Notes under the pieces: generated by a model
The model's input: only the letters and a program-made list of their open reading frames with translations
What the model was told of the DNA's origin: nothing
Databases searched by the model: none
Assembly: GCF_000317045.1 (NCBI RefSeq)
Contig: NC_019703.1
Coordinates: 3,852,934-3,916,933, forward strand
Direction: 5' to 3'
DNA: 64,000 nucleotides
From: Geitlerinema sp. PCC 7407
GTDB taxonomy: Bacteria; Cyanobacteriota; Cyanobacteriia; PCC-7407
Program-made: the position numbers and the translations under genes
In this document: positions 1 to 64,000 of the stretch, piece by piece
Numbering within the stretch: the first letter of the stretch is position 1
Layout: each line of letters opens with the position of its first letter

Positions 1-199
1 TGGCATCTTGGGTGGCGATCACGGAGCCGACCAGCGCCCCTTTGCCCAGGTGGACGTCGGGCATGAGGGCCACGTGCTTGAAGACAAAGGGCAGGGAGGC
101 GACGTTTTTGGCCATCTGGGTCTCCGCATGCCCCAGTCCGTGGCTCGCCCAGGACAAGACGGGCGCTGGCGTGGTGATGTTGAGGGGTTCGTGGGGCAT
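1..199 (-). CDS. rtcB: RtcB RNA ligase, N-terminal part, cut by window edge
   Basis: The reverse strand from an ATG at 199 stays open to base 1 and gives about 66 residues beginning MPHEPLNITTPAPVLSW and continuing to MPDVHLGKGALVGSVIAT. The MPDVHLGKG segment, with its conserved Asp and His, is the N-terminal signature of RtcB, the manganese- and GTP-dependent ligase that joins 3'-phosphate or 2',3'-cyclic phosphate RNA ends to 5'-OH ends in tRNA splicing and RNA repair. RtcB proteins are usually about 400-480 residues, so only the first part lies here; the catalytic His and Cys residues would be to the left of the window. The spacer upstream is AT-rich around 220-250 and could hold its promoter. 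Identification is by motif recall, not by a search. Confidence 0.85.
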   Translation of the reverse strand, partial: MPHEPLNITTPAPVLSWASHGLGHAETQMAKNVASLPFVFKHVALMPDVHLGKGALVGSVIATQDA

Positions 200-237
200 G
201 AAGGGTTGCCTCGCAATGCACTACGTTATACTACAAA

Positions 238-243
238 TATAAT
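238..243 (+). promoter_or_regulatory. Possible -10 element TATAAT, plus strand
   Basis: A perfect TATAAT lies in an AT-rich patch in the rtcB-rpiA spacer. No good -35 hexamer is at 16-18 bases upstream, so this is only a candidate. If used, it would read toward the hairpin terminator at 653-684 through a stretch with no gene. Confidence 0.25.
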
Positions 244-652
244 ACACAAGGAAATCGCCGTTTCCGAAAGCATTGATAAGTTTCCGTGAGCAGTACAGGG
301 GCGATCGCCCTTGAGACGCTGAGCTCTTCCCTGTCTAACTTGCTAGTTCTTTTAGGCAGCGCGCTCTCTAGCAATTGCGGCTCTCAGCCTGGGCCTTTCG
401 GTCAGGTGCTTCTAGTGCCAAGCAAGACTGGGGAAAGCACGCAATACTCCTTGGAGATCCAAAGTTGCGGTCTTGGGAAAGCTGGCGCGCAAGCGCTCTC
501 ACTGGCAAGGCTGGGCGACCATCGGTGACGGCGATCACCACAAAGGTCAGTCAAGGTCACTCGTGGAGTCCCTGCTGCGTCACCCGCATAATTGCGGATC
601 TTTCTTAGATTTGAGCCATAGCAGAAATGCAAGACTACTCCTAAGGACCAGC

Positions 653-684
653 CGCAGCCCCCACCACAAGGCTGCGATTTTTTT
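653..684 (+). terminator. Rho-independent terminator in a gene-free spacer
   Basis: CGCAGCC (653-659) pairs with GGCTGCG (670-676) across a 10-base loop, and the stem is followed directly by ATTTTTTT (677-684). This is a classical intrinsic terminator reading left to right, yet no gene lies upstream of it on this strand within the window. Confidence 0.65.
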
Positions 685-961
685 CGTCTGGGTCCGGGAG
701 GGCTCTAGGCGAGACAGAGGACGCCGTGTCTCGTACCCAATGCCGATATACTGAACACTGCGAAGCAGGCTGGCCCCAGAGTCAGTCGCTCGCTGTGTTG
801 CAGGGTCTAGGGCGACGGCAATGGTTGAGAGGCTTGCTGGGCGGGGCGCTCTCCGGGCAGCGGAGCTGAGGGAGACGCTAGGGTCAGTCCATCAAATCAG
901 TTGCTGCCATCTTGATCTTAGACTTGGCGACGTGCTCAGTTGGTGAATAGAGGATTGTGTC

Positions 962-1669
962 ATGACCGCAGAAGACCCCATCAAGGTGATGAAGCAGAAG
1001 GTCGGCGAGGCAGCGGCGGCGCGGGTGCAGTCGGGGAGCATCGTGGGCCTAGGCACCGGATCGACCACGGCCTACGCCATTCAGGCGATCGGCGATCGCC
1101 TCAAGTCGGGTGACCTCAAAGACATTAAAGGTATCCCGACATCCTTCCAGGCAACGGTACTCGCCAAGGAATACGGCATTCCCCTGACGACGCTGGACGA
1201 AGTCGATCGCATTGATATCGCCATCGACGGCGCTGACGAAGTGGACCCCCAGCGCAACCTGATCAAGGGCGGCGGCGCAGCCCACACCCGCGAAAAGATC
1301 GTGGACGCGCTGGCGGTGCAGTTCGTGGTGGTGGTGGACAGCGGCAAGCTGGTGGACAAGCTGGGCTCGACCTTCCTGCTGCCGGTGGAAGTGCTGCCCA
1401 TGGCAGTGACGCCGGTGATGCGGATGCTCGAGAAGCTGGGCGGCAAGCCCCAGCTGCGGATGGGCGTCAAGAAAGCCGGTCCGGTGGTCAGCGACCAGGG
1501 CAATCTGATCGTTGACGTGAAGTTCGACAGCATCGACGACCCAGAGGCGCTGGAAAAGACGATCAACAATATCCCCGGCGTCCTGGACAATGGCCTGTTT
1601 GTGGGTCTGGCCGACGTGGTGCTGGTGGGCGACATTCAAGACGGTCAGCCGGTGGTGCGGGAAGTCTAG
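962..1669 (+). CDS. rpiA: Ribose-5-phosphate isomerase A
   Basis: RpiA interconverts ribose 5-phosphate and ribulose 5-phosphate in the pentose phosphate and Calvin cycles. The 235-residue product has the normal length. Visible motifs are the phosphate-binding GLGTGSTT near residues 29-36, DGADEVD at 89-95 and [11 protein letters not shown] at 102-112; K102 and E111 match the catalytic Lys and Glu of the E. coli enzyme, and D89/D92 the active-site aspartates. The ATG at 962 follows a long spacer; no strong Shine-Dalgarno is seen (GAGGATTGTGTC precedes it). A HIP1-based hairpin 30 bases after the stop probably ends the transcript. Confidence 0.96.
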
Positions 1670-1699
1670 GACCGAGAACAACCGTATTTGCGGCATGAG

Positions 1700-1740
1700 C
1701 GCGATCGCCCCTGGTTTCAAGGGCGATCGCGTTTGGTTTT
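1700..1740 (+). terminator. Terminator hairpin built from two HIP1 sites
   Basis: CGCGATCGCCC (1700-1710) pairs with GGGCGATCGCG (1721-1731) across a 10-base loop, followed by TTTGGTTTT. Each arm contains a full GCGATCGC octamer. It sits just downstream of rpiA and is likely its terminator. Confidence 0.6.
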
Positions 1741-1842
1741 GGGCGCAGATCGCAGGGCCAGCCGGGGCGATCGCCCGTCCAAAAGCCGCGATTTCGCTAC
1801 ATTGAGAAGGTGCTTCGTGCCTTGAACCCGAAACCCTACGAA

Positions 1843-3027
1843 ATGATGCAATATCGACGATTTGGGCGAACTGAGCTGCAAATGCCCGTGTTCTCCTGTG
1901 GCGGCATGCGTTACCAGCATTCCTGGAAAGACCGGCCGATGAGCGAGATCCCGGCCGCCAACCAGCAAAACCTCGAGGCGACGATCCGGCGATCGCTTGA
2001 GGTAGGCATCAACCACATCGAAACCGCACGGGGCTACGGCACCTCTGAGATGCAGCTCGGCCGCATTTTGCCGAAGCTGGAGCGCGATCGCTTGATCGTC
2101 CAAACCAAAGTGTCGCCGGACGAAAGCGCGATCGCCTTTCGGGAAACCTGCGAGCGATCGCTGTCCCTGCTCGGCCTCGACTATGTCGACCTTCTGAGCA
2201 TCCACGGCGTCAACAACGAGGAGCTGCTCAACCAGGCGCTGCGCCCCGGCGGCTGTCTGGAGGTGGCACAGCGCCTCCAGGCCCAGGGGAAGGTGCGCTT
2301 TATCGGGTTTTCGACCCACGCGCCCCGGGATATCATTCTGCGGGCGATCGCCAGCGACGCCTTCGACTACGTCAATCTCCACTGGTACTACATCAACCAG
2401 ATCAACTGGCCCGCCGTCCAAGCCGCCACCCAGCGCGACATGGGCGTTTTCATTATCAGCCCCTCCAACAAAGGCGGCCAGCTCTACGAACCGCCCCAAA
2501 AACTCGTGGACCTGTGCGCCCCCCTCAGCCCGATGGTCTTTAATGACCTGTTTTGCCTCAGCCATCCGCAGATCCACACCCTCAGCATCGGGGCGGCACG
2601 GCCCAGCGACTTTGACGAGCACCTCAAGACCCTCGCCCTGCTCGATCGGGCTCAGGAAATCCTGCCGCCCATCCTGGCCCGCCTCGAAGACGCCATGGTC
2701 CAAGCCCTTGGGCGCGACTGGGTCCAGCGCTGGCAAGTCGGTCTGCCGCGCCCCGAGGAAACGCCGGGCAACGTGAACATTCCCGCGATCCTGTGGCTGC
2801 GCAATCTGGCAATCGCCTACGACATGGTGGAGTACGGCAAAATGCGCTACAACCTGCTGGGCAACGGCGGTCACTGGTTCGCGGGCCAGCAGGCCAAGCG
2901 CGTCGCCGACCTCGATCTGCGCGCGTGTCTGCGCAACAGTCCCTTCGCCGCCGAGATTCCTGGCATCCTGGCTGAAGCCGATCGCCTGCTCGGGGGTGCC
3001 GCCGTCCAGCGTCTCTCCCAGGCCTAG
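1843..3027 (+). CDS. Aldo/keto reductase (COG1453-like)
   Basis: A predicted NADPH-dependent oxidoreductase of the aldo/keto reductase superfamily; substrate unknown. The (beta/alpha)8 barrel signatures are present: IETARGYG supplies the catalytic Tyr, with Glu where most AKRs have Asp; IVQTKVSP the Lys; and DLLSIHGV the His. FIGFSTHA and IISPSNKGG follow in the usual order. The C-terminal hundred residues after the barrel are helical and carry only one Cys, so a ferredoxin-like 4Fe-4S domain found in some relatives is not evident. I place the start at the ATG pair at 1843/1846 because homologues begin MQYRRFGRT; an in-frame GTG at 1810 would add 11 residues. Confidence 0.85.
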   Translation: MMQYRRFGRTELQMPVFSCGGMRYQHSWKDRPMSEIPAANQQNLEATIRRSLEVGINHIETARGYGTSEMQLGRILPKLERDRLIVQTKVSPDESAIAFRETCERSLSLLGLDYVDLLSIHGVNNEELLNQALRPGGCLEVAQRLQAQGKVRFIGFSTHAPRDIILRAIASDAFDYVNLHWYYINQINWPAVQAATQRDMGVFIISPSNKGGQLYEPPQKLVDLCAPLSPMVFNDLFCLSHPQIHTLSIGAARPSDFDEHLKTLALLDRAQEILPPILARLEDAMVQALGRDWVQRWQVGLPRPEETPGNVNIPAILWLRNLAIAYDMVEYGKMRYNLLGNGGHWFAGQQAKRVADLDLRACLRNSPFAAEIPGILAEADRLLGGAAVQRLSQA

Positions 3028-3031
3028 GCCC

Positions 3032-4000
3032 CTAGCCCTGCGCCACCCCTAGCCGCCCCCAGCGAGCGCCCAGATACAGGCCAAGCCCGATCAGGGTCAC
3101 ACCGCCCATCAAGAAAATCTGGGTTGCCGTCGCCGCCGCAATGCCCTGAGCCGGTGGATAATCAAACAGCTCCAGGGTCAAAACGTAGGCGTACTGGTAA
3201 GTCCCCACAAAACCAGGAGCAGAGGGCAACAGGGTGCTCAGGCTCACCACCCCCACCAGCAGCAGCATTTGCTGCCAGTTCAGGGCGACATCCACCGCCT
3301 GGAGCACGGCCCACAGCACCGCCCCCTCCAAAAGCCAAATCACCGCTGACAGCAGGACCGCTTGGCGAAACAGGGGGCCGCGCAAGCTGCCAATGCCTCG
3401 GCGAAACTGCTCGAGGCGCTGCACGACCGGGGGCGGTAGCTGAAAGCGAAAGCTCTCGCCGCGGCCCCGGCTCAGCAACCACAACCCCAAAAAGAGCACC
3501 CCAAACAGCAGCGAGCCCGCGATGGTCAACTGGTTCAGTACAGGCTGACCCGGTGCAAAGAAACGCCCCAGCAGCAGACATAGAACGACCACCAAACCAT
3601 CGAGGACTCGCTCCAGGACAATGGAACCGGCGATCGCCGTTCGCGACATCTGGTAGCGCTGCCCCGCAAAATTGGCCCGAAACAGCTCCCCTAGTCGAGC
3701 TGGCAAAATGCTGTTCATGGCATAACCCACAATCAGGGCCAGTCCCACAGACCGCAGCGACAGCTGCTTGATGGAGGACATGATTTGTCGCCAGCGCACC
3801 ACCCGCACCAGCAAGTCCAGCCCATAGAGGGCGATCGCCCCCAGCAGCCAGCTGCCCTTGGTCTGCGCCAAAATTTCCTGCACTTCGCGCCAGCTCGTTT
3901 GGCGCAGCGACAGCCAGAAAAACAAAGCGCCAATTCCCAAGCCGAGCATTCCTCGCAGCCAGGGACGGCCAGCACTAAGCAGTTCAGAGAGTTTGGGCAT
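3032..4000 (-). CDS. Flippase-like / lysylphosphatidylglycerol synthase TM-region family protein
   Basis: A 322-residue integral membrane protein of the UPF0104/YbhN (LPG_synthase_TM, PF03706) family. Hydrophobic segments run from residue 15 to the C-terminus, about eight in all, with the family's NSILPARLGELFRA segment near 115-130, a loop containing SIVLERVLDGL near 145, and a late LPSAPGFVGTYQYAYV motif. The family includes membrane halves of lipid-modifying enzymes and putative lipid flippases; no catalytic domain is attached here, so the substrate is unknown. It converges with the aldo/keto reductase with only 4 bases between stops. Confidence 0.82.
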   Translation of the reverse strand: MPKLSELLSAGRPWLRGMLGLGIGALFFWLSLRQTSWREVQEILAQTKGSWLLGAIALYGLDLLVRVVRWRQIMSSIKQLSLRSVGLALIVGYAMNSILPARLGELFRANFAGQRYQMSRTAIAGSIVLERVLDGLVVVLCLLLGRFFAPGQPVLNQLTIAGSLLFGVLFLGLWLLSRGRGESFRFQLPPPVVQRLEQFRRGIGSLRGPLFRQAVLLSAVIWLLEGAVLWAVLQAVDVALNWQQMLLLVGVVSLSTLLPSAPGFVGTYQYAYVLTLELFDYPPAQGIAAATATQIFLMGGVTLIGLGLYLGARWGRLGVAQG

Positions 4001-4097
4001 AGAACACAGCGGCTAGGGCAAAAGAGAGCCAGTCTTCCTAGCGTCTAGAGCGATCGCCTAGAAGTCAAGCCCCCGCATCTAGCTTGTTTGTGCGTCC

Positions 4098-4865
4098 CTA
4101 CAAAGGACGCTGGGTCGGCACGCCCGGCAGCCGCGGAAACTCCCGCGGCGTCGGCCCCACTTTGCGCAGGTACAGGCAGTTGCGCACGCCCCCGGTCAGG
4201 GGCGTCGCCCAAGACTCCACCGAGGCCACCTCACCGCCCAGGGTTTCGACCGCGGGCTCGAGGGCCTTGGTATCTTCTTCGCTCCACTGGCCCCGGTAGA
4301 GCACCGCTAGGCCCCCCACTCGCAGGAGGGGCAGGGTGTATTCTGCGCAGACCGAGGCCGGTCCCACCGCCCGGATCATCGCCAAATCGTAGCGATCGCG
4401 GTGTTGTTTCTCTTGGCCCAGGGTCTCAGCGCGGCCCACCACAGTGCGAGTATTCATCAGGCCTAGGTCCGCCGTCAGCTTCTCGAGGTAGGTGATTTTC
4501 TTGCGGGTGGAGTCGGTCAGGGTGACTGTCCAGTGGGGACGGGCGATCGCCACTGGCACCCCCGGAAACCCCGCCCCCGTACCAATATCAATGCCCTGCA
4601 TCGGCTGCAGCGCCGTCTCCTCCGCCAGCGCCTCCAGGCGCAGCATCGACGCGATCCCCGCCAGCGAGTCCCACAGATGCTTTTCCCAAAACTCCAGCGG
4701 CTCCGTAATCCGGGTCAAGTTGAGCTGCTGATTGGCCTCTAGGATGTGCTCGTAGAGCCGCTGAAACTGGGCTAGCTGATCCTCAGTCGGCTGCCAGGAC
4801 AGCGTTTTTTGCCAAATCTCTAGCTGGGTCGGGAGGGTGCCCGCAGACGAAGAACTCAAAGTCAT
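4098..4865 (-). CDS. rsmG: 16S rRNA (guanine-527-N7)-methyltransferase RsmG
   Basis: RsmG (GidB) methylates N7 of G527 in the 530 loop of 16S rRNA using S-adenosylmethionine. The 255-residue protein shows the family pattern: NLTRI and WEKHLWDSLA near 49-68, the SAM-binding GIDIGTGAGFPGVPVAI at 91-107, LTDSTRKKITYL, and a later AVGPASVCAEYTLPLL. The ATG overlaps the stop codon of the upstream ABC ATPase gene (ATGA at 4862-4865), so the two are probably translated from one message. Confidence 0.95.
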   Translation of the reverse strand: MTLSSSSAGTLPTQLEIWQKTLSWQPTEDQLAQFQRLYEHILEANQQLNLTRITEPLEFWEKHLWDSLAGIASMLRLEALAEETALQPMQGIDIGTGAGFPGVPVAIARPHWTVTLTDSTRKKITYLEKLTADLGLMNTRTVVGRAETLGQEKQHRDRYDLAMIRAVGPASVCAEYTLPLLRVGGLAVLYRGQWSEEDTKALEPAVETLGGEVASVESWATPLTGGVRNCLYLRKVGPTPREFPRLPGVPTQRPL

Positions 4866-5545
4866 AGCGCAGTAAACGACGTGGATTGGACAGAAGCGGA
4901 CTGGCTGAAAGTCGCGGGCTCAACGGCCACCAACTCGCCATGGTTGAGGGTCCAGCAGCGATCGGCGATCGCCGCCAAATCCCCCGCATCATGGGTCACC
5001 ACCAGCAAACTCCAGTGCTGCTTGAGCTTGGCCAACAAATTCACCAGCTGCCGCCGCATGGACCAGTCCAGGCCCGCCGTCGGCTCATCCAGCAGCAGCA
5101 GATGGGGCTGGCGGATCAGCTGCACAGCCAGGGCCAAGCGGCGCTGCTGGCCCCCGCTGAGGGCCTGGGGCGACGCGCTCAGCGGCAAGTGATCGAGCCC
5201 CACCTCTGCCAAAGCCTGGTGAATCTGTTCGCTGCGAATCTCCGGGTGGCCCAGGCGCAGCTCCTCGAGGATCGTGCCCCCGCAAAAGTGCCGCTCCGGA
5301 AACTGAAACACCAAGCCGCCCAGCTGCTGCAAGTGCAGCGACGTCAGCTCTTGCTCCCGCCAGCACATCTGGCCCCCCGTTTTTTCGGCCAGACCCGAGA
5401 GAATCTCCAGCAGCGTGCTCTTGCCTGACCCGCTCGGCCCCACCACCAAACCCAATTGCTGCGGCGCTAGCTCCAGATTGATCGACTTCAAGATGGCAGT
5501 GGGCGCTGCCGGTGGATGATACACAAGATTTTTAAGATAAAGCAT
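4862..5545 (-). CDS. ABC transporter ATP-binding protein (ECF/CbiO-like)
   Basis: A 227-residue stand-alone ABC ATPase. It has Walker A GPSGSGKST near 37-45, a Q-loop in LVFQFPERHF, the signature LSGGQQRRLA, Walker B LLLLDEPTAGLDW, and the switch His in VVTHDAGDL. The QFPE Q-loop is typical of energy-coupling-factor and cobalt/biotin-type ATPases (CbiO/EcfA), so it may power a micronutrient importer, but no membrane component is adjacent. It is translationally coupled to rsmG, an unrelated RNA methyltransferase. Confidence 0.86.
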   Translation of the reverse strand: MLYLKNLVYHPPAAPTAILKSINLELAPQQLGLVVGPSGSGKSTLLEILSGLAEKTGGQMCWREQELTSLHLQQLGGLVFQFPERHFCGGTILEELRLGHPEIRSEQIHQALAEVGLDHLPLSASPQALSGGQQRRLALAVQLIRQPHLLLLDEPTAGLDWSMRRQLVNLLAKLKQHWSLLVVTHDAGDLAAIADRCWTLNHGELVAVEPATFSQSASVQSTSFTAL

Positions 5546-5830
5546 CAGCTACGCAACGCCACAGCGAGATAAATACACGATAGAAGCAGGCCCCGCTTAG
5601 AAGTGCTTTTAGCCTCCCTAAGGGTGCCGATCGCAGGTCTGCCAACTTGCTTCCATTGTGGCAAACCCGCTGGCCATCCCAGCGTCCCCTGGGCCAGAAC
5701 CCAGCGCTGGAACTTGCCCCGCGCGATCGCGTCAAGCAGTTACGACAAGACATCCCCCGCTTTCGGCTCCGCGTACCCGGCTTTGGCCACAGTCCAGTAT
5801 TCCCCTTTACACCTTACTTCGAGGCTTCCT

Positions 5831-6757
5831 ATGACGGATTGGTTTGCAACTCCCAAACGCCTGACCTTGGCCGTGGCAAGCGTTGCCGTCATGGCCGCTG
5901 GCCTTTGGGCATCCCCCTCCTTCGCCAAGGACCCCTTCCGCACCAGCGATCCCCACGCCATCGGCGACCAGACCGAGGCCGCATTTAATGCGGTCTTCCG
6001 GCAGGGCGACTACGTGGCCGCTAGGCCCTATCTCGAAAAAGCGCTCCAGTCCGAGGCCAGCGACCCTCTGCCCTACAGCTTGCGGGCGTCTCTAGCCTAC
6101 ATGGAAAGCGACTGGGACAACTTCAAGCGCTACGCCACCGATACGCGGGAGATCGCCGAAAAGCTCAAGGCCACCGACCCCCTGCGGGGCAACCTGTACG
6201 TGGCGGTGGGGCACTTCTTGGAAGGGGCCTATGCGATCTCGCCGGCGGGCGCTGGGCCCGTGAAGGGGTCGCCCCAGGCCCTCAGCAAGCTCCAGCAGGT
6301 GTTTGACGCCCTCGACGAGGCAGCCGCGATCGACGAAAACGATCCAGAGCTGAACCTGATCAAAGGCTACATGGACCTGATGGTGGCGGTGTACCTACCT
6401 TTTGCCAAGCCTGGCGAAGCCATCGAGCGTATGGAGAAGTATGCGGGGCCGCAGTACCTGGCCTATCGCGGGATTGCTCTGGGTCAGCGGGACCTCGACC
6501 AGCAAACCGAGGCGCTGGAGTCGGTGGAAAAGGCCCTGGAAATGACGCCGGACAATCCGGAACTGCACTACCTGAAGGCTCAAATCCTGGTGCGCAGCGA
6601 CAAAGATGGCGAGAGCCTAGCCTGGTTTAATAAAGCCCTGGAAAAGCAGGCGCAGCTGCTGCCGCCGGTGGTGAAGCAGATCAAGTGGGAGGCGTGCCGG
6701 GCCGAGAACCGGGTGAAAAACCTCCAGCGATCGTGTCAGGCGATCGCCAATCAGTAG
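5831..6757 (+). CDS. Secreted TPR-containing protein (Sll0314-like)
   Basis: The 308-residue product starts MTDWFATPKRLTL, has a hydrophobic stretch to about residue 30 and a likely signal-peptidase site after SPSFA, so it should be periplasmic or lumenal. The rest is helical with TPR-like repeats, clearest near the C-terminus (QTEALESVEKALEMTPDNPE). The family is conserved in cyanobacteria and its function is unknown to me. The ATG at 5831 was chosen because it gives the signal peptide; the frame is open upstream to 5603 but without a leader. A hairpin at 6838-6861 may terminate it. Confidence 0.78.
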   Translation: MTDWFATPKRLTLAVASVAVMAAGLWASPSFAKDPFRTSDPHAIGDQTEAAFNAVFRQGDYVAARPYLEKALQSEASDPLPYSLRASLAYMESDWDNFKRYATDTREIAEKLKATDPLRGNLYVAVGHFLEGAYAISPAGAGPVKGSPQALSKLQQVFDALDEAAAIDENDPELNLIKGYMDLMVAVYLPFAKPGEAIERMEKYAGPQYLAYRGIALGQRDLDQQTEALESVEKALEMTPDNPELHYLKAQILVRSDKDGESLAWFNKALEKQAQLLPPVVKQIKWEACRAENRVKNLQRSCQAIANQ

Positions 6758-6837
6758 CGGCGCGCAACGGCAAAAGACTGCGGTATGCTGAATTCAGCGA
6801 TCGCCCGTTGATTGCGAATTCAAAATTTTTCATCGGT

Positions 6838-6871
6838 CAGGGGTGGGGTTGCCTACCCCTGATTGTTGTTT
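6838..6871 (+). terminator. Terminator-like hairpin
   Basis: CAGGGGT (6838-6844) pairs with ACCCCTG (6855-6861), followed by the T-rich ATTGTTGTTT. It lies after the TPR protein gene and 36 bases before the DUF3531 start, so it could also attenuate read-through into that gene. Confidence 0.45.
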
Positions 6872-6897
6872 GAGCCGACAATTTTGCCACGCAGCCC

Positions 6898-7347
6898 ATG
6901 GATGTACAGTTCCGCGAATTCGATCCCTTCAATGTCTGGATTTGGCTCCGGTTTAGCACCATTCCTGCCCAGGCTGAGCGGGAGTACGTCGAGGCCGTTT
7001 TCGACGCTTGGTTTACCCTGGGCAAGCTCGGGGGCTTCAATGCCGAAAACCTCCAGGTCCAAGACACCGGTCTCGACATCAGCTACATGGACTACGACAG
7101 CGAAGGGGCCGAAGGGGCCATGATGGCGCTGATGCACAACATGGGCGCGTTCGAGTATGAGGGGCTGTGGAGCCGCTGCTGGTTTGATCTGGGCACCAGC
7201 GACGCGATCGCTCTGGACGTGCTGATCAACTCCCTCAAGCAGCTCAGCCAAGACTATGTGGCGATCGAGGAGCTGATCGTCGGCGGCGAAAACGCCGACT
7301 GGCCGGTGCCGGGGCGCGAAGAACTGGACACCTTCACCTTAGACTAG
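6898..7347 (+). CDS. DUF3531 family protein
   Basis: A 149-residue acidic soluble protein starting MDVQFREFDPFNVWIW, which I recognise as the cyanobacterial/plastid DUF3531 family. No catalytic motif is evident, and the biochemical role is not known. Conserved parts are FTLGKLGGFNAENLQVQ in the first half and EYEGLWSRCWFDLGTSDA in the second. It is followed 63 bases later by a Nudix hydrolase on the same strand. Confidence 0.8.
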   Translation: MDVQFREFDPFNVWIWLRFSTIPAQAEREYVEAVFDAWFTLGKLGGFNAENLQVQDTGLDISYMDYDSEGAEGAMMALMHNMGAFEYEGLWSRCWFDLGTSDAIALDVLINSLKQLSQDYVAIEELIVGGENADWPVPGREELDTFTLD

Positions 7348-7410
7348 CGATCGCCTTGCCCCTCGCGAGGCGCACTCTCTGGACGTTGCACGTTTTCACC
7401 CTTCACCACC

Positions 7411-7842
7411 ATGGGCACATCGAAGCAGATTCGCGTTTTGGCGCTGGGGATTATTCAATCGGGCGATCGCATTTTTGTGGGCGAGGGCTACGACCCCGTC
7501 AAGGACTCCACCTTTTACCGGGCGCTCGGGGGCGGCGTGGACTTTGGGGAGACCAGCTACGAAGCCTTGCAGCGCGAATTTATGGAAGAGATCAGCGCCG
7601 AGCTCACCAATATCGAGTATCTGGGCTGTCAGGAAAATATTTTTGAGTTCAATGGCAAGCAGGGCCACGAGCTGCTGCAGCTCTACCGCTGTGACTTTGC
7701 GGACCCCAAGTTCTACGAGGCGGGGCGGATCACCTTTGCCGAGGGCGATCGCAAAAAAGACGCCCTGTGGGTGGAGCTGGCGCGCTTCCGGTCCGGAGAG
7801 CTGCGCCTTGTCCCCGAGGGATTTCTCCAGTACATCGACTAG
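7411..7842 (+). CDS. Nudix hydrolase
   Basis: A 143-residue single-domain Nudix protein that should hydrolyse a nucleoside diphosphate linked to some moiety X. The Nudix box is complete: GGGVDFGETSYEALQREFME with the following E gives G-x5-E-x7-RE-x2-EE. The substrate cannot be read from sequence. Start ATG at 7411. It converges on moaB with 6 bases between stops. Confidence 0.9.
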   Translation: MGTSKQIRVLALGIIQSGDRIFVGEGYDPVKDSTFYRALGGGVDFGETSYEALQREFMEEISAELTNIEYLGCQENIFEFNGKQGHELLQLYRCDFADPKFYEAGRITFAEGDRKKDALWVELARFRSGELRLVPEGFLQYID

Positions 7843-7848
7843 CCCCCA

Positions 7849-8352
7849 TCAGGGCTGCTGAAGCTGGCCGACCAGGTGCACCAGCTCCGGCAAAATCAGC
7901 TTTTCCAGGGCGAGGCGCACCGCGTTGCTCGACCCCGGCAGGGAAAACACCAGCTTGCCGCGATAGACCCCGGCGATCGCCCGTGAGGCCATGGCCCGCG
8001 AGCCGATCTCTGGGTAGCTCAGCATCCGAAACAGCTCCCCAAAGCCGGGCAGCGTCTTGTCCAGGAGCGCCGCGATCGCGTCGTAGGTGGTGTCTCGCGG
8101 CGCAATGCCCGTTCCGCCATTCAGGATCACCGCTTCGAGGCTGGGGTCCTCGCCCAGGGCCACCAGCGTCTGGCGAATCAAGTCAGGCTCATCCTTGAGC
8201 ACGTGATACGCCGCCAGCGTGTGCCCCGCCGCTCCCAGCTGCTCCTGGATCAGCTGTCCGCTGCGATCGGTTTCGGGCGATCGCGTATCGCTGACGGTGA
8301 TCACCGCATAGGTTACCGACTTTGCTGCTCCATCGGGGTGAGGAATCACCAT
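7849..8352 (-). CDS. moaB: Molybdenum cofactor biosynthesis protein MoaB/MogA family
   Basis: A 167-residue protein of the MoaB/Mog fold, which binds molybdopterin and catalyses or assists its adenylylation before molybdenum insertion. Family motifs are VITVSDTRS near the start, the [16 protein letters not shown] loop with its conserved Asp, and [14 protein letters not shown] near the C-terminus. Other molybdopterin genes are not adjacent. Single gene on the reverse strand, downstream of psb28 with a 118-base gap. Confidence 0.92.
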
Positions 8353-8470
8353 CGCTGCCCTCTCTTGTCTCCATACAGCACAACAGCGGCCCCAGTCCCT
8401 GGGAAACCGCTGTCAGTTTGGGTCTTTTTTCACGGAAGAATCTTGCGGGTGCTGGCCAGAGCCCGCACTC

Positions 8471-8806
8471 CTAGGACTTGCTGAAGCCCAGGCCATGCTC
8501 TTCGGCGTAGCGCTCCATGAAGCGCATAAAGCGATCCCACTCCTCCGAGGAGCGCATGATGTAGGTCGCTTCTAGGGCTTCAGGCTGGCCATTGATAAAC
8601 TTCGCCTTCACCTCGCGGGTCATTACCTGGCCTTCCTCATCCACCAGATACATGCCTGTGATTTCTGCGTTGGATTCACCCACGAGAGCCTGGGGGCGCT
8701 CGAAGTAGAAGGTCGCCGTGCCGCTGCTACCATCGCGAGCCCGCGTCAGACGCACATCAGGGATCACCGCTTCGGACACACCTGGGGAAAATTGAATTTG
8801 AGCCAT
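8471..8806 (-). CDS. psb28: Photosystem II assembly protein Psb28
   Basis: Psb28 (PsbW-like 13 kDa protein) is a cytoplasm-facing assembly factor that binds the CP47-containing PSII intermediate during biogenesis and repair. The 111-residue product begins [20 protein letters not shown] and contains [11 protein letters not shown] and [10 protein letters not shown], matching the family in length and order. It is divergent from the downstream alcohol dehydrogenase gene. Confidence 0.94.
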
Positions 8807-8926
8807 AATCCTGAGCGTTTGTTTTTACATTTGGCAATTTTTCTTATTTTCCCATCATATGCTGTTCAGAGGGTGCAAGGGCCGAGAAACGGCGTTTTGC
8901 AGCCGGCAGTTGAGGAAGAGACGGAC

Positions 8927-9958
8927 GTGTTAGCAGCTTTACTGTACGGGAAAGAAGATTTGCGCCTAGAAACGGTGGCAGACCCCACCCCAGGCCCGGG
9001 TGAGGTGGTGATTCGGGTGGGCGCTGCCACCACCTGCGGCACTGACCTCAAGGTGTGGCGGCGGGGAGGCCATGCCCGGATGCTGAAGCCGCCGACCCTG
9101 TTTGGCCATGAGGCGGCGGGAAGCATCGTCGCCCTAGGGGCAGGAGTCACGGGCTGGCAAGTGGGCGATCGCGTGGTTGCCAACAACTCCGCCCCCTGCA
9201 TGACCTGCTTCTTTTGCCGCAAGCAGGAGTACTCGCTGTGCCCCGATCTGGTGTTCAACAACGGCACTTTTGCCGAGTATCTGAAGATTCCCGCTCCCAT
9301 TGTTCAGCACAATCTGCTGCCGACGCCGGACGACCTGCCGGACGCGCTAGCCTCGATGACGGAGCCCCTGGCCTGCGTCCTGCACGGGGTCGCGCGCTCC
9401 AATGTGAAGGCGGGCGATCGCGTGGCGATGCTGGGTGATGGGGCGATCGGGCTGATGTTTGTGGCGGCGCTGGTGCAGCGGGGCGCGGAGGTGCTGCTCT
9501 TTGGCGGCAGCGATCGCCGTCTGGCCATCGGCCAAGCCTTTGGGGCGGCCCACACCTTCAACTACCATCAGCAGCCCGACATTGCGGGCCTGGTGCGGGA
9601 GCTGACCGAGGGCTGGGGCGCGGACATCGTGGTGGAGGCCACGGGGGTGCCCAGCGTCTGGGAAACAGCGATCGCCTGCGGCCGGCCCGGCGCCACCATC
9701 AACCTGTTTGGCGGCTGCCCCCGCGACACCACCATCAGCGTCAACACCGAGCAGCTCCACTACAGCGAGCTCACCCTCAAGGGCGTTTTTCACAACACGC
9801 CTTTCTATGTGCGCGAGGCGCTGGCCCTGTTGGCGAGCCGGACGATTCCCTTCGAAAAACTAGTGAGTGAGGAGCGGCCCCTCGAAGATCTGGCAGCGGT
9901 GTTTGAGGCCATGAAGCAGCGCGAGGTGGTCAAAGTGGCGATCGCCCCCAGCCGCTAG
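8927..9958 (+). CDS. Zinc-dependent alcohol dehydrogenase, MDR superfamily
   Basis: A 343-residue medium-chain dehydrogenase resembling sorbitol/threonine dehydrogenases. It has a catalytic-zinc set CGTDLK and GHEAAG, a structural-zinc region with CMTCFFCRKQEYSLC, a Rossmann segment VAMLGDGAIGLMFVAAL, and a terminal EERPLEDLAAVFEAM. The structural zinc lobe has CxxCxxC then a more distant Cys, as usual. I chose GTG at 8927, which has GAGGAAGAG six bases upstream; the frame is open back to 8792 but that part overlaps psb28 and has no family match. Substrate unknown. Confidence 0.86.
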   Translation: MLAALLYGKEDLRLETVADPTPGPGEVVIRVGAATTCGTDLKVWRRGGHARMLKPPTLFGHEAAGSIVALGAGVTGWQVGDRVVANNSAPCMTCFFCRKQEYSLCPDLVFNNGTFAEYLKIPAPIVQHNLLPTPDDLPDALASMTEPLACVLHGVARSNVKAGDRVAMLGDGAIGLMFVAALVQRGAEVLLFGGSDRRLAIGQAFGAAHTFNYHQQPDIAGLVRELTEGWGADIVVEATGVPSVWETAIACGRPGATINLFGGCPRDTTISVNTEQLHYSELTLKGVFHNTPFYVREALALLASRTIPFEKLVSEERPLEDLAAVFEAMKQREVVKVAIAPSR

Positions 9959-10040
9959 ACGCCTGTCGGCGCGCCAGCCCTCTCCGTATCGCTCCCAGCC
10001 AGTGTTGTATTGGCTACAACCTGATAGTTTTGGGGGGCAG

Positions 10041-10072
10041 ATCGCCCATACTGAGTGCATCTAAATGACCCT
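10041..10072 (+). promoter_or_regulatory. Copy 1 of a repeated upstream motif
   Basis: Bases 10041-10070 align without gaps to 10901-10930 with 23 of 30 identities; the most conserved parts are ATCGCC, CTGAG and CTAAATG. It lies 130 bases before the secreted protein gene at 10201, and the other copy is upstream of the aminotransferase gene at 11134. CTAAAT could serve as a -10 element. Confidence 0.35.
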
Positions 10073-10200
10073 TTTCCCTGCGGCAATCGTCACGTCACGG
10101 AGATCGGGGGACCTCGTGGCGTCTCACGAAGTTTGCCTGAGCCCACCCGGATCGCCGTGATCCTTGCCCCAAGGGGTCGAACCCAACAGGAGGAGCACTA

Positions 10201-10791
10201 ATGAAACCCATCTTTCGCTGGTCTATGTGGTGCTTGGGAGCTCTCTGGCTCAGCAGCAGCCGTCCTGCCGCTGCGCTCCCGGGCCAGCTCACCGAGGAGG
10301 TCACCGCCTGGATCCAGGGAAACCCCACCCTGCGCCCCAGCAGCGGCGAAACCCTGCTCGTCCGGAAATTCGACACGGCGGCCCAGCGCTTCACCTTCCA
10401 GGCGTCGGTGCTGCCCCCCGGCAAGGTGTCTCCCATCGGCAACTCGGGCCGCGTGCGCACCGAGCGCATTTCCCTGTTTGACATGATCAACGGGGTGACC
10501 GAGGAGCGGCTCGCTGAGTCCCTGCGGGCGATCTACGGCCTCGATATTTATCAAGACTTTGAGCGGGCGCAGGTGGTCTACAGCTATCCCGGCCCCATGG
10601 CCGTCGACCAAGCTCGCAATCGCCAAACGCCTCTCCAGGCAGCTCTCCAGGGCCAGCTGCGCCTGGGCGATCGCTTTGGGTACTGGGTGGAAACGGCGCC
10701 AGCGCGCACGGGCCAGTCCTATACCGGGCAGCTGGTGGTGTTTCTGCGCGAGGACCTCGACAAGCTGGAAACGGAGCTGCGCAATCGCTAG
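10201..10791 (+). CDS. Secreted protein of unknown function at the head of the exopolysaccharide block
   Basis: A 196-residue protein with an N-terminal signal peptide (basic start, hydrophobic residues 8-20, likely cleavage after RPAAA). The mature part has no motif I recognise; it ends in an acidic/basic helix LREDLDKLETELRNR. The ATG is preceded by a strong AGGAGGAG-type ribosome site. Position upstream of the aminotransferase, exosortase and Wza/Wzc genes and a shared upstream motif suggest, but do not show, a role at the cell surface. Confidence 0.72.
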   Translation: MKPIFRWSMWCLGALWLSSSRPAAALPGQLTEEVTAWIQGNPTLRPSSGETLLVRKFDTAAQRFTFQASVLPPGKVSPIGNSGRVRTERISLFDMINGVTEERLAESLRAIYGLDIYQDFERAQVVYSYPGPMAVDQARNRQTPLQAALQGQLRLGDRFGYWVETAPARTGQSYTGQLVVFLREDLDKLETELRNR

Positions 10792-11133
10792 GCATCTGGG
10801 GGCGATCGCCCCTCACCGACCTCTCAGACTTCCGGGGCGAAGAGGCCCATCAGTCCCCTTCCAAGGCCCTAGGGGATGGGGGGAGTACGGACAAGGGGCG
10901 ATCGCCGATCCTGAGCGTGGCTAAATGCCCTAAGCGAGAGCTGAAGCGGAATTCGGGTACCCTAGGACCACCCTACTCTCAGAAAATTCAAGGGCCGTTC
11001 ATCTGGCAGCGGCTGCTTTCACAGACTCTTCACCGAAGCACCCCCTGAAAACACCGCTTCGTCGCCCATAACTAGAGTAGGTCTTTTGACGGATTGACCC
11101 GGCCTCTATCCACCGCCTTTGCGACTCTCTGCC
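10792..11133. other. 342-base spacer before the aminotransferase gene
   Basis: No coding frame is credible. It holds two HIP1-type palindromes, the second copy of the repeated motif (10901-10932) and an otherwise unremarkable leader of about 200 bases before the ATG at 11134. The promoter of the exopolysaccharide/exosortase genes is probably here. Confidence 0.4.
10901..10932 (+). promoter_or_regulatory. Copy 2 of a repeated upstream motif
   Basis: Partner of the motif at 10041-10072 (23 of 30 bases identical, no gaps). It lies about 200 bases before the aminotransferase start. Two copies in front of two consecutive genes of one block fit a common regulator or promoter class. Confidence 0.35.
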
Positions 11134-12300
11134 ATGACTTACGCCAACGTTCAGGTTCCGTTTGTTGATTTCAGCTTTCAGCACGGCCCCATTCAGGCAG
11201 AGCTCGATGCTGCGCTCCAGTCGGTGGTCCAGCGGGGCGACTTCGTCCTGGGTCAGGCCGTCAGCGATTTTGAGGCCAGTTTTGCAGCGGCCTGCGGCAC
11301 CGGCTACGGAGTGGGCGTCGGCTGCGGCACCGATGCGATCGCCTTGGGGCTCCAGGCCTGCGGGATCGGTCCGGGAGACGAGGTTTTGATTCCAGCCAAC
11401 ACCTTTGTGGCTACCCTGATCGGGGTGATGCGCACGGGGGCAACGCCGGTGCTGGTGGACTGCGATCGCGCCACTGCTCTGATTGATCTGGAAGCCGCCG
11501 CGCGGGCCGTCACGCCCAACACGCGGGCCATTGTGCCTGTGCACCTCTACGGCCAGATGGTGTCTCCGCGATCGCTTTTGGACTTTGCCCAAGCCCACAA
11601 GGTCTTGATTTTTGAAGATGCGGCCCAGGCGCACCTAGCCGAGCGAGAAGGCTATCGCGCCGGATCTATCGGCATCGCGGCCGCCTTTAGCTTTTATCCC
11701 AGCAAAAATCTGGGGGCCTTTGGGGACGGCGGCATGGTGGTAACCCAGGACGCCAGCGTGGCCCAAACCCTGCGATCGCTGCGCAACTACGGCGCCCCTC
11801 GCAAGTACTACCATACGGACTACGGCACCAATAGCCGCCTTGACACGCTCCAGGCCGCAGTGCTGCAAGTCAAGCTGCCCCACCTGCACTCTTGGAATCA
11901 AAGCCGAAACCAGGCAGCTCAGCACTACGATCAGCTGCTGGCCCCGCTGCAAGACTACGGCATCGTGCCCATGCGAAACGACAGCGGCCCAGGCCACGTC
12001 TATCACCTGTACGTTCTGAAGGTTGACGCCGCTTGCTCCCTCGATCGCGCCGCGATCCAGACCGGCCTCGAGCAGCTGGGCATCCTAACCGGCATTCACT
12101 ACCCCTTGCCCTGCCATTTGCAGCCCGCCTTCCAGAAACTGGGCTATCATCCCGGTGACTTCCCCAGCGCGGAGGCCCTGTGCGAGCAAATTGTGTCTCT
12201 ACCGATGTATCCTGGCCTGGAATTTGGGCAAATTCAGTTAGTGGTCGACAGCCTCAAGGCGCTTTTGACCGCCAATGCTCCTGCCGTTATACCTGCTTAA
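11134..12300 (+). CDS. DegT/DnrJ/EryC1/StrS-family aminotransferase
   Basis: A 388-residue PLP-dependent enzyme of the family that transaminates keto-sugar nucleotides for surface polysaccharides. Signatures include GCGTDAIALGL for cofactor binding, EVLIPANTFVAT, FEDAAQAHLAE with the PLP-ring Asp, SFYPSKNLGAFGDGG with the Schiff-base Lys, and RLDTLQAAVL followed by a late GIHYPLPCH. The ATG at 11134 is preferred to an in-frame TTG 15 bases earlier. The cyanoexosortase gene starts 12 bases after its stop, so it probably leads the exosortase operon and may supply an amino sugar for the polymer exported by the Wza/Wzc pair downstream. Confidence 0.9.
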   Translation: MTYANVQVPFVDFSFQHGPIQAELDAALQSVVQRGDFVLGQAVSDFEASFAAACGTGYGVGVGCGTDAIALGLQACGIGPGDEVLIPANTFVATLIGVMRTGATPVLVDCDRATALIDLEAAARAVTPNTRAIVPVHLYGQMVSPRSLLDFAQAHKVLIFEDAAQAHLAEREGYRAGSIGIAAAFSFYPSKNLGAFGDGGMVVTQDASVAQTLRSLRNYGAPRKYYHTDYGTNSRLDTLQAAVLQVKLPHLHSWNQSRNQAAQHYDQLLAPLQDYGIVPMRNDSGPGHVYHLYVLKVDAACSLDRAAIQTGLEQLGILTGIHYPLPCHLQPAFQKLGYHPGDFPSAEALCEQIVSLPMYPGLEFGQIQLVVDSLKALLTANAPAVIPA

Positions 12301-12312
12301 ACCACTTAAACC

Positions 12313-13218
12313 ATGGGAATCGCGCGCAAACTGCCGATCAGTGACGGTCCTCTCTGGGGGGCGGGCCTGGTCGCGCTCCTGACGGCCCTCTACGCTCCGC
12401 TGCTGTGGCACTGGGTGGACGGCTGGCTCAACAAATCCATCGGCATTGAGCACGAGTACTTTAGTCACGGTCTGATTGGCCTGCCCTTCGCGGCCTACAT
12501 TGCCTGGAGTCAGCGGGCGGCGTGGGGCCAGCTGCGCGATCGCGCTCATCCCCTGGGGGCGGCGCTCCTGGGGCTGGGGGCCGCCTTTTACCTCAGCTCG
12601 ATCACGGACCTGGTGAATCTTTCGCTGCCGGTGCTGCTGGCGGGGATCTGCCTGTGGCTCAAGGGAGTGCCGGGCCTGCGGCTGCAGTGGTTTCCGCTGC
12701 TGCTCGTGCTGCTGGCCACGCCCAATGACGTGCCGTATCTGCTAGCCCCTTACACGCTGCCCCTACAAACCTTCATCGCGGGGACGGCGGGGTTCATTTT
12801 GATTCAGATGGGGCTGGATGTGACGGTGCGGGAGATTTATCTCTATGTGGGGGGCCGGATTGTGGAGGTGGCCCCCTACTGCGCCGGGCTGAAGATGCTG
12901 TTTACCAGTCTGTACGTCGGGCTGATGCTGCTGTACTGGACCGGGGCGATCGCCTCTCGCCGCCACACGATCGCCCTGCTCAGCGGCGCGATCGCCATTA
13001 GCGTCACCGCCAACATTATTCGCAACACGCTCCTGACTTACTTCCACGGCACAGGCCAAGACGGGGCTTTTCACTGGCTCCACGAAGGCTGGGGCGGTGA
13101 TGTGTACTCCACTCTGATGCTGGGGGCGATTGTTGTGCTTTTGCAGGTGATCGAGCGCTACTGGCCAGAGCCCGCCCCAGAGACGGCTGGAGCCCTCCCT
13201 GGAGACAACGCACCATGA
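12313..13218 (+). CDS. crtB: Cyanoexosortase B
   Basis: Exosortases are multi-pass membrane cysteine transpeptidases thought to cleave the C-terminal PEP-CTERM tail of exported proteins. This 301-residue protein has about eight hydrophobic segments and the expected catalytic set: Cys190 in EVAPYCAGLKM, Arg237 in NIIRNTLLTYFHG, and His254/His257 in FHWLHEGWGGD. The HEGWGGD ending and the neighbour that overlaps it identify the cyanobacterial type B subfamily. Its stop overlaps the ATG of the partner gene (13215-13218). The symbol crtB here means cyanoexosortase, not the carotenoid gene of the same name. No PEP-CTERM substrate is visible in this window. Confidence 0.88.
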   Translation: MGIARKLPISDGPLWGAGLVALLTALYAPLLWHWVDGWLNKSIGIEHEYFSHGLIGLPFAAYIAWSQRAAWGQLRDRAHPLGAALLGLGAAFYLSSITDLVNLSLPVLLAGICLWLKGVPGLRLQWFPLLLVLLATPNDVPYLLAPYTLPLQTFIAGTAGFILIQMGLDVTVREIYLYVGGRIVEVAPYCAGLKMLFTSLYVGLMLLYWTGAIASRRHTIALLSGAIAISVTANIIRNTLLTYFHGTGQDGAFHWLHEGWGGDVYSTLMLGAIVVLLQVIERYWPEPAPETAGALPGDNAP

Positions 13219-13949
13219 AGTCTCTCCAGGCCTCTTGGCAGCGCTTCCAGGGCTCCAAAGTGGCCATGCTGGCTTTTTTCGCGACCCTGGCTGTGGTGGG
13301 TACAGCCTCGGGCTATCTCCAGGGGCGCTGGTCCTGGCAGAGCGTCCCCAGCGTGCCCACCCAAAGGCAGTTGCAGGGGCTGCGCGGCAGCGGGCTCACC
13401 CTGCCAGGCTGGCAGAGCGTGGAGCAGCAGGTGGTCCAGCTAGGGGACGGCAAGTGGTCGGTTCAGGTGCTCCAGCGGGGCGAAGCGTCGGCGGTGCTGA
13501 TGCTGCTGCCCCAAATGGACAAAGACGCCAAACCTCAGGTGGAGTGGACCGACATCAATGGCGCCTACCAGTGGCAAACCGATTCCTTTGGCCGGCTCAA
13601 GTTCACCGTCACCGAGCCGACCACGGGGGCCCAGGCCGCCGTCACGGCGAGGATCTTTCGGGGCTGGACCCAGCAGCAAACCTACGCAGTGGTGCAGTGG
13701 TACGCCTGGCCTACTGGTGGTCATCCTGAGGTCAGTCACTGGTTTTGGGCCGATCGTGCCGCGCAGCTGCGGGGAGACTTTGGGGCGCCAGCGGCGGCCC
13801 GCCGCCAGGGCTGGGTCGCCGTGAATCTGCTTTTGCCGATGGAACCTTTGGCCGATCTGGAACCGTCCAAAGCCTCAGCCCAAGCCCTCGCCGAGCAGGT
13901 CCAGGCTCAGCTAATGGCGGGACCGCTGGCCTCCGGATCGAGGCGCTGA
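13215..13949 (+). CDS. Cyanoexosortase B system-associated protein
   Basis: A 244-residue protein with one N-terminal membrane anchor (about residues 15-33) and an exported domain. It overlaps the exosortase gene by four bases (ATGA), which implies translational coupling and a working partnership. The exported domain includes the conserved-looking QLRGSGLTLPGW, a repeated use of Gln/Trp, and GHPEVSHWFWADRAAQL. Such EpsI-like partners accompany exosortases in exopolysaccharide clusters and may assist transpeptidation or couple it to polymer export. Assignment rests mainly on position and overall look. Confidence 0.78.
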   Translation: MKSLQASWQRFQGSKVAMLAFFATLAVVGTASGYLQGRWSWQSVPSVPTQRQLQGLRGSGLTLPGWQSVEQQVVQLGDGKWSVQVLQRGEASAVLMLLPQMDKDAKPQVEWTDINGAYQWQTDSFGRLKFTVTEPTTGAQAAVTARIFRGWTQQQTYAVVQWYAWPTGGHPEVSHWFWADRAAQLRGDFGAPAAARRQGWVAVNLLLPMEPLADLEPSKASAQALAEQVQAQLMAGPLASGSRR

Positions 13950-14167
13950 GGCGCTGGAAAAGAGAAATAAGATCTCCCCATGCCTCGCTTCAGTTTTGGC
14001 TCCTTGGGGGAGGGCTGAGCTCTGCCCTAGCTGTCCCGCTGAGGTTTTCGCGATATCCCGGTCGCTCCCAGTGGACGCCGAGGATTCCCCCCTGGTAGGT
14101 TGATGGGTGCGATCGCCCTTGGCCTTCACGAGTCCTCTTGTTTTTGGCTGTGACGCCTTCGTTTGCT

Positions 14168-15457
14168 ATGCCCCCTGCACCGCTTGCCCCCGCTCGCCGC
14201 TTGGCGGCCGCCTCCCTTGCTAGCCTCTATTCCTGGGCGATCGCCTCCTCCGGGACCGCCCTGCTCTGGGGCCTCCAGATCGCCCTGCCCGGCCGGGCCC
14301 AGGCCCAATCTGTGCCGGTGTTGGCCCCCGATCCGACCCTGAGCGTTCCTGGCGTGCCCACGACGCCCAATCCGGGCGATCGCCTGGTCAATCCGTCCTC
14401 CGGTGCCCTAGACAACTTCCTGGTGCCCACCAATCCAGGCAGCTTCGCCCCGCCCGATCTCCTAGACGGCCCCAATGCTGATCCAACCATTAAATTCAAG
14501 CGCTATCGCCTCGGTCCCGGAGACGCGATCGCCGTCAGCGTCCAGCAGTTTCCCGATCTGAGCCTGCAAACCACCATCAACCCCGAGGGCAACATCGTCA
14601 TGCCCCTGGTGAACGCGATCCCCCTGGAGGGACTGACCCTGGGCGAAGCCGAAGCCCTGATCCGCCAAAGCCTCGATCGCTACATCATCGAGCCTCAGGT
14701 TTCCGTGGCCCTGCTGGCCCAGCGCCCCGTCCAGGTCACGGTCCTGGGCGCCGTCGCCAAACCCGGCTTCTATCCGCTGCCGGTGCCCCGAGTCTCAGTG
14801 GCCCTGCTCCAGGCCGGCGGCAGCATGACCAACGCTGACCTGCGGGAGGTGGCTATTCGTCGCACCCTCGTCGACGGCTCGATCATTGAACAAAAAATTG
14901 ATCTCTTTAGCGCGCTCAAGGACGGCAGCGCGCTGCCCGATCTGCGCTTAGAAGATGGCGACTCGGTCTTTGTACCCGAGCTCGAAGGGGGTAAGGACGA
15001 AACCTACGATCGCTTCTTGGTGGCGCGATCGACCCTGGCCAAGCAGCAGATCAGCATTCGAGTCCTGAGCTACGCTGGACCTAGGGGCGGCGCCGTCGGC
15101 AACCTGACCCTCCCCAACGGCAGCACCTTCCTCGACGCCCTAGGGGCAATCGGCCCCAACCCCGACAACGCCAACCTGCGCAAAATCGCCCTAGTGCGGT
15201 TTGACCCTGAGCAAGGCAAGGCAATTACTCGCACCCTGGACGCGCGCAAGGCCCTGGCAGGCGACATTTCCCAAAATGTGCCGCTCCAGGAGAATGACGT
15301 GATCGTCGTCGGTCGAAATCTGGTCGCCCGCATCACCTACGCCCTAGGAACCTTCACCCAGCCCTTTAGAGATGTCCTGGGCTTTTTGCTTTTCTTCGAC
15401 GAGCTGCAAAATAGTGCAAGCAGCCTCTTCGGCCCCGCAGGCAATGATGATAATTGA
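14168..15457 (+). CDS. Polysaccharide biosynthesis/export protein, Wza-like with SLBB domains
   Basis: An outer-membrane polysaccharide export protein. From ATG 14168 the 429-residue product has a signal peptide (RR in the n-region, cleavage likely after GRAQA), a Pro-rich linker, a Poly_export domain starting YRLGPGDAIAVSV and running through EPQVSVALLA, then SLBB domains beginning VQVTVLGAVAKPGFYPL and VLSYAGPRGGAVGNL. GTG 14150 and TTG 14138 are alternative in-frame starts. It lies just upstream of a Wzc/GumC-like gene, the usual pairing for Wzx/Wzy-type export. The C-terminus is hydrophobic (LGFLLFF) then polar. Confidence 0.88.
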   Translation: MPPAPLAPARRLAAASLASLYSWAIASSGTALLWGLQIALPGRAQAQSVPVLAPDPTLSVPGVPTTPNPGDRLVNPSSGALDNFLVPTNPGSFAPPDLLDGPNADPTIKFKRYRLGPGDAIAVSVQQFPDLSLQTTINPEGNIVMPLVNAIPLEGLTLGEAEALIRQSLDRYIIEPQVSVALLAQRPVQVTVLGAVAKPGFYPLPVPRVSVALLQAGGSMTNADLREVAIRRTLVDGSIIEQKIDLFSALKDGSALPDLRLEDGDSVFVPELEGGKDETYDRFLVARSTLAKQQISIRVLSYAGPRGGAVGNLTLPNGSTFLDALGAIGPNPDNANLRKIALVRFDPEQGKAITRTLDARKALAGDISQNVPLQENDVIVVGRNLVARITYALGTFTQPFRDVLGFLLFFDELQNSASSLFGPAGNDDN

Positions 15458-15561
15458 CAAATTGCTTGAGCAACCGTCACTTTTTGCTTTGATGGACGAT
15501 ACAGCGGCACCAAGCCCACTGGCTGGGCTCCACCGCGCTAACTCCGAGGACATTCACGACC

Positions 15562-17721
15562 ATGACGCCCCCCTTTGTTAAGCGCTATTTGATCGCTCTC
15601 GACCGTTACAAGTGGCTGGGACTAGCGGGATTTGTCGTGGTGGTGGGCATTTCGGGGGCAGTGGCGCTCCAGCCATCGGATCCGCCGACCTATGAGGCGT
15701 CGGGCAAGCTGGTCTATAGCCCCCCGCCGGTGACCTTTTCGCAAACGGGGACTGAGATTCAGCAGCAGGCGCAGATGATTCCGGAGGAGGTGCTGCTGTC
15801 GGACAGCCTCGTCAGCGTGATTGCGGAGCGGCTGGATTTGTCGCCGCTTCAGCTCGCCAAGACGGTGCGGATCAAGCGAGAAGACAATGTCCTCACCTTG
15901 CGCTATGTCGACGGCAATCCCCAGCGCAGCACGCTGGTGGTCGACCGGCTCATGGAGGGGATGGTGGAGCAAAGCCGCATGCTGAATTCGGCGCGGCAGC
16001 GATCGATTTTGGAGGAGATCAATCGGCGGCTACCGTCGGTGACCCAGGAGCTGCGGGAGGCTGAGGACCGGCTCCAGGAGTACGACCGGCGGGAAGGTCC
16101 GGCCCTGCTGGCGGCCCAAAGCGGCTCCTTGGTGGAGTACATCACGGGAATGCGATCGCAGCAGCAGCAAATCCAGATCAATCTCAACGCCGTGGAGGCC
16201 CGCATCAACAACCTCCAGGGCAAACTGGGCCTGACTCCGGACCAGGCCTACGCCTCTTCGGCCCTGAGCGCCGACCCGATCATCGCGGATGCTCGGGCCA
16301 AGCTGTACCAGGCGGAAGCCCAGATGCAGCTGCTGGGCCAAAGCCTGCGCCCCGAGCACCCCCAGATGGTGGCGCTCCAGCAGCAGCGGGAGGCCTACGA
16401 GGCGGTGCTGCGCGATCGCGCCTTGGAGGTGATTTCAGGCAATGGCCAAGCCGCTCCCCTGGCCGCTGGAGACCAGATTCGCCAGAGCAGCAGCCTGGAT
16501 CCGGCGCGCCAGTCCCTGGCCAATCAGCTGGTGGGGCTGCAAAGCGAGCGAGAGGCGCTCCAGCAGCAGCTGATTACCAGCCGGGGCCTCGAGGAGCAGT
16601 ACCGCCGGGAGCTAGAAAATATTCCCAACAAGCAGCTAGAGCGGGCTCGCCTCGAGCAGCAGGTGGCCCTGAAGCGCACGCTCTATGACCAGATTCAGGC
16701 GAAGCTCGTCGATACCCAGGCAGCCCAGGCGGAGGCGGTGGGCAGTCTGAGCATTGCTAGCCCCGCCCGGATCACCAATGAAAACCGCTCAGAATCCAAT
16801 CCGCTGATTACCCTGCTCATCGGGGGCGTGGTGGGCATCTTGGTGGGGGGCGGCGTGATTTTCTTGCTCAATGTGCTGGAGGGCCGCTTCTACACCCTGG
16901 AGGAGGTGCGCGAGGCGCTGCGCCAGCGCGACGTGACGGTGCTGGGCATTTTGCCGCTGCTGGAGGCCGAGGAGCCAGACATGCTGCCGGTGGCGATCGC
17001 CCTCGACTCGCCCTATCTGGAGTTTTATGAGCGCTTTCGCAGCAACCTGCGGCGGGCGGGCGAGACGCCGGCCAAGCTGGTCCTATTTACCAGCGCCCTC
17101 GATGGTGAGGGCAAAACCGTCACGGCCTACAACCTGGCGATCGCCTCCGCCCACGCTGGCAAGCGCACCCTGATTATTGAAGCGGACCTGCGATCGCCCT
17201 CGGAGGCCAAGGCCCTCAAGGTGGCTCCCGATCCAGACAGCACCATCGAGCCCCTGCGCTACTACGGCCAGATCGGCGACTGCATTCGCCTGGTCCCCGA
17301 GGTAGAAAATCTCTACGTTATTCCCAGCCCCGGTCCCCAGCGCCAGGCCGCGGCCATCCTGGAGTCCAGCGAGATGCGCCGCCTGATCGACGATGTGCGG
17401 GGCCGCTTCGACCTCGTGGTCATTGACACGCCCTCCCTCAGCCGCTGCAACGACGCCCTGCTGCTGGAGCCCTTTACCGATGGCATCGTGCTGGTGACGC
17501 GTCCGGGCTATACCCAGGACAGCTTGATGGGAGCCGCCATTGATGAGTTTGTCGAATCCGATCTCAATCTCCTGGGCGGCGTGATTGCGGGGGCGGATGT
17601 GGCGGTGACGCTGCCGCTGCCGACCCATGACCTGCCGCCAGAGGACGAAGAGGCGATGCCCTTGGAGGACTTGGAGGCTCACAGCGATCGCGAAGAGGTG
17701 GGGTCCGCGCCCCGAAGCTAG
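15562..17721 (+). CDS. Wzz/GumC-like chain-length regulator with C-terminal BY-kinase-type ATPase
   Basis: A 719-residue inner-membrane polysaccharide co-polymerase. TM1 spans about residues 18-36, then a long periplasmic coiled-coil region (Gln/Glu/Arg-rich, 130-400), TM2 about 416-438, and a cytoplasmic ATPase. The ATPase has Walker A DGEGKT (514-519), Walker A' EAD (540-542) and Walker B VVIDTPS around D622. The tail after the ATPase is acidic (PPEDEEAMPLEDLEAHSDREE) and contains no tyrosine, unlike the Tyr-rich tails autophosphorylated in Wzc and CapAB, so kinase autoregulation may differ. Start ATG 15562, 104 bases after the exporter gene. Confidence 0.87.
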   Translation: MTPPFVKRYLIALDRYKWLGLAGFVVVVGISGAVALQPSDPPTYEASGKLVYSPPPVTFSQTGTEIQQQAQMIPEEVLLSDSLVSVIAERLDLSPLQLAKTVRIKREDNVLTLRYVDGNPQRSTLVVDRLMEGMVEQSRMLNSARQRSILEEINRRLPSVTQELREAEDRLQEYDRREGPALLAAQSGSLVEYITGMRSQQQQIQINLNAVEARINNLQGKLGLTPDQAYASSALSADPIIADARAKLYQAEAQMQLLGQSLRPEHPQMVALQQQREAYEAVLRDRALEVISGNGQAAPLAAGDQIRQSSSLDPARQSLANQLVGLQSEREALQQQLITSRGLEEQYRRELENIPNKQLERARLEQQVALKRTLYDQIQAKLVDTQAAQAEAVGSLSIASPARITNENRSESNPLITLLIGGVVGILVGGGVIFLLNVLEGRFYTLEEVREALRQRDVTVLGILPLLEAEEPDMLPVAIALDSPYLEFYERFRSNLRRAGETPAKLVLFTSALDGEGKTVTAYNLAIASAHAGKRTLIIEADLRSPSEAKALKVAPDPDSTIEPLRYYGQIGDCIRLVPEVENLYVIPSPGPQRQAAAILESSEMRRLIDDVRGRFDLVVIDTPSLSRCNDALLLEPFTDGIVLVTRPGYTQDSLMGAAIDEFVESDLNLLGGVIAGADVAVTLPLPTHDLPPEDEEAMPLEDLEAHSDREEVGSAPRS

Positions 17722-17780
17722 GCCGCACAGTCGCGCCCCTGCCTGTAAGGTAGGAAAAGCGTTGCTGGGCGTTGAGGGTG

Positions 17781-18641
17781 ATGGAGCGCAAAGGCAAAAA
17801 ACAGAGGCTGGAGACACGGGGACAGGAGGTCCAGGCGATCGCCCCCCCAAAAAGCCGCCGGTACCAGCAGATGGTCTGGAGCCTGGTTTGGCTCGCGATC
17901 GCCTGGCTGTGGGCAGCGCCGAGCTGGGCCGGACCTTTGAGCGATCGCCTGGCCGCCTTTCCAGACTGGCGCAGCAAGCCCCCCACCGAGGCCGCCGTGG
18001 GCGACCTGGGCTACCCCGCCTGGATTGCCGGAGACTGGGACGTCACGACCACCCTGGTGGACCTAGCGGCCCCCCTCGCTCCCAAAATCACCACGCCGGG
18101 CTTTGAGGGCAACCGGCAGCAGCTGGGTCAGCCCATTACGTTTCGGGTACGCTTCGGCGAAGCTCAGGCCGCGCGATCGCCCTGGCCCACCCGCACCCCA
18201 GAGCCGATCATCGTGGCCGATCGCGCCTTCAATGGGCTGAGTCTGGCCCGCGCCTATCTCGGAGATGCGGCCCGCGCCGTCCTCGTAGATCCCGAGAACC
18301 CTAACCGCCAAATTACTCGTCTAGCTGGCGATCGCCAGCTGGTGTCCATCGTCAGCCGCCGCGCCACCGAAGCGCCCGATCCAGACACCTTCGTCACCAC
18401 CGAAATTTTCCAGCAGCGCTTTGGCACTGCCGGTCAGCTTTATTTCAACGAGGTCGAAACCACCACGGCCTACCGTCACGCCGATCCGCCGGGACCAGAC
18501 ACCCCGCCCATCGAGGCCGACCAAGTCACGGCGATCTATCTTTCGCCCCAGGATCCCCAGTTCTTTGAGGCGGGCGATCGCCCCGTCGCTCTCTATCGGT
18601 ACCGTCTCGTCTTTCAGCCCGTGGGCGATCGCGTCCCTTAA
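17781..18641 (+). CDS. DUF6816-type exported protein
   Basis: A 286-residue protein with a basic N-terminus, a hydrophobic segment around residues 32-48 and a likely signal cleavage after PSWA, so it is exported or sent to the thylakoid lumen. The pattern GDWDVTTTLVDL...APKITTPGFEGNR...FRVRFGEA looks like the DUF6816 family shared with chloroplast lumenal proteins; the family name is from memory. Function unknown. Start at ATG 17781 with GAGGG upstream; a TTG at 17772 is in frame. Two hairpins follow the stop. Confidence 0.72.
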   Translation: MERKGKKQRLETRGQEVQAIAPPKSRRYQQMVWSLVWLAIAWLWAAPSWAGPLSDRLAAFPDWRSKPPTEAAVGDLGYPAWIAGDWDVTTTLVDLAAPLAPKITTPGFEGNRQQLGQPITFRVRFGEAQAARSPWPTRTPEPIIVADRAFNGLSLARAYLGDAARAVLVDPENPNRQITRLAGDRQLVSIVSRRATEAPDPDTFVTTEIFQQRFGTAGQLYFNEVETTTAYRHADPPGPDTPPIEADQVTAIYLSPQDPQFFEAGDRPVALYRYRLVFQPVGDRVP

Positions 18642-18664
18642 ATCTGGCTACCTTTCCAGATTTT
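18640..18664 (+). terminator. Hairpin terminator, first of two
   Basis: AAATCTGG (18640-18647) pairs with CCAGATTT (18656-18663) and runs into T. The stem begins inside the stop codon of the DUF6816 gene. Confidence 0.5.
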
Positions 18665-18719
18665 CCAGAGGAGCCGTCCCCCAGCGTGAATATGGGGTTC
18701 TAGATGCACCCTGATAAAC

Positions 18720-18750
18720 GTCCCTCGGCCTTTCGGCTGGGGGACTTTCT
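18720..18750 (+). terminator. Hairpin terminator, second of two
   Basis: GTCCCTCGGCC (18720-18730) pairs with GGCTGGGGGAC (18735-18745, two G-U pairs) across TTTC, followed by TTTCT. It separates the forward exopolysaccharide block from the convergent lysozyme-like gene. Confidence 0.6.
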
Positions 18751-18752
18751 TA

Positions 18753-19511
18753 TTAACCAGCGTCGTCGCCCCTCAGATTTACCGACTGGCCAACGCGCTG
18801 AAGCTCTTCTCGCAGCGCCTTTTCATAGATCGTCGGCAAATAGCTCGTCATCGAGTTGGTCTCGATGCCATAGCCCAGGCTCGTCCAGGTGCTCGACAGG
18901 TTCTGGAGGACCTCGTCCAGACGCCCCTGGCGCAGCAGCTCTGGGATATCAATGCCCCAGGCCCCCGGATCGCTCAGCCAGCGATAGACCACCAGATCTT
19001 GATACTCCGGCTCAAAGCTAAAGTCAGCCGACCAAAACTGGAAGGGCTGCCCCTGCTGGGGATGGTAGAGAGCCGCCACGTCTTCCCACGTCGTGGTGAT
19101 GAACTGATAGCGGCCAGCGGCAGTCGTGCAGTCTCCCTCATTTGGTCCCGCCACGATGGTGATGCACTCATCCGGATGCTGGCGCAGATCCTCGATTCGG
19201 TAGCCGCCGTAGAGCAGCGAATAGGGCTCGAGATCGTTGGCCTCGCTGGCGGAGATGGTCCGCATCAGCGCCCGAACGTAGGGGTCGCCGCCCTCCATGA
19301 CGAGGGGCGCGACATAGTCCCACTGGCCCGGATAGCGCGGATCCTGGATCAGGCGCTGGACCTCGGTCCAGGGCGATCGCGCGACCCAGAGGGCGGCCAG
19401 CAGGGACAGACCAACGAGTACGAGGCGTCCACGACGGCGACGACCTCTGGGCCGCCTTGGGCGAGGAGTTGGCGCGAGGGGCGAGTTGGAGTCAGGCGGA
19501 GGAGAGTGCAC
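18753..19511 (-). CDS. Lambda-type lysozyme (GH104-like muramidase) with membrane anchor
   Basis: A 252-residue protein with a Pro/Arg-rich cytoplasmic start, one membrane anchor (about residues 31-44) and an exported domain that resembles phage lambda endolysin R and relatives: TISASEANDLEPYSLLYGG contains the catalytic Glu position, followed by TTAAGRYQFITTTWEDVA and LRQGRLDEVLQNLSSTW ending in LGYG. It should cleave peptidoglycan glycan strands, perhaps by lytic transglycosylation. There are no other phage genes nearby, and a cellular wall-remodelling role is more likely than a prophage relic. The start is a GTG at 19511; no strong ribosome site is visible. Confidence 0.78.
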   Translation of the reverse strand: MHSPPPDSNSPLAPTPRPRRPRGRRRRGRLVLVGLSLLAALWVARSPWTEVQRLIQDPRYPGQWDYVAPLVMEGGDPYVRALMRTISASEANDLEPYSLLYGGYRIEDLRQHPDECITIVAGPNEGDCTTAAGRYQFITTTWEDVAALYHPQQGQPFQFWSADFSFEPEYQDLVVYRWLSDPGAWGIDIPELLRQGRLDEVLQNLSSTWTSLGYGIETNSMTSYLPTIYEKALREELQRVGQSVNLRGDDAG

Positions 19512-19559
19512 GATGGGGGTGTCAATCGCGGAGTGAGGCTGAGCGTCCCTGGGGGAGGC

Positions 19560-20219
19560 TTAGGCCACGCTTTCAAACAGATCCGCCAAGGGCTTGCTGG
19601 GTTCCTCCAGTCGGGCCACGATCTCGACAATCTGGTTGCGAGCAGCGGGCTGGAAGAGGGCCTCGACGCACACTTGAGCAACTTTGGTTCGCGGGATACT
19701 GCCTTCAAAAAGCGTGTCAGCTTTTTCCATTATGATCGACGCTTCGGAGTCCTCATTTTTGAGGCCGCCGGGGCGAACAATGGTGTAGGTCAGGCCGCTG
19801 CGCTGCAAAAATTCCTCGGCTTGCTTTTTCCACCAGAGCACCAGCCAAAACAGGTTGAGGGGATGAAAGAAGCGCGAGACGCAGAGGGAAGACACCAGCA
19901 CCAGGTGCTCAATATTGTGCTGCTGAGCGGCGATCGCCAGGTTTTTGGTCCCCTCGTAGTCCACCTGATAGGGGCCTGTCGGATCCAGGCTCGGTCTGGC
20001 GCCCGTGGCGCAGATGACGGCGGTCATGCCGTCTAGGGCAGCGGTCAAAGTGTCCGGCTTGAGGACATCGCCCACCACAATTTCGGCTTGGGGCGGCAAG
20101 AGGCTGGTCGCTTGCTCGCGGTTGCGCACCAAGGCTCGAACAGCGATCTGGCGACGCACCAGCTCTTCTACCACACGCCGCCCCGTTTCGCCGGTAGCTC
20201 CCACAACCAAAACTTTCAT
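19560..20219 (-). CDS. NAD(P)-binding atypical SDR (Tic62/Ycf39-like)
   Basis: A 219-residue Rossmann-fold protein starting MKVLVVGATGETGRRVVEEL, with the glycine motif GATGETG near 7-13. Later elements VDYEGTKNLAIAA, HLVLVSSLCVS and YTIVRPGGLKNED place it in the atypical short-chain dehydrogenase group without the usual YxxxK catalytic pair in standard spacing. Cyanobacterial and plastid relatives bind NADP(H) and act as redox sensors or assembly factors. Substrate unknown. Confidence 0.85.
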   Translation of the reverse strand: MKVLVVGATGETGRRVVEELVRRQIAVRALVRNREQATSLLPPQAEIVVGDVLKPDTLTAALDGMTAVICATGARPSLDPTGPYQVDYEGTKNLAIAAQQHNIEHLVLVSSLCVSRFFHPLNLFWLVLWWKKQAEEFLQRSGLTYTIVRPGGLKNEDSEASIIMEKADTLFEGSIPRTKVAQVCVEALFQPAARNQIVEIVARLEEPSKPLADLFESVA

Positions 20220-20708
20220 CGGTTTTGTCCTATTTTTTAAGATTCAGTGCTTGAGATGAAAAGGGCTCAAAGCATTGATCGTACTACTGCCAATTCCTTG
20301 ATTTTTCTGTCTTTTGGCAGTCTTTGCGGAAAATTGGCGCTCAGGAGTGATGCCGTTCAAGGGGGTTAAGACAGCGGCGATCGCCCGCTCCCGTCGCTAA
20401 AGATATGGGGAAATACCCAGTACAAACCCAGCCCAAACTTGCTAGAGAAGAATACATCACGCCAAAAATCCTCCCAAGGCGCGATCGCCCCTCGGATCCC
20501 CCCTTTCCAGAAACTCAGCCTCCAGTTTAGTTTTGATAGTTCACGTGGTTTGGCATTTGGTTCAGCCGCTATGCTGAAAAGCATGACTGTCCCAACGGTT
20601 GGTCCCCGCCCGTAGCAGGCTCCGGATCCTCCACGCCAAATCTTGCGCAATTTGGCTTGCCCCCCTGGGAACTCTAATCTCACACCTAAGGAGCGCGTAG
20701 AAGCGGGT
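20220..20708. other. 489-base divergent spacer
   Basis: No credible gene. It should contain the promoters of the SDR gene (left) and the DUF1997 gene (right). An inverted repeat ACTGCCAA (20286-20293) / TTGGCAGT (20314-20321) with a 20-base T-rich loop is present. Otherwise I see only HIP1-type palindromes at about 20377 and 20482. Confidence 0.4.
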
Positions 20709-21422
20709 ATGCAGTCACACTCCATTCACCATTCTCCCGTCGAGGTTCACGAAGCGCTGCTGGATTCGATGACAGGCTTGACCAATCCTGACTTTTCCGT
20801 GACTGAGCATTCGGAGCATTCTACCCACGCCGAGCCGACCCGGTTTCGGAATCACTTTGTCGGCTGCATGGAAATGCAGGCCGATGCTCGCACCGTTGGC
20901 GACTACCTTGACGCGCATCCGGGATGGTTTCGTCGCTGCGCCCATCCCATGAAGGCCGAGCCCATCAGCGAAAATGGCTACGCTCTGGTGATTGGCCGCT
21001 TTGGCTCCTTTGGCTACGAGATTGAGCCCAAAATTGGTCTCGATTTGCTGCCCCAAGAAGAAGGGGTTTACCGCATTCGCACCATTGCGGTCCCTGACTA
21101 CACGCCCATCGGCTACGACGTCGATTTCCAGGCTTCCCTGTCTCTCCTAGAGCACCCCGGCGAGGTGGATGCCACCATGACCCATGTCGAGTGGACCCTG
21201 GACCTGGAAGTGACCATTCATTTCCCGAAGTTCATTCACGCGCTGCCCCAGGGCCTGATCCAGACGACGGGCGATCGCCTCCTGCGCCAGATCGTGCGCC
21301 AAGTTTCGCGCCGGCTCACCCACAAGGTCCAAGAAGACTTTCACAGCAACCTCGGCCTAGCCATGCCCCAGCCCGCCAAGAAAAAGTCGCTCTGGGCTCG
21401 GGGTCATCACGACGCCCTCTAG
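20709..21422 (+). CDS. DUF1997 family protein
   Basis: A 237-residue soluble protein of the cyanobacterial/plant DUF1997 family. Recognisable parts are the F-x-N/H-x-F...CM-x-M segment in the first third (NHFVGCMEMQADARTVGDYL), followed by HPGWFRRCAHPM, GRFGSFGYEIEPKIGL and the LTHKVQEDFHSNLGL end. The family is not characterised biochemically. ATG 20709 gives the expected N-terminus; the frame is open 22 codons further but without support. Confidence 0.8.
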   Translation: MQSHSIHHSPVEVHEALLDSMTGLTNPDFSVTEHSEHSTHAEPTRFRNHFVGCMEMQADARTVGDYLDAHPGWFRRCAHPMKAEPISENGYALVIGRFGSFGYEIEPKIGLDLLPQEEGVYRIRTIAVPDYTPIGYDVDFQASLSLLEHPGEVDATMTHVEWTLDLEVTIHFPKFIHALPQGLIQTTGDRLLRQIVRQVSRRLTHKVQEDFHSNLGLAMPQPAKKKSLWARGHHDAL

Positions 21423-21784
21423 GGCGAGTCTGGCCAGCAGCCCCCGACGCTGACCCGGCAAGTTCTGGCCCCGCCTTACCCGCTATCTCAATCTATGCAA
21501 AAGGGCCTCTCAAGCTAGCTTGGGAGGCCCTTAGCGATTTATGGGTTCAGGATCGAGAGGTGCGCAGGCGATCCGTTAGCTAGTTCAGCCAGAAGCCTCA
21601 CGTCCATAATCTCTGATTTAGCGCGAGATGAAGGCGCGTTTATGGCGGGACGGTCGGTGAACTATGTTTGACGCGAGAACCGACCAGCCCCGTCATGAAC
21701 CCCCTCTTCTGCCCCAAGTCAGAAAGTCCTACTCTCCAGCTCAGGGAACGGATGCTGAAAAATCGCACCCAGTAAAATACTCAA
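21423..21784. other. Spacer with long hairpin and probable left end of the TnpB element
   Basis: Left part: a 14-base-pair hairpin at 21501-21532. Right part: an inverted repeat at 21652-21685 and a leader running to the tnpB start, with TAAAAT just before it. The left boundary of the insertion element must lie in here but cannot be fixed without an empty-site sequence. Confidence 0.4.
21501..21532. terminator. Long perfect hairpin, probable bidirectional terminator
   Basis: Bases 21501-21514 pair with 21519-21532 over a CTAG loop: arms start AAGGGCCTC and end GAGGCCCTT, with one G-T pair. There is no T-run after it (AGCGATTT), so it may stabilise the DUF1997 mRNA end rather than terminate on its own. 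Confidence 0.5.
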
Positions 21785-23017
21785 ATGAGAACCGCCTACC
21801 AGTACCGATTGCGTCCAACTTCCAGTCAAGTCGCCTTGATGAGCGAATGGCTGGAACTCTTGCGCAGACAGTACAACTACCGTCTCGGTGAGCGGTTCTC
21901 TTGGTATGAACAAAACCGCTGTGACATCAATGTCTGTCCCTTAATTTGTCATCTGCCAGAGCTTCGAGAGAATCCTGACTTCTACTCTCAGAAACGAGAC
22001 CTGGTGAACTCCAAAGCTCTGTTTCCGGAGTACCAGCAGATTCACTCTCAAGTGCTGCAAGACTGCATTGGCCGGGTGAAGAAGACCTTTGACCGCTGGC
22101 TCAAAGGAGACTGCAACGGCAAGCGAAGCGGCAAGCCTCGCTTCAAAGGAGCAGGCCGCTATCGCTCCTTCACCTTCCCGCAAGCAAAGCAAGACTGCAT
22201 CCAGGGCAAACAAATCAATCTCCCCAAGATTGGCTGGGTGAAACTGATTCAGCATCGACCCTTACCGGAAGGCTTCAAGGTCAAGACCGCCACCGTCAGC
22301 TACAAAGTTGATGGCTGGTATGTGACTCTGAGCTTGGAAGACTCCTCTGTCCCAGCTCTCACTCCCGATGCCACCGGCATTGAGAACACGATGGGGATTG
22401 ATTTGGGCTTGAAGTCGTTTTTGGTAGACGATGCAGGGCAAGAAGAACCCATTCCCCAGCACTACCGAAAAGCTGAAAAGCGTCTGAAGCGGTTGCAGCG
22501 TTCACTGTCACGCAAGAAAAAAGGGTCCAATCGCCGGAAGAAGGCGGTTAAACGAGTTGCCAAGGCGCACCTAAAAGTCTCAAATCAGCGCAAGGACTTT
22601 CACCACAAAGTCGCAAACAAGCTTTTATCCAAAGGAAATCATGTTGCTCATGAAAAGCTAAACATTCGAGGTATTGCCAGGAGCAAGCTGGCAAAGTCAA
22701 CTCATGATGCTGGTTGGGGCCAGTTCCTGCAAATTCTGGCAATCAAGGCTGAAAGAGCCGGGTTGCTGACGATTGAAGTGAATCCCAACGGTACGTCTCA
22801 GAACTGCTCTGGTTGCGGGGTCAAGGTACCAAAAACACTTCAGGACAGGATTCATGCCTGTCCTGAGTGTGGGCTGACGATTGACCGTGACCACAATGCA
22901 GCGGTCAATATCAAGTATTTGGCGGTAGGGCATTCCGTCAATAAAGCTCAGGCAACGCCCGATGGGTTACCAGGGGTCACTGAGAAGCCGACACCGTATA
23001 CGTCAGTATCGGTGTAG
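21785..23017 (+). CDS. tnpB: TnpB, RNA-guided RuvC-type endonuclease
   Basis: TnpB proteins use a transcript of the element's right end (omega RNA) to cut DNA next to a transposon-associated motif and are ancestors of Cas12. The 410-residue product looks intact: N-terminal helix-turn region (MRTAYQYRLRPTSSQ), RuvC motif I at D206 in GIDLGLKSF, motif II at E290 in VAHEKLNIRG, a zinc finger C341-x2-C344...C359-x2-C362, and motif III DRDHNAAVNI with D367/D369. A Lys/Arg-rich helix (228-263) lies between motifs I and II. A C-terminal extension after NIKY is Pro/Thr-rich. No frameshift or missing catalytic residue, so the nuclease may be active. Confidence 0.93.
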   Translation: MRTAYQYRLRPTSSQVALMSEWLELLRRQYNYRLGERFSWYEQNRCDINVCPLICHLPELRENPDFYSQKRDLVNSKALFPEYQQIHSQVLQDCIGRVKKTFDRWLKGDCNGKRSGKPRFKGAGRYRSFTFPQAKQDCIQGKQINLPKIGWVKLIQHRPLPEGFKVKTATVSYKVDGWYVTLSLEDSSVPALTPDATGIENTMGIDLGLKSFLVDDAGQEEPIPQHYRKAEKRLKRLQRSLSRKKKGSNRRKKAVKRVAKAHLKVSNQRKDFHHKVANKLLSKGNHVAHEKLNIRGIARSKLAKSTHDAGWGQFLQILAIKAERAGLLTIEVNPNGTSQNCSGCGVKVPKTLQDRIHACPECGLTIDRDHNAAVNIKYLAVGHSVNKAQATPDGLPGVTEKPTPYTSVSV

Positions 23018-23028
23018 GAGTATGTCAC
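22900..23028 (+). ncRNA. Predicted omega (right-end) RNA of the TnpB element
   Basis: In this superfamily the guide scaffold comes from the 3' end of tnpB through the right end. Here the subterminal hairpin ACACCG/CGGTGT plus ATAC/GTAT (22991-23015, loop GTCA, one bulged T) overlaps the tnpB stop codon. The guide would follow the element end, near 23025-23045, reading into the last codons of the DUF4079 gene. Position is inferred from family knowledge; exact ends are not visible. Confidence 0.4.
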
Positions 23029-23489
23029 GAGTTGAGGATTCGCTGCACAATCTGCATGCCCGTCACAGCCTGCCAGCCAAACAGACCCACCAGCACCCCA
23101 TTGAGAACGATGTGGGTGTATCGCGCCCAGCCCTGGCCTTTTTGCATGAAGGGAACCAGCGACGCAGACGTCGCAATCAGCCCCGTCATGCCCAGGCCTG
23201 CCAGCAGGTGCGGCCCGACGAAAAGCTTGCCGTTGTTGATATAGGTCACGGCCATGCCGCCCAGCGTCCCCGTCACCATGAAGACCAGCAAAATCGAGCC
23301 CACAACATGGTGCTTGAGGTTAAATTTGCCCTTGATCAGCTCTTTTTTGAGATCGCCTTCAGCGGAGCGGGTTCGGCGGATCTGGATGCCGAGGTAGAGA
23401 GCATAGAGGGTCACGGCCAAGAGCACCCACATCAAGAGCGGGTGAAAGAAGGTCATCACCGGCTTGAGAGCGGCAGGAATCTCTAACAT
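23025..23489 (-). CDS. DUF4079 membrane protein
   Basis: A 154-residue membrane protein with about four hydrophobic segments (20-35, 65-85, 95-115, 122-140) and the DUF4079 look: MTFFHPLLMWVLLAVTLY at the start, NLKHHVVGSILLVFMVTGTLGG in the middle with paired histidines, and FVGPHLLAGL. The paired His residues in helices suggest haem or quinone binding, which I infer only. The ATG at 23489 has GGAG upstream. Its 3' end abuts the TnpB element; the stop codon is 8 bases from the tnpB stop and may have been altered by the insertion. Confidence 0.8.
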   Translation of the reverse strand: MLEIPAALKPVMTFFHPLLMWVLLAVTLYALYLGIQIRRTRSAEGDLKKELIKGKFNLKHHVVGSILLVFMVTGTLGGMAVTYINNGKLFVGPHLLAGLGMTGLIATSASLVPFMQKGQGWARYTHIVLNGVLVGLFGWQAVTGMQIVQRILNS

Positions 23490-23658
23490 AGGTCTCCGAA
23501 AGTGGCTGAATAGAGTCAAGCTTTATAAAACTTAGTATAGTCCGGGGACGAGAATCAAAAATTGTTTCTCCGCGAAATTTTAGGCAACTAATCATGGCTC
23601 GAGGCATTTCCGTCGGAGGATAGAAGGAAAGCAACAGGCGCAGTTTCAGGACCAGAAC

Positions 23659-25137
23659 ATGGCAGCGGCAAAGGACGAGCGACTAATTCGCGCAGCTCGG
23701 GCGGGGGATCTGCATCAGGTGGAGGCGCTGCTAGCAGCAGGGGCCGTCGTCGATGAAACGGACAGCGCGGGAACTACGGCGCTGATGTTCGCGGCCCAGA
23801 AGGGCTACCGGGAAATTGTGCAGCGCCTGCTGACAGGTGGCGCGGCGATTGATCGAGCTCAGGGGCGCTTTGGGGTGACGGCGCTCATGCTGGCGGCAGC
23901 GGGGCAGCAGGTGGATACGGTGGCGCTGCTGCTGAAGGCGGGCGCAGCGGTGAATGCCTGTAATGAAGATGGCAGCACGGCGCTGATGGCGGCTGCGCTG
24001 CGGGGCAGCGCGGTGATTGTGGAGATGCTGCTGGAGGCGGGGGCGGCGGTGAATGCGGTGGACCAAGACGGTGATACGGCGCTGATGCTGGCGCTGCGGC
24101 AGGGACACGGCGCGATCGCCCAAATGCTCTTGCAGGCGGGCGCGGATTTGCCGCCTGCCATCGAGGAAGACCCGCCGCTGGTGTTGGCCGCCCAGCAGGG
24201 CCACTTGGGTCTGGTTCAGGCCCTGATCGATCGCGGGGCAGCGGTGAACAAGGGGGACGTGGAAGGGCGATCGCCCCTCATAGCCGCCGCCGAAGCGGGC
24301 CATGAAGCCGTGGTAGCCTGCCTCCTGGGAAACGGGGCCAGCGTCAACGCTGCCGATCGGGCCGGAGACACAGCCCTGATTTTGGCCGCTGACCAAGGAC
24401 ACGGCGCCATCGCCCAGGCCCTCCTCAACCACGGAGCCGACCCCAACTACGCCAACGGCGAAGGCCAAACGGCCCTGATGGCAGCGGCCGCCGGGGGATA
24501 CACGGCGATCGCCCAGCAGCTGCTCGATCGCGGCGCAAATCTTCAAGCGCAGGACCAAGACAGCGAAACAGCGCTGAACCTGGCCGTCGTTGAGGGGCAC
24601 ACTGACACCGTTCAGCTCTTGCTAGAGCGAGGAGCCGACCCCCAGCACCGCAACCGCCTCGGCGACACGCCGCTCCTCGTGGCGGCTCTCCACGGCCACA
24701 GCGCGATCGCAGCTCACCTGCTGCGCTACGGCGCCGACAGCAGCAGCAAAAACTTTGGGGAAACCGCCCTCACCCTCGCTGTCGGCCACGGTCACATCGA
24801 CACTGTTCGGGTCTTGCTCGCGGTCGGCCTCAACCCGAACATTCAGACCAAAACGGGCAAAACCCTGCTCATGCGGGCCGCCGATCAGGGCGATGGCGAC
24901 ATGGTTCGGACCCTCATTGCCCACGGCGCCAATCCCTCTGCCCAAGACGAGTCTGGAGCCACAGCGCTCATGTGGGCCGCCCATCAGGGCCACCTAGACG
25001 CGATCGAAGCCCTGATCGAAGGCCAGGCCGACCTCAATCAGCGCAACCAGGGCGGCTACAGCGCCCTGATGATCGCGGAGTTCAATGGCTTTAGGAGCGT
25101 GGCCCAGCGACTGCGGCAGGCAGGAGCGCAAGAATAG
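23659..25137 (+). CDS. Ankyrin repeat protein, 15 repeats
   Basis: A 492-residue protein made entirely of ankyrin repeats of about 33 residues; I count 15 units from residue 4 to the end, most with the TALMxAAxxGHxxIVxxLLxxGA consensus in pieces such as TALMAAALRGSAVIVEMLL. There is no signal peptide, membrane segment or catalytic domain, so it is likely a cytoplasmic protein-binding scaffold. The DNA of the repeats is divergent, so the array is old. A TATAGT sequence at about 23535 could be the promoter -10. It converges with an acetyltransferase gene. Confidence 0.93.
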   Translation: MAAAKDERLIRAARAGDLHQVEALLAAGAVVDETDSAGTTALMFAAQKGYREIVQRLLTGGAAIDRAQGRFGVTALMLAAAGQQVDTVALLLKAGAAVNACNEDGSTALMAAALRGSAVIVEMLLEAGAAVNAVDQDGDTALMLALRQGHGAIAQMLLQAGADLPPAIEEDPPLVLAAQQGHLGLVQALIDRGAAVNKGDVEGRSPLIAAAEAGHEAVVACLLGNGASVNAADRAGDTALILAADQGHGAIAQALLNHGADPNYANGEGQTALMAAAAGGYTAIAQQLLDRGANLQAQDQDSETALNLAVVEGHTDTVQLLLERGADPQHRNRLGDTPLLVAALHGHSAIAAHLLRYGADSSSKNFGETALTLAVGHGHIDTVRVLLAVGLNPNIQTKTGKTLLMRAADQGDGDMVRTLIAHGANPSAQDESGATALMWAAHQGHLDAIEALIEGQADLNQRNQGGYSALMIAEFNGFRSVAQRLRQAGAQE

Positions 25138-25149
25138 CGGCTTAGGGGA

Positions 25150-25653
25150 TTAGGGCTCTGGCTCGAGGGTCTTGAGCATCCACAGGGAGCGCACCTGAAA
25201 GCCCAGGGATTCGTAGAGATGTAGGGCGATCGCATTGTCCGCAAACACTTGCAGGCCCAACCGGCGATCGCCTCGCTCTCGGGCCCAGGACTCCGCATGG
25301 CGCATCAGCGCCGAGCCGATTCCCCGGCAGCGATGGTCCGGCGCCACATACAGCAAAAAAACATGGGCATGGCGATCGCCCTCCACCTGATCCACCGCGT
25401 TGCCCATCCACAGGCAGCCCACCGGCTCCCGCACCGCAGACGGCAGCAAGCTCGGCTCCGGCGGATCCGCTGACTGCGGCTCCACCCACCACAGCGGCGT
25501 TTCTGGAGAAAAATACTGCTCCACCGTCCGCTGGAGGACAGACAAATCCGGTACCGGGAAAAACTCCCGATAGGTTTGGCCCATAAATTTTGTCAGCAGC
25601 GCCCGATCGAGCCCTGACCCCGTCTTTAGCTCGTACCCTGGCACCTCAAACAC
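25150..25653 (-). CDS. GNAT-family N-acetyltransferase
   Basis: A 167-residue acetyltransferase with an acetyl-CoA site VAPDHRCRGIGSALMRHA (the R/Q-x-x-G-x-G/A loop) and the later LQVFADNAIALHLYESLGF, which is typical of GNAT enzymes. An N-terminal part (residues 1-60) contains YREFFPVPDL and is family-specific. The substrate, a protein N-terminus, amino acid or small amine, cannot be told. Confidence 0.88.
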   Translation of the reverse strand: MFEVPGYELKTGSGLDRALLTKFMGQTYREFFPVPDLSVLQRTVEQYFSPETPLWWVEPQSADPPEPSLLPSAVREPVGCLWMGNAVDQVEGDRHAHVFLLYVAPDHRCRGIGSALMRHAESWARERGDRRLGLQVFADNAIALHLYESLGFQVRSLWMLKTLEPEP

Positions 25654-25689
25654 TGGCTCACCGCCCCGCCGCGAAATAGGTCTGCGTCG

Positions 25690-25935
25690 CTAGAGCTGTC
25701 CCGACAGGCTCGGATCCTCCGGCAGGCCTTGCACCAGCACCCGCAGCTCCTGGGGCAGGTCCGCCAAAATCTTGCTGGGCTGCGCCTGAGCAGCCTCTAC
25801 GGGAGCCATCTCCTCCATAGGGGCCGGAGCCGCCATATCACTCGGCAAAAAGATGCGGGCACTCACGGCCAGCAACGCCACCAAAAACACCAACACAATC
25901 AGAAACGGAGCGATGACCTGGCGAAAAAAAGTCAT
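25690..25935 (-). CDS. Small single-span membrane protein
   Basis: An 81-residue protein with one hydrophobic segment (residues 9-30) and an Ala/Pro/Glu-rich exported or cytoplasmic tail ending PSKILADLPQELRVLVQGL. No family recognised. It lies between two reverse-strand genes, 36 bases beyond the acetyltransferase start and 80 bases before the symporter stop, and its codon use matches its neighbours, so I take it as real. Confidence 0.6.
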   Translation of the reverse strand: MTFFRQVIAPFLIVLVFLVALLAVSARIFLPSDMAAPAPMEEMAPVEAAQAQPSKILADLPQELRVLVQGLPEDPSLSGQL

Positions 25936-26015
25936 GGTAGCAAGGGACAGGAGCAGCTAAAGAGGCGACATCAGAGCGCTGGTTACTTTTTGCAAAGCGC
26001 TCTCATTTTTTAATC

Positions 26016-27824
26016 CTACAACCAATACTCGTCGATGGGTGCATCGCTTTCCAGGCCAGGGCGCGCAGGCGGCGGCGCCTGAGATTTATTAATTTGCCGC
26101 AGCCAGACGCCGCCGATCACGGCTGCCACCAAGTTGAGCCAGCCCGTCAGGGGTTGTAGCAGCAAGAAGCCACCCAGCGAGAACATCGCCCCAAAAAGCA
26201 GCAGCAGCGCAGCCATCACCCGTTTGAGATCTCTTCCCAAATCCTGGAGCGGCGGCAAGCCTGTGCGTCCTTGCTGGCGTCGCCATCCTGGGCCGCCGGG
26301 GCGCACCTTTGTATAGAAGCGATCGAGCACTTCGTCGGATTCGGGAGGCGTCAGCGCCATCACCGCAATCCAGATCACCGCAGTACTCGCAGAAATCACC
26401 AGCAGCCGTGTGCCAAAGTCAGGGAAAACGCTCCCCAAAGACGAGGTCAAAACCCCGATCACAAAGCCGCCAATCATGGAGGCCAGCTCAGCGGCCGCAT
26501 TCACGCGCCACCAGAACCAGCGCAAAATCAGCACCAGCCCCGGTCCCGTCCCGATAGCAATCACCAGCCGGAAAACCGTCGTCACGTCCTCCGCGAAGAA
26601 CGCCGCCATCGCGCCCAGCAGCGTCACCACCACCGAGGCCAATCGGCCCGCTAGGACCAGTTCCCCCTGGGTTGCCTCGGGCTTGATGAAGCGGTAGTAC
26701 AGGTCGTTGGTGAGATAGGAGGCCCCCCAGTTGATCAAGGTGGAGACCGTGCTCATGAAAGCAGCCAGCAGCGAGGCAACGACCAGACCCAGGACCACCG
26801 GTGGCAAAAAGTCGAGCATTAGCTTGGGATAGCCGAGCTCGCGATCGCCCAGGTCAGGGTAGATGGCGATCGCCGCCAGTGCCACCACCACCCAGGGCCA
26901 CGTGCGGATCATGTAGTGGAGCACATTAAATAGCCAGGCCGACTTCTCCGCCTCGCTCTCATTTTTGGCCGCCACCAGTCGCTGGATAAACTCGCCGCCG
27001 CCATCACTGCGCCGAAACGCCCACCACTGAATAAACACATAGGCAAAGAAAGTGCTGCTCGTAATGCCCGCCACCTCGCTCCAGCGGAATCCCCCCGCAT
27101 CGAGATGAAACGGCAAAAACGACAGCACATCTTGGGCCGTGTACTGCTGCGCAGACTCAATCAGAGGCCGCATTCCGCCCAGGTGGTTGACCGCCACCAC
27201 CGCCACCACAAAGGCTCCCAGCAGCGCCAGCACAAACTGAAAAAAGTCCGTAATCACCACGCCCCAGAGCCCCGAAAAGCCCGAGTAGACCAGCACCATC
27301 GCGCTGACCCCGATCACGCTCCACAGCTTGAGACCATCTCCCGGCGTGACACCCAGGCTCTGCCACAGCTCCAAGGCATCGATCACCTTGACCATTGCGA
27401 GCATGGCGTAGCCGATGCCAATGCAGTTGATCGGCACCGCAAACAGAAAAGCCTTTGTCCCCCGCAGCACAGCCGCCGCCTTGCCGCCGTAGCGCAGCTC
27501 CGTCAGCTCAGCATCCGTCAGGACCTCAGAGCGCCGCCACAGCCGCGCGAAGACATAGATCATCACCACGTGGGCAATGCCAAAGCTCCACCATTCCCAA
27601 TTGCCCGCAATCCCCCGATTGCCGACCACACCGGCCACATACAGGGGCGTATCAATCGAAAAGGTCGTCGCGGCCATGCTGGTACCTGCCAGCCACCACG
27701 GGAGCGATCGCCCAGACACAAAGTAGTCCGCCAGACTGCCCGATGCCTTGCGGGCAAGGTACAGCCCCAGGACCATCGTCAGGACAAAGTAAAGAAGGAC
27801 AATTAGCCAGTCAACCAGTTGCAT
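26016..27824 (-). CDS. Sodium:solute symporter family protein
   Basis: A 602-residue secondary transporter of the SSS family (SGLT/PutP fold) that couples sodium entry to uptake of a solute. About thirteen membrane spans are visible, starting LIVLLYFVLTMVLGLYLARK, followed by SGSLADYFVSGRSLPWWLAG, the usual N-terminal substrate-region motif. Later GYPKLMLDFLPPVVLGLVVASLLAAF and SYLTNDLYYRF match the conserved middle. The C-terminal part (520-602) has two extra hydrophobic segments and a polar tail. The solute is not predictable; sugar-, amino-acid- and nucleoside-type members look alike at this level. Confidence 0.9.
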   Translation of the reverse strand: MQLVDWLIVLLYFVLTMVLGLYLARKASGSLADYFVSGRSLPWWLAGTSMAATTFSIDTPLYVAGVVGNRGIAGNWEWWSFGIAHVVMIYVFARLWRRSEVLTDAELTELRYGGKAAAVLRGTKAFLFAVPINCIGIGYAMLAMVKVIDALELWQSLGVTPGDGLKLWSVIGVSAMVLVYSGFSGLWGVVITDFFQFVLALLGAFVVAVVAVNHLGGMRPLIESAQQYTAQDVLSFLPFHLDAGGFRWSEVAGITSSTFFAYVFIQWWAFRRSDGGGEFIQRLVAAKNESEAEKSAWLFNVLHYMIRTWPWVVVALAAIAIYPDLGDRELGYPKLMLDFLPPVVLGLVVASLLAAFMSTVSTLINWGASYLTNDLYYRFIKPEATQGELVLAGRLASVVVTLLGAMAAFFAEDVTTVFRLVIAIGTGPGLVLILRWFWWRVNAAAELASMIGGFVIGVLTSSLGSVFPDFGTRLLVISASTAVIWIAVMALTPPESDEVLDRFYTKVRPGGPGWRRQQGRTGLPPLQDLGRDLKRVMAALLLLFGAMFSLGGFLLLQPLTGWLNLVAAVIGGVWLRQINKSQAPPPARPGLESDAPIDEYWL

Positions 27825-27911
27825 GGGGGATCAGAACACGTCTGGGAATTGCAGACCATCTTCCCACAGTTGGGTTCTCTCCCACGCAGCCAGCGATCGC
27901 CCTTGCCAGCC

Positions 27912-28523
27912 CTACTTCACCCCGCGCTCATAGCCGCGCCAAACCCCCACCAGCACCCCCTGGATATCCACCTGCTCCGCCAACACCTCGATCGGCGGAT
28001 ACAAAGAGTTCGCTGGCTGCAGCGTCACGCGATCGCCCTCTCGGTACAGGCGCTTGAGGGTCGTCCCGTGGCCCTCGACCCGCGCCGCCACGATCGTCCC
28101 ATCGCGCACCAGGTCAGGCTCCACCGGCGGCCGCATAATCACCACATCTCCCTCAGCGATGTGGTCCTCGATCATGCTGTCCCCATTCACCCGCAGCGCA
28201 AAGTACTGCGGCTGCATCAGAAACTCCGACAAATCTAGCTGCTCCACCGTATCCGTACAGGGTTCGATCAGCCCCCCGGCGGCGATCTCTCCTCTGATTG
28301 GCACCCCCTGAGGCAGCAAAATTTGGATCGTACGGGCCTTCCCCTCCGTCCAGTCAATGTAGCCCTTCGTGCGCAAATGGTTGAGGCGACTTTGCACAGG
28401 CGCTGGGGACTTGAGCCCCATTGCCAGCATCATTTGACGAATTGACGGCGGATGCTGATTTTCCCGAATGTACAAGACCAGCCAGTCAAAAAGCTCTTGC
28501 TGGACTTTGGTCAACGGTTCCAT
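27912..28523 (-). CDS. lexA: LexA repressor
   Basis: LexA represses SOS or, in cyanobacteria, also carbon- and redox-related genes. From ATG 28523 the 203-residue protein has a winged-helix DNA-binding half (MEPLTKVQQELFDWLV to KGYIDWTE) and an S24 peptidase half. All self-cleavage residues are present: the Ala82-Gly83 scissile bond in RGEIAAGGLIEP, Ser116 in VNGDSMIED and Lys157 in GTTLKRLY. Some cyanobacterial LexA proteins have lost these, so this one is likely cleavable. An upstream in-frame ATG at 28541 would add six residues. A matching operator lies at 28573-28586. Confidence 0.94.
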   Translation of the reverse strand: MEPLTKVQQELFDWLVLYIRENQHPPSIRQMMLAMGLKSPAPVQSRLNHLRTKGYIDWTEGKARTIQILLPQGVPIRGEIAAGGLIEPCTDTVEQLDLSEFLMQPQYFALRVNGDSMIEDHIAEGDVVIMRPPVEPDLVRDGTIVAARVEGHGTTLKRLYREGDRVTLQPANSLYPPIEVLAEQVDIQGVLVGVWRGYERGVK

Positions 28524-29184
28524 GGTTGCCGAGGGTTTCATAAAATATAGATCTCGAAGACGTAGAATCTTGAGAACGTCTGTACTAAATAATATTTATA
28601 CCATAGCTCAATAAACATTCAGCGAAAAGCCTCTGGGAGTCCTGATCGCTCCAGGTTTGAGAGGCGTCTATAGGACTTGATAAATCCTGTCTTTGTCTGC
28701 TCCTGAGCATCCAATCGCGTCTTTCTTTCCAGGTTCTTCGCAGGGCTCATGAAGCGACCCTCTAACCCAGGGTGACCCATGCGCAAAAAACTATTGAGAA
28801 AGATCTGCAAATTTAGATTCAGAAATAGCTTTAAAAAGAAATTGGGGACCAGTCACACGACTGCCCCCACCTGCCGATCCTTTTGAGAGGAGAACACTGA
28901 ATTCAATATAGGCTTATTGAAAATTACTGTCAACTCTAATGAGAAAAGATCGCAATAATTTTGCCTAGGCAGACCAAGAAAGTGCTTTTCTCAGGCAGAC
29001 CTAGCCCAAATCCGGCGCGGGGTTGGCGGCGAATCGCCAATAGTGCAATACTTGGCTTGCTTATCCCCAAAAGCTAGGGGGTTTTCCCCGTGCCCCAGGA
29101 GCAGCCTAGACCGCCTTCTTGACCTCAGTGTCAGAGAGCGCCGCTTGATTCACACCGTCATTTAGATTTGGCCAGTTCCCGACC
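28524..29184. other. Divergent spacer between lexA and upp
   Basis: Contains the lexA promoter/operator (28573-28600), then about 580 bases with no supported gene. A 63-codon frame on the reverse strand (28619-28810) has no ribosome site or family match. Near the right end a 9-base direct repeat AGGCAGACC occurs at 28967-28975 and 28993-29001, flanking the small inverted repeat AGAAA/TTTCT, about 200 bases before upp. Confidence 0.45.
28573..28586 (-). promoter_or_regulatory. LexA operator (cyanobacterial SOS box)
   Basis: Read on the reverse strand the site is AGTACAGACGTTCT. It matches the cyanobacterial LexA consensus RGTACNNNDGTWCB at every position except one (C for D). It lies 50 bases upstream of the lexA start and next to an AT-rich TATAAATATTAT, so lexA probably represses itself. 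Confidence 0.7.
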
Positions 29185-29835
29185 GTGACTCTTCAACTTC
29201 GCGTTTACGTTCCGCCTCATCCCCTGATTCGTCATTGGCTGGCCGTGGCCCGCGATGGATCAACGCCACCGGTTCTCTTTCGCAGCGCGATGACCGAGCT
29301 GGGTCGCTGGCTGACCTACGAGGCTATCCGAGACTGGCTGCCGACCGTGGAAGGAACTGTTCAGACGCCGCTGGCTCCCTGCGCGGCAACCTGGGTCAAT
29401 CCGGAGGTGCCTTTGGTGGTGGTGCCGATTTTGCGGGCGGGTCTGGCGCTGCTAGATGGAGCCCAGAGTCTGCTGCCGCTGGCGTCGGTGTACCACATCG
29501 GGCTGGCTCGCGATGAGGAAACCCTGGAGGCGACCTGCTACTTGAATAAGCTGCCGGAGCGATTTGCGCCGGAGACGCGGGTTTTGATTCCGGAGCCGAT
29601 GCTGGCGACGGGCGGCACGATTATGATCGTAATGGAGGAGCTGATCCGGCGAGGCATTGATCCGGGTTTTGTGCGGATTGTGTCGGTGGTGGCAGCTCCC
29701 CCGGCGCTGCAAAAGCTGAGCGCTCACTATCCGAGCTTGAATATCTACACGGCCACGATCGATGAAGGCTTGGATGAACGAGGCTTTATTGTGCCGGGGC
29801 TCGGGGACGCGGGCGATCGCACCTTTGGCACCTAG
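29185..29835 (+). CDS. upp: Uracil phosphoribosyltransferase
   Basis: Upp converts uracil and PRPP to UMP in pyrimidine salvage. The 216-residue product has normal length and the family motifs: VVVPILRAGLALLDG, the PRPP-binding region RVLIPEPMLATGGTIMIVME (a PEPMLATG form of the usual DPMLATGGS), and the uracil-binding DEGLDERGFIVPGLGDAGD near the C-terminus. The start is GTG at 29185. Confidence 0.94.
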   Translation: MTLQLRVYVPPHPLIRHWLAVARDGSTPPVLFRSAMTELGRWLTYEAIRDWLPTVEGTVQTPLAPCAATWVNPEVPLVVVPILRAGLALLDGAQSLLPLASVYHIGLARDEETLEATCYLNKLPERFAPETRVLIPEPMLATGGTIMIVMEELIRRGIDPGFVRIVSVVAAPPALQKLSAHYPSLNIYTATIDEGLDERGFIVPGLGDAGDRTFGT

Positions 29836-29922
29836 GCGCTGCGCCGAACAGGTTCTCTTCCAGCCGCTGAGCTGGGAGGACGAGTCAATCACACTGCAAA
29901 CCGGATACGGACGGGATCAACC

Positions 29923-30267
29923 ATGAGTCAGCGAGACAATTTTGGTACTGGCTTTTTCTTGGGCACGCTAGTCGGCGGGGTTGTCGGTGGCGTGGTGGGA
30001 GCGCTGCTGGCCAGCCGCAGCCTAGAAAAAGCGGATTCGGAGAATGTGCTGTTGGCAGGGAGTGAGACCGAGGGCAAGCCGGCGAAAGCGAAAAAGCGCG
30101 CTCCTCTGCCGCTGGCGGATGAGCGCAGCATTGAGATGGCTCGCCGCGGTCTAGAGGACAAGATCGCTCAGCTCAATGAGGCGATCGACGATGTGCGGCA
30201 GCGCCTGGGCACTGAGCACATTAATGGTCATGGAGAAGATGAGCGGGCGGTGGCGGGCGATCGCTAG
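29923..30267 (+). CDS. Small glycine-zipper/coiled-coil protein (YtxH-like)
   Basis: A 114-residue protein with a Gly-rich hydrophobic stretch (GFFLGTLVGGVVGGVVGALLA, residues 10-30) that resembles the YtxH/gas-vesicle-like glycine zipper, then a Lys/Pro linker and a helix DKIAQLNEAIDDVRQRL that could form a coiled coil. Likely membrane associated. Function unknown. Start ATG 29923; it follows upp by 87 bases and may share its transcript. Confidence 0.7.
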   Translation: MSQRDNFGTGFFLGTLVGGVVGGVVGALLASRSLEKADSENVLLAGSETEGKPAKAKKRAPLPLADERSIEMARRGLEDKIAQLNEAIDDVRQRLGTEHINGHGEDERAVAGDR

Positions 30268-30333
30268 GTAGCCAGGATCTGAAACGCCAGCCGGGCTCTA
30301 GGGGCGATCGCCTCTGAGGGTGAGGGCCAGAGT

Positions 30334-30351
30334 GTCTACAGCACTGTAGAC
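30334..30351. promoter_or_regulatory. Perfect 8+8 palindrome, likely operator
   Basis: GTCTACAG and CTGTAGAC face each other across CA. TACAAT starts one base after it (30352-30357) and could be a -10 element, which would put the palindrome in the promoter spacer of the YggT gene. The regulator is unknown; it does not fit the LexA or NtcA consensus. Confidence 0.45.
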
Positions 30352-30428
30352 TACAATCAAGTTTGGGCGATCGGTTTTGATCGATCTATCTCAAGCGCTC
30401 AAGCGCATTTGCAGGAATCAAAAACGCT

Positions 30429-30716
30429 ATGAATCCCTCAGTGACGCTGCTGACTAGCACGCTGGCGACGTTTCTCAATATCTATTTCATTTTGTTGATT
30501 ATTCGGGTCCTGCTGACTTGGTTTCCGAATGTGAACTGGTTTGACCCACCTTTCTCGATTCTGAGCCAGCTGACGGACCCCTATCTCAACCTGTTTCGGT
30601 CGATCATTCCGCCCCTCGGTGGACTCGATCTTTCACCGGTGCTGGCGATTTTCTTGCTGCAATTCTTGGCAGGCTTGGTAAGCAGCATCGGACCTCAGGG
30701 CGTACCGGGGCTGTAG
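30429..30716 (+). CDS. YggT family membrane protein
   Basis: A 95-residue protein with two membrane spans and the YggT/CCB3 signature IRVLLTWFPNVNWFDPPF followed by LTDPYLNLFRSIIPPLGGLDLSP. Plastid and cyanobacterial relatives include CCB3, which acts in haem attachment to cytochrome b6, and Ycf19/YlmG proteins involved in nucleoid or thylakoid organisation. Which role applies cannot be told. ATG 30429. Confidence 0.9.
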   Translation: MNPSVTLLTSTLATFLNIYFILLIIRVLLTWFPNVNWFDPPFSILSQLTDPYLNLFRSIIPPLGGLDLSPVLAIFLLQFLAGLVSSIGPQGVPGL

Positions 30717-30791
30717 GCAGCGATCGCCCAGCCCAAGGGGAGTCGAAGCGCGATCGCTCCCCTCGTTCTTTGAAAGAAACAATCTTTTGGT

Positions 30792-31229
30792 TTAATAGCG
30801 TCGCACCGTCCCCGTGAAGCCGGAAGCCTTGAACTGTTTCAGCTGCAAGGGCGTCGGCTGGTTGGCGGGCACCGAGATTCTCAGCTCAAAATCGCTCTCG
30901 CCGGGAGGCACTTCGTCAATGGAGCCCAGGCGGGTGCGATTTTGCAAAATGGGGTTGTTGTTGGCGTCATAAATCCGCCCAAAGATGTCGGCATTGACCA
31001 GGGTTTTACCTGATTTATTGACGGCTTTGCCGGTCACCAAGAAGCAGTTCGCATCGAGAGACATACCGCCGCTGGTGACAGCCCCTTCACCCACCTCTGT
31101 CGGACATGGCCCATAGGTGATGTCGCGCAGTTCGATCGGCGTCAGAGCCCAGGCGGGCGGCGTCCACACTGCTGTCGCAAGCCACAGCACTCCCGCCACC
31201 ACCAGCGCCGCAAAAGCTTTCAGTCGCAT
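30792..31229 (-). CDS. Secreted protein of unknown function (FxLYD-like)
   Basis: A 145-residue protein with a clear signal peptide (MRLKAFAALVVAGVLWLA, cleavage likely after PPAWA). The mature part looks like a small beta-sandwich: NCFLVTGKAVNKSGKTLVNA, IFGRIYDANNN and VPPGESDFELRISV resemble FxLYD domains, a comparison from memory. Two Cys may form a disulphide. The start at 31229 is chosen for the signal peptide; the frame is open far upstream but that part is antisense to the next gene's region. Confidence 0.7.
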   Translation of the reverse strand: MRLKAFAALVVAGVLWLATAVWTPPAWALTPIELRDITYGPCPTEVGEGAVTSGGMSLDANCFLVTGKAVNKSGKTLVNADIFGRIYDANNNPILQNRTRLGSIDEVPPGESDFELRISVPANQPTPLQLKQFKASGFTGTVRRY

Positions 31230-31344
31230 AAACGGTTTCTCACCATAACGTTCAAAACTTGCCAAAGGAGCGAGCGATCGCCTCACGACCCGCGCACCTG
31301 CTGCGATCGCCCACGATCGGGCCACACTCCCAGTGATTAGAATT

Positions 31345-34137
31345 TTAGAGCGTCTCGGGCTGATGCACCGGAATCTCAATCCAAAACTCGGTGCCGGTTC
31401 CCACCTCCGAGACACAGCGGAGGGAGCCGCCGTGCTTGTCGACAATAATTTGGTAGCTGATGGAGAGGCCCAAACCGGTGCCTTTGCCGACGGGTTTGGT
31501 GGTGAAGAAGGGGTTGAAAAGCTGGGTTTGAACCTGGGGAGACATGCCGGGGCCATTGTCAGCAATACAGATGCTGACGCTGTCGGAGGAGTTGGCCTGG
31601 GTCCGGATGGAGATCTGGGGCCGGGGCTGGTAGAGGGTGGCGTTGACGTTTGGATCGCTGACGCTCTCGAGGGCATCGATAGCGTTGGCAATCAGGTTCA
31701 TAAAGACTTGGTTGAGCTGGCCCGGGAAGCACTCCACCGGGGGCAGCGCGCCGTACTCCCGGACAATTTTGACGGTGGGGCGATTTTCTTGGGGTTTGAG
31801 GCGGCTTTGCAAAATGAGCAGGGTGCTGTCGATGCCTTCATGAATGTCGACGGCCTTCATGTCGGCTTCGTCAATGCGGGAGAAGTTGCGCAGCGACAGG
31901 ACAATTTGGCGGATGCGATCGGCACCGATGCGCATGGAGGTGAGGATTTTGGGCAGGTCATCGAGGAGAAAGGGCAGGTCGATGTCTTCGCTGCGATCGC
32001 GGATGGCGGGATGAGGCTCAGGGTAGTGCTCCTGGTAAAGGGCAATCAGATCGAGCAAGTCGGCGGCGTAGGTGTCAGCGTGGCTCAGGTTGCCGTAGAT
32101 GAAGTTGACGGGGTTGTTGATTTCGTGGGCAATCCCAGCCACGAGCTGGCCCAGGCTGGACATTTTTTCGGCCTGAATCAGCTGGGTTTGGGCTTTGTGG
32201 AAGTTCTGTAGGGCGACTTCTGCGGCTTCCTTGGCTTGGCGGACTTCGTCTTCGGCCTGCTTGCGATCGCTGATGTCGGTGAGAATGCTGCACAGGGCGC
32301 AGAGCGCGTCGCTGGCGTCATAAAGCGGAAACTGGCTGACCAGATAGGTGCGCAGATCTTCGCCTTGGCAGAGGCTGAGCTCGCCCTGGATGGGGTGGCC
32401 CCAGGTGATCACCTGGGAGTCGTAGGTGCGGAGCTTGGCGGCGATCGCCTCCGGCAGCACGGCGGCGTCTCGCTGCCCCTTGACGGCCCACCGCTGCACC
32501 CCAAAGAGCCGTTCAAACTGGCGATTGACCAGCAAAAACTGGTTGTCGAGATCCTTGAGATAAATCACCGCCGGAGAGTTGTCGAGGATGGCCTGGAGGC
32601 GCTCTTCGCTCTCCTCAAGCGCATACTCGGCCTGCTTGCGCTCGGTAATGTCGATGCCGGTGCTGACCACGTAGGCGATCGCCCCCTCGTCATCGAGCAG
32701 CACACCGTCAGACCAGGTCACAAAGCGCGATTCCCCCGATTTGGTCACCCAGACGCCCTCGTAGCGGCGGGGAAACTGCCCCACCTGGAGCGCCCCAAAC
32801 TGCTGGGCGACCGCCGCGCGATCGCCCTCCGACAGGCAGTAGTCCCAGAACGGCCGGTTCTCCACCTCCTGAAAAGCGTAGCCGCTCACCCGTTCACAGG
32901 CCTGATTGAAGCGCACAATGCGGCCCTGGGCATCCAGCACCATCACCAGCGCCCCCGCTGTCTCCAGGATGGCCGAGACAAAGTTGCGCTCGACCTCCAC
33001 CGCCTCCACCAGCTCACGCAGCTGAGACGTCATGGTGTTAAACGTGGTCGCCAACAGGCCCAGTTCATTGTCGCCACGGATGCTCACCTGGGTCTCCAGG
33101 TAGCCGTCGCGAATGCGGGCAGCCGCGTGAGTCAGCTGGCGGAGGGGACGCACAATGCGCCGCGAGATCACAAATCCGCCCGCTGCGGCCAGGGCGCTGA
33201 ACAGCAGCAGCGCGCTCACCGTCAGGCGCAGCATTCGCCGTACCGGGGCATAGGCCTCGGTGAGGGGCAGTTCCACCACCACGTTCCAGTTGACGCTGCG
33301 CACGCGGGCGATCGCCCCAAACACCGGCTTCCCTCGCAGACCGCGATAGCGCTGGAGTCGATTGTCGGCTAGAGGACTAGTCACGCTCTTGAGCAAAGCC
33401 GAATCAGAGATCGTCTTCAGCTCAGCGGTTTCTGGCGTCAGGCCTTTTTCCGCGATGACTTTATTGCGCTCATCCACGATGTAGGTGTAGCCTGTTTTGC
33501 CCACCTGGGTTTGGGAAATCACAAACCAGAGGAAATTGAGGTTGATTTGGGCCATGAGCACGCCGCTGACCTGGTCCTTGCGATCGCGAATGGGCACCGC
33601 AATCAGCGTGTAGGGCGTTTTGGTCACCGGGTCAATTTCGACGGGGCTAATGTGCTCTTCCTGCTGGCGCAGCGCGCGCCCAAAGGCTGGCGTATGGGCC
33701 CACGAGCCAAACATCACTGGCATGTAGGAGGAGATGGCCGTCACCACTCGCCCTTCCTCATCCAAAATGGCGATCGCCTCGTAGGCATCGTTGTGGCGAG
33801 TCAGCCCTTTCAGCAAGCTTTGCAACACCGGCGGCGGCAAATCCGCCAGACCCGGCACCCGCGCCAGATAGGCCACCTTGCGCTGGAGATCATCAAGGTA
33901 GTTGTTGACCTCCGCCGCTGCTCCTTGGCTGATCTGGGCCTGCAGCTCCTGGGACAGCGTCTGCTGGGCCTGAGAGCTCAAATAGATCAAAGCGCCACCC
34001 GTCGGCAGCAAGCTGAGCAGCACCAGCGCCAAAAAACTAAACCGCAGCTGGTTCGCGATCGACCAGAAGCCGCGACGCGGTTTTGCGAAGGGGCGAGCAG
34101 CCAAGGAGCCAGGGAAATTTGCGTTTTTGTCGAGCAT
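31345..34137 (-). CDS. Membrane sensor histidine kinase (dCACHE-HAMP-PAS-PAS-HisKA-HATPase)
   Basis: A 930-residue sensor kinase. TM1 is near residues 25-50, a periplasmic double-Cache domain about 60-290 (LVALIYLSSQAQQ to ELPLTEAYAPV), TM2 about 305-325, HAMP about 325-375 (RRIVRPLRQLTHAAARI), two PAS domains, then a coiled coil and kinase core. The phosphoacceptor is His671 in GIAHEINNPVNF. The ATPase has an N-box NQVFMNLIANAID, and G-boxes DNGPGMS and GKGTGLGLSIS. No receiver domain or response regulator is adjacent, so the partner is unknown. ATG 34137 is preferred to a TTG 15 bases earlier. Confidence 0.92.
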   Translation of the reverse strand: MLDKNANFPGSLAARPFAKPRRGFWSIANQLRFSFLALVLLSLLPTGGALIYLSSQAQQTLSQELQAQISQGAAAEVNNYLDDLQRKVAYLARVPGLADLPPPVLQSLLKGLTRHNDAYEAIAILDEEGRVVTAISSYMPVMFGSWAHTPAFGRALRQQEEHISPVEIDPVTKTPYTLIAVPIRDRKDQVSGVLMAQINLNFLWFVISQTQVGKTGYTYIVDERNKVIAEKGLTPETAELKTISDSALLKSVTSPLADNRLQRYRGLRGKPVFGAIARVRSVNWNVVVELPLTEAYAPVRRMLRLTVSALLLFSALAAAGGFVISRRIVRPLRQLTHAAARIRDGYLETQVSIRGDNELGLLATTFNTMTSQLRELVEAVEVERNFVSAILETAGALVMVLDAQGRIVRFNQACERVSGYAFQEVENRPFWDYCLSEGDRAAVAQQFGALQVGQFPRRYEGVWVTKSGESRFVTWSDGVLLDDEGAIAYVVSTGIDITERKQAEYALEESEERLQAILDNSPAVIYLKDLDNQFLLVNRQFERLFGVQRWAVKGQRDAAVLPEAIAAKLRTYDSQVITWGHPIQGELSLCQGEDLRTYLVSQFPLYDASDALCALCSILTDISDRKQAEDEVRQAKEAAEVALQNFHKAQTQLIQAEKMSSLGQLVAGIAHEINNPVNFIYGNLSHADTYAADLLDLIALYQEHYPEPHPAIRDRSEDIDLPFLLDDLPKILTSMRIGADRIRQIVLSLRNFSRIDEADMKAVDIHEGIDSTLLILQSRLKPQENRPTVKIVREYGALPPVECFPGQLNQVFMNLIANAIDALESVSDPNVNATLYQPRPQISIRTQANSSDSVSICIADNGPGMSPQVQTQLFNPFFTTKPVGKGTGLGLSISYQIIVDKHGGSLRCVSEVGTGTEFWIEIPVHQPETL

Positions 34138-34264
34138 GGTGCCACCGGCCAATTAAGGATCTATCTCAGCTGCCCAACGGCGGGCGGAGCGCCGAGGACC
34201 AACTCTTTTCACCCCAAACAGGGCACAACAGCCAGTGTTCAGGCCGCACTTTTCAGACTTAATG

Positions 34265-35278
34265 CTATTGAGCTTGCCCCGCAGCCTTTGGAGCAACGTC
34301 AATTTCGCCGACAATGACCTGCTCTTTGACTTGATTAAACGCGGCTTCTTCTTCGGGAGTCAGGCCCCGAAGAGGCGCAAAACTATAAATCTGCTCTTTG
34401 AGACCAAATTTATAGAGCTTCCCTTCCCAGCGCCCTTGCTGCATGAGGGTTGCAGCGTTGAAAACGAGGGCCGGGATGTCTTGGAGCACGCTGGTGATCA
34501 CTTTACCGGGCGCGATCGCGTGCTGATCTTGGGTCCAGCCGATAAAGCGGACCTCAGGATACTTCTGGGCGATCGCCTGCATCGCTGTCGCTCCCGCCGC
34601 ATCCGCATTGAGGGCCAAAACATCGACGCCCTTGCTGACCATCTCTTGGGCCACCTCAGTGCACTTCAGGCCATTCGTCCAAGACCCCAAGAAAACCGAT
34701 GACACCTCAATCTCTGGATTTTGGGCCTTCGCACCCCGCCGAAAGAGAGCCTCTTCCTCGACATACATGGGATAGCGATCGCCCACAATGTAGCCCACCT
34801 TTTTGCTTTGACTCTTCATTGCCGCCAGATAGCCCGTCAGATAGCCCACCTCCCCGGACCGAAACGCCACGGCCCCCAAATTACTGTTATTGCCTGGATA
34901 GGTATTGACCACAGCAAACTTGGTGCGCGGAAACTCCGCCGCCACCTTTTCTGCCGCCGCCACATAGCCACCACTCTGGGCAATGATAAAGTCATAGCCG
35001 TCCTTAGCGTACTGCCGCAAAACCGCCTCTGCCGCCTCATTAGACACACTGGCTTGATAGCTCGTTTGGGCCTGATAGCGCTCCTCAATCAGCTTGAGAC
35101 CTCCAATGCCAGCCTCACTCCAGCTTTGATCATTGGCAGCGCCCGACGTGATCAAAGCAACCTTGAGACCTGTATTCGTCGGATTGACCGATTCCTGGGA
35201 CGGACCACTACAGCTCACCGCCCCCACAAAACTCAACAGCGCCAGTAAACCGCAGACCAAGAAGCGTCGAATGCGCAT
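34265..35278 (-). CDS. BMP-family ABC transporter substrate-binding lipoprotein
   Basis: A 337-residue PnrA/BmpA-like protein, the family that binds purine nucleosides for an ABC importer. The N-terminus MRIRRFLVCGLLALLSFVG is a signal sequence ending in AVSC, a fair lipobox. Motifs follow: LKVALITSGAANDQSWSEAG, YDFIIAQSGGYVAAAEK, GEVGYLTGYLAAM, LALNADAAGATAM. The usual permease and ATPase genes are not adjacent, and it lies between kinase and comM genes. An upstream ATG-like start would add 13 residues but would not give a proper leader. Confidence 0.9.
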   Translation of the reverse strand: MRIRRFLVCGLLALLSFVGAVSCSGPSQESVNPTNTGLKVALITSGAANDQSWSEAGIGGLKLIEERYQAQTSYQASVSNEAAEAVLRQYAKDGYDFIIAQSGGYVAAAEKVAAEFPRTKFAVVNTYPGNNSNLGAVAFRSGEVGYLTGYLAAMKSQSKKVGYIVGDRYPMYVEEEALFRRGAKAQNPEIEVSSVFLGSWTNGLKCTEVAQEMVSKGVDVLALNADAAGATAMQAIAQKYPEVRFIGWTQDQHAIAPGKVITSVLQDIPALVFNAATLMQQGRWEGKLYKFGLKEQIYSFAPLRGLTPEEEAAFNQVKEQVIVGEIDVAPKAAGQAQ

Positions 35279-35408
35279 CACTGAGAAGACTCCTGAAACT
35301 GAGAGGGTGAGCAGCAAAACGGGACAGAGTTCAAACGGAATTTCACCACGCCAACGATCAGTTCTGGTCTATTCGGGAACGCTTTGGGTGCGAGGCAGCC
35401 CCGCAGCG

Positions 35409-36938
35409 CTACTGCATTCGGTCAATGGTTCGGTACTGGACCGCTTCGGCCACATGGGGCGTTTGAATGTGATCTTCTCCGGCCAAATCGGCGATCGTGC
35501 GGGACACCTTGAGAATGCGATCGGTCGCCCGGGCAGACAGCCCCAGCTTACGGATCGCCCCTTCTAGCAGCGTGCAGGCTGCATCATTGAGCGGGCACCA
35601 CCGCCGCAAATGGCGGCTTTGCAGCTCTGCGTTCGAGCGGAGCTGGGGCTCGTCCTGGTAGCGTTTTCGAGCGCGATCGCGCGCCACCTGCACGCGATCG
35701 CCCACCTTCTGAGACTCCTCCCCTGTCGGTTGCCGCGTGATCTCCTCCGGCTTGAGCCGATTGACCGCCACCTGCAAATCAATCCGGTCCATCAGCGGCC
35801 CCGACAGCTTGGCCCAATAGTTTTCGCGCTGGCGCGGCGAGCAGGTGCAGGCCTGGATCGAATCGCCAAAATACCCGCAGGGACAGGGATTGGTGCTGGC
35901 CACCAGCGTAAACTGGGCCGGAAATGCCACCGACTGCCGCGTCCGGGAAATGCTCACGTAGCCATCCTCAAGGGGCTGGCGCAGAAACTCCAGCACATCC
36001 CGCTTGAACTCCGTCAGCTCATCTAGAAACAAAATGCCCCGATGGGCCAGGGAAATCTCCCCCGGTCGCGGATAGCTGCCACCCCCCACCAGGGAAGGCC
36101 CCGACGCCGAATGGTGGGGGCTCCGAAACGGGCGATCGCTCACCAAAGCCCCTCGCTCCTTCAGCAGCCCCGCCACCGAGTGAATCTGAGTCACCTCCAG
36201 CGCCTCTTCAAAACTCAGAGGCGGCAAAATGCTGGGCAGCCGCCGCGCCAACATGGTCTTTCCACTGCCCGGCGGCCCCACAAAAATCAAATTGTGTCCC
36301 CCCGCCGCCGCAATCTCCAGCGCCCGCCGAGCATGGGCCTGGCCCTTCACATCTCGCAGATCTGCGCCTGTCGGGGGCGATCGCCGCTCCGTCGCCATCC
36401 CCGCAAACGTCACCGGCTCATACTTCTGCGGCCCATTCAGAAAATCCGCCACCTCTTTCAAATGCTGGAAGCCATAGACCTCTAAGCCCCGCACCAGCGA
36501 CGCCTCCCGCGCATTATCCGCCGGCACCACCAAGCCCCGAATTCCCATCTGCTGCGCCGCCGCCGCCACCGGCAGCACCCCCGCCACCGGCCGCAGCCCG
36601 CCGTCTAGAGACACCTCCCCCAGAAACAAATAGTCCCCCAGCAGATCCGCGCTCACCTGATCCGACGCCGCCAAAATCCCCACGCTAATCGGCAAATCAA
36701 AACAGGGACCCTCCTTTCGCAGATCCGCTGGCGTCAGGTTCACCACAATGCGCCGCATCGGAAACGCGTAGCCCGCATTCTTGAGCGCCGCCTTCACTCG
36801 CTCCCGCGATTCTTGGACCTCCGTACCCGGCAAACCAACCACCACAATGGCAGGCAAGCCGCCGGACACATCCACCTCAACCCCCACCCGGACAGCATCG
36901 ATGCCCACTAGGGATGCACTCCAAACTCTCGCCAGCAT
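35409..36938 (-). CDS. comM: YifB/ComM family AAA+ ATPase (magnesium chelatase-like)
   Basis: ComM is a hexameric helicase-like ATPase that promotes branch migration during natural transformation; many cyanobacteria carry it. The 509-residue product has the ChlI-like N-terminal domain (LVGIDAVRVGVEVDVSGGLP, ESRERVKAAL), Walker A GPPGSGKTM near residue 217, Walker B GILFLDELTEF, a sensor in LVASTNPCPCGYFGD with a Cys-rich insert (CPCG...CTCSPRQ), and the C-terminal domain with LSARATDRILKVSRTIADL. Length and order are typical. Confidence 0.93.
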   Translation of the reverse strand: MLARVWSASLVGIDAVRVGVEVDVSGGLPAIVVVGLPGTEVQESRERVKAALKNAGYAFPMRRIVVNLTPADLRKEGPCFDLPISVGILAASDQVSADLLGDYLFLGEVSLDGGLRPVAGVLPVAAAAQQMGIRGLVVPADNAREASLVRGLEVYGFQHLKEVADFLNGPQKYEPVTFAGMATERRSPPTGADLRDVKGQAHARRALEIAAAGGHNLIFVGPPGSGKTMLARRLPSILPPLSFEEALEVTQIHSVAGLLKERGALVSDRPFRSPHHSASGPSLVGGGSYPRPGEISLAHRGILFLDELTEFKRDVLEFLRQPLEDGYVSISRTRQSVAFPAQFTLVASTNPCPCGYFGDSIQACTCSPRQRENYWAKLSGPLMDRIDLQVAVNRLKPEEITRQPTGEESQKVGDRVQVARDRARKRYQDEPQLRSNAELQSRHLRRWCPLNDAACTLLEGAIRKLGLSARATDRILKVSRTIADLAGEDHIQTPHVAEAVQYRTIDRMQ

Positions 36939-37145
36939 GGCCCCGCTTTATGACTGCTTAATTTGGTTAATAGAGTGCCCTATTGAGGCGCTGGGTTAAC
37001 CCTACCAGCCAAAATTTCGCCAACACAGCAAAAGGCAAGCTCAGTCCCAAAACTTTTCCCGCCTTTGCATTCACCGGGAGTATGGCAGAATCTCAGCAGC
37101 CAAGGTCACCCCTTGGAAACCCTTCACCTTCAGGAAGCGCTCCCC

Positions 37146-38721
<1,576 letters not shown>

Positions 38722-38786
38722 TCACCGATTTATCTCCTGACTTGCTAGACCTGTAGAGGCCATAAGCAACCTGAGATGAATAAATG

Positions 38787-38817
38787 AAAAGGCCGTCCCC
38801 AAGGGGACGGCCTTTTT
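38787..38817 (+). terminator. Strong psbA terminator
   Basis: GGCCGTCCCC (38791-38800) and GGGGACGGCC (38803-38812) form a near-perfect stem, flanked by AAAA before and TTTTT after, 70 bases past the psbA stop. Confidence 0.88.
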
Positions 38818-38881
38818 CGTATGCAAGCTGGCGAAAGACACCTAGAAAAGGGCGATCGCCCGCTGAGAACTTCAGTTTTGC

Positions 38882-39502
38882 CTAGGACTTTTGCTGGATA
38901 AAAGCCCAGTAAAGATCAGGACCAGCAACCACCTCAAACGTCAGGTCCAGCACGTTCAGGTTACGGAAGCCAGAGCGCTGAAACAGCTCCAGCCACATGG
39001 TCTTGCCCAAGACGCTGTAGTGATTTCCGTTGGACTGATGGCGACAGACGGTATCGGGCGCAGGAACCTCTACATAGAGATAGCCTCCGGGCTTCAGGAC
39101 GCGGGAAAGCTCACTCAGCGTAAAGTAGGGAAAAACACTGTGCTCTAGACAGTGCCGACACCAAATAAACTCAAACTGTTCGTCGTCAAAGTCTAGGAAA
39201 GACTGGTCCATCTGGTAGACTTCAAAGCCTTTTTCTTGGCACACTCGGACGTCCGTCTCGTTGAGGGTGATGCCTACCGGGCGGAAGCCCCGTGCCTGAA
39301 ACCGCTCTAGCGCCACCCCCTGACCACAGCCCACGTCCAAGACTTTGGCGGACGCCGGCAGTGAGTAGTGCTGAAAAAAGAAGCCAATCATCTGCTCAGT
39401 GATGGCGGTATGGATGTTGCTGGGGCTTTCAGGGTAGGTTTCCGACTGAAGCCGAGCAAAAAATTTTTCGAGTTTTTCGACGCTTTGAGCCGAGAGTTTC
39501 AT
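38882..39502 (-). CDS. Class I SAM-dependent methyltransferase
   Basis: A 206-residue methyltransferase with motif I VLDVGCGQGVALERF near residue 54, an acidic motif II around GFEVYQMDQSFLDFDDEQF, and a post-motif WCRHCLEHSVFPYFTL. The LSRVLKPGGYLYVEVPAP segment is typical of small-molecule or sugar methyltransferases of the Methyltransf_11/23 type. Substrate unknown. It is a single reverse-strand gene between psbA and a kinase. Confidence 0.86.
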   Translation of the reverse strand: MKLSAQSVEKLEKFFARLQSETYPESPSNIHTAITEQMIGFFFQHYSLPASAKVLDVGCGQGVALERFQARGFRPVGITLNETDVRVCQEKGFEVYQMDQSFLDFDDEQFEFIWCRHCLEHSVFPYFTLSELSRVLKPGGYLYVEVPAPDTVCRHQSNGNHYSVLGKTMWLELFQRSGFRNLNVLDLTFEVVAGPDLYWAFIQQKS

Positions 39503-39631
39503 GGAGAGTTGGAGAGCGCTGTGGGTGACTTTCCAACCATGACAGCAGATTTCGCGTGGGTTGTCTGACTAGCTGTAACGCTTCGCAACAGAAAGGCGCG
39601 ATCGCACGCTATCAGCGCCCACCCAGGAGAG

Positions 39632-41197
39632 TTACCGCTCCGGCTTGAGGGTCTGCACGAAGTTGAGAAAGTGGCTGACTTTCCAGTCGCCCTGCAAAGT
39701 CAGGGTCGGCACTTCAAAGCTTTGGGGATTTTGGCCACCGAGGCGCACGTCTGTCGGCTCTGGTGGGCCGAGCCCGTAGATGGCGACAGTTTCTTTGACC
39801 TGGGTGCAGCGCAGCCGAAAAACCCCCATTTTGACCCGGCCGCTGTCGGCCCGATAGTCCCACACCACCGCCTTTTCGACACCGTTGGCGTAGGGATCCA
39901 TGCAGTGAAAGTAGTGGGACAGCTCTATCATCTTGGCGATGTGGACGTCATAGCGCCGAATTTGACTGCCAAAGGCAAGGTGTGTGGTGTCCGTGTCGGG
40001 CACGCTCAGGCTGGCAAAGCGCTCATAGCCCGGCGCTTTAGCAGGTTCTAGGGAAATCTGGGTAAACGGAATGACGACGTCTTGGCGCGTGAGGGCTGGG
40101 CTGTAGTCTAAGGTCAGAGGCGGCGGCTGCAGCGACTGCTGGGGCAGGGTTTTGGAAGGATTGAGGCGAAAAGCGGAGAAAATCGCCGCCAAGCCCAGCA
40201 TCATGCCTCCCGCGCGTAGCCAGAGCGATCGCCCGGGGGGCAGGACGATCTCTGAGTCCACATGGGCGATCGTGGGGGGCGTGGCCGTTGGCGGAAACTC
40301 CGTGCGGGGCAAGTCGACTGGCGTGGGCACTCGATCGCGGGGGGCGATCGCCGCGGGCGGAACCGGCGGCACCGTGGCGTCGATACGCTGCAAATCTTGG
40401 AGCACTTCCTGAGCCGAGCTGTAGCGCTGACTGAAGTGGGGCAGGGTCATGCGATTGAGGATTTGCACCAGATCTGGACTCACCGCTGTGTACGCGTGCC
40501 AGTTGAGTTCCCCCGTGGTCGGGTCTTCGGGGAGGTGGGTCGGCTCGATACCGGTCAACGCCCGGATCGCTACCATGCCCAGGGCGTAGAGATCGCTGCT
40601 AAAGCGGGGGCGACCCGCGATCTGCTCAGCCGGCATGTAGCCATGGGTACCAATGCCTATCGTAATTTGGCTGAGTTCCGAGCTGTCTTGGCGGGGGGCC
40701 TGGATTTCTTTGACGGCGCCAAAGTCGATCAGCACGTAGCGATCGTCCGACCAGCGGCGAATCAAGTTGCTCGGCTTGATGTCCCGGTGGATCACCTGAT
40801 GGCCATGCACAAACACCAGGGTCGTCAGCACGTCCTGCAACAGCTTGCGAACGGCAGTCTCGCTGAGGTGGCTCTTGTGGGGAATCTCATCGCTCAGGGC
40901 CGTCCCAACAATGAGCTCCTGTACCAAATAAAATTCCCGTTCGATCTCAAAGTAAGCCAAAAGCTGGGGAATCTGAGGATTTTGACCCAGTTTCTCCAGT
41001 ATTTCAGCTTCTTTGGTGAAGAGGCGCCGCGATACTTGCAGAAATTGGGTATCTTGGCTGGCTGGCCGGAGGTGCTTGACCACGCATTGGGGGCAGCCCG
41101 GACGGCGGGTGTCCTCAGCAATGTAGGTTTGGCCAAAGCCACCTTTGCTCAGGGTTTTGATGATCTTGTAGCGCCCGTCCAGTAGGGTGTCCAGCAT
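39632..41197 (-). CDS. Membrane-anchored Ser/Thr protein kinase
   Basis: A 521-residue Hanks-type kinase. The kinase domain (10-275) has the Gly loop LSKGGFGQTY, the ATP Lys in CVVKHL, catalytic HRDIKPSN, DFG as IDFGAVKEI, and GYMPAEQI. A Pro-rich linker leads to one membrane span (about 328-345, LRAGGMMLGLAAIFSAF) and an exported C-terminal domain of about 170 residues with Cys residues, which could sense an extracytoplasmic signal; that domain is not recognised. It is divergent from aroE across a 276-base spacer. Confidence 0.9.
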   Translation of the reverse strand: MLDTLLDGRYKIIKTLSKGGFGQTYIAEDTRRPGCPQCVVKHLRPASQDTQFLQVSRRLFTKEAEILEKLGQNPQIPQLLAYFEIEREFYLVQELIVGTALSDEIPHKSHLSETAVRKLLQDVLTTLVFVHGHQVIHRDIKPSNLIRRWSDDRYVLIDFGAVKEIQAPRQDSSELSQITIGIGTHGYMPAEQIAGRPRFSSDLYALGMVAIRALTGIEPTHLPEDPTTGELNWHAYTAVSPDLVQILNRMTLPHFSQRYSSAQEVLQDLQRIDATVPPVPPAAIAPRDRVPTPVDLPRTEFPPTATPPTIAHVDSEIVLPPGRSLWLRAGGMMLGLAAIFSAFRLNPSKTLPQQSLQPPPLTLDYSPALTRQDVVIPFTQISLEPAKAPGYERFASLSVPDTDTTHLAFGSQIRRYDVHIAKMIELSHYFHCMDPYANGVEKAVVWDYRADSGRVKMGVFRLRCTQVKETVAIYGLGPPEPTDVRLGGQNPQSFEVPTLTLQGDWKVSHFLNFVQTLKPER

Positions 41198-41473
41198 GAT
41201 GAGGATACATCTTGGGGGTCAGCGGGAACTGCACTCTCAGAGAGTCTTGTTGGGGGACAAATTCTACGCTATCAACTTTGCTTCAATCCCGGGAGGATTT
41301 GCGGAGGTTCTGTAGCAAGGAAGACTTTGTGCTGGGGGGCATGTACAGAGATGCCGGGAGCGGAGGGTCTCAAAAGCGGGGCAGGGGGAGCGGCGATCGC
41401 CCTTTGGGAGCACTCGGGACGCAACGCGAGACAATGCGGTAGAGACTCAACTTGTAGCAAGCACACAACCGCC

Positions 41474-42337
41474 ATGATTACTGGTTCAACTCGGTTGCTG
41501 GGGGTGATGGGCCACCCAGTAGAACATTCCCTTTCTCCGATTATGCACAATGCAGCGATCGCCCATTTGGGGGCTGATTTTGTGTATATTCCTTTGCCCG
41601 TGGCCCCGGACAATCTGCCCAAGGCGATCGCTGGCTTGGAGGCCCTGGGCGTGCGGGGCTTCAACCTGACGATCCCCCACAAACAGGCGATCATGCCGAT
41701 GCTGGCGGAGGTGTCGGATCTAGCCCAGGCGATCGGCGCGGTGAATACGGTGTGGTGGACCCCCCAGGGCTGGAGCGGCACCAACACCGACGTCGCGGGA
41801 TTTTTGGCGCCCCTGGAGGCCTTGGGGCGGGACTGGCGCAGCACCACGGCAGTGGTCCTCGGCAATGGCGGCGCGGCGCGGGCCGTGGTGGCGGGCTGCG
41901 GGCAGCTAGGCTGCCAAACCACCTACGTGGTGGGCCGCAGCGCGGACAAGCTGGCCCAGTTTCAGCAGAGCTGGCAGGGCTCTCCCCTGGCGGGCAATCT
42001 CCAGGTGCGTCCCTGGGAGCAGCTCGCCGACTGTCTGGCCGAGGCCGATCTGATTGTGAATACGACGCCCATTGGCATGACGCCCCACCCCGACGCTTCG
42101 CCGCTGGATGCCGCCCTGGCGGCCCAGATCCGGCCCAGGGCGATCGCCTACGACCTGATCTATACGCCCAGCCCGACGCAATTTTTGCAGCAGGCCGAGG
42201 CCCAAGGGGCGATCGCCATCGACGGGCTAGAGATGCTGATCTGTCAGGGGGCCGCGGGCCTGGAAATCTGGCTCGAGCAGCCGGTTCCCGTGGCGGTGAT
42301 GCGTCAGGCCCTGCACCGGCACCTGGGGCGCACCTAG
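41474..42337 (+). CDS. aroE: Shikimate dehydrogenase
   Basis: AroE reduces 3-dehydroshikimate with NADPH in aromatic amino acid synthesis. The 287-residue product has the substrate site GHPVEHSLSPIMHN, NLTIPHKQAI with the catalytic Lys, GTNTDVAGF with the catalytic Asp, the nucleotide motif VVLGNGGAARAVVAG, and NTTPIGMTP. ATG 41474 is the natural start; the frame is open upstream to 41327 but without resemblance to the family. Its stop overlaps that of the next gene by four bases (convergent). Confidence 0.95.
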   Translation: MITGSTRLLGVMGHPVEHSLSPIMHNAAIAHLGADFVYIPLPVAPDNLPKAIAGLEALGVRGFNLTIPHKQAIMPMLAEVSDLAQAIGAVNTVWWTPQGWSGTNTDVAGFLAPLEALGRDWRSTTAVVLGNGGAARAVVAGCGQLGCQTTYVVGRSADKLAQFQQSWQGSPLAGNLQVRPWEQLADCLAEADLIVNTTPIGMTPHPDASPLDAALAAQIRPRAIAYDLIYTPSPTQFLQQAEAQGAIAIDGLEMLICQGAAGLEIWLEQPVPVAVMRQALHRHLGRT

Positions 42338-42969
42338 GCGCTGGGCGATCGCCAGTGGTAGCGGTTCCAGTCAAACATGCCCTGGATTTGGTACTCCGCT
42401 CCGTTGTCGAAGCGCACCGTACAGCTCGTGAACGTGCGGCCATCGTCCCGGGTTTCCGACAGGCCGACGATGGTGCAGGAAAACCACTCTTGGGTGCAGG
42501 GGCCATCGGCCTGCACCCATTCCCAGAGGCTGTTGGAGACCTCGATGCGATCGCCCACGCGCAGCGGTGGAGCCCCCGCAGACCCGGTCGGCGCATAGGC
42601 CGCAACGTGGTCCGCCGTAATTCGATTGAGCCAAGGAAGGCCATAGCGATCGCGCAAAAACTGCACCGGCCCCGAGGGGCGGTTGTGCAGCCAGTCATTG
42701 AGCAGAGTCGCCTGCCAGAGCTGGTCCTGGGCCTCCTGGGCCTGGATAAATTGCAGCAGAATCTGCCGCTCCTCCGGCGTCAGCTCATCGAGGGGATTGG
42801 CGGGGGAGTCTGCCGGAGCCTCTGTCTCGGAGGAGGTCGCCGTACGGCCAAACAACGGCTGCAGCAGCTGGCGCAAAAGATCCTGCTGCACCGCTGAGAG
42901 CGGGCAGCCATGGGCCTCGCACTGGGCGATCAGGGTTTGCAGAGTTGTTTCCAGGTCGACCTTGGCCAT
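42334..42969 (-). CDS. Cyanobacterial protein of unknown function
   Basis: A 211-residue soluble protein. The first 90 residues are helical and acidic (LTPEERQILLQFIQAQEAQDQLW), and the C-terminal half looks like a small beta-barrel with LRVGDRIEVSNSLWEWV, TIVGLSETRDDGR and TCTVRFDN-like segments (TSCTVRFDNGAEYQIQGMFD). No family name comes to mind. It converges on aroE with a 4-base overlap. The reading is supported by codon use and by the absence of any better frame. Confidence 0.65.
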   Translation of the reverse strand: MAKVDLETTLQTLIAQCEAHGCPLSAVQQDLLRQLLQPLFGRTATSSETEAPADSPANPLDELTPEERQILLQFIQAQEAQDQLWQATLLNDWLHNRPSGPVQFLRDRYGLPWLNRITADHVAAYAPTGSAGAPPLRVGDRIEVSNSLWEWVQADGPCTQEWFSCTIVGLSETRDDGRTFTSCTVRFDNGAEYQIQGMFDWNRYHWRSPSA

Positions 42970-43207
42970 AGGCGATGAAAAGCGGGTGAGGAGACAGCCC
43001 AGCGAGCCCCAGCGGCTCCACCAGGCATCTCACGATCGCCGCCTTGCGCTGCGTCGGCAGCGATCCCCTTCACTCTAGCAATTCTTGCCTGACAGGAGCC
43101 TCACCCCGGGCGATCGCCGCGGCTGGCTTCGCCGCACCCCAGAGAGGGCTGTGTTTTTGGGTCAGAGATTCTCGCTACAATAGAATGCCGCCCGTTTGGA
43201 GACGTGC

Positions 43208-44275
43208 ATGACTTCCTCTCCTTCCTCAGACACTTTGGATTCCTTGCAGCTTGAGATTGGGGAGCTGCTACAGCAGCTGCCCACCATGAAGCACGCGGGG
43301 CTGATTCGCCGCGCCCTCAGCACCCTGGTGCGCATTGCGCAGGATGAAAGAGATCGTCTGGATTGGAAGATTTTGGCTGCCTCCCTCGAAGATCTCGAGC
43401 AGGGCTTCGAGAGCTTCTACGCCCATCGGCACATCCGCAAAGTGACGATTTTCGGGTCGGCGCGAATCCAGCCAGAGCACCCCGAGTACTACATGGCGCG
43501 GGACTTTGCCCAGTGCATGTCCCAGCAGGGCTTCATGGTGATGACCGGGGCCGGGGGCGGCATCATGCAGGCAGGCAATGAAGGGGCCGGACCGGGGCGC
43601 TCCTTCGGGCTAAATATCCGGCTGCCCTTTGAGCAGGAGGCCAACCCTTACATCGCGGGCAGCGACAAGCTGATTTATTTCAAGTATTTCTTCACGCGCA
43701 AGCTCTTCTTGCTGCGAGAGAGCGACGCGATCGCTCTGTTTCCGGGCGGGTTCGGCACCCAGGACGAGGCGTTCGAGTGCCTGACGCTGACCCAAACCGG
43801 CAAGTACGGCCCCGCACCCCTGGTGCTGATCGATCGGCCGGGGGGCACCTACTGGCACGACTGGAACGACTACATCCACAAGAATCTGCTCAGCAGCGGC
43901 CTGATCAGCCCCGATGATCCGAGCATCTACACGATCACCGATCGGCTGGATGTGGCCTGCTCGGCGATCGCCAACTTCTATCGGGTCTACCACTCCAGCC
44001 GCTACGTGCGCGAAAAGCTGGTACTGCGCCTCAAGTCCGAGCTGACCGAGGACCACGTCGACACGCTCAACCAAGAGTTTCGCGATGTCGTGGTGCACGG
44101 CTCCATCGAGAAGAGTCAGGCGCTGCCGGAGGAACTGGGCGATGAAACCGAGCCCATGCCGCGTCTGGTGTTTCATTTCAACCAGCGCGATCTGGGGCGG
44201 CTTTACCAAATGATTTCGCGGATCAATGAGATGGGCGCGCCGGCCCCGGAGTCCAAGCACCCGGAGCAAAAATAG
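43208..44275 (+). CDS. LOG family protein (lysine decarboxylase-like Rossmann fold)
   Basis: A 355-residue protein with an N-terminal helical part and a LOG domain: KVTIFGSARI near residue 80, GAGGGIMQAGNEGA, and FPGGFGTQDEAFE, the PGGxGTxxE signature of cytokinin riboside 5'-monophosphate phosphoribohydrolases and related nucleotide hydrolases. Many members annotated as lysine decarboxylase are wrong; the signature points to nucleotide N-glycosidase activity. The extra N- and C-terminal regions resemble the longer type II LOG proteins. ATG 43208 is chosen; an upstream ATG 12 bases earlier is possible. Confidence 0.86.
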   Translation: MTSSPSSDTLDSLQLEIGELLQQLPTMKHAGLIRRALSTLVRIAQDERDRLDWKILAASLEDLEQGFESFYAHRHIRKVTIFGSARIQPEHPEYYMARDFAQCMSQQGFMVMTGAGGGIMQAGNEGAGPGRSFGLNIRLPFEQEANPYIAGSDKLIYFKYFFTRKLFLLRESDAIALFPGGFGTQDEAFECLTLTQTGKYGPAPLVLIDRPGGTYWHDWNDYIHKNLLSSGLISPDDPSIYTITDRLDVACSAIANFYRVYHSSRYVREKLVLRLKSELTEDHVDTLNQEFRDVVVHGSIEKSQALPEELGDETEPMPRLVFHFNQRDLGRLYQMISRINEMGAPAPESKHPEQK

Positions 44276-44312
44276 GGCAATCGCCCAACGCAGCCACTAG
44301 CAGGACAAAGCC

Positions 44313-44627
44313 ATGCGGGCGTGGGTCGAAGACGGGGTCGTCTACCTTCATCCGGAGGATGTGCCCCAGTACAAAAAAAGCGGTTCGGTGGTCCGCAACA
44401 CGTTCTTTTGGGCACTGAAGTCCATCGCGGGACGGGCGCGATCGCCCCACGCCTGGGAATATGAGGCGGAGGTCTGGCTGGCCCTGCAGCGGCTGCTGAT
44501 GAGCTTCACCGAGTCGGGCTACCTGGGCTACCGGGAGACGGTGCTGGAGTTTCCGCCCAGCCAGGCGATCCCGGAGGTGCTGCGGCCCGTGGCCACCTGG
44601 GGCGACGAAATCGACGCCGAATCCTAG
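44313..44627 (+). CDS. Small conserved cyanobacterial protein
   Basis: A 104-residue soluble protein with no motif I recognise. It starts MRAWVEDGVVYLHPED and has a helical middle (WEYEAEVWLALQRLLMSFTESGYLGY). It follows the LOG gene by 37 bases and precedes surE by 104, so it could be cotranscribed with either. Codon use and spacing support it. Confidence 0.65.
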   Translation: MRAWVEDGVVYLHPEDVPQYKKSGSVVRNTFFWALKSIAGRARSPHAWEYEAEVWLALQRLLMSFTESGYLGYRETVLEFPPSQAIPEVLRPVATWGDEIDAES

Positions 44628-44731
44628 GGGCGATCGCCCCTGACTGTGGCAAAATCCTTACACTGCTTGCCTCTCGCTCCTTCCAATTCACTCTAGGGGC
44701 AGCGGCTTCTTGCAAAATTTCCTGATGCGCT

Positions 44732-45412
44732 ATGAGCTTGATTTTGACCAATGATGACGGGATTGATGCGCCGGGACTCCAGGCTCTGATTCAGGCCCTG
44801 GGCGATCGCTCGGCGGTGGTTGCCGCGCCCAAGATCGAGTGGTCGGGCTGCGGCCACCGGGTCACCACCCACCAGCCGATCCACGTCGAGCAGCGATCGC
44901 CCCAGGAATACGCGATCGCGGGCACCCCCGCCGACTGCACGCGGGTCGCCCTGAGCCACCTGTGCCCCCAGGCCACCTGCGTGGTGGCGGGCATCAACGC
45001 GGGCGGCAATATGGGCGTGGACGTCTACCTGTCGGGCACCGTGGCGGCTGTGCGCGAGGCGGCGTTTCACGGCATCCCCGGCATCGCGATTTCCCAATAC
45101 CGCAAGGGCAAGCGCCCGGTGGACTGGCAGCGCACCAGCCAGGTTGCCGCCGCAGTCCTGGCCGATCTCCTAGAGCAGCTGCCCGATCCCGGCCGCTTCT
45201 GGAACGTGAATTTGCCCTATTTGGAGGCCGACGATCCCCTGCCGGAGGTGGTCTTTTGTGAAGCGTCGGTGGATGCGCTGCCCGTGGCCTACCGGATCGA
45301 GGGAGACCAATTTTTCTACAGCGCGAAATACGGCGATCGCCCCCGCACCGCTGGCACCGACGTCGATGTGTGCTTCTCGGGCCGCGTCGCGGTTACCCAG
45401 CTCGGCCTGTGA
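44732..45412 (+). CDS. surE: 5'/3'-nucleotidase SurE
   Basis: SurE is a metal-dependent nucleoside monophosphatase linked to stationary-phase survival. The 226-residue protein has the metal-binding start MSLILTNDDGIDAPGLQAL (Asp8, Asp9), the conserved Ser in WSGCGHRVT, AIAGTPADCTRVAL and the Asn-containing VAGINAGGNMGVDVYLSGTV loop. The C-terminal DVDVCFSGRVAVTQL matches. Start ATG 44732. Confidence 0.94.
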   Translation: MSLILTNDDGIDAPGLQALIQALGDRSAVVAAPKIEWSGCGHRVTTHQPIHVEQRSPQEYAIAGTPADCTRVALSHLCPQATCVVAGINAGGNMGVDVYLSGTVAAVREAAFHGIPGIAISQYRKGKRPVDWQRTSQVAAAVLADLLEQLPDPGRFWNVNLPYLEADDPLPEVVFCEASVDALPVAYRIEGDQFFYSAKYGDRPRTAGTDVDVCFSGRVAVTQLGL

Positions 45413-45510
45413 GGCGCCCGGGCGATCGCGCCAGCGCCGAGAAACGCCCAATAGCGGTCCTAATAACTGGTACTAATAGGTAGAGGGTCACGCGAAGGAA
45501 AAGCGACTGT

Positions 45511-46446
45511 ATGCGCATTTTGATCATGGGGGGTACCCGGTTTATCGGGGTTTACCTCACCCGCATCTTGGTAGAGCAAGGCCACGAAGTGGTGCTGTTT
45601 AACCGGGGCAACAAGCCTGCGCCCGTGGCGGGCGTGCAGCAAATCCAGGGCGATCGCACCGACGCCGGCCAGCTCAAAGAGAAGCTGGCCGGGGAAAGCT
45701 TCGACGCCGTCTTTGACAACAACGGGCGCGAGCTGAGCGACACCCAGCCCCTGGTGGAGATTTTCCAGGACCGTCTACAGCACTTTGTCTACGTCAGCTC
45801 GGCGGGCGTGTACCAAAAATCCGACCAGATGCCCCACGTAGAAGGGGACGCCGTCGATCCCAAGAGCCGGCACCGGGGCAAATTTGAGACGGAAGACTAT
45901 TTGGCCACCCAGGGCGTTCCCTTCACCTCGATTCGCCCGGTCTACATCTACGGCCCCCAAAACTACAACCCGCTGGAGTCGTGGTTCTTTGATCGGATCG
46001 TGCGCGATCGCCCGGTGCCGATTCCGGGGAATGGAGCCCACCTGACCCAGCTCGGCCACGTCCAGGACCTGGCCAAGGCCATGGCCGCCGTTCTGGGCAA
46101 TTCCCAGGCGATCGGCCAGATTTACAATATTTCGGGCGATCGCGCGGTCACCTTTGATGGACTGGCGCGGGCCTGCGCGGCGGCGGCGGGCAAAGACCCC
46201 GGAACGCTGGACCTGGTCCACTACGACCCCAAGGCCTTCGACTTCGGCAAGCGCAAGGCTTTCCCCATGCGGGTGCAGCACTTCTTCACCAGCATCGACA
46301 AGGCCAAGCACGAGCTGGGCTGGCAGCCGGAGTTTGACCTGGTGGGGGGTCTGCGTGATTCCTTCCAGCAAGACTACCTCGCCACCCATCAAGATCAGCG
46401 CGAGGTGGACTTCTCCACCGATGAGGAGATCGTGGCCGCCCGCTAA
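45511..46446 (+). CDS. NAD-dependent epimerase/dehydratase, CSP41-like
   Basis: A 311-residue extended SDR with MRILIMGGTRFIGVYLTRIL (GGTRFIG nucleotide motif) and RPVYIYGPQNYNPLESWFFDRI, which are characteristic of the plastid CSP41 RNA-binding proteins and their cyanobacterial homologues. In plants CSP41 binds stem-loops of chloroplast mRNA and rRNA. The bacterial protein may act on RNA or be a sugar-nucleotide enzyme; the usual YxxxK pair is modified (YVSSAGVYQKSD). RBS AAGGAAAAG precedes ATG 45511. Confidence 0.88.
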   Translation: MRILIMGGTRFIGVYLTRILVEQGHEVVLFNRGNKPAPVAGVQQIQGDRTDAGQLKEKLAGESFDAVFDNNGRELSDTQPLVEIFQDRLQHFVYVSSAGVYQKSDQMPHVEGDAVDPKSRHRGKFETEDYLATQGVPFTSIRPVYIYGPQNYNPLESWFFDRIVRDRPVPIPGNGAHLTQLGHVQDLAKAMAAVLGNSQAIGQIYNISGDRAVTFDGLARACAAAAGKDPGTLDLVHYDPKAFDFGKRKAFPMRVQHFFTSIDKAKHELGWQPEFDLVGGLRDSFQQDYLATHQDQREVDFSTDEEIVAAR

Positions 46447-46524
46447 GGGCAGCCCCAATTCCCAACCGATGACCGGGGGCTAGAGCGGCTCCCGGTTTCC
46501 CCCTGTCGCAACGAGAGAACCGCT

Positions 46525-47175
46525 GTGTCGTCCTTGCCTGAGTCATCCTACGCCCTCGCCATCCACACCAGCAGCCCGGATCTGGGGCTGGCCCTGAGCG
46601 ATTTTCGGGGGGGCGATCGCCTGCAAACCTGGAGTCTGGGCCGCCAGCTCGCTAACGAGCTCCACGCCTGCCTGGTGGACTTCTTGGCGCCCCAGGGCTG
46701 GTCGGATTTGGCATTTTTGGCGGTGGCGCAGGGGCCGGGGGGCTTCACGGGCACGCGGATCGGCGTGGTGACCGCCCGCACCCTGGCTCAGCAGCTCCAG
46801 GTGCCGCTATTTGCGGTGTCGTCCCTGGAGGCGATCGCCTGGTGCCACGCTTGCGCGAATCCCGCAGACGCCCAGACGGCGATCGCCGTGGAAATGGCGG
46901 CCCAGCGGGGCGAAGTCTTTGGCGCGATTTATCAGCGGGTGGGCGATGAGCTCGTTTGTCAGCTGGCCGACCAGATTTACCAGCCCGAGACGTGGCAGCG
47001 CGTACTGGCCGACTGGCCAACGCCGCACCGACTGGTGCGCGCCGAGGGCGAGCTGGGCGCAACGGCGACGGGCATTTTGGCGATCGCCCATCAGCAGTGG
47101 CGTCGGGGACTGCGGCCCGATTGGTCGGAGGCGCTGCCTTTCTACGGCCAGCACCCCGTCAAAGACGTCGTTTAG
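46525..47175 (+). CDS. tsaB: tRNA threonylcarbamoyladenosine biosynthesis protein TsaB
   Basis: TsaB pairs with TsaD and TsaE to make t6A37 on ANN-decoding tRNAs. The 216-residue product has the short ASKHA-fold pattern: ALAIHTSSPDLGLAL at the start, NELHACLVDFLAPQG, and VAQGPGGFTGTRIGVVTARTLAQ, which is the most diagnostic segment. The start is GTG 46525. The last four bases overlap the convergent permease gene. Confidence 0.93.
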   Translation: MSSLPESSYALAIHTSSPDLGLALSDFRGGDRLQTWSLGRQLANELHACLVDFLAPQGWSDLAFLAVAQGPGGFTGTRIGVVTARTLAQQLQVPLFAVSSLEAIAWCHACANPADAQTAIAVEMAAQRGEVFGAIYQRVGDELVCQLADQIYQPETWQRVLADWPTPHRLVRAEGELGATATGILAIAHQQWRRGLRPDWSEALPFYGQHPVKDVV

Positions 47176-48239
47176 CGCTGGAGGCTGCGGGGATCGAGGG
47201 CGTCCCGCAGGCCGTCTCCCAGCAGGTTAAAGGAAAGCACCGTCACCACGATCAGCACCAGGGGCGGCCAGATCAGCCACGGCTGGAGCACCAAGATCGA
47301 CGCGTTGGTCGCCAGGGAGAGCATGTTGCCCCAAGAGGGGTCCGGCTGCTGGATACCCAAGCCGATCAAGCTGAGCACCGCCTCTGCGGCAATGAATCCC
47401 GGCACCGACAAGGTAGCGGCGATGATCACATAGGTGGCCGTCTGGGGCAGGATGTGGCGCACGATGATGTAGATCGGGGTGCCGCCCAAGGCCCGCGCCG
47501 CCTGGACGTATTCCCGCTCCTTGAGGGAGAGGACCTGGCCCCGCACCACCCGCGCTAGGCCGGTCCAGCTCACAAAGGAAGTGATCACCACGATCATCAA
47601 AAATCGCTGGGCGCTGGTCAGGCCGGGGGGCAGCACCGCCGCCAGCGCCACCAACAGATAAATCGACGGGATGGTCATCAGCACTTCGACCACCCGCATC
47701 AGCAGCGAGTCCGTCACGCCGCCAAAGTAGCCCGAGATGCCGCCGATCAGCAGGCCCAGGGGGAAGGAAATCAAGATCCCCACCAAGCCGATGGTCAGGC
47801 TGATCCGGCCACCGTAGATCAGGCGGCTGAGCTGGTCGCGGGCCTGCTCGTCGGTGCCCAAGACGTTCCACTTGCCGGGGCCGACGGTGCCAAATAGATG
47901 AAGATCCCCCGGGATCAGGCCCAAAAGCTTGTAAGAAGAGCCCTTGACCAGGAGCCGAATGGGAGAAGGCTGGCTGCGATCGACCAGGAGCTCGCGATCG
48001 CCCGTTTCCAGGTCCATCGGCCCCAGGGTCGTGGGGTAAACGTGGGGACCGATGAACTGTCCGGATGTGTTGACCCAGTACACTTCGGTCGGCGGCAGCA
48101 GCGCCCCGTCGAGCTGGGACTCATAGGGGTCGTAGGGCATCACAAACTCTGCCAGCAGCACCATCAGGTACAGCAGCAGCAGAACTGCCGCCCCGATCTG
48201 GGCCAAGGGGTTTTTCTTGAGTTTTTGCCACGCATTCAT
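47172..48239 (-). CDS. ABC transporter permease (DppC/OppC-type)
   Basis: A 355-residue permease of peptide/nickel-type importers. It has an N-terminal span (12-32), a periplasmic stretch of about 100 residues that is longer than in DppC of E. coli, and a core with five further spans. LIYGGRISLTIGLVGILISFPLGLL, the EAA-type loop VRGQVLSLKEREYVQAARALG and GFIAAEAVLSLIGLGIQQPD are characteristic. No partner permease, ATPase or binding protein is adjacent, which is common in cyanobacteria where these genes are scattered. Confidence 0.9.
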   Translation of the reverse strand: MNAWQKLKKNPLAQIGAAVLLLLYLMVLLAEFVMPYDPYESQLDGALLPPTEVYWVNTSGQFIGPHVYPTTLGPMDLETGDRELLVDRSQPSPIRLLVKGSSYKLLGLIPGDLHLFGTVGPGKWNVLGTDEQARDQLSRLIYGGRISLTIGLVGILISFPLGLLIGGISGYFGGVTDSLLMRVVEVLMTIPSIYLLVALAAVLPPGLTSAQRFLMIVVITSFVSWTGLARVVRGQVLSLKEREYVQAARALGGTPIYIIVRHILPQTATYVIIAATLSVPGFIAAEAVLSLIGLGIQQPDPSWGNMLSLATNASILVLQPWLIWPPLVLIVVTVLSFNLLGDGLRDALDPRSLQR

Positions 48240-48307
48240 AGGGCCGCTGCGCTCTCGTTTTTAGGATTCCACCATACCAGAGACCCAGAAGATCGCGATC
48301 GCCCGCC

Positions 48308-49429
48308 CTAGGCCTCGCTCTCTGGCTCAGACGTCGCCGCCGTTTCCACTGTTTCGGTCGCTGCCAGCAGCGGGTTATTAAAAAATGAGCCGGTCTGGGG
48401 CGGCAGGGAGGGATCGGCGACGATCTCTGTAAAGCTCTTGACGACGCCGGTCAGGGGAATCGCCAGGATTACTCCCAGCAGGCCGCCGATCCGGGCTCCG
48501 ATGAGCAGCGCCGTGAAAATCACTACAGGGCTGAGGCCGGTGAGGTTGCCCAGGATCCGGGGCGCGACCAGGTTGTCCTTGACCTGCTGGACGGCGATCG
48601 CCACCCCCAGCACCTGGAGGGCCAGCCACCAGTCAATGAAGGCCACAATGATGCTCACCGAAGCGATCCCTAGGGTCGCCCCAATAAAGGGAATCACCTC
48701 CAGCACCCCGATAAACACCGCAAAGAACAAGAAAAACGGCACCCGCAGCAGCCAAAAGGCCACCGCCAGCACCACCGCCATAAACAGCCCCAGCAGCAGC
48801 TGCCCCGACACAAACCGCTGGAGGTTGCGCTGGAGCGACTCCGTCAGGTGCTTCCGGATCGGCGGCGAAAAGAGGGAAATCAGCCCCTGCCAGAGGCGAT
48901 CGCCATCCAGCAGCATATAAAACGAGATCACCAAAATCAGAATCAGATCGAGCACCCAGTTAAAGGTGCCGACCACCAGCCCGAGGCTCTTGGAGGCGAT
49001 CGCCTGGGCCTGGGTTTGGATCTGGCCCAGCAGCTGCGACCCGACCAGGCGCACATCAAAGGGCAGGTTGTGATCTGCGCTCCAGACCTGAAACCCGCTC
49101 AGCTGCTCCTGAGCAGACTCCAGCAGCACCGGCAGGTTGGCCACCAGCTGGCGGCCCTGACTAAAGACCGGCGGCACCAGGGTCAGGCCCAAGATCACCA
49201 CCAGCAGCCCCGCCCCCAGGTAGACCAGCGTCGCCGCCAGCCCTCGAGACATTAGCCGCTCCAGCCGCGTCACCGCGAAGTTGAGCAAGAAAGCAATCAG
49301 CCCCGCTGTCACCAAAATGCTGATCAGCTCTCCCACGTAGCTGAGGGCATTGAGGGTCGCCCAGCCCGTCAAGAGAATCAGCAGCCAGGTCAGCAGCGAT
49401 CGCTGCAAAGGCGAAAAAAGTTGGCTCAT
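48308..49429 (-). CDS. AI-2E/PerM family transporter
   Basis: A 373-residue membrane protein of the UPF0118 family with about eight spans. It contains the conserved FFAVFIGVLEVIPFIGATLG and LVAPRILGNLTGLSPVVIF, and the terminal LLGVILAIPLTGVVKSF. The family includes a claimed autoinducer-2 exporter and sodium/proton antiporters; substrate not determined here. A C-terminal Thr/Glu-rich tail of about 35 residues is not conserved in the family to my knowledge. Confidence 0.9.
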   Translation of the reverse strand: MSQLFSPLQRSLLTWLLILLTGWATLNALSYVGELISILVTAGLIAFLLNFAVTRLERLMSRGLAATLVYLGAGLLVVILGLTLVPPVFSQGRQLVANLPVLLESAQEQLSGFQVWSADHNLPFDVRLVGSQLLGQIQTQAQAIASKSLGLVVGTFNWVLDLILILVISFYMLLDGDRLWQGLISLFSPPIRKHLTESLQRNLQRFVSGQLLLGLFMAVVLAVAFWLLRVPFFLFFAVFIGVLEVIPFIGATLGIASVSIIVAFIDWWLALQVLGVAIAVQQVKDNLVAPRILGNLTGLSPVVIFTALLIGARIGGLLGVILAIPLTGVVKSFTEIVADPSLPPQTGSFFNNPLLAATETVETAATSEPESEA

Positions 49430-49461
49430 AGCATCCAGTCGAGATCTCCCGAGAGCCTTTC

Positions 49462-50310
49462 CTAGGACAACCCGAAAGCGATCTCGGAGTGCTCCACCTC
49501 AAACACGTTGGAGTGGAGATTCGCCACGATCTGCTTGCCCTGCTGGGTCAACAGCAGGTACTGCACCGCCGTCTTCACGTAGGGAAACACGCCGTGCCAG
49601 TAGAACTTGGGATAGTTCCTGCGCAGATCCTCTGGGTGCCGATAGCCCAAGGCCTTGTTCACCCCGGTCTCCTCAAACTCGTAGAAGAGGGCGCAGATTT
49701 TCTTGAGGTAGCGCGGGTCGCTGAGCTGGCCGATCAAGTCCGAGGCGCGGATCAAGCCGGGATAGTTGACGGTGTCCTGGTGATCTTCGGCGGCGGGCAC
49801 CGGGAAGCGAGTCAGCTCGATGTTGCGCTTGATCAGCTCGGCGTCGATCAGCTTGTGGCCGCCAAAGCGCTCATCGACAAACAGTTTGGCCCGATCGACG
49901 TGGTAGGGCGTCAGGCCCGCGTCTGAGGAGCCGGGAGGCAGGGCAACCATTTCATCGCCTTTGCCGGTGGCGTATTTGCCGTCGTGGTCTTGGCGGCAGA
50001 CGCCTTTGACATAGCCGATGTCGTGGCAGACCAGAGAAATAATGAAGTGCAGCCAGTCTTCGGGCGAGACGCCCCCTTCGCGAATGTGCTTGCCCCGCAA
50101 GATTTCTTGACCCACTAGCGTCACGAGGATGGTGTGCTCGACGTTGTGATAGAGGGCATCGCTGTTGGCAATGTTTTCGAGGGCCATGGAGCCGACCCAA
50201 CCGATGATGTCTTCATATTCGGGCTTCCAGCCCCCGTAGGTGCGTCGGTAGCCGGTTTTGAGTTTGTTGACAAAGTCATCGATGAGCAGTTCAGTCGCGT
50301 TGAAATACAT
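49462..50310 (-). CDS. HD domain metalloprotein (Npun_R2479 family)
   Basis: A 282-residue HD-fold protein, probably a metal-dependent phosphohydrolase. Metal ligands are visible: the first His in YHNVEHTILVTLVG, the HD pair in ISLVCHDIGYVKGVC, and a later conserved Asp in PGLIRASDLIGQLSDPRYL. The family is restricted largely to cyanobacteria, and its name is from memory. It could act on a nucleotide second messenger, but no GGDEF, EAL or other clue is nearby. Confidence 0.85.
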   Translation of the reverse strand: MYFNATELLIDDFVNKLKTGYRRTYGGWKPEYEDIIGWVGSMALENIANSDALYHNVEHTILVTLVGQEILRGKHIREGGVSPEDWLHFIISLVCHDIGYVKGVCRQDHDGKYATGKGDEMVALPPGSSDAGLTPYHVDRAKLFVDERFGGHKLIDAELIKRNIELTRFPVPAAEDHQDTVNYPGLIRASDLIGQLSDPRYLKKICALFYEFEETGVNKALGYRHPEDLRRNYPKFYWHGVFPYVKTAVQYLLLTQQGKQIVANLHSNVFEVEHSEIAFGLS

Positions 50311-50575
50311 GCTTGCTACCCGCCTGTGCGACGAAAAAGGTCAAAAACAAGTGGAGGACAGGGGACGTCAGGGTTTTACCCCCCTCATTTTTACGCATTC
50401 CTGGAGCAATTCTGTTCGTAGGGTTCTTTACTTGCCACTATGAAGCCAAAGAAGGATTGCGGGGGTGATGCTCAGAGAGGAGGCCAGTGATCTGGATCGG
50501 CGCTGGGCGATCGCCCTCTGCCCGCTCGGAGACCTAGGCGCGATCGCCCCTCTCCAAAAGTGCCCGCACTCTGCG

Positions 50576-50581
50576 TATAAT
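50576..50581 (+). promoter_or_regulatory. Probable tRNA-Gly -10 element
   Basis: A perfect TATAAT lies 21 bases upstream of the tRNA 5' end. The -35 region is weak, with no TTGACA-like hexamer at the usual distance. Confidence 0.5.
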
Positions 50582-50602
50582 AAACAGAGCCTTCTAGGCC
50601 GC

Positions 50603-50674
50603 GCGGGTATAGTTCAGTGGTAGAACGTCAGCTTCCCAAGCTGAATGTCGTCGGTTCGAGTCCGATTACCCGCT
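50603..50674 (+). tRNA. tRNA-Gly (anticodon CCC)
   Basis: The acceptor GCGGGTA (50603-50609) pairs with TACCCGC (50667-50673); the D-loop has AGTTCAGTGGTAGAAC; the anticodon arm is TCAGC-TTCCCAA-GCTGA giving CCC; the T arm is GTCGG-TTCGAGT-CCGAT. CCA is not encoded. A long hairpin follows, and its 3' part may have served as an integration site. Confidence 0.95.
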
Positions 50675-50684
50675 TTTCGAGCAA

Positions 50685-50718
50685 AAAGCCCTTGAAATTA
50701 TTGAATTTCAAGGGCTTT
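50685..50718 (+). terminator. tRNA-Gly terminator hairpin
   Basis: AAAGCCCTTGAAATT (50685-50699) pairs over 15 bases with AATTTCAAGGGCTTT (50704-50718), loop ATTG. The right arm ends in TTT but then CACC, so the T-run is short. Confidence 0.65.
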
Positions 50719-50838
50719 CACCTTGTGAGCTGTCACATTAAACCGGTGTCTTTGTTCTTTTTTTAACGATTACTCAGATATATTTAGCCGCTTTTGGGTG
50801 TAATTCGGGTGTAAACAAATGTACTAGCAGACATTGTT

Positions 50839-50957
50839 ATGTACTCCAACTCATCCCCCAAAAAGCTTCCAAAGGCCCTGTTCAAGTCATCAGCTCCAAT
50901 GGGCGTTTGCAGCTTCGCTTTCGCTACAGAAGAGCGTTTGAGCATTTATCACTAATG
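50839..50957 (+). pseudogene. Remnant of a tyrosine-type site-specific integrase, N-terminus only
   Basis: ATG at 50839 begins MYSNSSP; after a shift of frame in the run CCCCCAAAAAG (50855-50863) the sequence reads QKASKGPVQVISSNGRLQLR and then FRYRRAFEHLSL. KGxVQVISSNGRLQLRFxY is what I recall as the arm-binding start of cyanobacterial phage-type integrases. The rest of the gene, including the catalytic R-H-R-Y domain, is absent. It stands 165 bases after tRNA-Gly, the classical integration target. Confidence 0.6.
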
Positions 50958-51106
50958 AAGTCTAGAACCGGCTGCATCGTGTCTTGGTACAGGTTCTATA
51001 TATTTTTTGTTTTCAGGGAACTATTAAGTTATGGCTTCGGCTGTGCAGCGCAAGATTGCTGATTGCCCTGCATGAGGCGATCGCCCACTGTTGTAGAGGT
51101 AGCGTG

Positions 51107-52147
51107 ATGGTCAGCACTCCCGATAAACCCATTCTCGGCAGACTGGAGAAGGTTGATGTTCGCCGGTATTGGGTACGGGAAGACCTGGACTTTACGCCGT
51201 GGCTTGCGGAGCCTGAGAACATTGCGCTCCTGGGCGAGACCATCGGATTTGAGCTGGAAGTCGAGGCCCGAGAGAAGGAAGTGGGGCCGTTTCGGGCCGA
51301 TATCCTTTGCAAAGACACGGCCACAGGGGCCTGGGTCCTGATCGAAAACCAGCTTGAGCGGACTGACCACTGCCACTTGGGCCAGCTTCTCACCTATGCG
51401 GCTGGTCTGCACGCTGTCACGATTGTTTGGGTTGCAGCCCGTTTCACAGAAGAGCACCGCGCCACCCTCGACTGGCTCAACGAAATCACCAACGAAGATT
51501 TCAACTTCTTTGGGCTAGAAATTGAGCTTTGGCAAATTGGAAAATCAGCGATCGCGCCCAAGTTCAATATTGTCTCTAGTCCCAACAACTGGAGTAAAAC
51601 TATCACGGGAGCAGCAAAAAGCATTGAAGCGTCCAACTTGACCAAAGCAAAACAGCTCCAGCTCGAATATTGGACTGCTTTTCAGACCTATGCGCGCACC
51701 CAGGAAACCCGAATCAAGCCAACAAAGCCACTGCCTCAACATTGGATGAATATCGCGATTGGGCGGAGTGGATTTCTCTTGTTGGCGATCGCTTCTACCT
51801 GGAACTCGGAGCAGCAAAGCTTTGATCAGGGTGAAATCCGAGCAGAGCTGGGCATCTCCCAAGGTAGCGCAGAAGATTCCAGGCGCTATTTTGACTTATT
51901 AAAGCAACAGAAAGAGGCGATCGAACTCGCTTTTGGAGAAACTCTAATTTGGGATAGTCAACTGGATCGAAAAGCTTGCCGGATTTTCGTACGCCAATCG
52001 GTTGATATCAGCGATCGCAGTGATTGGGAGCAACAGCATCAGTGGCTGATTGAGAAGCTCGACAGAATGCACAAAGTTTTTTCTCAACGAGTCAAACAAC
52101 TCAGCCTAGAAGCCATGCTTTCTAAGCCAATTGACTCTGAGTTGTGA
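51107..52147 (+). CDS. DUF4268 protein with PD-(D/E)xK nuclease-like N-terminus
   Basis: A 346-residue protein. The N-terminal half has the arrangement of a PD-(D/E)xK nuclease: FRADILCKD with Asp65, then WVLIENQLERTDHCHLGQLL with Glu80 and Gln82, a form (ExQ) seen in some nucleases of defence and repair genes. The C-terminal half (about 200-330) matches my recollection of DUF4268, with YWTAFQTYARTQ and LDRKACRIFV. ATG 51107 has GAGGT six bases upstream; an open frame to 50984 adds an unlikely leader. Family function is unknown. The gene contains a few HIP1 sites, so it is not very recent in this lineage. Confidence 0.8.
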   Translation: MVSTPDKPILGRLEKVDVRRYWVREDLDFTPWLAEPENIALLGETIGFELEVEAREKEVGPFRADILCKDTATGAWVLIENQLERTDHCHLGQLLTYAAGLHAVTIVWVAARFTEEHRATLDWLNEITNEDFNFFGLEIELWQIGKSAIAPKFNIVSSPNNWSKTITGAAKSIEASNLTKAKQLQLEYWTAFQTYARTQETRIKPTKPLPQHWMNIAIGRSGFLLLAIASTWNSEQQSFDQGEIRAELGISQGSAEDSRRYFDLLKQQKEAIELAFGETLIWDSQLDRKACRIFVRQSVDISDRSDWEQQHQWLIEKLDRMHKVFSQRVKQLSLEAMLSKPIDSEL

Positions 52148-52220
52148 GCTCAGCGCGTAAATCTCACTATCTAAGCTCAACGATTTCCACCTTTTCCATA
52201 TTTATTGCGAGGCAACCTAC

Positions 52221-53348
52221 ATGGCAGCAATTGATGTAACGTTTGACATCCCCGCCAAGATCGCCGAAGGACTAGCCGATCAAACGCTCTTTCGCAATGG
52301 AGGGGTCATTCAGGATAGCTCTGGACGAGTAGTGATGTGGTTGAGAGAACTTTCTTCAAATGGCCAAGCCGTAGAAGGGATCGTACCTGCCGGTGGAACC
52401 TCTAGCGCAATGTCACTGGTTGGGGTCGGCAGCATGTTGACCCTCGGCGTTTCAGTCCTTGGGTTTGGGGTACTGTACAGCAAAGTCAAAGAGCTAGAAA
52501 GCCAGATTCAAGGGGTGAAAGAGCTCCTAGAAACGATTGACCAGAAGATTGATATGAGCTTCTATGCGAATTTCCGCGCAGCGCTGGATCTAGCACGCAA
52601 CGCTTTCACCATGAGCGATCAAAACAATCGTCACAATAGCGCGCTACAAGCAATCAATCGCTTTCTTGAAGCCGAACACATCTACACCGATCTCTTGAAG
52701 AAAGAGCTAGAAACTAAGGGTTTGTTGTGTAACAAGTATCTATTGACTCTATGTTTTGCCTATCTCGCTGAGATTCGATGCTATCTAGAGCTTGGAGAAA
52801 GCGACACGGCATTAAGACGATTCCAAGAAGCAAATAGCGAAATACAAAAATATATAGAGCAATACATTGAGGTACTTCTCACCAAAAATCCTGCCATCTA
52901 TCTTCACCCTAAGCTAAAAGATTCGATCAACCTGTCAAGATTGACCGGGGTTTTCCAATGCTTTGACAGTGGCTTGAATGAAGGTGGTGTTTTTGAGGTA
53001 CTTCGGGACGATTTATTTCAGGCCGGGAACAACTACGAAAAATGGATGGGAGAGCTACCCCCAGCTGTTATTGCTCCGTGGAAGGTGAAGAAAGGATTCT
53101 GGGGTATTCCCGATGAGGGTAAGCAAGCCATCTTTGAACGTTTGCCTCAAGTTGTGGATGAGATGGAAAGCGCGATCGAAACTAGCCATCGGTTTGGGGC
53201 CTATGCTTATGAACTGAATTTGCTGATCAAGGCCAAAGTCTCGATGAAGCAATGGGAAAACCTCAAACCTAAGCAGCTTCCTGTTGAACAGGCAAATTTC
53301 ATCTACATCGTGCCGCCCAATCCGGTCATGCTAGAGAGCGCTGTGTAA
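52221..53348 (+). CDS. Membrane-anchored coiled-coil protein of unknown function
   Basis: A 375-residue protein that I do not recognise. Residues 1-60 are soluble, 63-85 form a Gly/Val/Leu-rich membrane span (VGVGSMLTLGVSVLGFGVLY), 87-112 a coiled coil (KVKELESQIQGVKELLETID), and the rest is mainly helical with a TPR-like feel (LLTLCFAYLAEIRCYLELGE). It has lower GC than the surroundings and no full HIP1 site, unlike almost every other gene here. It starts 74 bases after the DUF4268 gene with GAGGCAACCTAC upstream, on the same strand, so the two are likely cotranscribed. Confidence 0.72.
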   Translation: MAAIDVTFDIPAKIAEGLADQTLFRNGGVIQDSSGRVVMWLRELSSNGQAVEGIVPAGGTSSAMSLVGVGSMLTLGVSVLGFGVLYSKVKELESQIQGVKELLETIDQKIDMSFYANFRAALDLARNAFTMSDQNNRHNSALQAINRFLEAEHIYTDLLKKELETKGLLCNKYLLTLCFAYLAEIRCYLELGESDTALRRFQEANSEIQKYIEQYIEVLLTKNPAIYLHPKLKDSINLSRLTGVFQCFDSGLNEGGVFEVLRDDLFQAGNNYEKWMGELPPAVIAPWKVKKGFWGIPDEGKQAIFERLPQVVDEMESAIETSHRFGAYAYELNLLIKAKVSMKQWENLKPKQLPVEQANFIYIVPPNPVMLESAV

Positions 53349-53353
53349 CAGCA

Positions 53354-53992
53354 ATGCCTGATGGCAGGGTCATGCGCAAGGAGTTGCGGGACGTGGTTGG
53401 GAAGCAGGCGGGCTGGGTGTGGTTGGGGGGCGGGGCGATCGCGCTGTTGCCGAGCTTGGGGGCGATCGCCCTGTGCCCGGGGGCGCGGGGGTGGACCCTG
53501 GGCCTGAGCATCCTCAGCGGTCTGCTGCTGGCAGTGGGGATGATTGCGCCCAGTTTGCTGTGGCTGCGGCAGTTTCGGCCCCAGTGGTTTTCGCGGCGGG
53601 GCTGCACCCTCGGGGCGTGGGTAGCAGGATTTTTGCTGGTGCCCCAGGCGCTGGGGCTGGTGGCGGGGGCGGCGCTGGCCGTGCACTATGGCGACGCGTT
53701 TCAGGGGGCGATCGCCCTTTCGGATGGGCTCTCGGCAGGGGCGATCGCGCTCCAGATCGGACTGACTGGCCTCGGGGCGATCGCCAGCGGCAGCCTCTGG
53801 GGAACGCTTTGGTTTCTGTGGCTGTTCCAGGGCTTCCAGGCGGTGACGCTGCCCGGACTGGCAGAGATGCCCAGCTCAGCCGAGATCTGGTGGATTGGGG
53901 GTTTCTTGGGGCTGGCAGTGCTGGGGGCGATCGCGGGCGGCATCCTCAGCGAGGAGCTTTCGAGCCTGCTGGTGGAGCGCTGGCTCTCTTGA
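53354..53992 (+). CDS. Integral membrane protein of unknown function
   Basis: A 212-residue protein with five or six hydrophobic segments rich in Ala, Gly and Leu, several built on the peptide GAIA encoded by HIP1 octamers. No family recognised. The start is either ATG 53354 or 53372; neither has a clear ribosome site. GC content returns to the chromosomal level here, which marks the right side of the tRNA-linked cassette. Confidence 0.6.
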   Translation: MPDGRVMRKELRDVVGKQAGWVWLGGGAIALLPSLGAIALCPGARGWTLGLSILSGLLLAVGMIAPSLLWLRQFRPQWFSRRGCTLGAWVAGFLLVPQALGLVAGAALAVHYGDAFQGAIALSDGLSAGAIALQIGLTGLGAIASGSLWGTLWFLWLFQGFQAVTLPGLAEMPSSAEIWWIGGFLGLAVLGAIAGGILSEELSSLLVERWLS

Positions 53993-54065
53993 TCGCGGAA
54001 AGGCTCAGGGCCACGCTGTTTTCCACAAAAGCGCGATCGCCTTTTTGAGCCACTGGAAAGCCGCC

Positions 54066-54743
54066 ATGAATTTCGAGTTTGATCACTTATTTGTGTTTAC
54101 CGAACCGGGAGCCCCAGCTCTCGAAGCGTTGCTAGAGCTGGGCTTGCGCGAAGGCAGCCCCAACGTGCATCCCGGCCAAGGCACCGCCAACCGGCGCATT
54201 TTCTTTCACAACGGCATGCTGGAATTCTTGTGGGTCCACGATGCCGCCGAGGTCCAGAGCGACGTGATTGCCCCGACAAAGCTCTGGGAGCGATCGCGCC
54301 CTGGAGTGACCGGCTTTTCGCCCTTTGGCCTCAGTCTGCGCTGGCGCGAGGGCCTCGCGGGCGATGCTCGTCTGCCCTTTGCTACCTGGCCCTATCGCCC
54401 GCCCTACCTGCCGCCGACCATGGCCGCGATCGAGATGGCGGCTGAGACCTTCGACGACGAGCCGCTGGTGTTTCTGATTCCCTTCGGTCAGCGCCCCGAC
54501 ACTGCGATCGGCGATCGCCGCCAGCCCCTCGATCACCCCAGCGGCTGGCAAAATATTACTGCTCTGCGGCTCACTCTGACGGGCGATCGCCCCCTCTCTC
54601 CCACCCTGGCCGCCCTGCAAGCCGCTGGCATCGCGACCTTTCAGCGAGGCCCCGCTCCCCTGGCCGAAATCGAGATCGACGGCGGACGCCAGGGCCAGCG
54701 CCTCGATCTGCGGCCCAGTTTGCCGCTGTGCCTGTCCTGGTAA
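54066..54743 (+). CDS. VOC/glyoxalase-like domain protein
   Basis: A 225-residue protein starting MNFEFDHLFVFTEPGAP, which has the H-x-F-V-F start of vicinal-oxygen-chelate fold proteins. GLREGSPNVHPGQGTANRRIFFHNGMLEFLWVHD fits a glyoxalase-like module: metal ligands could be His8 and Glu in MLEFLWV. The C-terminal half is divergent. Substrate unknown. The frame is open upstream to 53895, but ATG 54066 gives the family start. Confidence 0.75.
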   Translation: MNFEFDHLFVFTEPGAPALEALLELGLREGSPNVHPGQGTANRRIFFHNGMLEFLWVHDAAEVQSDVIAPTKLWERSRPGVTGFSPFGLSLRWREGLAGDARLPFATWPYRPPYLPPTMAAIEMAAETFDDEPLVFLIPFGQRPDTAIGDRRQPLDHPSGWQNITALRLTLTGDRPLSPTLAALQAAGIATFQRGPAPLAEIEIDGGRQGQRLDLRPSLPLCLSW

Positions 54744-54753
54744 AGCGTTGGGG

Positions 54754-55314
54754 TCACGAATCGAGGGAGCGGAGCACCCGACAGGGGTTACCCACCGCCA
54801 CCACATTGGCGGGAATATCTTTGGTGACCACGCTGCCCGCGCCGATCGTCGTGTTGTCCCCGATGGTCACGCCGGGACACACAATCACGCCGCCGCCAAT
54901 CCAGCTATTTTGGCCGATGCGAATGGGGGCGGCCAGCTCCGGCCCGGCCAGCCGCGCCGCGACGTCCACAGGGTGATAGGCCGTGTAAATCTGCACCGAG
55001 GGGCCAAATTTGGCATTGTCGCCGATGTGCACCGTGTTGCAGTCCAGGACGGTGCAGTTGAAATTTAGATACACGCCGCGCCCCAAAAAGAGGTTGCTCC
55101 CGTAGTCGCAGTAAAAGGGCGGCTCGATCCAGGCCTGCTCTCCCACCGCTCCCAGCAGCTGTTTTAGGATCTCGGCTCGCTGGGACAGCTCCGCCTGGGA
55201 GGTCTGGTTGTACTGGCGCAGCAGATCCCGGGCCGAGGCCCGCGCCTGCACGAGCTCCGGATCGGAGGCGAGGTATAGCTCTCCGGCCAGCATTTTTTCC
55301 CGTTCGGTGGTCAT
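54754..55314 (-). CDS. Sugar O-acetyltransferase (LacA/Maa/NodL-like)
   Basis: A 186-residue trimeric left-handed beta-helix acetyltransferase that acetylates sugars with acetyl-CoA. It begins MTTEREKMLAGELYLASDPEL, followed by YCDYGSNLFLGRGVYLNFNC, the catalytic His in YTAYHPVD, the hexapeptide repeats IRIGQNSWIGGGVIVCPG and VTIGDNTTIGAGSVVTKD, and the typical ending NPCRVLR. ATG 55314 is preferred over an upstream start at 55392. It converges with the VOC gene, 10 bases between stops. Confidence 0.93.
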   Translation of the reverse strand: MTTEREKMLAGELYLASDPELVQARASARDLLRQYNQTSQAELSQRAEILKQLLGAVGEQAWIEPPFYCDYGSNLFLGRGVYLNFNCTVLDCNTVHIGDNAKFGPSVQIYTAYHPVDVAARLAGPELAAPIRIGQNSWIGGGVIVCPGVTIGDNTTIGAGSVVTKDIPANVVAVGNPCRVLRSLDS

Positions 55315-55554
55315 GGGGGCGTCCTCGTGGCGCTTCGCAGGGGGTTTCCCGGCAACGCTAAACGCTATTGGCAAAGTCCCCGAAAAATCCACCGCAATTT
55401 TTAGGGTTTGCTGAGCAAAACAACGATTCTAAGAAAAGCGAACTGGCGGGCGATCGCCCTTCGAAGCGTCCCTGGCTTTTCGGAAGCTCCAAGCCCCGAT
55501 ACAGTAAAAAGCTGTAGAGCCTTTTGAGCCACGGGAGGGCCACTCACCACCGCC

Positions 55555-56535
55555 ATGGAAACGACCCGCACGATTTCTTTGCCAGCCATGGGCTGCGGCA
55601 CCTGGGCCTGGGGCAATCGCCTCCTGTGGGGCTACACCGAGGCCATGGACGAGCAGCTTCGGGCTGTGTTCGATCGCTGCGTGGCCAGCGGCGTCACTCT
55701 GTTTGACACCGGCGACTCCTACGGCACCGGCAAGCTCAACGGGCGCAGCGAGTCGCTGCTGGGCCAGTTTTCCCAAAGTTACCAAGGCCCCCACGCCGCC
55801 GAGATATGCCTCGCCACCAAGCTGGCCCCCTACCCGTGGCGGCTAACCCGCAAGGCGATGATCCGCGCCTACGAGGCGTCGTCTCGGCGGCTCGGGCGAC
55901 CGGTGGACCTAGTGCAGATGCACTGGTCTACGGCGAACTACGCCCCTTGGCAGGAGTGGCCGCTCCTCGATGGGCTGGCGGACCTCTACGAGCAGGGCCT
56001 AGTCCAGGGTGTGGGCCTGTCCAACTATGGCCCCAAGCGTCTGCGCCAGGTGCATCAGCGCTTTGCCGAGCGGGGGGTGCCGATCGTGACGCTGCAAGTG
56101 CAGTATTCGCTGCTGTCGACCTACCCGGTGACAGAGCTGGATCTCAAGGCGGTGTGTGATGAGCTAGGGATTCGGCTGATTGCCTATAGCCCGCTCGCCC
56201 TGGGCCTGCTGACCGGGAAGTATGGGGCTGAGGGGCCGTATCCGTCGGGATTACGGGGGGCGGTGTGCCGCCAGATTTTGCCGGGGGCCAAGGGGCTGCT
56301 GGACTGTCTGGGGGCGATCGCCGCTGAGCGCGACAAAACCATAGCCCAGGTCGCCCTCAACTGGTGCATCGCCAAAGGGACGATTCCCATTCCGGGAGCC
56401 AAGTCCCTGGCCCAGGCGGAGCAAAACATCGGTGCCCTCGGCTGGAGCCTGGGTGACGGCGAAGTTTCGGCCCTCGATGAGGCAGCCGCCCAGGTGGACA
56501 AGGCCATGGTGCAAAACATCTTCCAGAGCCGATAG
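55555..56535 (+). CDS. Aldo/keto reductase
   Basis: A 326-residue NADPH-dependent AKR with the full tetrad: Asp and Tyr in FDTGDSYGTG, Lys in CLATKLAPYP, and His in DLVQMHWST. GVGLSNYGPKRLRQVH, IAYSPLALGLLTGKYG and IPIPGAKSLAQAEQN follow in the usual places. Cyanobacterial and plant relatives include pyridoxal reductase-like enzymes; the substrate is not fixed. It is unrelated in detail to the AKR at 1843. Confidence 0.92.
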   Translation: METTRTISLPAMGCGTWAWGNRLLWGYTEAMDEQLRAVFDRCVASGVTLFDTGDSYGTGKLNGRSESLLGQFSQSYQGPHAAEICLATKLAPYPWRLTRKAMIRAYEASSRRLGRPVDLVQMHWSTANYAPWQEWPLLDGLADLYEQGLVQGVGLSNYGPKRLRQVHQRFAERGVPIVTLQVQYSLLSTYPVTELDLKAVCDELGIRLIAYSPLALGLLTGKYGAEGPYPSGLRGAVCRQILPGAKGLLDCLGAIAAERDKTIAQVALNWCIAKGTIPIPGAKSLAQAEQNIGALGWSLGDGEVSALDEAAAQVDKAMVQNIFQSR

Positions 56536-56544
56536 GGCGATCGA

Positions 56545-58059
56545 CTACTGGCCTAGAAACAGCTTGTAGGCCGGGTTTTTGTTTTCGTCCCAGTACCGGT
56601 AGCCCAGGGTATCGAGGAAGGCTTGCCAGTCCGGCATTTCATCGGGCGGCACCTGGATACCCACCACAATGCGGCCGTAGTCCGAGCCATTGTTGCGGTA
56701 GTGGAACAGGCTGATATTCCAGTCGGGGCTCATGGAGCCGACGAATTTCATCAGGGCACCAGGACGCTCAGGAAACTCAAAGCGATAGAGCAGCTCGTCG
56801 TGGGCCAAGGGCGATCGCCCACCGACCATGTGGCGCAAGTGGAGCTTGGTCAGCTCATCGTCGGTGAGATCGAGGGTCTTGAAGCCGCAGTTTTCGAAGG
56901 TCTGAGCCATTCTCACAGCGTCTGCCCGATCTTCGATCTGAACCCCCACAAAAATGTGGGCCTCCTGCTGATCGGCGATGCGGTAGTTGAACTCCGTCAG
57001 GTTGCGGCGACCCATGCAGTCGCAGAAGCGGCGCAGGCTGCCCGGCGTCTCAGGAATCGTCACCGCAAAGATCGCCTCACGGCGCTCGCCAAACTCGGCC
57101 CGCTCCGCCACAAAGCGTAGGCGATCGAAGTTCATGTTGGCGCCGCAGGCCACCGCCACCAGCGTCTGGCCCTCGATCTGCTCGCGCTCGACATAGGCCT
57201 TGGCCCCCGCCACCGCCAGAGCGCCCGCTGGCTCCAGGATCGACCGGGTGTCCTCAAAGACGTCCTTGATCGCGGCGCAGGTGTCGTCCGTCCCCACCAA
57301 AATAATGTCGTCCACGTACTGCTGGCACAGGCGGAACGTCTCCTCGCCCACCTCGCGCACCGCGACCCCATCGGCAAACAGGCCCACCTGGGACAGTTTT
57401 ACGCGCTGGCCCGCCTTCAGGGACTGATTCATGGCGTCGGCGTCCACCGGCTCCACGCCGATGATTTTGATTTCTGGGTGCAGGCGCTTCACATAGGCTG
57501 CGATGCCCGCGATCAGGCCGCCCCCGCCGATCGCCACAAAAATCGCGTGAATCGGCTGCTGGCACTGGCGCAAAATCTCCATGCCAATGGTACCCTGACC
57601 GGCGATCACCAGCGGATCATCGAAGGGATGAATAAAGGTTAGGCTCTTTTCGGCCTCTAGCTGGCGCGCGTAGGCGTAGGCATCGTCGTAGGTGTCGCCG
57701 TGGAGAATCACCTCGCCGCCCCGCGCCCGGACAGCGTCGACTTTGACCTGGGGCGTAGTCACGGGCATGACGATGATGGCCCGAGTCCCCAGCCGCTGCG
57801 CCCCGAGGGCCACGCCCTGGGCATGGTTGCCCGCAGAGGCCGCGATGACGCCCTGGGCCAGCTGGTCCGGCGATAGATTGGCGATTTTGTTATAGGCCCC
57901 GCGCAGCTTGAAGGAAAAGACCGACTGCATGTCCTCGCGCTTGAGCAGCAGCTTGTTGTTGAGGCGGGCCGAGAGATTGGGCGCGGGCTCGAGGGGAGAC
58001 TCCTGAGCGACGTCGTACACGCGGGCCGTCAGGATCTGAACAAGGTAGTCACACAGCAT
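56545..58059 (-). CDS. ilvA: Threonine ammonia-lyase, biosynthetic
   Basis: IlvA deaminates threonine to 2-oxobutanoate, the first step of isoleucine synthesis. The 504-residue length fits the long regulated form. The PLP Lys is in SVFSFKLRGAYNKI, the phosphate loop is AIGGGGLIAGIAAYV, and ASAGNHAQGVALGA is the substrate loop. Two C-terminal ACT-like regulatory domains follow (EAIFAVTIPETPGSLRRF and LYRFEFPERPGALMKFVG), which give isoleucine/valine control. Confidence 0.96.
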   Translation of the reverse strand: MLCDYLVQILTARVYDVAQESPLEPAPNLSARLNNKLLLKREDMQSVFSFKLRGAYNKIANLSPDQLAQGVIAASAGNHAQGVALGAQRLGTRAIIVMPVTTPQVKVDAVRARGGEVILHGDTYDDAYAYARQLEAEKSLTFIHPFDDPLVIAGQGTIGMEILRQCQQPIHAIFVAIGGGGLIAGIAAYVKRLHPEIKIIGVEPVDADAMNQSLKAGQRVKLSQVGLFADGVAVREVGEETFRLCQQYVDDIILVGTDDTCAAIKDVFEDTRSILEPAGALAVAGAKAYVEREQIEGQTLVAVACGANMNFDRLRFVAERAEFGERREAIFAVTIPETPGSLRRFCDCMGRRNLTEFNYRIADQQEAHIFVGVQIEDRADAVRMAQTFENCGFKTLDLTDDELTKLHLRHMVGGRSPLAHDELLYRFEFPERPGALMKFVGSMSPDWNISLFHYRNNGSDYGRIVVGIQVPPDEMPDWQAFLDTLGYRYWDENKNPAYKLFLGQ

Positions 58060-58367
58060 GGGCGTCGGGCACTGAGAGGGAAGGGCGGATAGACTTCAAT
58101 TCTACGCCAAGGGCGATCGCTCCTTAGGAGGAAAACCTCAGAGAGTTTGCGATCTTAGCTAACAGCTCATTGCGAGGCGATCGCCCTTTCAAAAGGCATT
58201 CTTGCTTGGGTTTTTAAAGGGCAGTTTCGATCTCTATTTAGCCCTTTCTTAAAATATTTTTTCCTAGAAAATTACGCTGTATCAAATTTCATTGCGGCTT
58301 CGTTGAGGTTCACGATATCTCTCAGATGAGCGAGTAGACTCGGGCTTTTAGAGTTTCGGAGCCCGAG
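58060..58367. other. Divergent spacer between ilvA and the LURP-one-like gene
   Basis: No gene. It has two HIP1 palindromes, an AT-rich middle (AAATATTTTTTCCTAGAAAA around 58252-58270) that could hold a promoter, and an inverted repeat that ends exactly at the start codon of the downstream gene (58339-58367). Confidence 0.45.
58339..58367 (+). promoter_or_regulatory. Hairpin abutting a start codon
   Basis: CTCGGGCT (58339-58346) pairs perfectly with AGCCCGAG (58360-58367), loop 13 bases, and the ATG of the next gene starts at 58368. The only Shine-Dalgarno-like bases (CGGAG) straddle the loop-stem junction, so folding would hinder initiation. Confidence 0.5.
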
Positions 58368-58949
58368 ATGAAATACCCTCTCGAATTGACTTTTAAGCTG
58401 TGGACGCTGGCCCCCCAAATGACCGTCAAAGACTCTAGCGGTCAACTTGTTTTCTGCATTCGCCAGAAGTTATTTAAGCTGCGAGAGGCCATCGGCGTTT
58501 TTGGCGATCTGCAACGCGCCCAGCTGCGCTACGAAATCAAGGCCGATCGCATTATTGACTTTTCGGCTCGATACAACTTCCTAGACAATGGGCGCGCCTT
58601 TGGCGCAGTCAAGCGCCACGGCATGAAGTCCCTGTGGAAAGCTCGCTATGACATCTATGACGGCGATCGCGTTGTCTTCAACATCAGCGAAGAAAATCCC
58701 TGGGTCAAAATCTTTGACAGCCTCTTTGCTGAGATTCCGATTGTGGGCCTCCTCACCGGCTACGTTTTCAATCCGGTGTACCTCGTGACCCACCCCGACG
58801 GCAACATCGTCATGCGGCTCGAAAAAATCCCTGCTTTTCTGTCGCGTATTTTCACGATCAAGCAAGTCGATCAGCTAACGGAAACCGAAGAAACCCAAAT
58901 TGTTCTCAGTTTGGTCATGATGCTGCTTTTAGAGCGCAATCGCGGCTAG
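58368..58949 (+). CDS. LURP-one-related (tubby-like) protein
   Basis: A 193-residue protein that resembles the LOR/YxjI and phospholipid scramblase-like fold: alternating strands with MTVKDSSGQLVFCIRQKLF, LRYEIKADRIIDFSARYNF and WKARYDIYDGDRVVFNISEE, ending in a hydrophobic helix (IVLSLVMMLLLERNRG). Residues 125-140 (PIVGLLTGYVFNPVYLV) are hydrophobic too. Plant relatives act in pathogen response; bacterial roles are unknown. Expression may be controlled by the hairpin at its start. Confidence 0.75.
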   Translation: MKYPLELTFKLWTLAPQMTVKDSSGQLVFCIRQKLFKLREAIGVFGDLQRAQLRYEIKADRIIDFSARYNFLDNGRAFGAVKRHGMKSLWKARYDIYDGDRVVFNISEENPWVKIFDSLFAEIPIVGLLTGYVFNPVYLVTHPDGNIVMRLEKIPAFLSRIFTIKQVDQLTETEETQIVLSLVMMLLLERNRG

Positions 58950-59053
58950 AAAACTCTAGGTCAAAGTCTCCCTTTAGGCAAGCCTTTCAGCTTCTAATCG
59001 CCCTTCTAGAAAGCTTCTTATTAGAAGAAATAGCTTGGGCTTTCTACGCAACT

Positions 59054-59088
59054 AACCCCCTCCCCAGCATTCTTGAGGAGGGGGTTTT
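59054..59088. terminator. Bidirectional terminator between convergent genes
   Basis: AACCCCCTCC (59054-59063) pairs with GGAGGGGGTT (59077-59086), loop 13 bases, followed by TT on the plus strand. It lies 7 bases from the stop of the large kinase gene and 105 bases from the end of the LURP-one-like gene. Confidence 0.75.
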
Positions 59089-59094
59089 GAACAG

Positions 59095-62000
59095 CTATTC
59101 CTCGAAGATAGGCAAGCGAATCAAGAACTCCGTTCCTTGACCAAGTTCTGATTTCACGTCCAGGCTGCCGCCGTGGGTTTCGGTCACAATCTGACGGGCG
59201 ATCGCCAGCCCCAGGCCTGTTCCTTTTCCCACTTCTTTCGTTGTAAAGAGATGATCAAAAATCCTTGCTTTGATCGTCTCAGGCATGCCCTTCCCATTGT
59301 CGCGAACCTGGATTTCTACCAGATCTCGATCGCTCAAAACGTCCGTCCGAATTGTGATGGTTTGGGGATGCTTTTGCAGTTCTTCGAAGGTTGTTTGCTG
59401 AGCTGCTTCATCAAATACGTCGATCGCGTTGGCTAGGATATTCATGAATACCTGATTGAGCTGCCCTGGAAAACACTTCACGGCGGGCAAGTCACCATAC
59501 TCCTGAGTTACCTCGATCGCTGGGCGATGCTCGTTTCCTTTCAGGCGATATTTCAAAATCAGCAGAGCACTATTAATCCCCTCATGAAGATTGGCATTGA
59601 CCTTATATTCGGTATCGGCTCGAGAGAACGTCCGGAGACTCGTGCTGATAGATTTGATGCGATCGTTCGCCTCCCCCATAGACTCTAGAAGGCGCGGCAA
59701 ATCTTCAATCAAGTACTCTAGATCAATCTCATCTGCGTGATCTCGAATCTCTTCTAAAGCAGCCGCATCAGATTTCTGATAAAGCGCTAGGTGCTCTAGC
59801 AGATCCGTGACGTAGTCTTTGGCATTGCTGAGGCTGCCATTGAGAAATCCGATGGGGTTATTAATTTCGTGAGCAACGCCCGCCACCAAGTTCCCCAGAG
59901 AGGCCATTTTCTCGCTTTGAACAATCTGAAGCTGCGATTGCTCTAGCCGATGGGCGTAGGTCTGGGACTGCTGGTAAAGCCGCGCATTTTCGAGGGCGAT
60001 CGCCGCCTGAACGCACAGAAAATTGAGAATCAAGATCCGATCTTTGGTGAAAACGCCGGTCGTAACTTGATTTTTCAGATACACAATGCCCAGCAAGGTT
60101 CCCTGATTGATAATCGGCAAGCACAAAATGCTTTTGGGCTGCCGTTGATCTAGATATTCATCTATCACTGGCAAGGTTGTTTCGCAGTTCTCAAAGGCAA
60201 CCACTTCGCGGGTATTTTTGACGTACTGAATTAGCTTAGCTGGCAGCTTCGAATTGCCTTCCAAAGGCTCTAGGCACAGCTCTGACTGCTCAGCCGTGGC
60301 GATCGCCCGAATCTGCCAAACGCCCTGATCATCCGGCAATATCAACGCGCAGCGATCGCCCCCCGAATTTTGCAAAATGATCTGCGTCAATTGATGGAGG
60401 AGCTGATCTAGCTGGATCGTTCCAGAGATCGCTTGGGAAGCGCGCAAAATCGCCGCAAAATCTAGAACGGTATTAATGCTAGAGCTCGACGAGCGACCAG
60501 AAGAACTCGAGGTCTTCTCTGAAAATCTTGGCGGAGGCACCAAGGTCGCCAAAGTTTCTAAAGGATTGAGAGTTCGTGCTGCCTGCTGCAAAATAGGGCG
60601 CAAAAGATTGGGGTAGTGGCGCTCTAGATCTTCGCTTTTCGACTTGGCACCCCAGTGCGCATAGCTATAGTACGCTTCTTGCAAATAGCCTGCGGCCACT
60701 CGCTCTTTTCCCAGAGCCAAATAAAACTTGGCCGCTAACTCATTGGCTAGGGCTTCTTCTTGAACATAGGCATTCGTTCGAGCACCCACAATCGCCTGAT
60801 CATAGAGCTCCATTGCTTGCCAGATATGACCCAAATGCCAAGCTTTTTCTGCCTCGATTAGATCATACTTATGCTGATGATTCATAGGAGCATGGAGCGC
60901 CCAGTTTTTCAGCATTTCCTGATTCGCTTCTACGCTTGTTAGGATCTGCTGTTTCTCCTCATCGGATGCGTGAGGCAGCTGAGCCACCAGCGCCAAAGAA
61001 TGGTAGAAATTCACAATAGCAACCTGGATAAAACCAAAGGCTGCTCCCGACCACGCTTGAGCTGACTCTACCTGCTCCACTGCCTGACGATACTCTCCCG
61101 CGTGATACAGCAAAATCGTCTTGGCAGCATAGAACATATAGAGCACCGTGCCGCTTTTTGCCTCAATGAGGCGAGGCAGTGCCTCTGTCTCATCAAAGCT
61201 TTCGCCAATCAGGCGCAGCGGATCATCGCCTTGTCCTTGCAGGTTGAGTCCTAGCTGTCGCCATACCTGAGAGAAATTGATGGGAATTTCCTGCTTAATT
61301 TTGATGCAAAGATCGATGTAGTGGCCTTGTTTTTCGACGGCGGCTTCGAGGGTTGGCTCCGAGAAAAACAGGTAGCTACACAGATTGGCTGCGCAGTAGC
61401 CGCCCCACTCAATGTCTCCTGTTTCCAGGCCGCTTTGCACTGCTTCTTGCAGTGGCGCAACGCTGTTTCGCTTATGCTCTTTCCAGGTGCGAATATTGGA
61501 ATTAAAGAGGTTATAAACCTTTGCCTTCAGGTCTTTGGCATCAAATTTTTCGAGCCATTTCAAGGCAATTTTTCCGGCCTGATAGCCCTCTTCAAGCTGA
61601 CCCGTTCCGGACAGCAGCAGCCCATAGAATCCATAGGCAAAAGCCGATAGGGCCGAGTTGCCGTGATCCAGGCACAAGCGCACCATGGTCATAATTAGCG
61701 GCGGAAATATCTCAGGCTTGGCCATAAAGACCGGCGCACACAAAATCTTCAGAATTTGCATTGCGGCCAGCATCTTTTCATCGGTCATCTGGGGTAGGCT
61801 ATCTAGCTCTTCTAGAGCGGGCAAGTTCATTACCAAGCCATCTTCTGGCGTCAGTTCAACCCAGGTAATTTCTAGTTTTTCTAGAACGTCTAGACCAATT
61901 TCGATCGCTTGCAGCATCTGCAATTGAGCAATACAGATCTGCATTTGCAGCTCATAGACCTTTACTCGATCGAGCAAAGTTTTTGCATTTTTTAGAGCAA

Positions 62001-64000
62001 TATCTGCTAGCTCTGTCGCCTGCTGAAAACTGATGTTCAAATATTCAGCTTCGACGGCAGTTGTATAGAGATTTAGGGTTAGGTCATACTGCGTTTTCCA
62101 AGCGTCCGCAGCCAGCAAGCTTCTCCCTAGGGTCAGGTACTGCACCGCCGCTGCGTAGGCCGTCGCCGTTTGGGCTTTGCGCCCTGCCCTTAGATTAAGC
62201 TGGGCAAGTTCCTGCTGCTCAGCAGGCTGGGTGATCAAGCTGCTGCCCGCATTGAGGTGAGTCACGATTTCAAACAGTCGTTCCTCGCGCTCAGTGGCCG
62301 AAGAGTTGCTCAGTAGCAGGGTGCCAATGCGATGGTGGGTAGCTTTTTTCTCCGGTTCAGGAATGAGGAAATAAGCGGCCTGCTGGATGCGATCGTGCAA
62401 AAAGCGATAGGCAACCGTTTCGGGTCTTTGGGCCGTTGAGTCCGCTTCTCCTTGGCTCAAATAAAATTTGTAGACCTCGCTTTGGGGCAAGATTAGGCCT
62501 TCTTGCAGCGCCTTCCAAAGGGCCGTTGCCACATTGGCTTGGGACTGCTCTGAAACAATAGCCAAGGTTTCTAAATCAAATTGATTGCCAATGCAGGCAG
62601 CCAGTTTAAGAACATGCTGGGTTTCGGCGGGCAGTTTTTGTAGCTGCTGGGCCATGAATTCCACCACATCTTCTGTGATGGCGAGGGCATTAATTTGGGA
62701 AATATCGCACTCCCAATAGCCGCGATCGCGATTGAAGAAAAGATGATTTTCTTCATGCAGTGCCTTGAGAAATTGAGTCGTGAAAAAAGGATTTCCTTTT
62801 GTTTTTCGATCGACGAATTTCGTCAGAGGCTGCGATCGCTCACAGGAGCAGTGCAATGTATCTGCGACTAGCTGATTAGTATCATCAAAGGCTAAAGAAG
62901 CTAGGGTAACTGTATTAACCGATTTCCCTGCTTTTTTCAGCTCCTCTACCGTCAAGCTGAAGGGATGAGTCGGTGATACTTCATTGTCTCGATAGGCTCC
63001 CAGCAGCAGCAGGTATCGCTTGTCTTCCATTAGCAGCTTGATCAACTGCAAAGAGGCAGAATCGGACCACTGCAAATCATCTAAGAAGACCACCAGCGGA
63101 TGCTCGGCCGTAGTGAAGACTTCGATGAATGTTTGGAAGAGAAGATTGAAGCGAATCTGGGCGGCTGTGCCCGCAAGTTCGGGGACCGGCGGCTGTTTGC
63201 CAATGATTTGTTCTAGCTCTGGCATCACCTCAATGAGGACTTGGCCGCTATCGCCCACAGCCTCAAGGATCTTAGTGCGCCACTGGGCAAGCTGAGAGTC
63301 AGATTCAGACAAAAGCTGATTAATTAAATCCCGCAGGGCCTGAACAAAAGCCGAGAGGGGAATATTGCGGTTGAACTGATCAAATTTGCCTTTGATGAAG
63401 TATCCATGCTGACGAGTGATCGGCTTATGAACTTCATTGACAACGGCAGTTTTTCCGATACCGGAGAAGCCCGCAACCAGCATCATTTCAGAGGTGCCTT
63501 CCGCGACGCGCTCAAAGGCCTGGAGCAGCGTTTTGACCTCCTGCTCGCGACCATACAGCCTCTCTGGAATCAAAAAGCGATCGCAAATATCTCGCTGACC
63601 TAGCGTAAATTCTGCGATCGCCTTTTTGTCGCGATACTGACTGATACACTGCTCCAAATCATGTTTGAGGCCCAGAGCACTTTGATAGCGATCCTCCGCA
63701 TTTTTTGACATCAGCTTGAGGGCGATCGCCGACACTATGGGCGGCACCGAGGGATTAACGGTGTGAGGTGAGGGAGGCGTTTTGGCAATGTGACAGTGAA
63801 CAAGCTCTAAAGGATCATCTACCAGAAACGGTAGCTGTCCTGTCAGCAGCTCATATAGCGTAATCCCCAGGCTATAAAAGTCAGTGCGGTAGTCAATTCC
63901 GCGATTCATGCGCCCTGTTTGTTCAGGAGCCAAATAGGCTAGAGTTCCTTCTAAAACATTCGGATTTTGAATTTCTTGATTTTCTTTTGGCAGCAGCGAA
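59095..64000 (-). CDS. Giant Ser/Thr kinase-AAA ATPase-GAF-histidine kinase, 5' end cut by window
   Basis: The frame is open to the right edge; residues before the visible part are missing. The visible 1630 residues are: end of a Hanks kinase (GTLAYLAPEQTGRMNRG, TDFYSLGITLYELL), an AAA/ATPase domain with Walker A GFSGIGKTAVV and Walker B VVFLDDLQWSD, a long helical TPR-like region (about 600-1170), a GAF domain (SQAISGTIQLDQLLHQL to FLCVQAAIALENARL), and a histidine kinase core with GVAHEINNPIGF, NQVFMNILANAID and GKGTGLGLAIA. This is the trifunctional sensor type common in filamentous cyanobacteria. The GAF ligand and partner regulator are unknown. Confidence 0.93.
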   Translation of the reverse strand, partial: SLLPKENQEIQNPNVLEGTLAYLAPEQTGRMNRGIDYRTDFYSLGITLYELLTGQLPFLVDDPLELVHCHIAKTPPSPHTVNPSVPPIVSAIALKLMSKNAEDRYQSALGLKHDLEQCISQYRDKKAIAEFTLGQRDICDRFLIPERLYGREQEVKTLLQAFERVAEGTSEMMLVAGFSGIGKTAVVNEVHKPITRQHGYFIKGKFDQFNRNIPLSAFVQALRDLINQLLSESDSQLAQWRTKILEAVGDSGQVLIEVMPELEQIIGKQPPVPELAGTAAQIRFNLLFQTFIEVFTTAEHPLVVFLDDLQWSDSASLQLIKLLMEDKRYLLLLGAYRDNEVSPTHPFSLTVEELKKAGKSVNTVTLASLAFDDTNQLVADTLHCSCERSQPLTKFVDRKTKGNPFFTTQFLKALHEENHLFFNRDRGYWECDISQINALAITEDVVEFMAQQLQKLPAETQHVLKLAACIGNQFDLETLAIVSEQSQANVATALWKALQEGLILPQSEVYKFYLSQGEADSTAQRPETVAYRFLHDRIQQAAYFLIPEPEKKATHHRIGTLLLSNSSATEREERLFEIVTHLNAGSSLITQPAEQQELAQLNLRAGRKAQTATAYAAAVQYLTLGRSLLAADAWKTQYDLTLNLYTTAVEAEYLNISFQQATELADIALKNAKTLLDRVKVYELQMQICIAQLQMLQAIEIGLDVLEKLEITWVELTPEDGLVMNLPALEELDSLPQMTDEKMLAAMQILKILCAPVFMAKPEIFPPLIMTMVRLCLDHGNSALSAFAYGFYGLLLSGTGQLEEGYQAGKIALKWLEKFDAKDLKAKVYNLFNSNIRTWKEHKRNSVAPLQEAVQSGLETGDIEWGGYCAANLCSYLFFSEPTLEAAVEKQGHYIDLCIKIKQEIPINFSQVWRQLGLNLQGQGDDPLRLIGESFDETEALPRLIEAKSGTVLYMFYAAKTILLYHAGEYRQAVEQVESAQAWSGAAFGFIQVAIVNFYHSLALVAQLPHASDEEKQQILTSVEANQEMLKNWALHAPMNHQHKYDLIEAEKAWHLGHIWQAMELYDQAIVGARTNAYVQEEALANELAAKFYLALGKERVAAGYLQEAYYSYAHWGAKSKSEDLERHYPNLLRPILQQAARTLNPLETLATLVPPPRFSEKTSSSSGRSSSSSINTVLDFAAILRASQAISGTIQLDQLLHQLTQIILQNSGGDRCALILPDDQGVWQIRAIATAEQSELCLEPLEGNSKLPAKLIQYVKNTREVVAFENCETTLPVIDEYLDQRQPKSILCLPIINQGTLLGIVYLKNQVTTGVFTKDRILILNFLCVQAAIALENARLYQQSQTYAHRLEQSQLQIVQSEKMASLGNLVAGVAHEINNPIGFLNGSLSNAKDYVTDLLEHLALYQKSDAAALEEIRDHADEIDLEYLIEDLPRLLESMGEANDRIKSISTSLRTFSRADTEYKVNANLHEGINSALLILKYRLKGNEHRPAIEVTQEYGDLPAVKCFPGQLNQVFMNILANAIDVFDEAAQQTTFEELQKHPQTITIRTDVLSDRDLVEIQVRDNGKGMPETIKARIFDHLFTTKEVGKGTGLGLAIARQIVTETHGGSLDVKSELGQGTEFLIRLPIFEE

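Follow-up and report, generated by a model that had tools for sequence, protein, structure and literature searches.

A restriction-like nuclease candidate and a divergent JukB homologue share a probable tRNA-Gly integration spot in a cyanobacterial chromosome

Do two neighbouring cyanobacterial genes, here called ORF1 and ORF2, form one anti-phage system, or are they two modules that happen to share an integration site? Both lie in a 64,000-nucleotide stretch of DNA (hereafter, the window) from the complete 4.68-Mb chromosome of the cyanobacterium Geitlerinema sp. PCC 7407. The original prediction, made from the letters of this DNA alone, took the genes for a candidate undescribed two-gene system, in which a nuclease-like DUF4268 protein is paired with a membrane coiled-coil protein at a tRNA-integrase hotspot, and likened the pair to the build of anti-phage systems.

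Table 1. Features of the ORF1/ORF2 locus, with positions numbered from the first letter of the window.
Feature	Positions	Strand	Description
tRNA-Gly (CCC)	50603-50674	+	Attachment-site gene
Integrase stub	50859-50954	+	Degenerate remnant of a cyanobacterial tyrosine integrase, N-terminal part only (QKASKGPVQVISSNGRLQLRFRY...), in frame +1 and just behind tRNA-Gly
ORF1	51107-52147	+	346 aa; N-terminal PD-(D/E)XK nuclease fold and C-terminal DUF4268; PADLOC candidate PDC-S11
ORF2	52221-53348	+	375 aa; JukB homologue with a beta domain, hydrophobic segment, coiled coil and helical body

The predicted layout was confirmed in its coordinates, strand and spacing (Table 1): the two genes are complete and co-directed, they are separated by a gap of 74 bp, and no terminator-like site was found between them on the + strand. 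The pair is also AT-rich as described, with a GC content of 0.487 vs a window mean of 0.596 (sd 0.044), and when a 2.2-kb stretch is slid along the window, just four of 618 such stretches have a lower GC, all of them overlapping the pair. The gene directly 3' of ORF2 (53354-53992) encodes a predicted membrane protein, is very GC-rich (GC 0.69), and matched no family in Pfam, NCBIfam or PADLOC. A second AT-rich stretch of the window (58000-60000, ~49% GC) holds an unnamed 193-aa ORF (58368-58949) together with the terminal part of a large kinase-like gene on the minus strand.

Upstream of ORF1 lie an HD-domain gene (Npun_R2479 family, an NCBIfam equivalog) and tRNA-Gly(CCC), followed by the integrase stub. 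The stub shares 75% identity over 32 aa with the N-terminus of an intact integrase in another genome (G463), which is a 398-aa tyrosine-type enzyme with the Pfam domains Arm-DNA-bind_2 (PF12167) and Phage_integrase (PF00589), and which is flanked by the same tRNA-Gly on one side and by other genes on the other, next to the same HD gene. In a further genome (G386, locus L148), a full integrase lies directly behind the same tRNA-Gly. The stub, together with the integrases at the homologous site in these relatives, therefore indicates that the tRNA-Gly(CCC) neighbourhood is a real integration spot, of which the window keeps an integrase stub. Thus, of the proposed tRNA-integrase hotspot, the tRNA gene stands while a functional integrase does not: only the N-terminal stub is left, and the genome has only three PF00589 integrases, each more than 300 kb from ORF1 and ORF2. 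We found no second copy of the tRNA-Gly 3' end in the window that could serve as a right-hand attachment repeat, so the extent of the island is uncertain. A comparison with an empty site was tried and set aside: the genomes searched lie outside the host's genus and family, and none of 39 relatives carries a homologue of the gene at 53354.

With the integrase reduced to a stub and no close relatives in which selection on the two genes could be tested, one might regard ORF1 and ORF2 as inert leftovers of a decayed mobile element that have no present function. We consider this very improbable, as both ORFs are full-length and free of frameshifts, and each keeps every invariant residue of its family.

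The DUF4268 assignment of the original prediction holds for ORF1, in which this domain (PF14088) covers residues 184-328 (Pfam, E 6.9e-36) and forms the C-terminal part of the protein. N-terminal to it lies the predicted D-E-Q nuclease-like core (D65 and E80-x-Q82), with a PD-(D/E)XK active-site motif, and this too was borne out: D65, E80, N81, Q82, H90 and Y97 are invariant in 29 ORF1 homologues from many phyla. Glutamine in the ExQ position, in place of the lysine of ExK, is known in active enzymes such as BglII. The AlphaFold2 model of ORF1 (pLDDT 90.5) retrieved the mismatch-type nuclease folds EndoMS/NucS 2vld and 5gke in Foldseek, each with a probability of 1.00. The likeness is that of the N-terminal domain, which has the same nuclease fold, but only ~110 residues align; ORF1 differs in having ExQ rather than ExK, and DUF4268 instead of the NucS DNA-binding domain.

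Almost all of ORF1 (residues 10-331 of 346) matches the PADLOC family PDC-S11 (E 1.3e-119). We found no difference between the two and treat ORF1 as a member, while ORF2 falls outside the definition of PDC-S11. The PDC names denote phage-defence candidates, single- or multi-gene, that were identified via guilt-by-embedding, and PDC-S11 was found mostly in phage-resistant strains of one Pseudomonas aeruginosa panel (PMC10855318); PDC-S11 is accordingly a candidate and not a proven system. DUF4268 has also been reported in homologues of the GmrSD proteins (PMC4619093). GmrSD is a Type IV restriction system with DUF262 and DUF1524, and some ORF1 relatives adjoin GmrSD_N/HNH genes, but Pfam finds neither DUF262 nor DUF1524 in ORF1 itself. 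ORF1 relatives adjoin Type I hsdM/hsdS/hsdR or GmrSD genes at no fewer than seven loci, as checked with Pfam. ORF1 is a PD-(D/E)XK-type protein fused to DUF4268, and it is most likely a restriction-like nuclease, whose catalysis we infer. In such a protein, the PD-(D/E)XK domain would cut foreign DNA, and the DUF4268 part would probably help to choose the target.

ORF2 received no name from Pfam, NCBIfam or PHROGs. The membrane span, coiled coil and helical body that had been read from its sequence are all present: a small N-terminal beta domain (residues 1-45) precedes a single hydrophobic segment (about residues 66-85, Kyte-Doolittle 1.93, motif LTLGVSVLGFGVL), after which come the coiled coil and the helical body. 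The same order is found in an alignment of 23 ORF2 homologues, where the beta domain is conserved and the hydrophobic segment reads LNLGVSVxGFAVI. Matches to LmuB, PbeC and methyl-accepting chemotaxis proteins were rejected as identifications, being weak and largely confined to the coiled-coil part, and a viral fold library gave nothing significant against ORF2.

The top PDB fold match of the ORF2 model, which is of moderate quality (pLDDT 76.9), is JukB (9jht; Foldseek E 0.026, probability 0.97, with a low TM-score of 0.28/0.37). In the Jumbo phage killer system, which acts against nucleus-forming jumbo phages, JukB is the effector that forms pores, and the JukA sensor recruits it. The PADLOC model of JukB matches 22 of the 23 members of the ORF2 family at E<=1 (best 2.3e-10); because it does not match ORF2 itself, the link between ORF2 and JukB runs through the family. 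We compared this family with a separately assembled set of JukB-like proteins, which includes the canonical JukA-JukB pair of a Pseudomonas luteola plasmid (L191; JukA 2.4e-28 and JukB 4.4e-142), located directly after a Type I restriction operon (R-M-S). The HMM of the JukB set found ORF2 at E 1.2e-21, and the ORF2-family HMM found the canonical JukB at E 2e-12, with none of 200 shuffles reported in either direction. Aligned to each other by hhalign, the two family alignments gave a probability of 99.8 and an E of 1.3e-30 over 339 columns, and the profile of the JukB set also reaches the sequence of 9jht_A (E 2.6e-4). The reciprocal HMM matches, the hhalign result, the fold match and the sequence match to 9jht_A therefore together establish that ORF2 is a divergent JukB homologue. 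Most of the length of the ORF2 family can be aligned to JukB, with which it shares both the N-terminal domain and the hydrophobic segment, of the type LNLxVSxxGFAxM; it differs in a C-terminal body that is longer and diverged. The word "undescribed" thus fits neither protein in full, with ORF1 already catalogued as PDC-S11 and the ORF2 family JukB-like.

JukB forms pores, which are believed to lay phage DNA open to the nucleases of the host (PMC13282480). ORF2 is most likely an effector of the JukB type, a helical protein that oligomerises, pushes its conserved hydrophobic segment into a membrane and opens it; the membrane opened by JukB is the early-infection vesicle of nucleus-forming phages. 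For ORF2, we infer pore formation and the activating signal, this branch having no known JukA partner, and for both genes we infer anti-phage activity in this host.

ORF2 also differs from JukAB in its company, as it has no adjacent JukA and its family occurs alone or beside other genes. No JukA adjoins ORF2 among the window genes scanned, and JukA is absent near ORF2 homologues at most loci. The sole JukA-like match in the genome is weak (5.8e-5) and lies more than 1 Mb from ORF2. We considered whether it might act in trans, but rejected this: nearly all relatives have the weak JukA-like ORF whether they carry ORF2 or not, and because its presence is independent of ORF2 it carries no signal. 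The best reading is that ORF2 belongs to a branch of the JukB family that lacks JukA and has gone unrecognised.

Other JukB-like genes have neighbours of different kinds. At three cyanobacterial loci (L164:3297-8103, L165:5673-10013 and L190:1511-6254), two of them on chromosomes and one on a conjugative Nostoc plasmid, a dynamin-like GTPase gene is followed by a JukB-like gene, and a further uncharacterised gene usually separates the two. Pfam finds Dynamin_N in L164 and L190, and L190 also has a weak PADLOC match to LeoA; these loci may represent a JukA-free dynamin-JukB cluster. A plasmid of Candidatus Chlorohelix (L189:871-13140) carries a JukB-like gene (PADLOC 7.6e-23) in a cluster with a Druantia-like helicase, DpdE (1.7e-212), a four-helix-bundle gene and an N-6 methylase.

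The ORF2 family occurs in 25 of 386 cyanobacterial genomes, and its surroundings bear on whether it serves defence at all. Many Nostocaceae homologues keep one position, alone beside chlN/chlL, and others lie by gltS, clpB, thiE-like or other core genes, usually also alone. The fixed position beside chlN suggests vertical inheritance in the Nostocaceae and possibly a non-defence role. These placements, along with the missing JukA partner, would fit a housekeeping function such as membrane stress or remodelling, with the similarity to JukB reflecting shared ancestry only. However, the spread of the family is patchy, as is more typical of accessory genes; several copies are broken, namely one cut into two pieces by the insertion of a transposase-like gene pair (L109, 6842-9432, in genome G398) and those of G326 and G097, which are truncated or interrupted; and in L084 the gene forms a tandem duplicate. 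Some homologues also adjoin restriction genes: in L110 (7296-14393), 20 bp separate an ORF2 homologue from the Type I hsdR downstream of it, and in L111 (1-7803), a more distant JukB-like gene is found after a Type I restriction cluster. Altogether, we think a housekeeping role for ORF2 unlikely. ORF1 relatives are often near Type I or GmrSD genes; the Nostocaceae ORF2 homologues sit by core genes, although a few ORF2 homologues lie by restriction-modification genes.

In the window itself, a PADLOC scan of 47 genes found no clear defence system adjoining ORF1 and ORF2, and a defence island around them was rejected, the PADLOC matches being mostly generic (kinase PD-T4-6, ankyrin, and TnpB as Cas12f). 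The window does encode a TnpB-like protein (21785-23017; OrfB_IS605, with a Cas12f1-like TNB domain), whose gene is AT-richer than its flanks.

Do the two genes nevertheless act as one system? Here, the JukB-like protein would breach the vesicle or membrane compartment of a phage, and the PDC-S11 nuclease would destroy the DNA thus exposed, taking the place of the unspecified host nucleases. The short gap, shared strand, common AT-rich island and uninterrupted + strand between the genes are consistent with this, as is the proposed role of JukB pores in opening phage DNA to nucleases, and JukB-like genes elsewhere directly adjoin restriction genes (L191, L110, and the DpdE/Druantia-like helicase cluster of L189). 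Distribution, however, argues for two modules. Of these 386 genomes, 35 contain the ORF1 family, some twelve of them with a full-length or nearly full-length member; the others match the DUF4268 part only or carry fragments. The only genome to hold both families is the window's own, and each is common without the other. An HMM scan of all fetched loci likewise found both only in the window's own loci. A two-gene system defined by co-occurrence is therefore rejected; families that do not co-occur elsewhere were the very finding that the original prediction had named as evidence against it. Joint action of this kind thus appears distinctly unlikely, and the resemblance to an anti-phage build survives for each gene alone, one as PDC-S11 and the other as a JukB homologue, and not for the pair. 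The co-location of ORF1 and ORF2 is real, and nothing shows that they act jointly; because they occur together in this genome only, they look like two separate cargo genes. We therefore favour, as the likely explanation, that ORF1 and ORF2 are the surviving cargo of a decayed tRNA-Gly(CCC) integrative element, comprising a restriction-like nuclease and a JukB-type effector, probable anti-phage genes that usually travel separately.

One integration hotspot that collects two defence genes can mimic a system. A broader reading, which we offer as speculative and on balance doubtful, is that a JukA-independent JukB branch is widespread in cyanobacteria with changing partners, and that JukB is a modular effector which opens membranes and is paired with nucleases; its partners would be the PDC-S11 nuclease here and, at other loci, restriction enzymes, dynamin-like GTPases or a helicase cluster of the DpdE type. 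If so, the same locus would both open a phage compartment and cut its DNA. What is new at this locus is the JukA-less JukB branch, while the neighbouring nuclease candidate PDC-S11 was already catalogued. ORF2 represents a clear JukB relative in cyanobacteria without JukA, in a family that is unnamed in Pfam and NCBIfam and in which annotation tools miss ORF2. If ORF2 does protect its host, JukB-type pore formation would not depend on JukA, nor perhaps on nucleus-forming phages.
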